Below, piece by piece: positions 1-35,910 of a DNA stretch of 35,910 nucleotides. The notes beneath the pieces were generated by a model. That model did not search any database. It saw only the letters and a list, made by a program, of their open reading frames with translations, and had not been told where the DNA came from. The stretch lies in the NCBI RefSeq assembly GCF_028292925.1, contig NZ_JAQGLK010000014.1:1-35910 (forward strand), given 5' to 3'. The first letter of the stretch is position 1; each line of letters starts with the position of its first letter. The translations under genes were made by a program, and so were the position numbers. Source of the DNA: Sphingomonas bacterium (lineage in GTDB: Bacteria > Pseudomonadota > Alphaproteobacteria > Sphingomonadales > Sphingomonadaceae).

Positions 1-681
1 CAGGATGGCGAGGAACAGGTGGCGGATGTGCATCGTCTGCGCGACGAGGTGCAACGACGATCGCACGATATGGAAGACGATCACCGTATCGGGCGCCGCG
101 GAGGGGGCGGGGGGCACCTTCTGCCCGGAAAGCCGGCCGACGACCGCCACGACCAGGACGAGCGCGGCGGATTGCACGGGCGTGATGATCCCACCCACGA
201 TAGTGCCGGCCAGGATCGCGAAGTAGGTGCCCGCCTCCACCAGACCGGTGCCGCCCAGCACCTCGTCCTCATGCAGGTGCTGGGGCAGGATTGCGTACTT
301 GATCGGGCCGAAGAACGTGGAATGGATGCCCATCGCGAAGAGCGCCAGCAGCATGATCGGCACCGATTGCAGCAGCAGCCCGGCCGCACCGCACACCATG
401 ATCGCGATCTCGGCCGACTTGATCGTTCGGATCAGGCGCGCTTTGTCATAGCCGTCGGCCAACTGGCCGGAGAGGGCGGAGAGCAGGAAGAAGGGCAGGA
501 TGAACAACCCGCCGGCAATCGCGCTGAACGCGGTCTCCCGCTGCGGATCGCTGTAGATGCCGTAGATCACCAGCATGATCATGGCGGTCTTGAACAGGTT
601 GTCGTTGAACGCGCCCAGGAACTGAGTGACGAACAGCGGCAGGAACCGGCGCCGGGCCAGCAAGCCGATGGAAATGTTCAT
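1..681 (-). CDS. MFS transporter, N-terminal part (runs off the window)
   Basis: This is the first 227 codons of a minus-strand major facilitator transporter; the 3' end lies beyond base 1. The ATG at 679-681 starts a protein whose first 30 residues include QFLGAFNDNLFKTA. That is the amphipathic start and first helix typical of MFS proteins related to the lysophospholipid transporter LplT and the MFS half of Aas-type fusions. Several hydrophobic helices follow, with a loop GQLADGYDKARL between helices 2 and 3, which is the usual MFS motif A position. The substrate cannot be read from this part; lysophospholipid transport is an inference from family resemblance. It is divergent from pgsA, a phospholipid-synthesis gene, which fits but does not prove a lipid role. 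Confidence 0.82.
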   Translation of the reverse strand, partial: MNISIGLLARRRFLPLFVTQFLGAFNDNLFKTAMIMLVIYGIYSDPQRETAFSAIAGGLFILPFFLLSALSGQLADGYDKARLIRTIKSAEIAIMVCGAAGLLLQSVPIMLLALFAMGIHSTFFGPIKYAILPQHLHEDEVLGGTGLVEAGTYFAILAGTIVGGIITPVQSAALVLVVAVVGRLSGQKVPPAPSAAPDTVIVFHIVRSSLHLVAQTMHIRHLFLAIL

Positions 682-804
682 GCTTGTGGTTCGCCCGCGT
701 GTTTTTCTGTCGTTGTCGGCGGCGCCATAGCGCAGCGGGGCGGGAGCGTCTATCGCGCCGCCGGGCCTCCCCAAGCCCGCACAACCGCGCTAAGGGTGGT
801 CGCG

Positions 805-1374
805 ATGCTGAGCCTGCCCAACATGCTGACGCTGTCGCGGATCTTCGCGGTGCCGATCCTGGTGTTCCTGCTCTGGCACCCCGGCTGGTTCGATTATGCG
901 GTCGCGTTCGGGCTGTACGTGCTGATGGGCGTCACCGATTATTTCGATGGTTACCTGGCGCGTGCGCAGGGCGCGGTATCGCGGCTGGGCGTCTTTCTGG
1001 ATCCGATCGCCGACAAGATCATGGTTGCGGCGGTGATCGTGATGCTCGTCGCGTTCGACAGCGCGGCGACGGGGCACCCGCTGGTCGAGGGCTGGCATGT
1101 GATCGCCGCGCTCGTCATCCTGCTGCGCGAGATCGCGGTTTCGGGCCTGCGCGAGTTCCTGGCCGATCTGCGTGTGTCGATTCCGGTGAGCAAGCTCGCC
1201 AAGTGGAAGACGACGTTCCAGCTCGTGTCGCTCGGCGGGCTGATCCTGGGCGGATCGATGCCGCAATGGGCGTTCGTGCGCGATGTCGGGCTGTTCAGCC
1301 TGTGGGCTGCGGCGCTGCTGACGCTGCTGACCGGGTGGGATTATCTGCGCGTCGGTCTGAAGCACATGGATTGA
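805..1374 (+). CDS. pgsA: CDP-diacylglycerol--glycerol-3-phosphate 3-phosphatidyltransferase
   Basis: This inner-membrane enzyme of 189 residues transfers a phosphatidyl group from CDP-diacylglycerol to glycerol-3-phosphate, the committed step to phosphatidylglycerol and cardiolipin. The protein starts MLSLPNMLTLSRI, as PgsA proteins do. It carries the full CDP-alcohol phosphotransferase signature DG-x2-AR-x8-G-x3-D-x3-D in DGYLARAQGAVSRLG followed by VFLDPIAD. About five or six hydrophobic segments are visible. The ATG at 805 is chosen because AAGGG at 792-796 precedes it at normal spacing; the frame is open far upstream but that part is not protein-like. moaD follows directly, at most 5 bases after the stop or overlapping it if a TTG start is used. 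Confidence 0.95.
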   Translation: MLSLPNMLTLSRIFAVPILVFLLWHPGWFDYAVAFGLYVLMGVTDYFDGYLARAQGAVSRLGVFLDPIADKIMVAAVIVMLVAFDSAATGHPLVEGWHVIAALVILLREIAVSGLREFLADLRVSIPVSKLAKWKTTFQLVSLGGLILGGSMPQWAFVRDVGLFSLWAAALLTLLTGWDYLRVGLKHMD

Positions 1375-1379
1375 TCCGC

Positions 1380-1637
1380 GTGGCGCTGGATCTTCTCTAC
1401 TTCGCCTGGGTGCGCGAGGCGATCGGCAAGGATGGCGAGTCGGTCGATCCGCCCGAGTCCGTCGCCACCGTGGCGGATCTGCTCGACTGGCTGTCGGCTA
1501 CGGACGAGGATCATAACCGTGCCTTTGCCGATCGGGGCCGGCTGCGCGCTGCCGTCGATCAGGCGTTCGTGCCGCTGGATACCGCCATCGCCGGCGCGCG
1601 CGAGATCGCGATCTTCCCGCCCGTGACCGGCGGATGA
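1380..1637 (+). CDS. moaD: Molybdopterin synthase small subunit (sulfur carrier) MoaD
   Basis: An 85-residue ubiquitin-like sulfur carrier. It ends in the diglycine that is adenylated by MoeB-type enzymes and thiocarboxylated to donate sulfur during molybdopterin synthesis (C-terminus PPVTGG). The N-terminus MALDLLYFAWVREAIG is the usual MoaD beta strand. The GTG at 1380 is preferred. A TTG at 1371 would overlap the pgsA stop and cannot be excluded. The gene overlaps moaE by ATGA (1634-1637), so the two subunits are translationally coupled and made in equal amounts. Placing moaDE behind pgsA links cofactor synthesis only to a shared transcript, not to a shared pathway. Confidence 0.93.
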   Translation: MALDLLYFAWVREAIGKDGESVDPPESVATVADLLDWLSATDEDHNRAFADRGRLRAAVDQAFVPLDTAIAGAREIAIFPPVTGG

Positions 1638-2086
1638 TCGACGTCCGCGTCCAGCGCGATGCGTTCGACGTCGGCGCCGAACTCGCCCGGCTGGAGGCGC
1701 TCGGCGGCGGCGGCGTGGCCAGCTTCACCGGGCTGGTGCGCGGCGACGGCGATCTGGTCGAGCTGCTGCTGGAGCAATATCCCGGCATGACCGAGGCTGC
1801 CTTGCGCGGGATCGCCGAGAGTGCCGCCCGCCGCTGGCCGCTCGCCGGGCTTACCGTCATCCACCGCCACGGGCCGCTTACGCCGGGGGAGCGAATCGTC
1901 TTCGTCGGCACCGCTTCGCGCCACCGCGCCGCGGCGCTCGAATCCTGCGCGTTCCTGATCGACTGGCTGAAGACCGGCGCGCCGTTCTGGAAACGTGAGC
2001 GATTCGCCGACGGCACGGCCCGCTGGGTCGAGGCGCGCGCTGCTGACGATGCGGCGGCGGAACGCTGGAACGACGCCGCGCGCTAG
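1634..2086 (+). CDS. moaE: Molybdopterin synthase catalytic subunit MoaE
   Basis: The 150-residue large subunit of molybdopterin synthase. It inserts two sulfurs, carried by MoaD thiocarboxylate, into cyclic pyranopterin monophosphate. The family blocks are visible: GGVASFTGLVRG near residues 27-37, LTVIHRHGPLTPGE near 73-86, and the catalytic lysine segment WLKTGAPFWKRE with K113 and K120. Length is normal. The start ATG overlaps the moaD stop. No moaA, moaC or moeA lies in the window, so the rest of the pathway is elsewhere. Confidence 0.95.
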   Translation: MIDVRVQRDAFDVGAELARLEALGGGGVASFTGLVRGDGDLVELLLEQYPGMTEAALRGIAESAARRWPLAGLTVIHRHGPLTPGERIVFVGTASRHRAAALESCAFLIDWLKTGAPFWKRERFADGTARWVEARAADDAAAERWNDAAR

Positions 2087-2103
2087 GCGCATTGCCGGTA
2101 CTT

Positions 2104-2120
2104 CATCGTTACGAACGATG
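2104..2120. terminator. Short perfect hairpin between convergent moaE and mtgA
   Basis: CATCGTT-ACG-AACGATG gives a perfect 7-bp stem with a 3-base loop, 17 bases after the moaE stop and 54 bases before the mtgA stop. No T-run follows on either strand, so it is at best a weak or Rho-assisted terminator, or an RNA 3'-end stabiliser. Confidence 0.35.
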
Positions 2121-2174
2121 CCGCCGCGCGCGGAAGCCGGCACGGGCCGCTGCGCCGCCCTGGACTGAAATGGG

Positions 2175-2912
2175 TCAGCGGAGGCAGGCGTCCAGCGCGC
2201 TGCCGCGCACGACGGCGATCCGCCGCGCGATGTTGTTGCCGTAGCGCCGGGTGAAGCCGGTGGGCGAGACCGCGCCGCGCTTCTTCGGCAGCGGCAGGAT
2301 CGCCGCGATTCGTGCCGCCTCGGTCGGGCTGAGCGACGATGCGTCGTGGCGGAAGTAGCGTTGGGCCCCGGCATTGGCGCCGTAGGTGCCGATACCGGTC
2401 TCGGCGATGTTGAGGTACACCTCCATGATCCGGCGCTTGCCCCAGATCCCCTCGATCAGCAGCGTGAACCAGGCCTCCAGCGCCTTGCGCACGTAGGATC
2501 GGCCCTGCCACAGAAAGGCGTTCTTCGCGGTCTGCTGGCTGATCGTCGATCCGCCGCGCAGGCGCCGGCCCTTCGCATTGCGCTCCATCGCCTCCCCGAT
2601 CGCGCGGAGATCGAAGCCGTGATGGCTGCAGAAGTTGCCGTCCTCCGCCCCGATCGCGGCGCGCGCCATATCCGGATCCATGCGCGAAAGGCTCATCCAG
2701 TCCTTGCTGATGCCGCGCCCGGAGGCGAGATCGCCGAGCATGGTGATCGTGACTGGCGGCGGCACGAAGCGGTAGGCGAGCACCCAGATCACCGATCCCA
2801 CCACGAAGAACACGATCCCGCGCCCGATCCACCAGCCGATCCGGTACGGCCAGCCGCGCCGCGGGCGTGACCCTGCACGTCCGCCCGCCCCCGAACGCCG
2901 CGATCTGCCCAC
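2175..2912 (-). CDS. mtgA: Monofunctional biosynthetic peptidoglycan transglycosylase
   Basis: A 245-residue glycosyltransferase-51 enzyme that polymerises lipid II into glycan strands at the outer face of the inner membrane. One transmembrane helix (about 27-48) follows a basic N-terminus. The GT51 motifs are all present: catalytic E90 in AAIGAEDGNF with HHGFD after it, RGGSTISQQTAKN, and KRRIMEVYLNIAETG. No transpeptidase domain is present, so it is MtgA rather than a class A PBP. The start is a GTG at 2910-2912, and no upstream ATG fits. Divergent from the outer-membrane protein gene at 3064. Confidence 0.95.
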   Translation of the reverse strand: MGRSRRSGAGGRAGSRPRRGWPYRIGWWIGRGIVFFVVGSVIWVLAYRFVPPPVTITMLGDLASGRGISKDWMSLSRMDPDMARAAIGAEDGNFCSHHGFDLRAIGEAMERNAKGRRLRGGSTISQQTAKNAFLWQGRSYVRKALEAWFTLLIEGIWGKRRIMEVYLNIAETGIGTYGANAGAQRYFRHDASSLSPTEAARIAAILPLPKKRGAVSPTGFTRRYGNNIARRIAVVRGSALDACLR

Positions 2913-3063
2913 TCCTCAGTCTCCACCCTGCACGTTGATCGGGAACGCACGCGCGCCGCATCGCCCTAATGCTGCTTTCCGCAGCCTCTGTCTCGTGCAA
3001 CCGCGCGTCGCCGGCCGGCGGGAATCTTTCCGTGCTACGGGTTGGGCGGAGGGAGCGGCAGAC

Positions 3064-3867
3064 ATGAACAGGCTTATCGCGGCAACGGCAACGGCACTGG
3101 CCATCGGCGCCGTGCCGGCAGCAGCACAGGAGCTTCGCCCGCTCTGCGCCGATCGGCCTGGGCTCGAGACGCCGGCCTGTACGGTCGATGCCGGCCATGT
3201 CCAGTTCGAGATCGGGCTGGGCGACTGGATCCGCGACACCAAGCCCGACGTGCGTACCGACACCATCGTGGCCGCCGACATGATCGCCCGCATCGGGCTG
3301 AGCGACAGCCTGGAGGCGCGGATCGGCTGGACCGCCTACGGGCACGAACGCGAACGGGACCGGGCGACCGGCGGCATCGAGCGGCAGGCCCGTACCGGCG
3401 ACGTGACGATCGGGGTGAAGCAGAACCTGCGCAACCCCGATGGATCGGGGCTGTCGGTCGCATTGTTGCCCTATGCGGTGATTCCGGTGGGGCGCGGCCC
3501 GATCGGCGCGGGCGACTGGGCGGCCGGGCTAACGGGGGCGATCAGCTACGAAGTGAACGAAGCGATCCAGATCGTCGCCTCGCCGGAAATCTCGGCGGCG
3601 GCGGACGAGGATCGGCACGGCCGGCACCTGGCCTATGGCGGGGAGTTCGGGGTGAGCGGCGCCGTCACCGATGCGATCACCGCGACTGCCGATATCGAGC
3701 TGTTGCGCGATGCGGACCCTGCCGCGCACACGACGGAGGCACTTGGCGGGGTGTCGCTCGCCTGGCAGCCGGGGCCGCTTCTCCAGTTCGACGTCGGATC
3801 GAACATCGGGCTGAACCACGCCAGCGCGGATGTTGAACTCTATGTCGGCGTGACCCGCAAGTTCTGA
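3064..3867 (+). CDS. Outer-membrane beta-barrel protein, phenol-degradation MetA-like transporter family
   Basis: A 267-residue exported protein. Residues 1-22 form a Sec signal peptide with a cleavage site near PAAAQE. The mature part alternates polar and hydrophobic residues as amphipathic beta strands and ends in a terminal phenylalanine (VTRKF), the usual outer-membrane barrel sorting signal. The opening ADRPGLETPACTVDAGHVQ and the run of strands resemble the transporter family PF13557 (MetA-pathway of phenol degradation). The name of that family does not establish the substrate here. The ATG at 3064 is chosen because it begins the signal peptide; longer reading from 2935 is not protein-like. 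It stands alone and ends in front of a strong hairpin. Confidence 0.72.
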   Translation: MNRLIAATATALAIGAVPAAAQELRPLCADRPGLETPACTVDAGHVQFEIGLGDWIRDTKPDVRTDTIVAADMIARIGLSDSLEARIGWTAYGHERERDRATGGIERQARTGDVTIGVKQNLRNPDGSGLSVALLPYAVIPVGRGPIGAGDWAAGLTGAISYEVNEAIQIVASPEISAAADEDRHGRHLAYGGEFGVSGAVTDAITATADIELLRDADPAAHTTEALGGVSLAWQPGPLLQFDVGSNIGLNHASADVELYVGVTRKF

Positions 3868-3881
3868 GCTGGGCCGGACGT

Positions 3882-3920
3882 GCGAAGGGCCGGCACACCC
3901 TGCGGCGGCCGGCCCTTCGC
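3882..3920. terminator. Bidirectional hairpin terminator between the barrel protein and rpoH
   Basis: A perfect 12-bp stem, GCGAAGGGCCGG with CCGGCCCTTCGC, closes a 15-base loop. It starts 15 bases after the barrel-protein stop and lies 20 bases from the rpoH stop on the other strand, so it can serve both convergent genes. There is no T-tract, so release may need Rho. Confidence 0.65.
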
Positions 3921-3940
3921 GTTCCGTCAGGCGCTGCGGA

Positions 3941-4849
3941 TCAGGCGAGCGAAGGCAGCAGCCTTTTCTCGCCCGCCATTCGCATCATCGCCTTTTGCAG
4001 CTTGTCGACCGCCCGCACCTCGATCTGGCGGACCCGCTCGCGGCTGACGCCATAGACCTGGCTCAGTTCCTCCAGCGTCTTGGGATCCTCCGCCAGGCGG
4101 CGTTCGGCCAGAATGTGCTTCTCGCGGTCGTTCAGCGAATCCATCGCCTCGACAAGCAGCCCGTGGCGCACGTCCTTTTCCTCGGACTCGGCCAGCCGCT
4201 CATCCTGCAGGGGATCGTTGTCCACCAGCCAATCCTGCCACTGGCCCTCGCCATCCTCACGCATCGAGACGTTGAGCGAGGTATCGCCCCCCATCGCCAT
4301 GCGGCGGTTCATCGAGGTCACGTCTTCCTTGGACACGCCAAGGTCGGTCGCGATCTTCTCCAGATCCTCGGGGCGCAGATCGCCATCCTCGAACGCGTCG
4401 AGCATGGCCTTCATCCGGCGCAGGTTGAAGAACAGCTTCTTCTGCGCCGCCGTGGTGCCCATCTTCACCAGGCTCCACGACCGCAGGATATATTCCTGGA
4501 TCGACGCACGGATCCACCACATCGCATAGGTGGCGAGGCGGAAGCCGCGATCGGGCTCGAACTTCTTAACGCCCTGCATCAGGCCGATATTGCCTTCGGA
4601 GATCAGCTCGGACGTCGGCAGGCCGTAGCCGCGATAGCCCATCGCGATCTTTGCCACGAGTCGCAGGTGGCTCGTCACCAGGCGCTGTGCCGCCTCGGGA
4701 TCGCCATGCTCGGCGAAACGCTTCGCCAGCATATATTCTTCTTCGGGCTGCAGCAGCGGAAACTTCCGGATCTCCGAAAGATAGCGGTTCAGCCCGGCCT
4801 CGCCGCCAAGCGCCGGGATCGTCGCCGGGACGTTGTTGCCAGTGGCCAT
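3941..4849 (-). CDS. rpoH: RNA polymerase heat-shock sigma factor RpoH (sigma-32)
   Basis: A 302-residue alternative sigma factor that directs RNA polymerase to heat-shock promoters. Region 2 is seen in the segment with FEPDRGFRLATYAMWWIRA. The RpoH box QKKLFFNLRR, diagnostic of sigma-32 against other sigma-70 members, is intact. Region 4 carries the HTH YGVSRERVRQIEVRAV. The ATG at 4847-4849 is chosen because AAGGGAG sits nine bases upstream; a longer frame to 4906 adds 19 residues unlike the family. The gene follows rluD by 57 bases on the same strand and may share its transcript. Alphaproteobacteria often have several rpoH copies; only one is seen here. Confidence 0.96.
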   Translation of the reverse strand: MATGNNVPATIPALGGEAGLNRYLSEIRKFPLLQPEEEYMLAKRFAEHGDPEAAQRLVTSHLRLVAKIAMGYRGYGLPTSELISEGNIGLMQGVKKFEPDRGFRLATYAMWWIRASIQEYILRSWSLVKMGTTAAQKKLFFNLRRMKAMLDAFEDGDLRPEDLEKIATDLGVSKEDVTSMNRRMAMGGDTSLNVSMREDGEGQWQDWLVDNDPLQDERLAESEEKDVRHGLLVEAMDSLNDREKHILAERRLAEDPKTLEELSQVYGVSRERVRQIEVRAVDKLQKAMMRMAGEKRLLPSLA

Positions 4850-4906
4850 TCGGGGTAACTCCCTTCGCGTCGCGGTCGAAGCTTTTCGTACCGCAATTGC
4901 TAACAT

Positions 4907-5863
4907 CTATACCGCAAGTTCGCTGAACAGTTCCTGCATATCCGACGGCATCTTGCTTTCGAACGATAAAGCGGCGCTTGTCACCGGATGTATGAAGCCG
5001 AGCCCCGCGGCGTGAAGCGCCTGCCGGCGAAACCCGAGTTTCTCCAATAACGCACGATGCGCCGGTCGGATCCTTCCGTAGGCGGGATCTCCAAGCAGCG
5101 AATGGCCTATCGACGCCATGTGGACGCGCACCTGGTGCGTCCGCCCGGTCTCCAGCCGGCACTCGACCAGCGATGCTTCGCGCAGCGGCTGGATGAGCCG
5201 GTAATGCGTCACCGCGCGCTTGCCGCGATCGCCCGACGCGATCGCCATCTTCTGCCGGTTGGCGGCGGACCGGGCGAGCGGCGCGTCGACCGATCCGGCA
5301 GATGGATCCGGCCTGCCGGATACGATGGCGCGGTAGCGCCGGTCGATGCTGTGGCGGGCGAACTGCGCCGCCAGCCCTTCGTGCGCGCGATCTGTCTTCG
5401 CGGCGACGATCAGCCCGGACGTGCCCTTGTCGATGCGATGCACGATGCCCGGCCGCGCGACGCCGCCAATGCCCGAGAGGCTGCCGCCGCAATGGTGAAG
5501 CAGCGCGTTGACGAGCGTGCCATCGTAATTGCCCGCGGCGGGGTGGACGACCAGCCCTGCCGGCTTGTCGACGACGATCAGATGTTCGTCCTCGTAGGCG
5601 ATGACGAGGGGGATATCCTGCGCCTCGTTATGCGCGGGGCGGGCCTCCGGCACGGCAACCTCGAACCGGGCACCGCCGACGATCTTCGTCGCCGGATCGC
5701 GCACCGCGACGCCACTGGCATCGGTTACCTGGCCGCTGGAGATAAGCGCCTTCAGCCGCTCGCGCGACAGGATCGGCAGCGCCGCCGCCAGCGCGCGGTC
5801 CAGCCGCCATCCGCTCGCGTCCGCGGCGGTCACCGCGCTATGTATCGACACCCCCGGCTCCAT
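4907..5863 (-). CDS. rluD: 23S rRNA pseudouridine synthase, RluD family
   Basis: A 318-residue RluA-family pseudouridine synthase; RluD enzymes modify U1911, U1915 and U1917 of 23S rRNA. An S4 RNA-binding domain covers about residues 18-70. The catalytic domain has the family motif HRIDKGTSGLIVAAKT with catalytic D145, and downstream RLETGRTHQVRVHM. The start is the ATG at 5861-5863, or the GTG at 5849-5851, which would remove four residues; the frame upstream of that is antisense to the divergent JAMM gene. RluD rather than RluC is inferred from the VDKPAGLVVHPAAGN block and the S4 domain; site specificity is not readable. Confidence 0.92.
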   Translation of the reverse strand: MEPGVSIHSAVTAADASGWRLDRALAAALPILSRERLKALISSGQVTDASGVAVRDPATKIVGGARFEVAVPEARPAHNEAQDIPLVIAYEDEHLIVVDKPAGLVVHPAAGNYDGTLVNALLHHCGGSLSGIGGVARPGIVHRIDKGTSGLIVAAKTDRAHEGLAAQFARHSIDRRYRAIVSGRPDPSAGSVDAPLARSAANRQKMAIASGDRGKRAVTHYRLIQPLREASLVECRLETGRTHQVRVHMASIGHSLLGDPAYGRIRPAHRALLEKLGFRRQALHAAGLGFIHPVTSAALSFESKMPSDMQELFSELAV

Positions 5864-5881
5864 CCCGTAGGCGAATTGGCC

Positions 5882-6271
5882 ATGCGCACGGTGATTGCAA
5901 GGGAGTTGCTCGAAACCGTTCTCGCCACCGCCGCCGCCGAACCGTACCGCGAGGTCTGCGGGCTGCTGTTCGGAACGATCGATCGTGTCGTCTCCGCCGC
6001 AGCCGTCGGGAATGTCGCCGCCAACCCCGCCGACAGTTTCGAGATCGATCCCGCCGCCTTGTTCGCCGCGTTGCGGGCGGAGCGGGCGGGGGGGCTGCCC
6101 GTCATCGGCCATTACCACTCGCATCCCTCGGGCCGCCCCGAGCCTTCGCCACGGGACGCCGCCGCCGCCGAGCCGGGGCGATTGTGGCTTATCGTCGGGG
6201 GGGGCGAGGCGCGCCTGTGGTGGTCGCAGGCGGGCGCGCAATTCGTGCCGGTCACGATCGAGGTAGCTTGA
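5882..6271 (+). CDS. JAMM/MPN+ metallopeptidase, M67 family
   Basis: A 129-residue stand-alone Mov34/MPN/PAD-1 domain. All zinc-site residues of the JAMM motif are present with exact spacing: E24 in REVCGLLFG, then H79-x-H81, seven residues, S89, two residues, D92 (GHYHSHPSGRPEPSPRD). It is therefore likely an active isopeptidase or metalloprotease. In bacteria such proteins often remove or process ubiquitin-like sulfur carriers. The nearest candidate here, moaD, is 4.2 kb away and in another transcript, so no partner is assigned. It is divergent from rluD, with 18 bases between start codons. chpT follows after 65 bases. Confidence 0.9.
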   Translation: MRTVIARELLETVLATAAAEPYREVCGLLFGTIDRVVSAAAVGNVAANPADSFEIDPAALFAALRAERAGGLPVIGHYHSHPSGRPEPSPRDAAAAEPGRLWLIVGGGEARLWWSQAGAQFVPVTIEVA

Positions 6272-6336
6272 AGGCCGGTTGCATCGGCAGAGTCTAGCGG
6301 CCACAAGGACGCATCTTCACGAGGCCCTTGCCACCG

Positions 6337-6987
6337 ATGCCACCGCCGCAGATTCGACCCGCCGATTTCGCCAGCCTGCTTTGTTCGCGCTTGTGCCACG
6401 ATTTGTTGAGCCCGGTGGGCGCGCTGAACAACGGCATCGAACTGCTTGCCGACGAGCATGATCCCGAAATGCGCGCGCGCTGCCTGGATCTGCTGGGCGA
6501 AAGCGCGAGGGCATCGGCCAACAAGCTCAAGTTCTTTCGCCTGGCCTTCGGGTCCGCAGGCGGATTCGGCGATGCGGTGGACGCGCGCGAGGCCAAGGCC
6601 GCGATCGAGGGGCTGCTGGGCGATGGCCGGATCGAACTCGGCTGGATGGTCTCCGAACCCGCCATGTCGAAGACCGCGATCAAGGTTCTGCTGAACCTCG
6701 CGCTGATCGCCGCCGACGCGCTCGTACGCGGGGGCCGCATCGACGTCGGCGCAGAATCCGGGGAAATCGTCATCCGCGCCGAAGGGCCCCGCGTCGTGCT
6801 GGACGCCGAACTGCGGACGGCCTTGCTCGGCGAAACGACGCCGGACGCGCTCACCCCCCGCGCCGCGGCGGCGTGGCTGGTCCACCAGCTCGTCAGTGAA
6901 CAGCGCGGATCGGTGATCGTATCGCCGGTCGAGGAGGGCGTGCTGATGCTCGGCGCGACGACGAAGCGTCGGCCTGCGGGGCGCTAG
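6337..6987 (+). CDS. chpT: Histidine phosphotransferase ChpT
   Basis: A 216-residue protein of the alphaproteobacterial ChpT family. In Caulobacter it passes phosphate from the hybrid kinase CckA to CtrA and CpdR, controlling cell cycle or motility. The phospho-acceptor is H21 in SRLCHDLLSPVGALNNGIEL, a DHp-type helix with the following Asp. The C-terminal half resembles a kinase ATPase fold but lacks nucleotide-binding motifs, as is normal for ChpT. The ATG at 6337 is chosen over a TTG at 6328 because GAGG at 6321-6324 is too close to the TTG. The CheA-like kinase follows after 71 bases. In this window no cckA or ctrA is seen. Confidence 0.9.
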   Translation: MPPPQIRPADFASLLCSRLCHDLLSPVGALNNGIELLADEHDPEMRARCLDLLGESARASANKLKFFRLAFGSAGGFGDAVDAREAKAAIEGLLGDGRIELGWMVSEPAMSKTAIKVLLNLALIAADALVRGGRIDVGAESGEIVIRAEGPRVVLDAELRTALLGETTPDALTPRAAAAWLVHQLVSEQRGSVIVSPVEEGVLMLGATTKRRPAGR

Positions 6988-7058
6988 TTCGGTAATGTTT
7001 CTTCTCGCCGCAGCGACAGCCGCAGCGGCAAACCGCAACGACCCGTTTACCGCTGGCG

Positions 7059-8648
7059 GTGCATGACGCCGCGGTGGACGATCTTACCGCCGATTTCATT
7101 ATAGAACTTCGCCAGCTGCTGGAGGCAACGGCGGGGGACATCGCCGATTGGGCGGAGTCGCCCGACGATCCCCGGCGGATCGACGCCATATTCCGGCTGG
7201 TCCACCGCATCAAAGGCAGCAGCGGCGCGGCCGGGTTGCCGCGCCTCGTCCGTCTCGCCCACGCCGTGGAGGATGTGCTGGCGGCCGTGCGGGCTGCCCG
7301 GCGAGCTGCGGACCCGGAGCTTGTCACCTGCGTGCGCGCGCTGCTCGACAGGATCGACGAGGTAGCGGCGGCGATGGCATCGGGCGAGGGGCTGGATGCG
7401 GCTGAGGACGATCGCCTGCTGGCCTCCGTCCGCGGCGGGACGCCCCTTGATCCTGCGACGCCGGCCGGGCCGGCCGAGCCTGCACCGCCACGCACGATCC
7501 GCCTGAACGTCGATCTGGTCGACCGGCTGATGCGCGTCGCCGCCGGGCTGGCCACCGCGCGCGATCGCCTCGGCCGGGATCTCGGGACTCCCGGCGCCGC
7601 TGCCGCGTTCGCCGCGCTCTCGGCGGGGATCGACGAGATGGACGCGGCGATCTCCGGCACCCGGGTTCAGCGGCTCGATCATCTGTTTGCCGCCTTGCCG
7701 CGCATGGTACGCGAACTGGCGGGCGAACTCGGCCGCGAGGTCGTGCTGGAAATGGCCGGCGGGGAGATCGAGCTGGACCGCGATCTGATCGCCGCGATCC
7801 GCGATCCGCTCGTCCACATCGTCCGCAACGCCGTCGATCATGGCATCGCCCTGCCGGAGGTGCGCCGCGCCGCCGGCAAACCCTCGGCCGGCACCCTTCA
7901 CGTCTCCGGCCGGATCGAGAACAATCAGATCGTGCTGGAGGCCGCCGACGACGGCAACGGCATCGATGCCGACCGGGTTGCCGCACAGGCGATCGCCGCC
8001 GGAATCCTGACCCCGCTGCAAGTCGCCCGGCTGAGCCGTTCGCGCCGTCTGGCGTTGATCTTCACCCCCGGACTTTCCACCGCGCCCGCCGTCACCACCG
8101 TCTCCGGGCGAGGCGTCGGGCTGGACGTGGTGCGCACCGGCATCGAAAATGCCGGCGGCACGGTGGAGATCGAGACGGAAGCCGGGGTGGGAACGCGGGT
8201 GCGGCTCAAGCTGCCGCTCCGCGCTGCCTCCGTCGCACCTGCGCCGATCACGGCAGTGGCGCCGGTGCCTGCCCCCCCGGTACGCAAGACCTGCCTGGTG
8301 GTGGACGATTCGCGGGTGGTCCGCACAGTTGCCCGCTATATGCTCGAGGGGCTGGATTTCACCGTCGAGGAGGCGGTGGACGGCGAGGACGGGCTGGACC
8401 GTTGCCGCGATATGCACCCCGATGTCATCCTGCTCGATCGCAACATGCCGGGGATGGACGGCATAGCTTTCCTGCGGGAGATCGGCCGCGGCGGATTCGG
8501 CCAGCGCCCCAAGATCCTGTTCTGCACCGCCGACAACGACGCTGCCAGCCTGCGCGAGGCGATGGCGGCAGGGGCGGATGCGCTGGTGCTGAAGCCTTTC
8601 GACCGTCAGACGCTCCATGCTCAGCTGGCTGCAGTGGGCGCAGCCTGA
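7059..8648 (+). CDS. CheA-like hybrid histidine kinase with C-terminal receiver, no CheW domain
   Basis: A 529-residue signalling protein. Residues 10-110 form an Hpt/P1 domain with the phospho-acceptor H49 in LVHRIKGSSGAAG. Residues 160-395 are a CheA-type dimerisation and ATPase unit: N box PLVHIVRNAVDHGI (H253, N257), G1 box DDGNGID, G2 box GRGVGLDVV. A linker rich in Ala and Pro leads to a receiver domain at about 410-529 with D460 in VILLDRNMPGMDG and a lysine in LVLKPF. The CheW-binding P5 domain that couples CheA to chemoreceptors is missing and the receiver takes its place. The start is GTG at 7059. Neighbouring chpT suggests a phosphorelay feeding CtrA-type regulators rather than chemotaxis, which is an inference. 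Confidence 0.9.
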   Translation: MHDAAVDDLTADFIIELRQLLEATAGDIADWAESPDDPRRIDAIFRLVHRIKGSSGAAGLPRLVRLAHAVEDVLAAVRAARRAADPELVTCVRALLDRIDEVAAAMASGEGLDAAEDDRLLASVRGGTPLDPATPAGPAEPAPPRTIRLNVDLVDRLMRVAAGLATARDRLGRDLGTPGAAAAFAALSAGIDEMDAAISGTRVQRLDHLFAALPRMVRELAGELGREVVLEMAGGEIELDRDLIAAIRDPLVHIVRNAVDHGIALPEVRRAAGKPSAGTLHVSGRIENNQIVLEAADDGNGIDADRVAAQAIAAGILTPLQVARLSRSRRLALIFTPGLSTAPAVTTVSGRGVGLDVVRTGIENAGGTVEIETEAGVGTRVRLKLPLRAASVAPAPITAVAPVPAPPVRKTCLVVDDSRVVRTVARYMLEGLDFTVEEAVDGEDGLDRCRDMHPDVILLDRNMPGMDGIAFLREIGRGGFGQRPKILFCTADNDAASLREAMAAGADALVLKPFDRQTLHAQLAAVGAA

Positions 8649-8760
8649 TCGTCGCGCGTACAACCCGCTTGACGGCGCCCGTCCGCTCGGGCCGAAGTGC
8701 GGTCATGATCGCTGCCGTTCCAATCGCATGGGGCCATGCCCGCCCGATACCTGCCGCCGC

Positions 8761-9501
8761 ATGGCAACCCGCATGAACGTGATCATCGATACACCGTCCC
8801 CCAACCAGGACGAGCGCAGCCTGCCCGTAACGTTGCTGGTTCTCCACTATACGGGGATGCAGGATGCCGCGGCGGCGATCGCCCGCCTGACCGATCCCGA
8901 GGCCAAGGTGTCCAGCCACTATCTGGTCGCGGAGGACGGGCAGATCCTGCGCATGGTGCCCGAGGATCGCCGCGCCTGGCATGCCGGACGATCGCACTGG
9001 CGCGGGATCGACGACATCAATTCGGCCAGCATCGGCATCGAGATCGTCAATCCGGGGCACGACATCGGCTACCGCCCCTTCCCGGAGGCGCAGATGAGCG
9101 CGCTGATCCCGCTGATGGCCGATATCGTCGATCGCCACGGCATCACCCGCGGCAACATCGTCGGCCATTCGGATGTGGCACCCGCCCGCAAGATCGATCC
9201 CGGCGAGCTGTTCGATTGGGAGCGGCTGGCGCGGCTGCGGCTCGCGCTGCCCCGCCCGCGCAGGCCCCTGACCGATCCGCACTGGAGCGACGGCGGGTTC
9301 CTCCTCGCGCTCGGCCGCTTCGGCTACGACACGCTCGACGGGCCGGCCGCGGTGCGGGCCTTCCAGCGCCGTTTCCGACCGGAGACGATCGACGGCGTGA
9401 TCGATGGCGAATGCCGCGCCATCCTCCTCTCCCTCCTCACCGGCGGCGACAAGGGGGCGGAGCGGCGCGCGGTGGGCGATGCGACGCAGGGGCGTTCCTG
9501 A
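8761..9501 (+). CDS. ampD: N-acetylmuramoyl-L-alanine amidase, AmpD-like, with peptidoglycan-binding domain
   Basis: A 246-residue Amidase_2 enzyme that cuts the bond between MurNAc and L-Ala, as in recycling of anhydro-muropeptides. Zinc ligands are H29 in VLHYTGM, H136 in GHSDVAPARKIDPG, and D146 in the same block; K144 is the usual catalytic lysine. The WHAG and IGIEIVNPGH blocks are also present. The last 70 residues form a peptidoglycan-binding-1 domain (FGYDTLDGPAAVRAFQRRF). No signal peptide is seen, so a cytoplasmic recycling role is likely. The ATG at 8761 is used; the ATG at 8773 is an equal alternative. No ampR or beta-lactamase gene lies nearby, so the symbol rests on the domain match alone. 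Confidence 0.88.
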   Translation: MATRMNVIIDTPSPNQDERSLPVTLLVLHYTGMQDAAAAIARLTDPEAKVSSHYLVAEDGQILRMVPEDRRAWHAGRSHWRGIDDINSASIGIEIVNPGHDIGYRPFPEAQMSALIPLMADIVDRHGITRGNIVGHSDVAPARKIDPGELFDWERLARLRLALPRPRRPLTDPHWSDGGFLLALGRFGYDTLDGPAAVRAFQRRFRPETIDGVIDGECRAILLSLLTGGDKGAERRAVGDATQGRS

Positions 9502-9552
9502 CCGCGCCGGCGCGGGGTTGAGCAGCAGGCGCGGGGCTGGTACGCCGCGGCC

Positions 9553-9945
9553 GGCCAGAGGATCGGGCGGCCGCCGGCATGCGTGCATGCGGGAGGAAAG
9601 TCCGGGCTCCAAGGAGTGACGGTGCCGGGTAACGCCCGGCGGGGGCGACCCCAGGGAAAGTGCAACAGAAAGCATACCGCCCGGCGGATGTCCTTCGGGG
9701 CATTCCGGGTAAGGTCGAAAGGGTGCGGCAAGAGCGCACCGCGCGGCCGGTAACGATCGTGGCATGGAAAACCCCACCGGGAGCAAGACCGAATAGGGGC
9801 GGCGCATGGGCTTACTCCGCCCGGTCGCCCGGGTTGGTTGCTGGAGGCCGCGGGCAACCGTGGCCCTAGAGGAATGGTCGCCCATCCGTTCCGCGCCTGG
9901 CGCGGCACGGTGGACAGAACCCGGCTTACAGATCCTCTGGCCTAC
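9553..9945 (+). ncRNA. rnpB: RNase P RNA, bacterial type A
   Basis: The catalytic RNA that removes 5' leaders from tRNA precursors. The universal core is easy to find: GAGGAAAGTCCGGGCTCC near 9592-9609, AGGGAAAGTGCAACAGAAAG near 9653-9672, the GGTAAG segment near 9709, AGAGGAATGGTCGCC near 9868, and ACAGAACCCGGCTTA near 9914-9928. The ends are set by the P1 helix: GGCCAGAGGATC at 9553-9564 pairs without mismatch with GATCCTCTGGCC at 9931-9942. Length of about 390 bases is normal. Open frames across this region on both strands are accidental. Confidence 0.97.
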
Positions 9946-10030
9946 ATGCCCGATCAAGGGCACATTCGCCGGCCACAGCGGCCGGGGAGGCGATAGCCAG
10001 TGTCGCCGATTGCGGCTAAGGGCCCGTCCG

Positions 10031-10573
10031 ATGGTCAAATCTTCGCGATCGAACGACTGGGGATTTCCCCGCTGGCGTGGCTATGGCACCGATCGTGGCG
10101 CCGCGACCGTGCGGATGTGCGACCGCGACGGCTGCGGCGAGCCGGGGGACCGGCCCGCGCCGAAATCCCCCAACAGCCCCGAACGCTGGTACTTTTGCGA
10201 GGCGCATGCCGCCGAATACAATCGCAACTGGAACTACTTTCAGGGGCTCAGCGCCGAGGAGGCCGCCGCGCGCGAGGCGGACGAGCGCCGCACCGCATCG
10301 GGCTATACCGCCTCCGCGCACCATGCCTGGGGCGGGCCGGGAGATGGCACGCGATCACGTGACGAAATCCGTGCCCTCGCCGTGCTGGAGGTGGAGACCG
10401 ACGCCGATTTCGAGACGATCAAGACGGCATGGCGGCGCTTGGCCAAGGCCAACCACCCCGACGTCAACCAGGGCGATGCCGAGGCCGCCGAACGCTTCCG
10501 TGCCGTGCAGGCGGCGTTCGACGTGCTGCGCCGCGCCGAGGAGCGCAATGCCGGCATGAAGCCTCCGGCATGA
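10031..10573 (+). CDS. J-domain protein with N-terminal zinc-ribbon-like region
   Basis: A 180-residue protein with a C-terminal J domain at about 115-178, including the HPD tripeptide (142-144, KANHPDVNQGD) that stimulates DnaK ATPase. The J domain is at the C-terminus, unlike DnaJ, and no G/F region or DnaJ zinc-finger repeats follow. The N-terminal part carries C30, C35, C56 and H59 (MCDRDGCGEPG and FCEAHAAEY), which could bind one zinc. This architecture is common as a conserved gene in alphaproteobacteria; its client is unknown. The ATG at 10031 is chosen because it begins the recognisable protein and leaves rnpB free. Confidence 0.88.
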   Translation: MVKSSRSNDWGFPRWRGYGTDRGAATVRMCDRDGCGEPGDRPAPKSPNSPERWYFCEAHAAEYNRNWNYFQGLSAEEAAAREADERRTASGYTASAHHAWGGPGDGTRSRDEIRALAVLEVETDADFETIKTAWRRLAKANHPDVNQGDAEAAERFRAVQAAFDVLRRAEERNAGMKPPA

Positions 10574-10583
10574 TTCCGGCCCC

Positions 10584-10916
10584 GTGAAGCTTTCCGTCCG
10601 GTCCGACTGGCGGGCGGTGGTGCTCGTCTGCGGCAAATGTTCGCGCAAGGTGAAGGGCGGGTTCGGCGCCGATGGGCGGACCCCGCTGGCCAAGGCGCTG
10701 CGCAGGTTTGCGGGCAAGGGGAAGGGCCGCAAGGCCCCGGCCGGGGTGTTCGAGGTCTCGTGCCTGAAGGTCTGCCCCAAGCATGCGGTGACGGTGGTGG
10801 ACGGTGGGAATCCCGGCAAGTGGCTGATCGTACCGGCGGGAACCCCGGTGGCGACAGTGGCCGCGCAACTCGGCATCCGTGGAGCCGGCCCGGCGGCCGA
10901 TCAGCCCGCGGCGTAG
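10584..10916 (+). CDS. Thioredoxin-like (2Fe-2S) ferredoxin domain protein
   Basis: A 110-residue protein with four cysteines in the pattern C16-x2-C19 ... C60-x3-C64 (VCGKCSRKV and SCLKVCPKHAVTV), which matches thioredoxin-like 2Fe-2S ferredoxins. A basic linker (KGKGRK) separates the two cysteine pairs. The start is a GTG at 10584, ten bases after the J-domain gene stops, so the two are probably co-transcribed. Its 3' end overlaps the convergent sufE by 16 bases. SufE serves iron-sulfur cluster assembly, but with opposite orientation the link is only suggestive. The redox partner is unknown. Confidence 0.8.
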   Translation: MKLSVRSDWRAVVLVCGKCSRKVKGGFGADGRTPLAKALRRFAGKGKGRKAPAGVFEVSCLKVCPKHAVTVVDGGNPGKWLIVPAGTPVATVAAQLGIRGAGPAADQPAA

Positions 10917-11317
10917 CGTTCGGCGGTCGCGCGAATCAGCCCGATCATGTTCGGAATGCCCTGCGTCCGGTTCGAGCTCAGCTGGTTCTTCAGGTCGAAG
11001 GGCGCGAGTGCGGCGGAGATGTCCGTCGCCGCAATCTCGGCCGCCGAACGGTCCTGCACGGTCAGCAGCACCAGCGCGATGATGCCCTTGGTAATCGCCG
11101 CGTTCGAATCGGCCAGAAAGTGCAGCTGCTCGGCGGCGCCTGTGGGATAGACCCACACCGATGCGGAACAGCCCCGTACGAGCGTGGCATCGGTCTTGAG
11201 CGCCTCCGGCATCGGCTCCAGCGCGCGGCCGAGATCGATCAGCAGGCGGTAGCGATCGTCGGCCTCGAGCAGCTCATATTCGTCGAGCGTATCGGCGAGC
11301 GTTGATGGTGCGGACAT
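10901..11317 (-). CDS. sufE: SufE family cysteine desulfurase sulfur acceptor
   Basis: A 138-residue SufE protein. It accepts persulfide sulfur from SufS on the conserved cysteine C50 (LVRGCSASVWVYP) and hands it to the SufBCD scaffold. The central block DSNAAITKGIIALVLL and the C-terminal helix with RTQGIPNMIGLI are typical. Length matches the family. No other suf gene is in the window. The start ATG (11315-11317) lies 67 bases downstream of the last psp-operon-like gene on the same strand, so read-through from the psp transcript is possible. Confidence 0.94.
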   Translation of the reverse strand: MSAPSTLADTLDEYELLEADDRYRLLIDLGRALEPMPEALKTDATLVRGCSASVWVYPTGAAEQLHFLADSNAAITKGIIALVLLTVQDRSAAEIAATDISAALAPFDLKNQLSSNRTQGIPNMIGLIRATAERYAAG

Positions 11318-11384
11318 GGCCCAGGCGGCTAGCAGAGGATCGGCCGCCGGTGAACCCCGGCCCGGCCCGGCGCGATCGTCCGGC

Positions 11385-11621
11385 CTAATAATCGACGCCT
11401 GCCGCGATCGCCTCCAGCTTGCGGATCCGCTCCTTCAGGTCCGCAATCTCGATACGGGCAACCGCCGGGGGCGGGGCGGCGTCGGCGCGACGGGCGTCGA
11501 TCTCGGCGCGCTTCAGCTCCAGCCAGCCTTGCCAGCCGCGCAGCAGCGCCGCCGCCGCGATGATCAGCCCGACCAGCGACGTGGCGGCGATCGTCACCAA
11601 CAGGATGGGATCGGTGGGCAT
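11385..11621 (-). CDS. Small membrane protein with coiled-coil tail, psp-linked
   Basis: A 78-residue protein not matched to a named family. Residues 6-28 form one hydrophobic helix (PILLVTIAATSLVGLIIAAA). The rest is charged, with an Ala/Pro hinge near 49-55 and a heptad-like stretch ADLKERIRKLEAI near the end. The layout (short N-terminal membrane anchor, cytoplasmic coiled coil) is the same as PspB. GGGGAAGGA lies six bases before the ATG. It is the last of five same-strand genes starting with pspA, 21 bases after its neighbour, so it is probably part of the envelope-stress operon; its role is unknown. Confidence 0.75.
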   Translation of the reverse strand: MPTDPILLVTIAATSLVGLIIAAAALLRGWQGWLELKRAEIDARRADAAPPPAVARIEIADLKERIRKLEAIAAGVDY

Positions 11622-11642
11622 GGCGGATCCTTCCCCTTTCGC

Positions 11643-11906
11643 TCAATCGATGCGGCGGAGCGCGTCGATCTCGCGTTCCAGTTCGCTGCCGCGGCTGTGC
11701 GCGTCGGTGGCGATCCGCTCCAGCACCGCGACACGCTCCTTCAACGCGCGCAATTCGTCGCGCAGGCGATCGGCATCGGGATCGCGGATCGGCATCTCGT
11801 CGCCGTGGCGGTTGCGGACGATGCCGTGCTTGGCCCGCTGAAGACGGGTGAACGAAACGATACCGACGATCGCCACAACCATCAGGAAAGGCGCGAACTC
11901 GACCAC
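11643..11906 (-). CDS. PspB-like membrane/coiled-coil protein
   Basis: An 87-residue protein. Residues 3-20 form a membrane helix (EFAPFLMVVAIVGIVSF). The C-terminal half is a charged coiled coil with LKERVAVLERIATD and the tail EREIDALRRID. This resembles the PspB C-terminal region and also the end of PspC next door (AAEIDALR). I choose the GTG at 11904-11906 because GAGGAG lies seven bases upstream; a TTG at 11930 would add eight residues but would place that ribosome-binding site inside the gene. It lies 44 bases after pspC. A second PspB-type sensor is plausible but unproven. Confidence 0.78.
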   Translation of the reverse strand: MVEFAPFLMVVAIVGIVSFTRLQRAKHGIVRNRHGDEMPIRDPDADRLRDELRALKERVAVLERIATDAHSRGSELEREIDALRRID

Positions 11907-11950
11907 TGACTTGCTCCTCGGTTCGGTCAACTGGGGACAGGCAACGCCGA

Positions 11951-12334
11951 TCAGCGCAGCGCGTCGATCTCGGCGGCAAGGCGGCTATTGTGGCTGGTGA
12001 CGTATGTCTCGACGTCGGCGAGCCGGCGATCGATGTCGCGGAAGCTGGCGCGTACGCTGCGCACGGTCGCACTCGGCCGGGCACGGACGCCCTGCCAGAA
12101 CCTGGTCTCCGCCGGATCGGCATCGTAGAATTCGCGCGGCTTGTCGTGCGCCAACCAGCCGAGCACCAGATAGGCGACGACGGAAACCGGGCCGAGCGCG
12201 AAGACGGTGAGCAGCACGATGCCGACCCGCACCAGCGTCAGATCGACGCCGGTATAATCCGCAAGGCCAGCGCACACGCCAAGGAACTTGCCTTCGCGCT
12301 TGTCGAGATAGAATTTGGTGCGGCGGGCGGACAT
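11951..12334 (-). CDS. pspC: Phage shock protein PspC
   Basis: A 127-residue inner-membrane protein with a PspC domain. Residues 8-65 hold the block LDKREGKFLGVCAGLADYTG, then a hydrophobic helix (VRVGIVLLTVFALGPVSVVA) and the typical LGWLAHDKP. In enterobacteria PspB and PspC relay membrane damage to PspA, which releases PspF. The C-terminal half is a coiled coil that ends EIDALR and is longer than in short PspC forms. AGGAG is nine bases before the ATG at 12334. Third gene of the psp operon. Confidence 0.92.
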   Translation of the reverse strand: MSARRTKFYLDKREGKFLGVCAGLADYTGVDLTLVRVGIVLLTVFALGPVSVVAYLVLGWLAHDKPREFYDADPAETRFWQGVRARPSATVRSVRASFRDIDRRLADVETYVTSHNSRLAAEIDALR

Positions 12335-12377
12335 GATGTGGTTCTCCTTCCTGTTCGGTTTGATCGTTCCGGCGGGA

Positions 12378-12611
12378 TCAGCGTTCGCGATCCGGGCGCC
12401 ATTCGGGATTGTCGGCGGCGATGATCCGCTCGATCGAGCGCAGGCGTTCGTCGAGCCGGCGGGCCGTGTCGTGCAGCTCGTCGAGGAGATTTTCATCCTC
12501 GACGGTGAGCGATCCGGCGCGCTTCCACTGGGTGATGTAGTGGAAGATCAGCCACGGCAGCCCGATGAAGAGGATGGCGACCACCATGATCGGGAGAAAC
12601 ACGTCCTCCAT
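12378..12611 (-). CDS. pspB: Phage shock protein PspB
   Basis: A 77-residue protein of normal PspB length. A membrane helix covers residues 5-25 (FLPIMVVAILFIGLPWLIFH), followed by YITQWKRAG and a cytoplasmic coiled coil (LLDELHDTARRLDERLRSIERI) ending NPEWR, a conserved PspB tail. It works with PspC to sense envelope stress and control PspA. It begins three bases after the pspA stop, so translation is probably coupled. Confidence 0.93.
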   Translation of the reverse strand: MEDVFLPIMVVAILFIGLPWLIFHYITQWKRAGSLTVEDENLLDELHDTARRLDERLRSIERIIAADNPEWRPDRER

Positions 12612-12614
12612 CGA

Positions 12615-13292
12615 TCAGCCCTCCCGCGCCGTGCCGCCGAGGCGGGCCTTCAACGCCGCGAGTTCGGCATCCACCTTGTCGGCAGAGCGCAGCTCGGCGA
12701 TCTCCTCCTCCAGCGATTTCGGCGCGGCGCCCATCCCTGCGGCATCGGCGCGGCCCTCGGCCATGTCGACGCGGCGCTCCATCAGGTCGAAGCGTGAAAA
12801 CGCCTCGTCGATCTTGGGGCCGGCGTACATTTCACGCATCCGCGTGCGGTTGTGGGCGGATTCGAGCCGCGTGACGATCGAGTTCTGGCGGGCGCGGGCC
12901 TCGCGCAGCTTGGCCTGCAGCTTGCCGATGTCGGTCTCCGACGCCTTCAGCGAGCCATCGAGATCGGCGATGTCGTGGCTCAGCTGCTCGGCAAGGTCGC
13001 CCGCCTTCTGCTTTTCGACCAGGGCCGCCTTGGCAAGGTCCTCGCGGCCCTTGGACAGCGCCAGCTCGGCCTTCTCGGTCCAGCTCGACTGCACGGCCTC
13101 CAGCTTCCCGATCTGGCGGCGCATCTCCTTCTGGTCGGCGATCGTGCGTGCGGCGGAGGCACGGACCTCGACCAGAGTCTCCTCCATTTCGAGGATGATC
13201 ATGCGGATCATCTTCGCCGGGTCTTCGGCCTTGTCGAGCAGGTCGGTAACGTTCGCGGCGATGATGTCGCGGGTACGGGAGAAAATTCCCAT
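12615..13292 (-). CDS. pspA: Phage shock protein PspA
   Basis: A 225-residue PspA/IM30 protein: a peripheral inner-membrane protein that oligomerises to protect damaged membranes and holds PspF inactive when not needed. The N-terminus MGIFSRTRDIIAANVTDLLD is the amphipathic membrane-binding helix, followed by DPAKMIRMIILEMEE and long coiled coils to residue 200. Length is normal. A sigma-54 promoter (13380-13396) lies upstream, with an expected untranslated leader of about 75 bases. First gene of pspABC and two further small genes; pspF is divergent. Confidence 0.96.
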   Translation of the reverse strand: MGIFSRTRDIIAANVTDLLDKAEDPAKMIRMIILEMEETLVEVRASAARTIADQKEMRRQIGKLEAVQSSWTEKAELALSKGREDLAKAALVEKQKAGDLAEQLSHDIADLDGSLKASETDIGKLQAKLREARARQNSIVTRLESAHNRTRMREMYAGPKIDEAFSRFDLMERRVDMAEGRADAAGMGAAPKSLEEEIAELRSADKVDAELAALKARLGGTAREG

Positions 13293-13379
13293 CTAGCTCT
13301 ACTCCACTCGTGAAAGGGTGCCGCTTCCCTGAACCCCGGCTTTGCCAAGCCCCCGCTCAGGGCGGGGTTGCCTCCAGCT

Positions 13380-13396
13380 AAGCAGGAGCCGTGCCA
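13380..13396 (-). promoter_or_regulatory. Sigma-54 promoter of pspA
   Basis: Read on the minus strand the site is TGGCAC-GGCTC-CTGCTT. The consensus is TGGCAC-N5-TTGCW, so only one base of the -12 element differs, and the invariant GG and GC are exactly ten bases apart. It faces pspA, 88 bases upstream of the start, and the adjacent gene encodes the sigma-54 activator PspF. This is the arrangement known in enterobacteria. Confidence 0.8.
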
Positions 13397-13469
13397 AGTG
13401 CGCTGCGGCGCCTTTCCAGGAGATGCGTGCGCGCGACGGGGCAGCTTTCACGAAATCGGGTTGCGAAGC

Positions 13470-13488
13470 GTTGGCGAATTCTGCCAAC
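13470..13488. promoter_or_regulatory. Inverted repeat in front of pspF, candidate operator
   Basis: GTTGGC and GCCAAC flank seven bases (GAATTCT), a perfect 6-bp dyad ending eight bases before the pspF start. Related GCCAA pieces occur at about 13344 and 13393. The site lies 75-90 bases upstream of the pspA sigma-54 promoter, a distance usual for enhancer sites, so PspF binding and autoregulation are plausible. No published consensus was compared. Confidence 0.35.
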
Positions 13489-13495
13489 TATCGGG

Positions 13496-14530
<1,035 letters not shown>

Positions 14531-14538
14531 TCTTCCGC

Positions 14539-16341
14539 CTAACGCACCACCTCGCCGAACATCAACGCGCGGGCATAGCGCACCGGCGGCGATCCGGTGG
14601 CAAGCAGCGCATCGTGATATGCCATCCTGTCGAACGCGGCGCCGGCCTTCGCCTCGGCATCGCGGCGCAGTTCGGCATGTTCCGAATAGCCGACGAAGTA
14701 GGTCGGCAGCTGTGCCGAGGTCAGCCGCGCCCGCGTCCACTTGCCTTCCGCCTCACGCTCCTGCTGGAAGGCTGAACGGGTCATCAGCTGCATCGCCGCA
14801 TCGTGATCCATGCCCTCCGTCTGGATGGCGATGTCGAGCAAGGCGTTGCTGATCGACCGCAGCCGCATCTTCAGCATCGTCAGCCGGAACAAGGGATCGT
14901 CCTTGCGATAACCGGCGTCGGCCATCTGCCCCTCCGCATAGACCGCCCAACCCTCGATGAACGACCCGGAGGCGAGCACCGCGCGCAGCGGCGTCTGCCC
15001 GGCATTGGCGTGGGCGAGCTGCAGATAGTGTCCGGGCATCGCCTCGTGCACGGTCACGTCGTCGATCATGTAGTCGTTATATTCGCGCAGGAACGACGTC
15101 GCCTGTGCGTCGCTCCACTCTGCCGGGATCGGCGACACGGCGTAGAATGTGCCGAGGTTGCGATCGAGCGGCCCGGGCGAGTCGCAATAGGCGATCGCCA
15201 CGCCTTGCTGGAAACGGGGCATCGGGATGATCCGGAGCGGTGTCGCCGGCACGCTGACCAGCCGGGCGGATCGAACGAACGCGGTGGCACGCGCGAGAGC
15301 CGCCTCGGCGGTGGCGATCACCGCCCCGCGTGCCGGGCGATGGCGGTAGCTGAGCTCCAGCGCCGCCTCGATCGCCGCCTGCTGCTGGGCCTCGCTCGGC
15401 GCGGTGGGGAGCGGCGGCGCGCCGGCCCTGCCGGCAAGGAGGGTGCGGGCGATACCGTACATCTCGCTCCGGGTGGCCGTCAGCGCCGCCTGTGCACGCC
15501 GTTTGATCTCGTCCCGGCCGAGCGTGGAGTTGAGTGCGAATGCGAGCTTCTGATCGTAAAGAACTGCACCGAGGCGAAAGTCGCCCTTGGCACCGGGAAC
15601 CAGCACCGAGTCGAGCCACGTCTGGTGCGCCGCTACGGCCTTCCGCAGCCGATCGGCCGCAGCCCGGAAGCGGGACTGATCGACCGGGGGCAGCGCACCA
15701 AGGTGCGGGGCGAGCATGCCGTCGACGATGTCGTTCAGCCCCTCATTCTGGCGCGCGACGGTCTGGGCGTGGATCGCGGGCACCCGCGCCGGATCGAGGC
15801 TGGCGCGCATCTGGGCCAGCAACGCAGGAAGCTTCTCCATCCGGGTGGTGGCGGCGCGCAGCCGCACCGGCCACGGTGCGAAGTCCCGCGCCGCCAGCCC
15901 GTAGAGGGCGCTGCCCGCGGTATCGTTATAGACCTGTGGATCCCACGCCCAGGATTGCAGCGTCTCCGCATCCCAGATGTCGTAGCGTAGCGCGTTCTCC
16001 AGCAGCGCCGCGTCCACCTGCTGCTGCGGCGGCAGCGCGGCCCGGTCGATCGCGCCGAGCCGGGCGAGCATGTCGCGCGAGAAAGCCACCCGCGCCGCGC
16101 GCCCGGTCGCGCTCATATCGGGGAGGTCGCTGTCGAAGCGGTGATCGCCGAGCTGGGTTGCATAGACTGGCGAGATCCGCGCCAGCCCGTCGAGATAGCC
16201 ACGCCCGAGTGCGGCGAAGGACGTCTCCGCCGGCGTGGCAGGCGCGGCGGCGACCGACGGCTGCTGCCTGGGCTGGGGCGGGGCCGCCACGGCAGCCAAA
16301 GGCAGCGTGGCAAGAGCGAGCAACGGGGCGGCGCGGCGCAT
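14539..16341 (-). CDS. DUF885 family exported protein (putative metallo-hydrolase)
   Basis: A 600-residue protein. Residues 1-20 are a Sec signal peptide (PLLALATLPLAAVAAPPQ), followed by a Gln/Pro/Ala-rich stretch, so it acts in the periplasm. The family mark is the HEAMPGH motif (VTVHEAMPGHYLQ), with a downstream glutamate in GSFIEGWAVYAEGQM. This resembles an HExxH-like zinc site, although the catalytic activity of DUF885 proteins is largely undefined. Length is normal for the family. Convergent with pspF; the lrp gene lies upstream on the same strand, separated by 131 bases. Confidence 0.9.
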   Translation of the reverse strand: MRRAAPLLALATLPLAAVAAPPQPRQQPSVAAAPATPAETSFAALGRGYLDGLARISPVYATQLGDHRFDSDLPDMSATGRAARVAFSRDMLARLGAIDRAALPPQQQVDAALLENALRYDIWDAETLQSWAWDPQVYNDTAGSALYGLAARDFAPWPVRLRAATTRMEKLPALLAQMRASLDPARVPAIHAQTVARQNEGLNDIVDGMLAPHLGALPPVDQSRFRAAADRLRKAVAAHQTWLDSVLVPGAKGDFRLGAVLYDQKLAFALNSTLGRDEIKRRAQAALTATRSEMYGIARTLLAGRAGAPPLPTAPSEAQQQAAIEAALELSYRHRPARGAVIATAEAALARATAFVRSARLVSVPATPLRIIPMPRFQQGVAIAYCDSPGPLDRNLGTFYAVSPIPAEWSDAQATSFLREYNDYMIDDVTVHEAMPGHYLQLAHANAGQTPLRAVLASGSFIEGWAVYAEGQMADAGYRKDDPLFRLTMLKMRLRSISNALLDIAIQTEGMDHDAAMQLMTRSAFQQEREAEGKWTRARLTSAQLPTYFVGYSEHAELRRDAEAKAGAAFDRMAYHDALLATGSPPVRYARALMFGEVVR

Positions 16342-16472
16342 GGGCTTTCCTCGGCAATCGAGGCACCGGCCTAAAACGATGGGCGCGCAAAGGAAACAGG
16401 CGGAGCGGCAGACCGCGATCCGCCGCCCGCCAGCCGCCGCCGCGAACGCGTCAGCGGCGCACGGCGCTCCGC

Positions 16473-16952
16473 TCAGTCCATGTCGACGGGAACGCCGGGT
16501 TCATCCTTGGCGGTGCGGATCGTCAGCGACGTCTTCACGCTGGTGACGTTCGGCGCGGTCGTCAGGTGTGAGGTCAGGAAGCTCTGGAACGCCTGGAGAT
16601 CGTGCGCGACGATCTTGAGGATGAAGTCGATCTCGCCGTTCAGCATGTGGCATTCGCGTACTTCCGGCAGCGTCGCCACATGCTTTTCGAACGCCTGCAG
16701 ATCGTCCTCGGCCTGGCTGCGCAGGCTGACCAGCGCGAACACCATGATGCCATAGCCGAGCGCGGCGGCGTTCAGCCGGGCGTGATACCCCTCGATCACC
16801 CCGGTTTCCTCCAGCGACCGCAGCCGGCGCAGGCAGGGCGGCGCGGTCAGACCCACGCGCCCGGCAAGATCGACGTTGGTCATCCGACCCTCGTCTTGCA
16901 GCAGGGCGAGCATCGCACGGTCGGTGGCGTCGAGCAGGCTCACTGTTCCCAT
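16473..16952 (-). CDS. lrp: Lrp/AsnC family transcriptional regulator
   Basis: A 159-residue feast/famine regulator. The N-terminal HTH runs from LDATDRAMLALLQDEGRM through LAGRVGLTAPPCLRRLRSLE, and the C-terminal ligand-binding RAM domain has the block VRECHMLNGEIDFILKIVAHD. The ATG at 16952 is chosen because GAAAGG lies seven bases upstream; an ATG at 16979 would add nine residues without a visible site. No amino-acid gene is adjacent, so the target is unknown. Its AT-rich upstream region (16953-17075) contains a short dyad, and it is divergent from the kinase gene at 17076. Confidence 0.9.
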   Translation of the reverse strand: MGTVSLLDATDRAMLALLQDEGRMTNVDLAGRVGLTAPPCLRRLRSLEETGVIEGYHARLNAAALGYGIMVFALVSLRSQAEDDLQAFEKHVATLPEVRECHMLNGEIDFILKIVAHDLQAFQSFLTSHLTTAPNVTSVKTSLTIRTAKDEPGVPVDMD

Positions 16953-17007
16953 GGCATAACCTTTCGTAACATGTCGCACCCGTATAATTAAAGATCAGCG
17001 CTCCGCA

Positions 17008-17020
17008 ATTGTCCCACAAT
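17008..17020. promoter_or_regulatory. Small dyad in the lrp / kinase divergent region
   Basis: ATTGT-CCC-ACAAT is a perfect 5-bp inverted repeat in an AT-rich 123-base gap. A TATAAT at 16983-16988 (TTATAC on the other strand) could be a -10 element for either gene. Autoregulation by the Lrp protein is a guess from position only. Confidence 0.3.
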
Positions 17021-17075
17021 GTTACGCCATCATAAACCAGCTTTAACCCGTGTCGGAGGCTGGCTAACGGGGTGA

Positions 17076-18845
17076 ATGGCCAGCCCAGATCTGAACGGCG
17101 ACAGCCCTGGCGGGGCGGGGGCGATAGTGCGCTTCGATGACATGCTGGCCACCGCGCTGGCGCTGCCGATGGATGCGCCGGACGGACTGGCGATGGCGTG
17201 GCGCCAGATCGCCGACCTTGTCGGGCAACGGCGCGCCACGGACGATCGTGCCCGCGCCGCCGCCTACGCCCTGCTCCGCGCGGGCCGTGCGCAGGTTCCC
17301 GAACCGATCCGCGCGGACGTGGCGCGATCCATCGCCGGGAGGCGCCTCCCCCGCGAACTCGTCGCCTTCTTCGCGGAGGACAGCCCGGCAATCGCCGCGC
17401 AGATTCTAGCCGGTGCGCAGCTGTCGGACGGCGAATGGCTCTCGTTGCTGCCGGCCCTTTCCCCCGCCGCGCGAGGCGTGCTGCACAACCGCCGCGATCT
17501 CAGCGACACGGTCGCTCGCGCTTTGGCGAGCCTTGGTGCTTGCGATCTCGTGCTCGAAGGCCCCGCCAGCCCCGCTGATCTCGGCGGGACGGCCGTGGCA
17601 GACGCGCCATCCGAGCCGATCGCTGCGGCCCCGATCGCCCCGCCCGCCGACGCTTCGGTGCGCGGCGGCCCGGCACCCGGCGGTGAGTTGGCCACGGGAT
17701 CGGAGGAGGCCGGCCGCGCTGCGCCCTGCGAAGCGCGGTGCGTTCCGGCGGATTGCGCGGTGGCCGGGCAAGATGCCGTGCCGCATGCTGTGCGCTTCCG
17801 GTTCGAGACGGGGGCGGACGGCATCATCCTCTGGGTGGAGGAGGCGCCGCGCGGGCCGCTGATCGGCGTTACCCTCGCCGAGGCGGCCGAGCCGTTCGAA
17901 CATGGTGTGGACGGACATGTCGCGGGCGCGTTTCGGCGGCGTGCACCTTTCCGCGACGCCCGGCTGTCGATCGGTGGGTTCGGATCGGCAGCGGGCGCGT
18001 GGCGGATCTCGGCGGTGCCGTTCTTCGATCCAGTCGATGGCCGCTTCGTCGGCTATCGCGGCGCTGCGCGACGCCCCCGCGCCGACGAGACGGCGGCGCA
18101 GGGTGGCATTGCCGCCGGGCTGTACGGATCGGCGCTCCCCGCGGATTCGTTGCGGCAGCTGGTGCACGAACTGCGTACACCGCTGAACGCCATCGTCGGT
18201 TTCGCCGAGATGATCGAGCGCCAGATGCTGGGCCCGGCCGCGCACGAATATCGCAGCCGCGCAGGCGAAATCGCCGGACACGGGCGGCGCCTGCTGGCGA
18301 CGGTCGACGATCTCGATGTCTCCGCGCGCGTTGAGACGCGGCGGTTGGCGCTCGATCCCGGCCCGGTCGATACAGCGCGGCTGCTCGCGCGGCTGCGGCT
18401 GGATTACCAGCGTATTGCGGGCGAACGAGGGATCACCCTCGTGGTTGCCGTGGCGGAGGGATTGCCGCCCGTCGCTGCCGATCCTGCGGCGGTGGAGCGG
18501 ATGTTCGCGCGGCTGCTCGCCGCCACGGTCGGGTTGGCGGAGGCGGGCGAGACGATCGGCGTCCGCCTTGCCCGCGCAGAGGATGCCGGCGAACGCTTCG
18601 TCAGTCTGCAGGTGACGCGCCCCCGCTTGCTCGCGGGGCGCGACGAGCGCGGCTTGCTGGATCCCGGCTATAGCCCGGATGGCGACTGGCCCGATGCGCC
18701 GGTACTCGGCCTGGGCTTTGCGCTGCGGCTGGTCCGCAATCTTGCGCTTACCGTCGGCGGTGGGCTGGCGATCGGGGAGGATGCCTTCACCCTGCAACTG
18801 CCGGCGCGTGCGGACAGCCTGCTCTCCGGCAACCGCCTCGCCTGA
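17076..18845 (+). CDS. Histidine kinase-like protein with degenerate ATPase domain
   Basis: A 589-residue cytoplasmic protein with no clear membrane helix. Residues 25-160 are an alpha-helical repeat region resembling DUF2336-type proteins. A low-complexity Ala/Pro linker (165-230) and a PAS-like segment (235-330) follow. A HisKA dimerisation helix carries H364 in VHELRTPLNAIVGFAEMIE. The C-terminal domain is in the place of HATPase_c, but the N-box asparagine is absent (RMFARLLAATVGLAEAG), no DxGxG box is seen, and only a weak G2-like GLGFALRLV remains. It may therefore transfer or remove phosphate rather than autophosphorylate. The partner response regulator is not in the window. Confidence 0.82.
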   Translation: MASPDLNGDSPGGAGAIVRFDDMLATALALPMDAPDGLAMAWRQIADLVGQRRATDDRARAAAYALLRAGRAQVPEPIRADVARSIAGRRLPRELVAFFAEDSPAIAAQILAGAQLSDGEWLSLLPALSPAARGVLHNRRDLSDTVARALASLGACDLVLEGPASPADLGGTAVADAPSEPIAAAPIAPPADASVRGGPAPGGELATGSEEAGRAAPCEARCVPADCAVAGQDAVPHAVRFRFETGADGIILWVEEAPRGPLIGVTLAEAAEPFEHGVDGHVAGAFRRRAPFRDARLSIGGFGSAAGAWRISAVPFFDPVDGRFVGYRGAARRPRADETAAQGGIAAGLYGSALPADSLRQLVHELRTPLNAIVGFAEMIERQMLGPAAHEYRSRAGEIAGHGRRLLATVDDLDVSARVETRRLALDPGPVDTARLLARLRLDYQRIAGERGITLVVAVAEGLPPVAADPAAVERMFARLLAATVGLAEAGETIGVRLARAEDAGERFVSLQVTRPRLLAGRDERGLLDPGYSPDGDWPDAPVLGLGFALRLVRNLALTVGGGLAIGEDAFTLQLPARADSLLSGNRLA

Positions 18846-18917
18846 CGGCCGCTGCCGCAGTGGCGGCTTGCCAGCCTCGTGTCGCCTCCGCTATCGGCGG
18901 CATCGCCGTCCGGCGAC

Positions 18918-18993
18918 GGGCCTGTAGCTCAATGGTTAGAGCTGGCCGCTCATAACGGCTTGGTTGGGGGTTCGAGTCCCTCCGGGCCCACCA
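18918..18993 (+). tRNA. tRNA-Ile2 with CAT anticodon (lysidine type)
   Basis: A 76-base tRNA with encoded CCA. The acceptor GGGCCTG pairs with CGGGCCC, the D arm is GCTCAATGGTTAGAGC, the anticodon loop CTCATAA sits in a GGCCG/CGGCT stem, and the T arm is GGGGGTTCGAGTCCCTC. The anticodon CAT would read AUG. However, the variable region TTGGTTG and the overall sequence follow E. coli tRNA-Ile2, in which C34 becomes lysidine through TilS and reads AUA. An elongator tRNA-Met is the alternative. Confidence 0.85.
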
Positions 18994-19262
18994 CGGCATC
19001 CCCGGCGCGGCCGAGCCGGCCGGAGCGTTACCGTGCAGATCGAGCGGCACGATTTACCCGATTCAGTAGGAAGTGCAGGTCGGCCACGCGGGAGGTTGCA
19101 GCCGTTTCGAGGCGGTGCACGCCGTCCTGTCGAGTCGGGCACGAAGCAGGTGGCGCCCCGCCGTCCTGGCAGGGACGTACTTGGCGGGGCGCGGTCCAGT
19201 AACGGACTGCAGCCCCGGTATCCCGTTTTTGTTGCCGAAGCACTACCGGGATGTAGCAAAAC
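18994..19262. other. Gene-poor stretch after the tRNA
   Basis: The 411 bases between the tRNA and the oxyR stop hold no convincing reading frame on either strand; the open frames there lack ribosome-binding sites and family resemblance. In this part I see a possible 8-bp hairpin (GTATCCCG with CGGGATGT, near 19219-19256, with G-T pairs). The only strong element in the gap is the terminator at 19258-19288. Confidence 0.5.
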
Positions 19263-19288
19263 GCTCCGCCGGTGCGAACCGGCGGAGC
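19258..19288 (-). terminator. Rho-independent-like terminator downstream of oxyR
   Basis: On the minus strand GCTCCGCCGGT-TCGC-ACCGGCGGAGC forms a perfect 11-bp stem with a 4-base loop, followed by GTTTTGC. It is 117 bases beyond the oxyR stop, in the direction of oxyR transcription. It is the only hairpin in the window with a T-run. Confidence 0.65.
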
Positions 19289-19404
19289 GAGCCCGTTCCG
19301 GCAGGAACTGAGGCCGGGGGAGATACTCGCCGCGCGGCTTCCGGTTCCGCAAATCGTTCGACGCGGGCGATTGTTTGGCAAAAGACGCCCGAGCGCCAGT
19401 GTTT

Positions 19405-20349
19405 TCAGGGGGAAGGCGCCTGCTTCGCCGGAGCGGATCGCGTCGGGCTGGACGCCGCTGCGTCGCGCAGGGCATCCGCCAGCATCCCGAATTCCTTTTC
19501 CCGCGGCGATCCGCTGCGCCACACCAGCGCAATGCGCCGGCTTGGCCGGACGGCATCGAGCGGGCGGGCGGCGACGTGCGTATTTTCCAGAATGCCCGCG
19601 TCGAGCGCCATCTGCGGCAGCATCGTCACCCCAAGCCCGTTATCGACCATCTGGACCAGGGTATGCAGCGACGTGCCGAGCATCGCCGCCTCCGCACGCA
19701 TTTCGGGGCGGTTGCACGCCGCAAGGACATGATCCTTGAGGCAATGCCCGTCTTCCAGCAGCAGCAGCCGGGATTCGTCGATCGCCTCGGGCGCGATGCG
19801 CGCGGGAGGATCCGTCATGTCCGTCCGAAAGGCGACGTATAGCCGATCGTCGAACAGCTCGGCGACTTCGACGTCGCCGCACTGGTAGGGCAATGCGAGC
19901 AGGATGCAGTCGACATGCCCGCGGTGAAGCGAATCGCACGCCGCGGGGGTCGTTTCCTCCCGCAGGTAGAGCTTCAGGTCGGGCCAGTCTTCGCGCAGCC
20001 GCGGCAGGACGCGCGGCAGCAGGAACGGGGCGATCGTCGGGATCACCCCCATCCGCAGGTCGCCCGAAAGCGGCTTTCCCGCCGCGCGGGCAAGATCGCC
20101 CAGTTCCTCCGCTTCCCGCAGCACGCGCTGTGCCTTGTCGGCGATGCGCAGGCCGAGCGGGGTGAAGCGAACGACGCGCCGTGTCCGTTCGACCAGCACG
20201 ACGCCGATCAGCGACTCGAGCTCCCGCAACCCGGCGGACAAGGTCGACTGGGTGACGAAGCATGCCTCCGCCGCCCGGCTGAAATGGCCGAAATCGCGCA
20301 GGGCGACCAGATATTGCAGCTGCTTGAGGGTGGGGAGATAGGTCGTCAT
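19405..20349 (-). CDS. oxyR: Hydrogen peroxide sensor and regulator OxyR (LysR family)
   Basis: A 314-residue LysR-type regulator. The N-terminal HTH (LVALRDFGHFSRAAEACFVT) is followed by an effector domain with the OxyR redox pair C203 and C212 (EDGHCLKDHVLAAC), nine residues apart as C199/C208 in E. coli. Peroxide forms the disulfide and switches DNA binding. The ATG at 20349 begins MTTYLPTLKQLQYLVAL, standard for OxyR; the longer frame to 21099 runs antisense through ahpC. Divergent from ahpC with a 105-base shared region, so it likely controls ahpCD and itself. Confidence 0.95.
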   Translation of the reverse strand: MTTYLPTLKQLQYLVALRDFGHFSRAAEACFVTQSTLSAGLRELESLIGVVLVERTRRVVRFTPLGLRIADKAQRVLREAEELGDLARAAGKPLSGDLRMGVIPTIAPFLLPRVLPRLREDWPDLKLYLREETTPAACDSLHRGHVDCILLALPYQCGDVEVAELFDDRLYVAFRTDMTDPPARIAPEAIDESRLLLLEDGHCLKDHVLAACNRPEMRAEAAMLGTSLHTLVQMVDNGLGVTMLPQMALDAGILENTHVAARPLDAVRPSRRIALVWRSGSPREKEFGMLADALRDAAASSPTRSAPAKQAPSP

Positions 20350-20454
20350 TAATCGCCTCAGCCGATCAAAGTATGCCGGATAATCGATTGGACCATGTTT
20401 TGCCACAGCGGGTAAAGCCCGCACATCGATTTCACCACCTGCACGGAGACGAAT
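20350..20454. promoter_or_regulatory. Shared oxyR-ahpC control region
   Basis: This AT-richer 105-base gap contains ATCAAAGTATGCCGGATAAT followed by CGATTGG, with partly dyad ends (CGAT and ATCG) and LysR-type T-N11-A spacing possible. It is the only place where OxyR could act on both genes. A plus-strand TTGGAC at 20389 and GGTAAA 17 bases later may be the ahpC promoter; both are weak matches. Confidence 0.4.
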
Positions 20455-20997
20455 ATGCTCACTGTTGGCGACAAACTTCCTGAGCTTACCCTGCCGGTTC
20501 AGCAGGGCACCAGCGCGCTGCCCACCAACGAGACGATCAACCTGGCCGAGACCGATGGCAAGTGGAAGATCCTGTTCTACTGGCCGAAGGACTTCACCTT
20601 CGTCTGCCCGACGGAAATCGTCGGCTACGGCGATCTGAAGTCTGACTTCGAGGATCGCGACGCGGTTCTGATCGGCGCATCGACCGACACGGCGCACGTC
20701 CACTTCGCATGGCGCAAGTCGGACCAGCAGCTCGCGGATGCCGATTTCCCGTGGATCGCGGACAATTCCAAGAAGCTGGCCAGCGCGCTCGGCATCGTCC
20801 ACCCCGAGGAAGGCGTCGCTTACCGCGCCACCTTCATCATCGATCCGGACAACGTCATCCAGCACGTCACGGTCAACGGCCTGAACGTCGGCCGTAACCC
20901 CCAGGAGACGCTGCGTATCCTGGACGCGCTGCAGACGGACGAGCTGTGCCCCTGCAACTGGTCGCAGGGCGAAGAGGTTCTCCGCCCGGCGGCCTGA
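20455..20997 (+). CDS. ahpC: Alkyl hydroperoxide reductase AhpC, AhpD-dependent type
   Basis: A 180-residue typical 2-Cys peroxiredoxin that reduces H2O2 and organic peroxides. The peroxidatic cysteine is C51 in FTFVCPTEI. The C-terminus has two nearby cysteines, C165 and C167 (DELCPCNW), as in the mycobacterial enzyme, which uses AhpD rather than the flavoprotein AhpF for recycling. The downstream ahpD supports that. The protein is shorter than the enterobacterial AhpC (187). Divergent from oxyR, so induced by peroxide by inference. Confidence 0.95.
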   Translation: MLTVGDKLPELTLPVQQGTSALPTNETINLAETDGKWKILFYWPKDFTFVCPTEIVGYGDLKSDFEDRDAVLIGASTDTAHVHFAWRKSDQQLADADFPWIADNSKKLASALGIVHPEEGVAYRATFIIDPDNVIQHVTVNGLNVGRNPQETLRILDALQTDELCPCNWSQGEEVLRPAA

Positions 20998-21041
20998 CCC
21001 CCCGGCCTGCCGGCGAGAGGCGCGCTTTCGGGCCGCGCCGG

Positions 21042-21073
21042 AGGGCGCGGAGGGTAAAGGCTCTCCGCGCCCT
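21042..21073 (+). terminator. Hairpin between ahpC and ahpD
   Basis: A perfect 11-bp stem, AGGGCGCGGAG with CTCCGCGCCCT, with a 10-base loop, lies between the two genes and ends 25 bases before ahpD. There is no T-run. It probably attenuates read-through or protects the ahpC message, so that ahpC is made in excess over ahpD. Confidence 0.5.
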
Positions 21074-21097
21074 TCACATATCTGATGGAGATACATC

Positions 21098-21619
21098 ATG
21101 TCTTTGAAGGCTTTTGCCGAGATCCTGCCGGATTATGCGAAGGATCTGCGGCTCAATATCAACTCGCTGCTGAGCGACCAGACGCTCGGAGACCAGCGCA
21201 AGTACGGGCTGTTGCTGGCCTGCGCGCACGGCACGGGATACAAGCCCATCGTCGAGGCGGCGGAGGCGGAATGCGTCCCCAACCTTTCGCCCGAGGCGGC
21301 GAACGCGGCGCGGGCGGCGGCGGCGGTGATGGCGATGAACAACGTTTATTACCGCTTCGTCCATCTCGCCTCCAACCCGGAATACGGGCAGATGCCGGCA
21401 AAGCTGCGGATGAACGTGATCGCCGCGCCGGGAATCGACAAGGCGGATTTCGAACTGTTCAGCCTTGCCGTATCGGCGATGAACGGCTGCGGCATGTGCA
21501 TCGACAGCCATGAGAAAGTGTTGAAGCAGCACGGCGTGAAGGCCGAGGCGATCCAGGCCGGCGCGCGCGTCGGCGCCGTGATGAAGGCGGTCGCGACCGT
21601 GCATGCGACCATCGCCTGA
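21098..21619 (+). CDS. ahpD: Alkyl hydroperoxide reductase partner AhpD (carboxymuconolactone decarboxylase family)
   Basis: A 173-residue all-helical disulfide reductase that regenerates AhpC. The active site is C131-G-M-C134 with H138 and E119 (DFELFSLAVSAMNGCGMC, then IDSHEK). In M. tuberculosis AhpD the relay is E118, C130, H132, C133 and H137, so the histidine between the cysteines is a methionine (M133) here. GGAG lies eight bases upstream of the ATG. Length equals the family. Co-oriented with ahpC 100 bases upstream. Confidence 0.93.
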   Translation: MSLKAFAEILPDYAKDLRLNINSLLSDQTLGDQRKYGLLLACAHGTGYKPIVEAAEAECVPNLSPEAANAARAAAAVMAMNNVYYRFVHLASNPEYGQMPAKLRMNVIAAPGIDKADFELFSLAVSAMNGCGMCIDSHEKVLKQHGVKAEAIQAGARVGAVMKAVATVHATIA

Positions 21620-21639
21620 CCGGCCGGACTCTGAACGTG

Positions 21640-21671
21640 GGCGCGCTCTGGAAATACCTTCAGGGCGCGCC
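21640..21671 (+). terminator. Hairpin after ahpD, before cysE
   Basis: GGCGCGCTCTGG pairs with the segment 21660-21671 over 12 bp (two G-T pairs) with an 8-base loop, 20 bases after ahpD. It probably ends the ahpCD transcript. It stops three bases before an ATG at 21675, which argues for the later cysE start at 21708. Confidence 0.55.
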
Positions 21672-21707
21672 TAGATGAACGCTTCTGAAGGAACTGGAGC
21701 GCGGGGC

Positions 21708-22430
21708 ATGCTCGGCGGACTGACGGCGTACCTCGAAGCGATCAAGCAGCGCGATCCTGCCCCCCGCACGCGGTGGGAGATCCTGCTCTACCCCGGCGTG
21801 CTGGCGCTGGGGCTGCACCGCGTCGCGCACTGGCTGTTCAAGGGGGAATTGTACTTCCTCGCCAGGCTGGTGAACCATATTTCCCGGTTTCTTACCGCGA
21901 TCGACATCCATCCCGGTGCGACGATCGGCCGCAACTTCTTCATCGATCACGGCTTCACCGTCATCGGCGAGACCGCGCTGATCGGAGACAATGTGACGAT
22001 CTACCAGAACGTCACGCTGGGTGGCACCAATCCCGCCAATGGCGTTCCCGGCAAGCGCCACCCGACGATCGAGGACGATGTCGTGATCGGATCGGGCGCG
22101 CAGGTGCTGGGGCCGATCACCGTGGGAACCCGGGCCAAGATCGGTGCGAACGCGGTGGTCACCCGCGACGTGCCGGAAGGCGCGGTGATGGTAGGCATCC
22201 CGGCGCGCCAGACTTTGGTCGATGCACAGGATTACCAGAAGCCGTTCCTGCCCTACGGCACGGTGTGCACGGAACGCTTCGATCCGCAGACGCAGCAACT
22301 CGAACTGCTGCGGTGCGAGGTCGAGCAGCTTCGCATCAAGCTGGCTGCGCTGATCGAGCAGCGGGATGGCGCGCCGCCCGCCGGCCCTGTTCACGACGAT
22401 GCGGACGGGGCGGAGCGGCACCGCGCCTGA
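21708..22430 (+). CDS. cysE: Serine O-acetyltransferase (EpsC/CysE)
   Basis: A 240-residue enzyme that makes O-acetylserine from serine and acetyl-CoA, the first step of cysteine synthesis. The N-terminal helices contain [17 protein letters not shown]. The left-handed beta-helix of hexapeptide repeats runs from [18 protein letters not shown] to [13 protein letters not shown]. It is the shorter EpsC-type. The ATG at 21708 is chosen because GGAG lies eight bases before it; an ATG at 21675 would add 11 residues but abuts a hairpin. The C-terminal tail after 205 is a charged coiled coil. Its stop overlaps the next gene's start by one base (TGATG). Confidence 0.92.
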
Positions 22431-22771
22431 TGGGTATCGTCACCCCGTTTCCGCGGGCGCCACTTGCTGTGCAAGTCGGCTTCGACCGGCAGGAATTGTC
22501 GCGCATTCTCGATCTGTACGGCCGAATGGTCGCGGCCGGCCATTGGCGGGATTATGCCATCGATCTCGGCCGGGAAGCGGCGATCTTCTCCTGCTTCCGC
22601 CGCGCTGCCGAGCGGCCGGAGTACAGGATCGAGAAACGCCCGGCGCTGCGAACGCGCCAGGGCCAGTGGGCGCTGACGGGGGAGGGCGGCGCGGTGCTGC
22701 GGCGCGGCCACGAGCTTGGCCCCATACTCGCCCCCGTCGAGCGCAAGCTGATGAAGCTGGTCGAGAACTGA
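22430..22771 (+). CDS. DUF2794 domain protein
   Basis: A 113-residue conserved alphaproteobacterial protein. The family block FDRQELSRILDLYGRMVAAG and the following WRDYAIDLGREAAIFSCFRR are clear. Function is unknown; there is no signal peptide or membrane helix. It is translationally coupled to cysE (one-base overlap), so its expression follows serine acetyltransferase. It ends 13 bases before the convergent phoB. Confidence 0.85.
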   Translation: MGIVTPFPRAPLAVQVGFDRQELSRILDLYGRMVAAGHWRDYAIDLGREAAIFSCFRRAAERPEYRIEKRPALRTRQGQWALTGEGGAVLRRGHELGPILAPVERKLMKLVEN

Positions 22772-22784
22772 GCGACCGGCGCTG

Positions 22785-23483
22785 CTAGGTCGTGCCTTCC
22801 GCATCGAGTGCGTAGCCTGCCGAACGGACGGTCCGGATGATGTCGGGCCGCCCCCCCTCGTTGATCGCCTTGCGCAGCCGGCGGATGTGCACGTCGACAG
22901 TTCGCGGCTCGATATCCGAATCGCGCCCCCAGACCGAATCGAGCAGCCTCTCGCGTGAGAAGACGCGGCCGGGATGTTCGAGGAAGTGGCGGAGCAGGCG
23001 AAACTCGGTCGGCCCCAGGGGCACGGATGCCCCGTCGCGGCGGACCTTGTGGCCGACAGTGTCCATCTCCAGCCCTGAATAGATCAACCGCTCCCCGGCG
23101 AGCGCAGGGCGCACCCGCCGCAGCACCGCGCCGACCCGCGCGACGAGTTCGCGCGGCGAGAACGGCTTGGTGACGTAATCGTCCGCACCCGTCTCCAGCC
23201 CCCGGATACGATCGGTCTCCTCACCGCGCGCGGTAAGCATGATGATCGGCACGTTTGCGGTGTCGGCGCGGCGACGCAGCCGGCGGCACACCTCCAGCCC
23301 CGACAATCCCTCGATCATCCAGTCGAGCAGGACGAGATCCGGCGCGGCCTCCTGCGCGAGCAGCAGGGCTTCCTCGCCGTCCGTGGTATGCTCGACATCG
23401 AATTCCTCGCGGCGGAAATGCCAGATGAGGAGTTCGGCGAGCGCCGGATCGTCCTCGACCAGCAGGAGCCGTCCGCGGCTCAC
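22785..23483 (-). CDS. phoB: Phosphate regulon response regulator PhoB
   Basis: A 232-residue OmpR-class regulator. The receiver has acidic residues D11/D12, the phosphorylated D54 (LVLLDWMIEG), T/S at ...MLTARG and K in VTKPF. The winged-helix DNA-binding domain includes LGPTEFRLLRHFLEHPGRVF, then RTVDVHIRRLRKAI. Phosphorylated by PhoR when phosphate is low, it binds Pho boxes such as 28862-28892. The start is the GTG at 23481-23483, overlapping the phoU stop by GTGA, so phoU and phoB are coupled. Last gene of the phosphate operon. Confidence 0.95.
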   Translation of the reverse strand: MSRGRLLLVEDDPALAELLIWHFRREEFDVEHTTDGEEALLLAQEAAPDLVLLDWMIEGLSGLEVCRRLRRRADTANVPIIMLTARGEETDRIRGLETGADDYVTKPFSPRELVARVGAVLRRVRPALAGERLIYSGLEMDTVGHKVRRDGASVPLGPTEFRLLRHFLEHPGRVFSRERLLDSVWGRDSDIEPRTVDVHIRRLRKAINEGGRPDIIRTVRSAGYALDAEGTT

Positions 23484-24193
23484 CGCGGGGTGTCGCGCTG
23501 CATCAGCACGTCCTCTCCCTTCGGCCGCTCCGCCATCTGGTGGCCGGTGGCGGCGAAATAGACCATCTCGGCAACGTTGGTGCTGTGATCGCCGATCCGC
23601 TCCAGGTTCTTGCCGATAAACAGCAAATGGGTGGAAGGCGTTATGTTGTGGGGATTTTCCAGCATGTACGTCAGCAGCGTCCGGAACAGGCTGTTGTAGA
23701 AATCGTCCACGATCCGGTCGCTCTCGCACACCGCGACGGCCGCCTCGGCGTCCCGCGCGGCGAAGGCGTCGAATGTGGCGCGAACCATGTCCGACACCGC
23801 CCGCGCCATTGCCGGCAGGATCGAGATCGGCTCCAGCCCACGGGCCTCTGCCAGCACCGGCACGCGCTTGGCGATATTCTTGGCATAGTCGGCCATGCGC
23901 TCGACCACGCCGGAGATCTTGAGCGCAGCAAGCACCTCACGCAGATCGTCGGCCATCGGCGCACGCAACGCGATCAGGCGGATGACGCGGCGCTCGATCT
24001 CCAGCTCGATCTCGTCGATGCGGCGATCCTGCTCGACCACCCGCGCGGCGAGTTCGAGGTCGCGTCGGACCAGCGCCTCCATGGCGTCGTTCACCGCCGC
24101 CTCTGCCCGCCCGCCCATTTCGGAGACAAGCGCGCGCAACTCGCCGAGGTCGTCGTCGAAGGCCTTGACGGTATGTCCGGTAGTCATCGCCAT
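23480..24193 (-). CDS. phoU: Phosphate transport system regulator PhoU
   Basis: A 237-residue helical protein with two PhoU repeats. It connects the PstSCAB transporter to PhoR and silences the regulon when phosphate is plentiful. The first repeat shows VVEQDRRIDEIELEIERRVI and the second has CESDRIVDDFYNSLF; acidic residues in both can bind metals. The ATG at 24191-24193 is chosen because GAGGAG lies seven bases before it; the ATG at 24199 is too close. It is 11 bases downstream of pstB and overlaps phoB by four bases. Confidence 0.95.
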   Translation of the reverse strand: MAMTTGHTVKAFDDDLGELRALVSEMGGRAEAAVNDAMEALVRRDLELAARVVEQDRRIDEIELEIERRVIRLIALRAPMADDLREVLAALKISGVVERMADYAKNIAKRVPVLAEARGLEPISILPAMARAVSDMVRATFDAFAARDAEAAVAVCESDRIVDDFYNSLFRTLLTYMLENPHNITPSTHLLFIGKNLERIGDHSTNVAEMVYFAATGHQMAERPKGEDVLMQRDTPR

Positions 24194-24204
24194 GTTCATG
24201 CTCC

Positions 24205-25023
24205 TCAGCCGTAGCGGCCGGTGATGTAGTCCTTGGTCCGCGTCTCGCGCGGATTGGTGAAGATGTCCGATGTGTCGCCATATTCGACCAGGTGGCCGAG
24301 GTGGAAAAAGGCGGTGCGCTGGGAGACGCGCGCGGCCTGCTGCATGTTGTGGGTGACGATCACGATAGCGTAGCGGCCGCGCAGTTCGTGGATCAGTTCC
24401 TCGATCCGGGCGGTGGCGATCGGATCGAGGGCGGATGCCGGTTCGTCCATCAGGATGACTTCCGGATCGACGGCGATCGCACGGGCGATACACAGGCGCT
24501 GCTGCTGCCCGCCCGACAAGGCGGTGCCGCTTTCGTTCAGGCGGTCCTTCACCTCGTCCCACAGGCCCGCGCGCTTCAGCGACTTTTCGACGATGCCGTC
24601 CAGATCGCTGCGTGCGCTGGCCAGGCCGTGGATGCGCGGGCCGTAGGCGACGTTCTCGAAGATCGACTTGGGGAAGGGGTTCGGCTTCTGGAAGACCATG
24701 CCGACGCGCGCGCGCAACTGCACGACATCCATGCCGCTGCCATAGATGTCCTCGCCGTCGAGGGTGATCGCACCCTCCACACGGGCCGAGGGAACGGTGT
24801 CGTTCATCCGGTTGAGGGTGCGCAGAAAGGTGGATTTGCCGCAGCCGGACGGGCCGATGAAGGCGGTGACATTGTCCCGCCCCACGTCGATCGAGACGTT
24901 GTCGATCGCCTTCTTCGTTCCGTAGAAGACGTTGACGTTGCGCGCCGTCATCTTTGCCACGTCGGGCTTCGCCTGCTGCTGGGCGGCGATCTGGTTGATG
25001 CTCGTATCCGTCATGTCACCCAT
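24205..25023 (-). CDS. pstB: Phosphate ABC transporter ATP-binding protein PstB
   Basis: A 272-residue ATPase of the high-affinity phosphate importer. Walker A is GPSGCGKST (57-65), the Q loop is [20 protein letters not shown], the signature is ALSGGQQQR, and Walker B is [13 protein letters not shown], with the switch histidine in IVTHNMQQA. The ATG at 25023 overlaps the pstA stop by one base; an ATG at 25014 with GGGTGA just upstream is an alternative start. ADP/ATP cycling drives phosphate through PstC/PstA. Confidence 0.96.
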
Positions 25024-26327
25024 CACCAGCGCTGTTCGAATTTGTTGCGAAGGAAGATCGCCAGGCCGTTCATCGCCAGCAGGAATGCCAGCAGCACGAT
25101 GATCGCGGCGCTGGTCTTTTCGACGAAGCCGCGGCTAACCTCGTCCGACCAGAGGAAGATCTGGACCGGCAGCACCGTGGCCGGCTGGGTCAGCCCGCCA
25201 GGGGGCGATGCGATGAAGGCGCGCATGCCGATCATCAGCAGCGGCGCGGTTTCGCCCAGCGCGCGGGCCATGCCGATGATCGTGCCCGTCAGGATCCCCG
25301 GCAGCGCGAGCGGCAGCACGTGATGGAAGACGACCTGAATGCGGCTGGCCCCGATGCCGAGCGCCGCATCGCGGATCGACGGGGGTACGGACTTGATCGC
25401 GTTGCGCCCGGCGATGACGATCACCGGCATCGTCATCAGCGCCAACGTCAATCCGCCGACGATCGGCGCGGATCGCGGCAGGTTCATCGTGTTGAGGAAC
25501 AAGGCCAGCCCGAGCAGGCCGAAGATGATCGAAGGCACCGCGGCCAGATTGTTGATCGAAACCTCGATCACGTCGGTCCAGCGGTTCCGCGGCGCATATT
25601 CTTCAAGGTACAAGGCGGAGAGCACGCCGATCGGGAAAGCCAGCAGCAAGGTCACCGCCATCGTCAGCAGCGAGCCCTTGAATGCCCCCCAGATGCCGAC
25701 GATCGTCGGGTCGGTCGCATCGGCGCCGGTGAGGAAGCTCAGCGACAGGCGAGTCCGCACCGCGCCCGCCGCAGACAGCTGGCGATAGGTCGCCTCCGCC
25801 TTGGCGGTTCCCTCGCTCTTGGCGGCGACGTCCAGGTCGGTTGCGGCGGGCACCCAGATATCGGCGCGGCGCTGCAGGATCGTCGGGTCTGCCGCGATGG
25901 CGTCGCGCACGGCGAGCCAGCTGCCGTCGGACAGCATCCGTGCGCCGCCTGGGCCGAATGCGGCTACCGCGGCAGCGGCCGTCACGCCCTCGATATCCGC
26001 GCCGGCCATCGCCGCCCCCGCGCCGAAGCCTTCCAGCGCGGCGGGATCGAGGATCAGGGTGGAGCGGGGGAAATCAAGCCCCAGGCGGATCTCGGTGCGG
26101 GTGAAGCCACGCGCGCCGTTGCCGATCATCGTCACCAGCAGGAACGCCAGGAACGCGGCCGAAAGCACGACGGCGCCCAGGCCGAACAGGCGGAAGCGGC
26201 GCTCGGCTGCGTAGCGGCGGCGGATGCGCGACTGCATCGATGCCGTCTTCCAGTCGGTCGGTACGCGCGCCGGGGCGGCGGGGCGCGCCGTGCCGACCTG
26301 CGCCTGGGGCACGAGGGTGCTACTCAT
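25023..26327 (-). CDS. pstA: Phosphate ABC transporter permease PstA, long form
   Basis: A 434-residue inner-membrane permease. The C-terminal 230 residues are the classical PstA with the EAA loop of ABC permeases ([20 protein letters not shown]). It is about 140 residues longer than E. coli PstA. The extension holds a cytoplasmic N-terminus, one membrane helix (about 48-68) and a periplasmic segment (about 75-215), the DUF3333-type region found in alphaproteobacterial PstA. Its start overlaps the pstC stop by eight bases. Confidence 0.95.
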
Positions 26328-27705
26328 ACGCCTCCCGGTAACGCTTGACGAAGCGCAGCGCGAAAATGTTCAGCGCCAGCGTGACGAGAAAGAGGACCAG
26401 CCCGAGCGCGAAGGCGGCAAGGGTCTTGGGGCTGTCGAACTCCTGATCGCCGGTGAGGAGCTGGACGATCTGGGTGGTCACGGTGGTGACGCTGGCGAAC
26501 GGGTTGGCGGTGAGGTTGGCGGACAGGCCGGCGGCCATCACCACGATCATCGTTTCCCCGATCGCGCGGCTGACCGCCAGCAACACCCCCCCGACGACGC
26601 CCGGCAGGGCGGCGGGCACCAGCACGCGGCGGATCGTCTCGGAGGTGGTCGCCCCCAGGGCGAGCGATCCGTCGCGCATCGACTGGGGCACCGCGGCGAT
26701 CGAATCGTCCGCCATCGACGAGACGAACGGGATGATCATGATCCCCATCACCAGCCCTGCGGCCAGCGCGGATTCGGACGAGGCGTTGGGGATGCCGGCC
26801 GCCGCGGCAAGATCGCGGATCACCGGCGCCACCGTCAACGCCGCGAAATAGCCGTAGACGACGGTGGGCACGCCGGCGAGGATCTCCAGCAGCGGCTTCA
26901 TCCAGCGGCGGACGCGGGGCCTGGCATATTGGGTCAGGTAGATCGCGCTCATCAGCCCGAGCGGGATGGCCACGATCATGGCGATGATCGCGCCGATGAA
27001 CACCGTTCCCCAGAACAGGGGCACCGCGCCGAACCCGCCGGACGAGCCGACCTGATCGGGCCGGACCACGGCCTGCGGGCTCCAGTGCGTACCGAACAGG
27101 AATTCGATCGGCGAGACCTGCGCGAAGAAGCGCAGCGATTCGAACAGCAAGGATGCCACGATGCCGATCGTGGTGAGGATCGCGATCAGCGATGCGGTTA
27201 CCAGCACTGCCATCGTCACCCGTTCGACCTTGGTGCGGGCGCGGAATGCCGGCCGGAGCCGGGTGAAGGCGTACGCGCTGCCCGCAAACGCAATCAGCAG
27301 CGCCAGCGTCAGCCCGATCAGGCCGTAGCGCGTCGTGGCGGCGCGAAAGGCGGGAAGGAGCCGGTCCGCGATCGGGTTGAACGCCGCCTGCAGCGTACCG
27401 TCGGCCAGCCCGCGAACCTCGGAGAGGATCGCGCCGCGCTCCATTGCGGAGGCGGGCAGGGCCGCCGCCGCCGGATCGGCGAGCGTTGCGGTGTTGACCA
27501 GACCGGGCAGCGCGGCACCCCACACCGCCAGAAACAGCAGAGCCGGCAGCACCGCCCACAAGGCGACATACCAGCCATGGTAGGTCGGCAGCGAGTGGCG
27601 GCGATCCGCGCCGTTGATCGCGAACGTGGCGGCGCGGGCGCGGCCGGCGAGCCAGCCGACCCCACCCAGCGCCAGTATCAGGAAGAGAATGGCAGCGGGA
27701 GACAC
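26320..27705 (-). CDS. pstC: Phosphate ABC transporter permease PstC, long form
   Basis: A 461-residue permease, against about 319 in E. coli. The N-terminus has two early membrane helices (AAILFLILALGGVGWLAG, then YVALWAVLPALLFLAVWG) and a periplasmic part of about 90 residues before the conserved core. The core includes TIGIVASLLFESLRFF, the segment PIEFLFGTHWSP, and the EAA-type loop LALGATTSETIRRVLVPAAL. It pairs with PstA in the membrane. It follows pstS by 54 bases and is translationally overlapped with pstA. Confidence 0.95.
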   Translation of the reverse strand: MSPAAILFLILALGGVGWLAGRARAATFAINGADRRHSLPTYHGWYVALWAVLPALLFLAVWGAALPGLVNTATLADPAAAALPASAMERGAILSEVRGLADGTLQAAFNPIADRLLPAFRAATTRYGLIGLTLALLIAFAGSAYAFTRLRPAFRARTKVERVTMAVLVTASLIAILTTIGIVASLLFESLRFFAQVSPIEFLFGTHWSPQAVVRPDQVGSSGGFGAVPLFWGTVFIGAIIAMIVAIPLGLMSAIYLTQYARPRVRRWMKPLLEILAGVPTVVYGYFAALTVAPVIRDLAAAAGIPNASSESALAAGLVMGIMIIPFVSSMADDSIAAVPQSMRDGSLALGATTSETIRRVLVPAALPGVVGGVLLAVSRAIGETMIVVMAAGLSANLTANPFASVTTVTTQIVQLLTGDQEFDSPKTLAAFALGLVLFLVTLALNIFALRFVKRYREAYE

Positions 27706-27759
27706 GTCAGCGACCCTCCTGCTGCCTGGCGGGTGGCATGCGCAAGGCGGCGATGCGCA

Positions 27760-28824
27760 TCATTCGAGCCCCGCCGGATCGAGCGACGGCAGCGTCTGGG
27801 CCACCACGAGATTCTTCTGCCGCACGTCTTCGGGCGCCGAGATGAGGCCCCGCCGCGCCAGATAGCCGCCCGGATTCCACCCTGCCGCGAATTCGGCGAC
27901 GAACTGCTTCAGCCCCGGCACCGCGTTCAGATGCGCCTGCTTGACGTAGATGTAGAGCGGCCGTGCGCCGGGATAGCGGTAGGTCGCGATGCTGTCGTAG
28001 CTTGGCGCGATGCCGTCGAGCGGAATGCCGCGAAGCCGATCACCATTTTCCTCGAGCGAACTGTAGCCGAAGATGCCGACGGCATCCGGGTTTGCCGCCA
28101 GTTTCTGAACGATCAGATTGTCGTTCTCGCCCGATTCGACATAGGCCGAATCCTCGCGGATCCGCGTGCAGATATCCTTGAACCTGTCCGGATCGCTCGT
28201 CTTGAGCGCCTTGGTCGCCGGATCGGTCGCGCAGCCCTTGTCGAGTACGAGTTCGGCGAAGGCGTCCCGCGTACCGCTCGTCGGCGGCGGGCCATAAACC
28301 TTGATCGCGATGGCGGGGAGGGCCGGATTGACGTCCCGCCAGGTTCGCGCGGTCTGCGGCTTTCCGAAGGGGGTGGCGGCCAGCGCCTTGTAAACGTCCG
28401 CAGGCGAAAGCATCAGGGTGGGGCCGTGGCGGCTTTCGGCCAGCGCGATCCCGTCGATGCCGATCTGGACCTCGACGATGCCGTTCACGCCGTTCTTCTG
28501 GCAATCGGCATATTCCGACTTCTTGATCCGCCGCGAGGCGTTCTCGATATCGGGGTAGCGCGCGCCGACGCCCTGGCAGAACAGCTTCATGCCGGCGCCG
28601 GTGCCCGTCGCCTCGACGATCGGCGCCTTGAACCCGGCATTGCGGCGCGCGAACTGCTCCGCCGCGGCGGTGGTGAACGGATAGACCGTCGACGACCCGA
28701 CGACGCGGATCTGGTTGCGCGCCGATCCGCCCGGCTGACAGCCGGTGACCGCAAGTGCGGCCGCGGCGATGCCGATCCAAGCGCGGGAGACAGCCAAATC
28801 TGGTTTCCTTCGGGGGCGCGCCAT
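27760..28824 (-). CDS. pstS: Phosphate-binding protein PstS, probable lipoprotein
   Basis: A 354-residue periplasmic binding protein that delivers phosphate to PstCAB. The signal peptide ends with a lipobox-like LAVTGC. The phosphate-site block is VVGSSTVYPFTTAAAEQF, and downstream PTSGTRDAF is also typical. The ATG at 28824 has no ribosome-binding site and lies very close to the Pho box. A TTG at 28795-28797 has AAGGA eight bases before it and gives a more usual signal peptide, so it may be the true start (345 residues). First gene after phoR on the strand, behind a Pho box. Confidence 0.93.
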   Translation of the reverse strand: MARPRRKPDLAVSRAWIGIAAAALAVTGCQPGGSARNQIRVVGSSTVYPFTTAAAEQFARRNAGFKAPIVEATGTGAGMKLFCQGVGARYPDIENASRRIKKSEYADCQKNGVNGIVEVQIGIDGIALAESRHGPTLMLSPADVYKALAATPFGKPQTARTWRDVNPALPAIAIKVYGPPPTSGTRDAFAELVLDKGCATDPATKALKTSDPDRFKDICTRIREDSAYVESGENDNLIVQKLAANPDAVGIFGYSSLEENGDRLRGIPLDGIAPSYDSIATYRYPGARPLYIYVKQAHLNAVPGLKQFVAEFAAGWNPGGYLARRGLISAPEDVRQKNLVVAQTLPSLDPAGLE

Positions 28825-28861
28825 CGTCAGACGCGGTCGCTACGGACGTTCGAGTCGCTCT

Positions 28862-28892
28862 CTGTGACGAGTCCGTGACAGTTCCGTGACAT
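28862..28892 (-). promoter_or_regulatory. Pho box, three repeats, upstream of pstS
   Basis: On the minus strand the GTCAC core occurs three times at exact 11-base steps (GTGAC on the plus strand at 28864, 28875 and 28886): TGTCACGGAAC, TGTCACGGACT, CGTCACAGAGA. The PhoB consensus repeat is CTGTCAT with an 11-base period. It sits between phoR and pstS and faces pstS. Confidence 0.88.
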
Positions 28893-28895
28893 CGA

Positions 28896-30101
28896 TCAAC
28901 CCGCCGCCGCGATCGGCAGCAGCACGGAGACGCGGGTGCCCTTGCCCGGCTCGCTAAAGATATCGAGTCGGCCGCGGTGCCGCTCGACGATGTGCTTGAC
29001 GATAGCCAGGCCAAGCCCCGTGCCGCCGAGCGATCGGCTGCGGCTCGGATCGACACGGTAGAAGCGTTCGGTGAGCCGGGGCAGGTGTTCGGGCGGAATG
29101 CCGTCCCCCTCATCCTCCACGACGATCCGGATCATGCCGGCCCGCGCCGGGGCGAGAGAGATGTGGATCGGCCCGCCGGCACGGCCATATTTGGCGGCGT
29201 TGCCGATCAGGTTGTGGAGGAGCTGCGACAGCTGCGCGCGATCCCCCGCGACCGGCCGTATTCCGTCCCCCACGCCGATCACGATCCGTTCGGCATCCCG
29301 GACGAGGCCGGTACGCAGCGCATCGCGCACCTCGTCGATCAGGCCGGGCAGTTCGACCGCTTCGCGCGGCAGGCTGTATTTGTCCGCCTCGATCCGTGAG
29401 AGCGACATCAGGTCCTCGACCAGCCGCTGCATCCTCTTGGCCTCGCCGAACATGATCTTCAGGAAGCGGGCGCGGGTGGCGGCATCGTCGCCGGCCTCCT
29501 CCAGCGTTTCGATGAAGCCCAGCAAAGTGGCCAGCGGGGTCCGCAGCTCGTGGCTGGCATTGGCCACGAAATCGACGCGGATGCGCTCGACCGCATAGGC
29601 GCCGGTGCGATCGGTCAGGCGGGCCAGGCGGCTGCCGTCGGGCAGATCGCGCACCGCCATCTCCCAGCGCCGCTCATGCGTGCCGAGACCGACCAGCTCG
29701 ACCGAGGGTGGCGGCCCGTCACCTGGCGGGGTCGGCAGCCCGAGCAGGCGTTCGGCGGCGGCGGGGTGGCGAATCGCCAGCCGCACGTCGCCGCCCACGA
29801 TATGCTGGCCGAGCAGGTCGCGCGCTGCGGCATTGGCGTGGGTAACGGTTTGCCGTTCGATTCGCAGTAGCGGATCGCTGATCGCGTCGATCAATTCGCC
29901 GATGCCGGGCGAGGGCGGATCGGGCGGTGCCGGGGGCGCCGGCGGTGGCTTGGCCCGAAGCGGCATCAACGCCATCGCTGCCGCCAGCGCGCCGAGGATG
30001 GCCGCCGCAATCGTGGGCACGCCGATGCCGATCGTCATGGCCGCCACCAGCGCCGCCAGTAGCAAAGCGATCGCCGAACGTGCCAAATCGGACCACACCA
30101 T
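28896..30101 (-). CDS. phoR: Phosphate regulon sensor kinase PhoR
   Basis: A 401-residue inner-membrane histidine kinase. Two short hydrophobic helices cover about 8-47, followed by a Pro-rich linker (51-64) and a PAS domain (66-165). The HisKA has H184 in VANASHELRTPLATLLGF. The catalytic domain has an N box HNLIGNAAKYG, G1 DEGDGIPP, and G2 GTGLGLAIVKHI. It phosphorylates PhoB under phosphate limitation, with PhoU and PstSCAB as the sensory input. AGGTGAG lies nine bases before the ATG. It is upstream of pstS, while phoB is at the far end of the operon, which is unlike the phoBR pair of E. coli. Confidence 0.95.
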   Translation of the reverse strand: MVWSDLARSAIALLLAALVAAMTIGIGVPTIAAAILGALAAAMALMPLRAKPPPAPPAPPDPPSPGIGELIDAISDPLLRIERQTVTHANAAARDLLGQHIVGGDVRLAIRHPAAAERLLGLPTPPGDGPPPSVELVGLGTHERRWEMAVRDLPDGSRLARLTDRTGAYAVERIRVDFVANASHELRTPLATLLGFIETLEEAGDDAATRARFLKIMFGEAKRMQRLVEDLMSLSRIEADKYSLPREAVELPGLIDEVRDALRTGLVRDAERIVIGVGDGIRPVAGDRAQLSQLLHNLIGNAAKYGRAGGPIHISLAPARAGMIRIVVEDEGDGIPPEHLPRLTERFYRVDPSRSRSLGGTGLGLAIVKHIVERHRGRLDIFSEPGKGTRVSVLLPIAAAG

Positions 30102-30155
30102 AATAAAAATCTCACCTGCGAGGGGGATTCGACCATCGCTCGCCTTGGTTGTGCT

Positions 30156-30169
30156 TTACGATTATGTAA
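30156..30169. promoter_or_regulatory. Palindrome TTAC-N6-GTAA between phoR and the modification cassette
   Basis: TTAC-GATTAT-GTAA is a 14-base dyad in the 93-base divergent gap, 25 bases before the start at 30195. It overlaps a TATGTA that could be a -10 element for the cassette. The binding protein is unknown. Confidence 0.3.
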
Positions 30170-30194
30170 GTCCAGCGATGTACAAGAGTGTCCG

Positions 30195-30650
30195 ATGAAC
30201 GACGACGATCAGAAACCCTGCGAAGACGGCGCCATCGCCGATCACGCCGTGCATTCGGGCGGTGGGGATCCGGCCGGCGTCGCGCCGAATCGTCGTCGTC
30301 TGCTGATGCTCGGCGCCATTTCGGCCTCGGCGGTGGTGACGATCCGGCCTGCATTGGCCCAGACTGCCGGATCGGTGCTCAATTGCGAGATCCAGGTGCC
30401 CGATCTGTCGCGCGCCGGAAACTGGATCAGCCCCGAAGGCCAGCTTGTCGCCCCCGCCACGCCGGGTGCCTTTCCGCCTGCGCCGCGTGCGTTGACCGGG
30501 GAAGAGGTCCGCTCCGCGCTCAACTCGCGGACCGCCTATCGCGGCATCGAATATGATGCGAGCCAGGCCTACACCAAGTATATCCGCCGCCTGCAGCTCG
30601 GCACCAGCGGCTTCACCTGCTACGCCTCGCTGCAGATGCCGCGGGGCTGA
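30195..30650 (+). CDS. Tat-type exported small protein, candidate substrate of the cassette
   Basis: A 151-residue protein that I do not recognise. The N-terminal 31 residues are acidic and hydrophilic. Then comes a twin-arginine-like signal N-R-R-R-L-L-M-L with a hydrophobic core (GAISASAVVTIRPALA) and a probable cleavage after ALA-55, leaving about 96 residues. The mature part has two cysteines (VLNCEIQ, FTCYAS), a Pro/Ala-rich middle, several Ser/Thr/Tyr and the end QMPRG. The start at 30195 has AAGAG upstream. It is 10 bases before the PqqD-like gene and shares its direction, so it is the likely substrate or partner of the next three genes, by inference only. Confidence 0.72.
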   Translation: MNDDDQKPCEDGAIADHAVHSGGGDPAGVAPNRRRLLMLGAISASAVVTIRPALAQTAGSVLNCEIQVPDLSRAGNWISPEGQLVAPATPGAFPPAPRALTGEEVRSALNSRTAYRGIEYDASQAYTKYIRRLQLGTSGFTCYASLQMPRG

Positions 30651-30657
30651 GCCCCGC
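30641..30657 (+). other. Hairpin over the stop codon and next start region
   Basis: GCGGGG-CTGAG-CCCCGC gives a 6-bp stem holding the stop codon of the first gene and hiding the region just before the GTG of the PqqD-like gene at 30661. Ribosomes finishing the first gene would open it, a plausible means of translational coupling. Confidence 0.4.
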
Positions 30658-30660
30658 TCC

Positions 30661-30939
30661 GTGGCGGCCCGCTTCGTCGCCGATCCCCTGAGCGATCGCC
30701 CGCAGATCGAGATCGACGGGTTTGCGATCCTCTACCATCGCCCATCCGGCATGACCCATGTCGTCGCATCGCCGGTGCCCGAGATGCTCGCCGCACTCGC
30801 GGGAGACCCGGCCGATGTCGGGCAGATCGTCACCCGGCTGGCCGCGGAGCATGATCTGGCGGGGGAGGGCGCGCTGGAGGCGATCGTCGCCGCGCGGCTG
30901 GAGGAACTCGAGGCTGCCGGGCTCGTCCGCCGGGCATGA
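30661..30939 (+). CDS. PqqD-like peptide chaperone of the HprK-related system
   Basis: A 92-residue PqqD-family winged-helix protein. The block ILYHRPSGMTHVVASPVPEM and the C-terminal helix AARLEELEAAGLV match PqqD. Such proteins or domains (RiPP recognition elements) bind the leader of a peptide substrate and present it to a modifying enzyme. No pqqA, pqqE or radical SAM gene is nearby, so this is not PQQ synthesis. The start is a GTG at 30661; earlier codons of the frame run through the previous gene and are not protein-like. It overlaps the kinase gene by ATGA (30936-30939). Confidence 0.82.
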   Translation: MAARFVADPLSDRPQIEIDGFAILYHRPSGMTHVVASPVPEMLAALAGDPADVGQIVTRLAAEHDLAGEGALEAIVAARLEELEAAGLVRRA

Positions 30940-31802
30940 GGCACCGGACGCAGCTTCGCGTCGGGCCGGTGGGCTTCCGAGTCGGATCGGCGTGGGCGGC
31001 CCCGATCGTGGCGCTCGAACGGCTCTACGCCGGCTACCCGCTGCCACGGGACGGTGTTCCGGATTTCACCGTTCGGCTGGAGCCGGAACGTCCGTGGCGC
31101 CGCTGGCTGCGCCCGTCCATTGCGGTACGCGGCGATTACACGCTGCCGGATGCCGCGCCGCTCGCTCTCGCGCACGGGCTGCTGGCGGCCGAACTGGCGA
31201 TGAACCTGCAGATGGCGCTCGGGCAGCGGCGCTACCTGCTGCTGCACGCATCGACGGTTGAGCGGGACGGGCGTGCGCTGCTGATGACCGGCGAATCCGG
31301 CGCCGGCAAGTCCACGCTGGCGGCCCTGCTCGGCGAGCGCGGCTGGCGGTTCATGGGCGACGAGTTCGCGTTGCTCGATCCGGCGACGGGGCGGGTCCAC
31401 GCCTTTCCCCGCGCGGTCAGCCTGAAGAATGCGGCCATCGATGTCATGGCCGCGGAGGTGCCGGCTTCCAGGCTGGGGCCGGTGCTGGCCGGCACGCCCA
31501 AGGGCACGATCCGCCACCTCCGCCCCGCCGACGACGCCATCGCGAGAATGGACCAGCCGGCAACGCCTGCGTTGCTGCTGTTTCCGCGGTTCGGCTTTGC
31601 ATCGGCGCTGCGCGGTGTGGGGGCGGCCGAGGTGTTCGTGCGGCTGACGCAGGCCTCCACCAATTACGTCGCGATGGGAGAGGCAGGCTATAACGCACTG
31701 CGATCAGTGGTGGAAAACATCCCCGCTTGTGCGATCGACTATCCGGATACCGGCTCTGCGATCGATCTGGTCGAGCAACTGTGGGCGGAGCTTGGGCGGT
31801 GA
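30936..31802 (+). CDS. HprK-related kinase
   Basis: A 288-residue protein with the ATPase core of HPr kinase/phosphorylase. H104 precedes it (LLLHASTVERDG); the P loop is GESGAGKST (119-127); and FMGDEFALLD (D142, E143) stands where HprK has its paired acidic residues. The N-terminal HprK domain and the HPrK/P signature near the C-terminus are not visible, so HPr is not the expected substrate. Similar stand-alone kinases in some lasso-peptide clusters phosphorylate the peptide's C-terminal serine. It is overlapped by the PqqD-like gene and overlaps the nucleotidyltransferase by GTGA (31799-31802). Confidence 0.85.
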   Translation: MRHRTQLRVGPVGFRVGSAWAAPIVALERLYAGYPLPRDGVPDFTVRLEPERPWRRWLRPSIAVRGDYTLPDAAPLALAHGLLAAELAMNLQMALGQRRYLLLHASTVERDGRALLMTGESGAGKSTLAALLGERGWRFMGDEFALLDPATGRVHAFPRAVSLKNAAIDVMAAEVPASRLGPVLAGTPKGTIRHLRPADDAIARMDQPATPALLLFPRFGFASALRGVGAAEVFVRLTQASTNYVAMGEAGYNALRSVVENIPACAIDYPDTGSAIDLVEQLWAELGR

Positions 31803-32815
31803 GGAGCGCGCATCTGCTCGCCCGCGCGCTGACCGATCCTGCGACTACGCGCGTGCTGAACGCGGCGGGCTGGACCGCGCTGCTCACGATGGCCCGCGCG
31901 GAGCAGCTCATCGGCAGCCTGGCCTTTCGCCTGGAGGGAGTGGACGTTCCGGCCGCGGTAGGGGAGCTTCTCGCCGATGCGCGGCGCTCGGCGGTGCAGG
32001 CGCAGGTGCAGGCGCTGTGGGAGGCGGAGATGGCGCGGCGCGCGCTTGCGCCGCGGGATGTGCCGGTGATCCTGCTGAAGGGGACCGCTTACTCCGCCGC
32101 GGGGCTGTCCGCCGCATCGGGCAGGGCGATCGGCGATCTCGACATTCTCGTGCCGGAGGCGAGGATCGGCGAGGTTGAAAGTGCGCTGATCGCGGCCGGA
32201 TGGGAGTGGGTGAAGGAGGACGCCTATGACGACCTCTATTACCGCCGGTGGATGCACGAGCTTCCGCCGCTGATCCACCGCGCCCGCGATCGGATGATCG
32301 ACGTGCACCACACCATCCTGCCGCCCACGGCACGCCCCACGCCCGACGCCGCCGCGCTGATCGCGGCAAGCCTCGCGCTGCCCGGCGGCCTGCGCATCCT
32401 TTCACCCGCGGACATGGTTGTGCACTCCGCCACGCATCTGTTTGCAGACGGGGACTTGGCCGGGGGACTTCGCAACCTGTGGGATATCGACCGGCTGGTG
32501 CGCCAGTTTGCCGAACGCCCCGGCTTCTGGGAAGAACTTGGCGGTCGCGCGCAGCTCCACCAGCTTTTGCCGGCGGTCGCCCGGGCATTGCGGCTGGCGC
32601 GGGCGATCTACGCGACCCCGGTGGATGCCGCACTCGCCGGGCGCTGGCGGGTCGCCGATGGGCTGTTCCGACGGCGCCTGCTCGCAAGGGATGGCTGGGG
32701 CCGGGAACGCGACCGTGGCTTGCGCTTCGGTTTCTACATCCGGTCGCACTGGCTGCGCATGCCGCCGGCGATGCTCGCCCGGCATCTCTGGACCAAGGCG
32801 CGCAAGGGCGCCTGA
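31799..32815 (+). CDS. Nucleotidyltransferase family protein (NTP_transf_5-like)
   Basis: A 338-residue protein with the pol-beta-type nucleotidyltransferase signature GRAIGDLDILVPE (metal ligands D113 and D115) preceded by VILLKGTAYSAAGL. That arrangement matches PF14907. A third acidic residue may lie in MIDVHHTIL. It is likely to transfer a nucleotide to a protein, peptide or small molecule. The start is a GTG overlapping the kinase stop. It closes the four-gene cassette and is convergent with gph 12 bases later. Confidence 0.84.
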   Translation: MRSAHLLARALTDPATTRVLNAAGWTALLTMARAEQLIGSLAFRLEGVDVPAAVGELLADARRSAVQAQVQALWEAEMARRALAPRDVPVILLKGTAYSAAGLSAASGRAIGDLDILVPEARIGEVESALIAAGWEWVKEDAYDDLYYRRWMHELPPLIHRARDRMIDVHHTILPPTARPTPDAAALIAASLALPGGLRILSPADMVVHSATHLFADGDLAGGLRNLWDIDRLVRQFAERPGFWEELGGRAQLHQLLPAVARALRLARAIYATPVDAALAGRWRVADGLFRRRLLARDGWGRERDRGLRFGFYIRSHWLRMPPAMLARHLWTKARKGA

Positions 32816-32827
32816 ACCGCGGCCGTG

Positions 32828-33499
32828 TTACCGGCTGCCGAGCTGCTCCAGCGCGCCGATCAGGTCGTCGAAATGATCGATCAGCAGATCGGCGCCAAGC
32901 TGTTCGGGGGGGCGGTCCGCAAAGCCGAAGCTGACCGCGACACAGGGTATCGCCGCTGCCCGGGCCGTATCCGTGTCGGTGATCGAATCACCCACGAAGG
33001 CGGCGCGTCCGCCGCCGGCCGCCGCGATCGCCGCGAACAACGGGGCCGGATCGGGCTTGCGGACGGGCAGCGTATCGCCGCCGACAATCGCGGCGAAGCG
33101 ATCGGTCCATCCCAGCGCCGCGACCAGCTCGCGCGCCAGCGACTCGAGCTTGTTGGTGCACACCGCCAGCGTGACCCCGCGCGCCGCCAGCACGTCCATC
33201 GCCGCCTCCACGCCAGGATAAGGCCGGGTCTCGTCCGCGATGTGATGCTCGTAATAGTCGAGGAAGATCGGGAACCCGCGCTCGACAAGTTCGGGGCTCG
33301 CGCCGCCTGTCGCTGCGAGGCCCTTCTCGAGCAGCGCCCGCGCGCCGTGGCCGACCATGTGCCGCACGGATTCGTGCGGTACGCCGGGGCGGCCGAGTTC
33401 GGCGAGCGCATGGTTCAGCGAGGCGGTGAGATCGGGCGCGGTATCGGCCAGGGTGCCATCTAGATCGAAGGCGACGACTTGGAACGGGAAGGTGATCAT
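32828..33499 (-). CDS. gph: Phosphoglycolate phosphatase (HAD family)
   Basis: A 223-residue HAD hydrolase. Motif I is VVAFDLDGTLADT (nucleophile D12, acid D14), motif II is VCTNK, and motif III/IV is KPDPAP then FVGDSITDTDTA. The helical cap between residues 20 and 85 is of the Gph type. It removes phosphate from 2-phosphoglycolate formed by DNA repair or oxygenation. The ATG at 33499 is chosen because AGGA lies eight bases before it. Divergent from glmU. A different HAD substrate cannot be excluded. Confidence 0.88.
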   Translation of the reverse strand: MITFPFQVVAFDLDGTLADTAPDLTASLNHALAELGRPGVPHESVRHMVGHGARALLEKGLAATGGASPELVERGFPIFLDYYEHHIADETRPYPGVEAAMDVLAARGVTLAVCTNKLESLARELVAALGWTDRFAAIVGGDTLPVRKPDPAPLFAAIAAAGGGRAAFVGDSITDTDTARAAAIPCVAVSFGFADRPPEQLGADLLIDHFDDLIGALEQLGSR

Positions 33500-33562
33500 G
33501 CCGGCGATCCTGTGCGCGGGCCAATATGGAATTGGCAAGCTTTCCGTGGCAGGGCGCTCCTT

Positions 33563-34939
33563 GTGACCGAACCGCTACCAGCCGCTCTCCCGCATTCTTT
33601 TGCCGCGGTGATCCTTGCCGCCGGCAAGGGCACGCGAATGCGTTCGGCCGTGCACAAGGTGCTGCACCCGATTGCCGGCCGGCCGATGCTGGCGCAGCTG
33701 CTGGGCAGCGTGGAGGCGCTGCGCCCGGCGGCAAAGATCGTTGTCGTCGGCGCGGGGCGCGAGCAGGTCGAGCCGCTCGCCACACGGGACGGCGCAACCG
33801 TGGTCGTGCAGGCCGAGCAGCTCGGCACCGGGCATGCGGTGGCCCAGGCCGCGCGGTCGCTGCCCGATTTCGACGGCGACGTTCTCGTCCTCTACGGAGA
33901 TGTGCCGCTGGTCCGCGCGGAGACGATGGCGCGGATGCTCGATCGGCTGAATGCGCAGGATGCGCCCGCGGCGGTGGTACTGGCCTTCCGCCCGGCCGAT
34001 CCGCTCAGCTACGGGCGGGTGATCGCCCGCGACGACGGCACCATTCTCAAGATGGTGGAGCATAAGGACGCCACCGCTGAGGAGCGGTCCGTAAACCTTT
34101 GTAACTCCGGCCTTCTTGCGATGCGCGCACGGGATCTGTGGGCGCTGCTCAGCCGGATCGGCAACGACAATGCGGCCGGCGAATATTATCTGCCCGACGT
34201 GGTGATGTTGGCCGCAGCGGATGGCCGGGCCTCCGCGGTGATCGAGGTCGAGGCGTGGGAAGTTGCCGGCGTCAACAGCCGCGGCGAACTCGCCGCCGTC
34301 GAAGCGGCGTGGCAGCAGCGGCGGCGCGAGGCGGCGATGGCCGAGGGGGCAACCCTGATCGCGCCCGAGACGGTGTGGTTCGCGCACGACACCGTGATCG
34401 GCCGCGACGTGACGATCGAGCCGAACGTGATCTTCGGCCCCGGAGTGCGCGTCGCGGACGGCGCCGTCCTCCACGCCTTCAGCCACATCGAGGGCGCGAC
34501 CATCGCGGAGGGAGCGACGATCGGCCCGTTCGCGCGGTTGCGCCCCGGCGCGGAGATCGGCGCGGGCGCAAAGGTGGGCAATTTCGTCGAGATCAAGAAG
34601 GCGCGGCTCGGGGCGCGGGCAAAGGCCAACCACCTGAGCTACCTGGGCGATGCCGAGATCGGCGAGGGCGCCAACATCGGTGCCGGCACGATCACCTGCA
34701 ATTATGACGGTTTCCTAAAATATCAGACGAGGGTCGGCGCCGGCGCGTTCGTGGGCTCGAACAGTGCGCTGGTCGCGCCCGTGTCGATCGGGGCGGGGGC
34801 CATCGTCGGTGCCGGATCGGTCGTGACGCGCGACGTGGCGCCGGATGCGCTCGGGCTTGCCCGCGCCGAGCAACGGGAAAGGCCCGGCTGGGCGCGCCGC
34901 TTCCGCGAGATGATGGCGACGCGCAAGCAGGCGAAGTAG
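33563..34939 (+). CDS. glmU: Bifunctional UDP-N-acetylglucosamine pyrophosphorylase / glucosamine-1-phosphate acetyltransferase
   Basis: A 458-residue bifunctional enzyme. The N-terminal uridyltransferase has LAAGKGTRM (18-26), QLGTGHA and LYGDVPL. The C-terminal left-handed beta helix has hexapeptide repeats from VTIEPNVIFGPGV, and GNFVEIKKA and NYDGFLKYQT blocks, the acetyltransferase site. It makes UDP-GlcNAc for peptidoglycan and LPS. The start is a GTG at 33563. It is followed 69 bases later by glmS, the preceding enzyme of the same pathway. Confidence 0.96.
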   Translation: MTEPLPAALPHSFAAVILAAGKGTRMRSAVHKVLHPIAGRPMLAQLLGSVEALRPAAKIVVVGAGREQVEPLATRDGATVVVQAEQLGTGHAVAQAARSLPDFDGDVLVLYGDVPLVRAETMARMLDRLNAQDAPAAVVLAFRPADPLSYGRVIARDDGTILKMVEHKDATAEERSVNLCNSGLLAMRARDLWALLSRIGNDNAAGEYYLPDVVMLAAADGRASAVIEVEAWEVAGVNSRGELAAVEAAWQQRRREAAMAEGATLIAPETVWFAHDTVIGRDVTIEPNVIFGPGVRVADGAVLHAFSHIEGATIAEGATIGPFARLRPGAEIGAGAKVGNFVEIKKARLGARAKANHLSYLGDAEIGEGANIGAGTITCNYDGFLKYQTRVGAGAFVGSNSALVAPVSIGAGAIVGAGSVVTRDVAPDALGLARAEQRERPGWARRFREMMATRKQAK

Positions 34940-34972
34940 GGACGGAAGCGGCCCGCCGGCAGTAGTGCGGGT

Positions 34973-34995
34973 GGCCGGGTACAGGGCCGGGTACA
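34973..34995 (+). repeat. Tandem 12-base repeat before glmS
   Basis: GGCCGGGTACA occurs at 34973-34983 and 34985-34995, one base apart. It lies between glmU and glmS, just before the AAGGA ribosome-binding site of glmS. It could be a binding site or a slippage product. Confidence 0.5.
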
Positions 34996-35008
34996 AGGAT
35001 AGTCGACG

Positions 35009-35910
35009 ATGTGCGGGATCGTGGGAATTTTGGGCCGGCAGGAGGTCACGCCCCGGCTGGTCGAGGGGCTGCGGCGGCTGGAATATCGCGGCTACGACTC
35101 GGCGGGCATCTGCACGATCCACGACGGCATTCTCGATCGCCGCCGGGCGCCGGGCAAGCTGGACAATCTGGCGGTTCGGCTGGCGGCCGATCCGCTGGCC
35201 GGCCATGTCGGGATCGCCCACACCCGCTGGGCGACCCACGGTGCGCCGACCGAAGACAATGCGCATCCCCATGCCACCCGGGAAGTCGCCCTCGTCCACA
35301 ATGGAATTATCGAGAACTTCAAGAGCTTGCGGGAGGAACTTGCCGCGCAGGGCCGGGTCTTTACCAGCCAGACCGACAGCGAGGTCGTCGCCCATCTGAT
35401 CTCCGCCCAGATCGAACAAGGGGTGGCACCCGCCGCCGCGGTCGCCGCCAGCCTGAAGCGGCTGCACGGCGCGTTCGCGCTGGCCATCCTGTTTCGCCAG
35501 CATCCCGATCTGCTGATCGGCGCCCGCCTCGGCTCGCCGCTGGTCGTCGGCTATGGCGAGGGGGAGACGTATCTCGGTTCCGACGCGCTGGCGCTGGCGC
35601 CGCTCACGCAGCGCATCGCCTACCTGGAGGAGGGCGACTGGGTGGTCATCACCCGCGAGGGCACGCAGATATACGACAGCCAGGATCGCCCGGTGGAGCG
35701 GCCGGTCACGGTGTCCGGCGTGACCGGGGCGATGATCGACAAGGGCAATCATCGTCACTTCATGCTCAAGGAGATTTACGAGCAGCCGATCGTCGTAGCC
35801 CAGACGCTCGGTTCGTATCTGCGCCCGCTGGAGGGCAAGGTCGCCCTGCCTCAGATGGATTACGACCTGGCCGACGTGGAGCGGGTGGTGATCGTCGGCT
35901 GCGGCACCGC
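35009..35910 (+). CDS. glmS: Glutamine--fructose-6-phosphate aminotransferase, N-terminal half (runs off the window)
   Basis: The first 300 residues of about 607. It makes glucosamine-6-phosphate from fructose-6-phosphate and glutamine. The N-terminal glutaminase has the nucleophile C2 (MCGIVGILG), the RLEYRGYDSAG block, HTRWATHG and the HNGIIENF segment. The sugar isomerase domain starts near residue 280 and is cut at VVIVGCGT. AAGGA at 34995-34999 lies nine bases before the ATG. Together with glmU it supplies UDP-GlcNAc. Confidence 0.96.
   Translation, partial: MCGIVGILGRQEVTPRLVEGLRRLEYRGYDSAGICTIHDGILDRRRAPGKLDNLAVRLAADPLAGHVGIAHTRWATHGAPTEDNAHPHATREVALVHNGIIENFKSLREELAAQGRVFTSQTDSEVVAHLISAQIEQGVAPAAAVAASLKRLHGAFALAILFRQHPDLLIGARLGSPLVVGYGEGETYLGSDALALAPLTQRIAYLEEGDWVVITREGTQIYDSQDRPVERPVTVSGVTGAMIDKGNHRHFMLKEIYEQPIVVAQTLGSYLRPLEGKVALPQMDYDLADVERVVIVGCGT

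Follow-up and report, generated by a model that had tools for sequence, protein, structure and literature searches.

The DNA analysed here, a stretch of 35,910 nucleotides from a Sphingomonas bacterium (contig NZ_JAQGLK010000014.1) that is referred to as the window, carries a gene for the histidine phosphotransferase ChpT followed, 71 bp downstream, by one for a CheA-like kinase in which a receiver takes the place of the CheW-binding domain. This raises the question of how such a kinase arose and whether it is connected to ChpT and the CtrA network; a preliminary description had seen the pairing as suggesting a variant route into that network or a separate phosphorelay. Both genes were confirmed by Pfam and PDB matches (Table 1). 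The product of the first contains an HPTransfase domain (PF10090) as well as a DHp-like histidine (H21, within LCHDLLSP), matched solved ChpT chains (4fmt, 8.2e-28; 4fpp, 1.1e-27; 4qpj, 5.3e-24) and is encoded at the genomic place of chpT in related genomes. It scored under the equivalog cut-offs of two NCBIfam ChpT models (159.8 bits against 225; 157.3 bits against 240), whose names point to Caulobacter and to Brucella/Rhizobium. Two weak PF10090 matches (L002 and L003) were rejected as ChpT, both being HisKA-type hybrid kinases.

The kinase joins a CheA-type core and a receiver on one chain. Pfam matches were obtained for Hpt (residues 9-101), HATPase_c (249-388) and Response_reg (413-523), and none for the CheW (P5) domain in the 529 residues at E<=0.01, in agreement with the preliminary description. 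Its closest solved relatives are CheA chains, matched inside residues 145-408. The P3 domain (PF02895) was not matched by the Pfam scan; the corresponding stretch aligns with the CheA proteins of relatives, two of which were scanned and found to match both PF02895 and the CheW domain. The residues on which the preliminary description had based its expectation of activity (H49, N257, DDGNGID, GRGVGLDVV and D460) are all present, and the kinase would appear active judging by them. A model was generated with AlphaFold2 from 32 sequences (mean pLDDT 87.4, pTM 0.49), in which P1, the P3 hairpin, P4 and the receiver are each predicted confidently, with low confidence at residues 1-5, 137-146 and 390-405; the model leaves the relative placement of the domains undefined.

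Table 1. Features of the chpT-kinase locus and its flanking markers (window positions)
Feature	Position	Strand	Evidence or remark
chpT, histidine phosphotransferase, 216 aa, H21	6337..6987	+	PF10090 2.4e-33; PDB ChpT chains; 80% identity to same-place ChpT of G012
CheA(P1-P3-P4)::CheY hybrid kinase, 529 aa	7059..8648	+	start possibly 7074
P1/Hpt domain with predicted phospho-accepting H49	7083..7361	+	Hpt 9-101, 2.6e-16; helices in model
P3 dimerisation hairpin, residues 151-199	7509..7655	+	two modelled helices; alignment with relatives
P4 CheA-type ATPase, N257, DDGNG, GRGVG	7671..8222	+	HATPase_c 9.6e-16; CheA structures
Ala/Pro-rich linker at fusion joint	8226..8282	+	pLDDT <50 at residues 390-405
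Receiver, from the operon's CheY; D416, D417, D460, T490, K512	8286..8636	+	48-60% identity to CheY of 18 relatives
JAB-domain stretch, upstream synteny marker	5903..6223	+	PF14464; gene order as in relatives
rluD-like pseudouridine synthase ORF, synteny marker	4907..6304	-	PF00849; mechanical call crossing the JAB gene, true start probably further in
N-acetylmuramoyl-L-alanine amidase, downstream synteny marker	8773..9501	+	PF01510; start 8773 chosen by us

The GTG at 7059 may not be the true start of the kinase gene, as most relatives begin at the codon aligned with the GTG at 7074, use of which would shift the kinase numbering by 5. An antisense ORF of 538 aa (about 7047-8663, minus strand), without a Pfam match, overlaps the whole gene and probably owes its existence to the high G+C content of the coding sequence. 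A promoter and terminator scan of positions 6000-9000 gave nothing above shuffled sequences, and the only match in the window to the full CtrA site, at 17032 and containing a mismatch, was not above chance and lies far from the gene pair. Elsewhere in the window, positions 22806-23471 on the minus strand encode a CtrA/OmpR-type response regulator with 33% identity to Caulobacter CtrA.

To trace the origin of the kinase, orthologues of its core were collected at E<=1e-60 from 59 genomes, the organism's own included, giving a set of 19 relatives. Their CheA ORFs are 692-840 aa in length, that of L071 being truncated at 761 where its contig stops, before any cheY could appear. The other 18 each carry a cheY in the same orientation, 1.4 to 1.8 kb past the end of P4. 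The receiver of the window is 48-60% identical to the separate CheY of these 18 relatives and, when aligned with them, begins at the first codons of CheY, which indicates that the operon has collapsed and that P4 now runs into CheY. Some relatives carry chpT and a chemotaxis operon, with cheA, cheW, cheY, cheB and cheR where annotated, between rluD/JAB and an amidase gene. The order in G012 (L081) is rpoH, rluD, JAB, chpT, cheA, cheW, cheY, cheB, cheR, EamA transporter, amidase and dnaJ, with CheA including P5, CheW, CheB, CheR and the transporter assigned by Pfam. The order in the window is rpoH, rluD, JAB, chpT, fusion, amidase and dnaJ, leaving the fusion as the sole gene between chpT and the amidase gene. 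The G012 CheA resembles the window kinase in P1, P3 and P4 by descent, and in having chpT just upstream; it differs in its length of 796 aa, in its CheW domain (PF01584, 5.3e-20) and in the adjoining cheW, cheY, cheB and cheR genes. The Ala/Pro-rich linker had no counterpart in the rows of the relatives, which ended at the end of P4 or began at the start of CheY. Taken together, these comparisons strongly support a collapse of the operon in which deletions fused the phosphorylation core of CheA, in frame, with CheY. The simplest reading would be two deletions, one from P5 through cheW and the other from cheB to the transporter gene.

The same relatives bear on the neighbourhood of chpT. In 7 of the 19 (L064, L067, L070 and L078-L081) chpT precedes cheA on the same strand by 57-111 bp; in L066 it lies about 1.9 kb upstream, and in the other 11 there is no chpT within the stretch taken around cheA. 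A gene table of Sphingomonas sp. WG also places cheR (gene 3280) near chpT (gene 3285; PMC8921679). Since chpT stands beside an ordinary cheA in these seven relatives, the neighbourhood was inherited from the chemotaxis operon, and adjacency alone is thus weak evidence for a functional link. ChpT stays a plausible partner for the kinase, while the idea that the pairing by itself points to one does not hold.

The remainder of the chemotaxis system was then sought in the genome, a draft assembly of 224 contigs that is 95% complete. No CheW and no chemoreceptor (MCP) matches were found in it, and two Flagellin_N matches were; it would thus appear that chemotaxis has been lost and flagellins kept. 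CheW was absent from 16 of 50 genomes checked, own included, a figure that is not a rate, as ten of the 50 had been chosen for having no kinase match. Among the 15 other CheW-less relatives, nine have no che domain between chpT and the amidase gene: the two genes are directly adjacent in seven (G009, G010, G033, G069, G072, G078 and G081), an EamA transporter lies between them in G011, and a TerB/DnaJ protein with an EamA transporter in G004. In G026, which has flagellin matches, chpT is followed first by a P1-like ORF that lacks the phospho-histidine, then by a CheY-like receiver running into the contig end (L098:3469-4316), which looks like a second relic beside chpT. In G059 chpT has another setting, and in G018, G021, G031 and G062, all with flagellin matches, no ChpT was matched at E<=1e-10 and the gene may be lost or too diverged. 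The chpT and amidase genes are likewise neighbours, with no che genes at the locus, in three genomes that do have CheW elsewhere (G007, G014 and G060). Absence of che genes from this locus is thus common among relatives and, given the nine of 15, keeping the kinase core is not the common state.

The fusion itself appears to be rare. A search of the family found matches in 266 of 397 genomes at E<=1e-45, and a search of the order, overlapping the family set, in 151 of 396 at E<=1e-90, with three candidates per genome scored in each; among the matches listed, only the window's own extends past residue 419. The chpT-cheA pair is therefore wider than one strain, as the preliminary description had asked, and the fusion lacking P5 occurs only here among those matches. 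In the congener G001 just a CheA of 33% identity was matched, at another place, and the ChpT match is cut by the contig end after 28 residues. A scan of genome contigs with the kinase protein gave 38 distant loci from weak peptide patterns, which were set aside. None of the titles, abstract openings and passages surveyed describes a CheA-CheY fusion that lacks P5 and lies beside chpT. A survey of 13,673 CheA proteins gives P1, P3, P4 and P5 as the core domains and reports a CheW domain in all of the proteins; because it identifies CheA by the joint presence of kinase and CheW domains, a core lacking CheW would escape it (PMC10782961).

A genome search for separate ctrA and cckA genes, as had been recommended, located ctrA at C85:296-982 (77% identity to Caulobacter CtrA, using a query typed by hand). 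The best cckA candidate (G000:C66:26139-27845; L112, frame from 772) has PAS and HisKA domains and scored 461.7 bits against a cut-off of 1000. One TAG codon interrupts its frame between the N and G1 boxes, and the frame downstream of it, receiver included, is conserved; the stop thus either arose recently by a nonsense mutation or reflects an error in the assembly. The fusion is older, judging by its divergence, and the stop is unlikely to account for it.

From these data it is suggested that the window probably encodes a working hybrid kinase that has been cut loose from receptors and exchanges phosphate with ChpT. P5 of CheA was deleted together with cheW and everything that followed cheY in the operon (cheB and cheR in relatives), and what is left should be a soluble dimeric hybrid kinase. 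As the conserved residues suggest, P4 would phosphorylate H49 of P1 and the phosphate would pass to D460 of the fused receiver, with activity that is basal or set by some other input, the kinase being free of receptors and CheW. The receiver would then exchange phosphate with H21 of ChpT, and the ChpT-CtrA relay would gain either another kinase or a drain, with a presumed effect on CtrA. As a whole, this account of an operon remnant turned hybrid kinase, most likely exchanging phosphate with ChpT, is the best explanation available and is given slightly less than an even chance. Among the observations that count against it, the fusion is found in one genome only among the matches listed, and two invariants beside or in catalytic motifs have changed, T50R beside H49 and M355L in the G2 box.

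The proposed link to ChpT has a rival. An active hybrid kinase could instead form a closed loop between P1 and its receiver, serve as a phosphate sink, or work with another Hpt protein or response regulator, an alternative that is unlikely and still carries appreciable weight. It would be consistent with the inherited adjacency, and the private changes of the fused receiver match the organism's own CckA receiver at only 5 of 27 positions and CtrA at 2 of 27 (figures without a chance control), which is no clear convergence on CckA and counts against a ChpT link. ChpT also gives no sign of adapting, its end branch (0.23 against a median of 0.38) not being accelerated. On the other side, among the neighbours scanned no phosphotransfer protein other than ChpT is encoded next to the kinase, and a closed loop with neither input nor output would offer no reason to keep catalysis.

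The retention of catalytic residues is itself to be weighed against decay. Pairwise identities between the window and six relatives are lower than those among the relatives in P1 (43-52 vs 61-77), P3P4 (49-53 vs 63-73) and the receiver (55-60 vs 72-81), with no such gap for ChpT, RluD, the amidase and RpoH (five relatives). The end branch of the CheA core is about 6 times the median of relatives (2.11 vs 0.35) and that of the receiver about 20 times (6.79 vs 0.32, surely saturated), the tree tool warning that the placement of so long a row is unsure. Such strong acceleration is also expected from decay, and a decaying relic of the lost operon, open by chance, would also fit the loss of the rest of the operon, CheW and MCPs and the remnant, without its histidine, beside chpT in G026. 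Set against this, 529 codons have stayed open after large divergence, with coding-type base composition in P1, P3P4 and the receiver. The 19 CheAs share 90 invariant columns, 6 of them within the deleted part; the fusion keeps 66 of the remaining 84, and likewise 37 of the 48 columns invariant in 18 CheYs. None of 29 catalytic positions was lost against 29 lost among all 132 invariants (hypergeometric 0.0003), and none of a stricter list of 18 (0.008); both lists were drawn up after seeing the alignment, with the changed T50 and M355 left out, and the p-values are descriptive. Decay is accordingly regarded as improbable.

In the receiver, eight of the 11 CheY invariants that were lost map to CheY positions 88, 89, 94, 95, 105, 106, 108 and 119, a clustering that gave Fisher values of 0.002 to 0.009 in a post hoc comparison. 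This region is the face used by E. coli CheY for FliM. Much of the conserved output face of CheY is gone from the receiver, whereas the phosphorylation residues are kept. The flagellin matches would allow that the fused CheY still acts on the flagellar motor without receptors; with output-face positions 89, 95, 106, 108 and 119 changed, and since a CheY tied to its kinase would presumably have difficulty in reaching the motor, such a role is very improbable. An assembly artefact that collapsed an intact operon, for which the single draft genome and its doubtful cckA stop might speak, is scarcely credible, as each half of the fusion has diverged strongly from every copy compared in relatives, no CheW or MCP was matched genome-wide, and the fusion junction, its flanks intact, sits within a single contig.

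Known systems offer partial parallels. CheAY of Helicobacter and Campylobacter likewise has a CheA core and a C-terminal CheY-like domain without P2, and it differs in that the CheAs of the survey are all reported to have a CheW domain, whereas P5, CheW and MCPs were unmatched here (PMC10782961). CckA is similarly a hybrid kinase with a C-terminal receiver as partner of ChpT, the role proposed here; it is of the PAS/HisKA type, whereas the window kinase is of the CheA type with its predicted phospho-histidine in an Hpt domain. A like role has been described for CcsA of Sphingomonas melonis, which feeds ChpT as a further hybrid kinase in addition to CckA and so gives a branched input into ChpT a precedent (PMC7232146).

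It is conceivable, although on balance doubtful, that the stripped, CheY-fused kinase has been recruited as a receptor-independent ChpT donor and so forms a new input to the CtrA network in a flagellated, non-chemotactic lineage, where it may share or take over the work of the stop-bearing CckA. The locus, with the intact operons of relatives for comparison, illustrates how a chemotaxis system can collapse into a hybrid kinase beside the phosphotransferase of another pathway, and it makes the question of whether genes of a lost chemotaxis system can be rewired for cell-cycle control a concrete and testable one.
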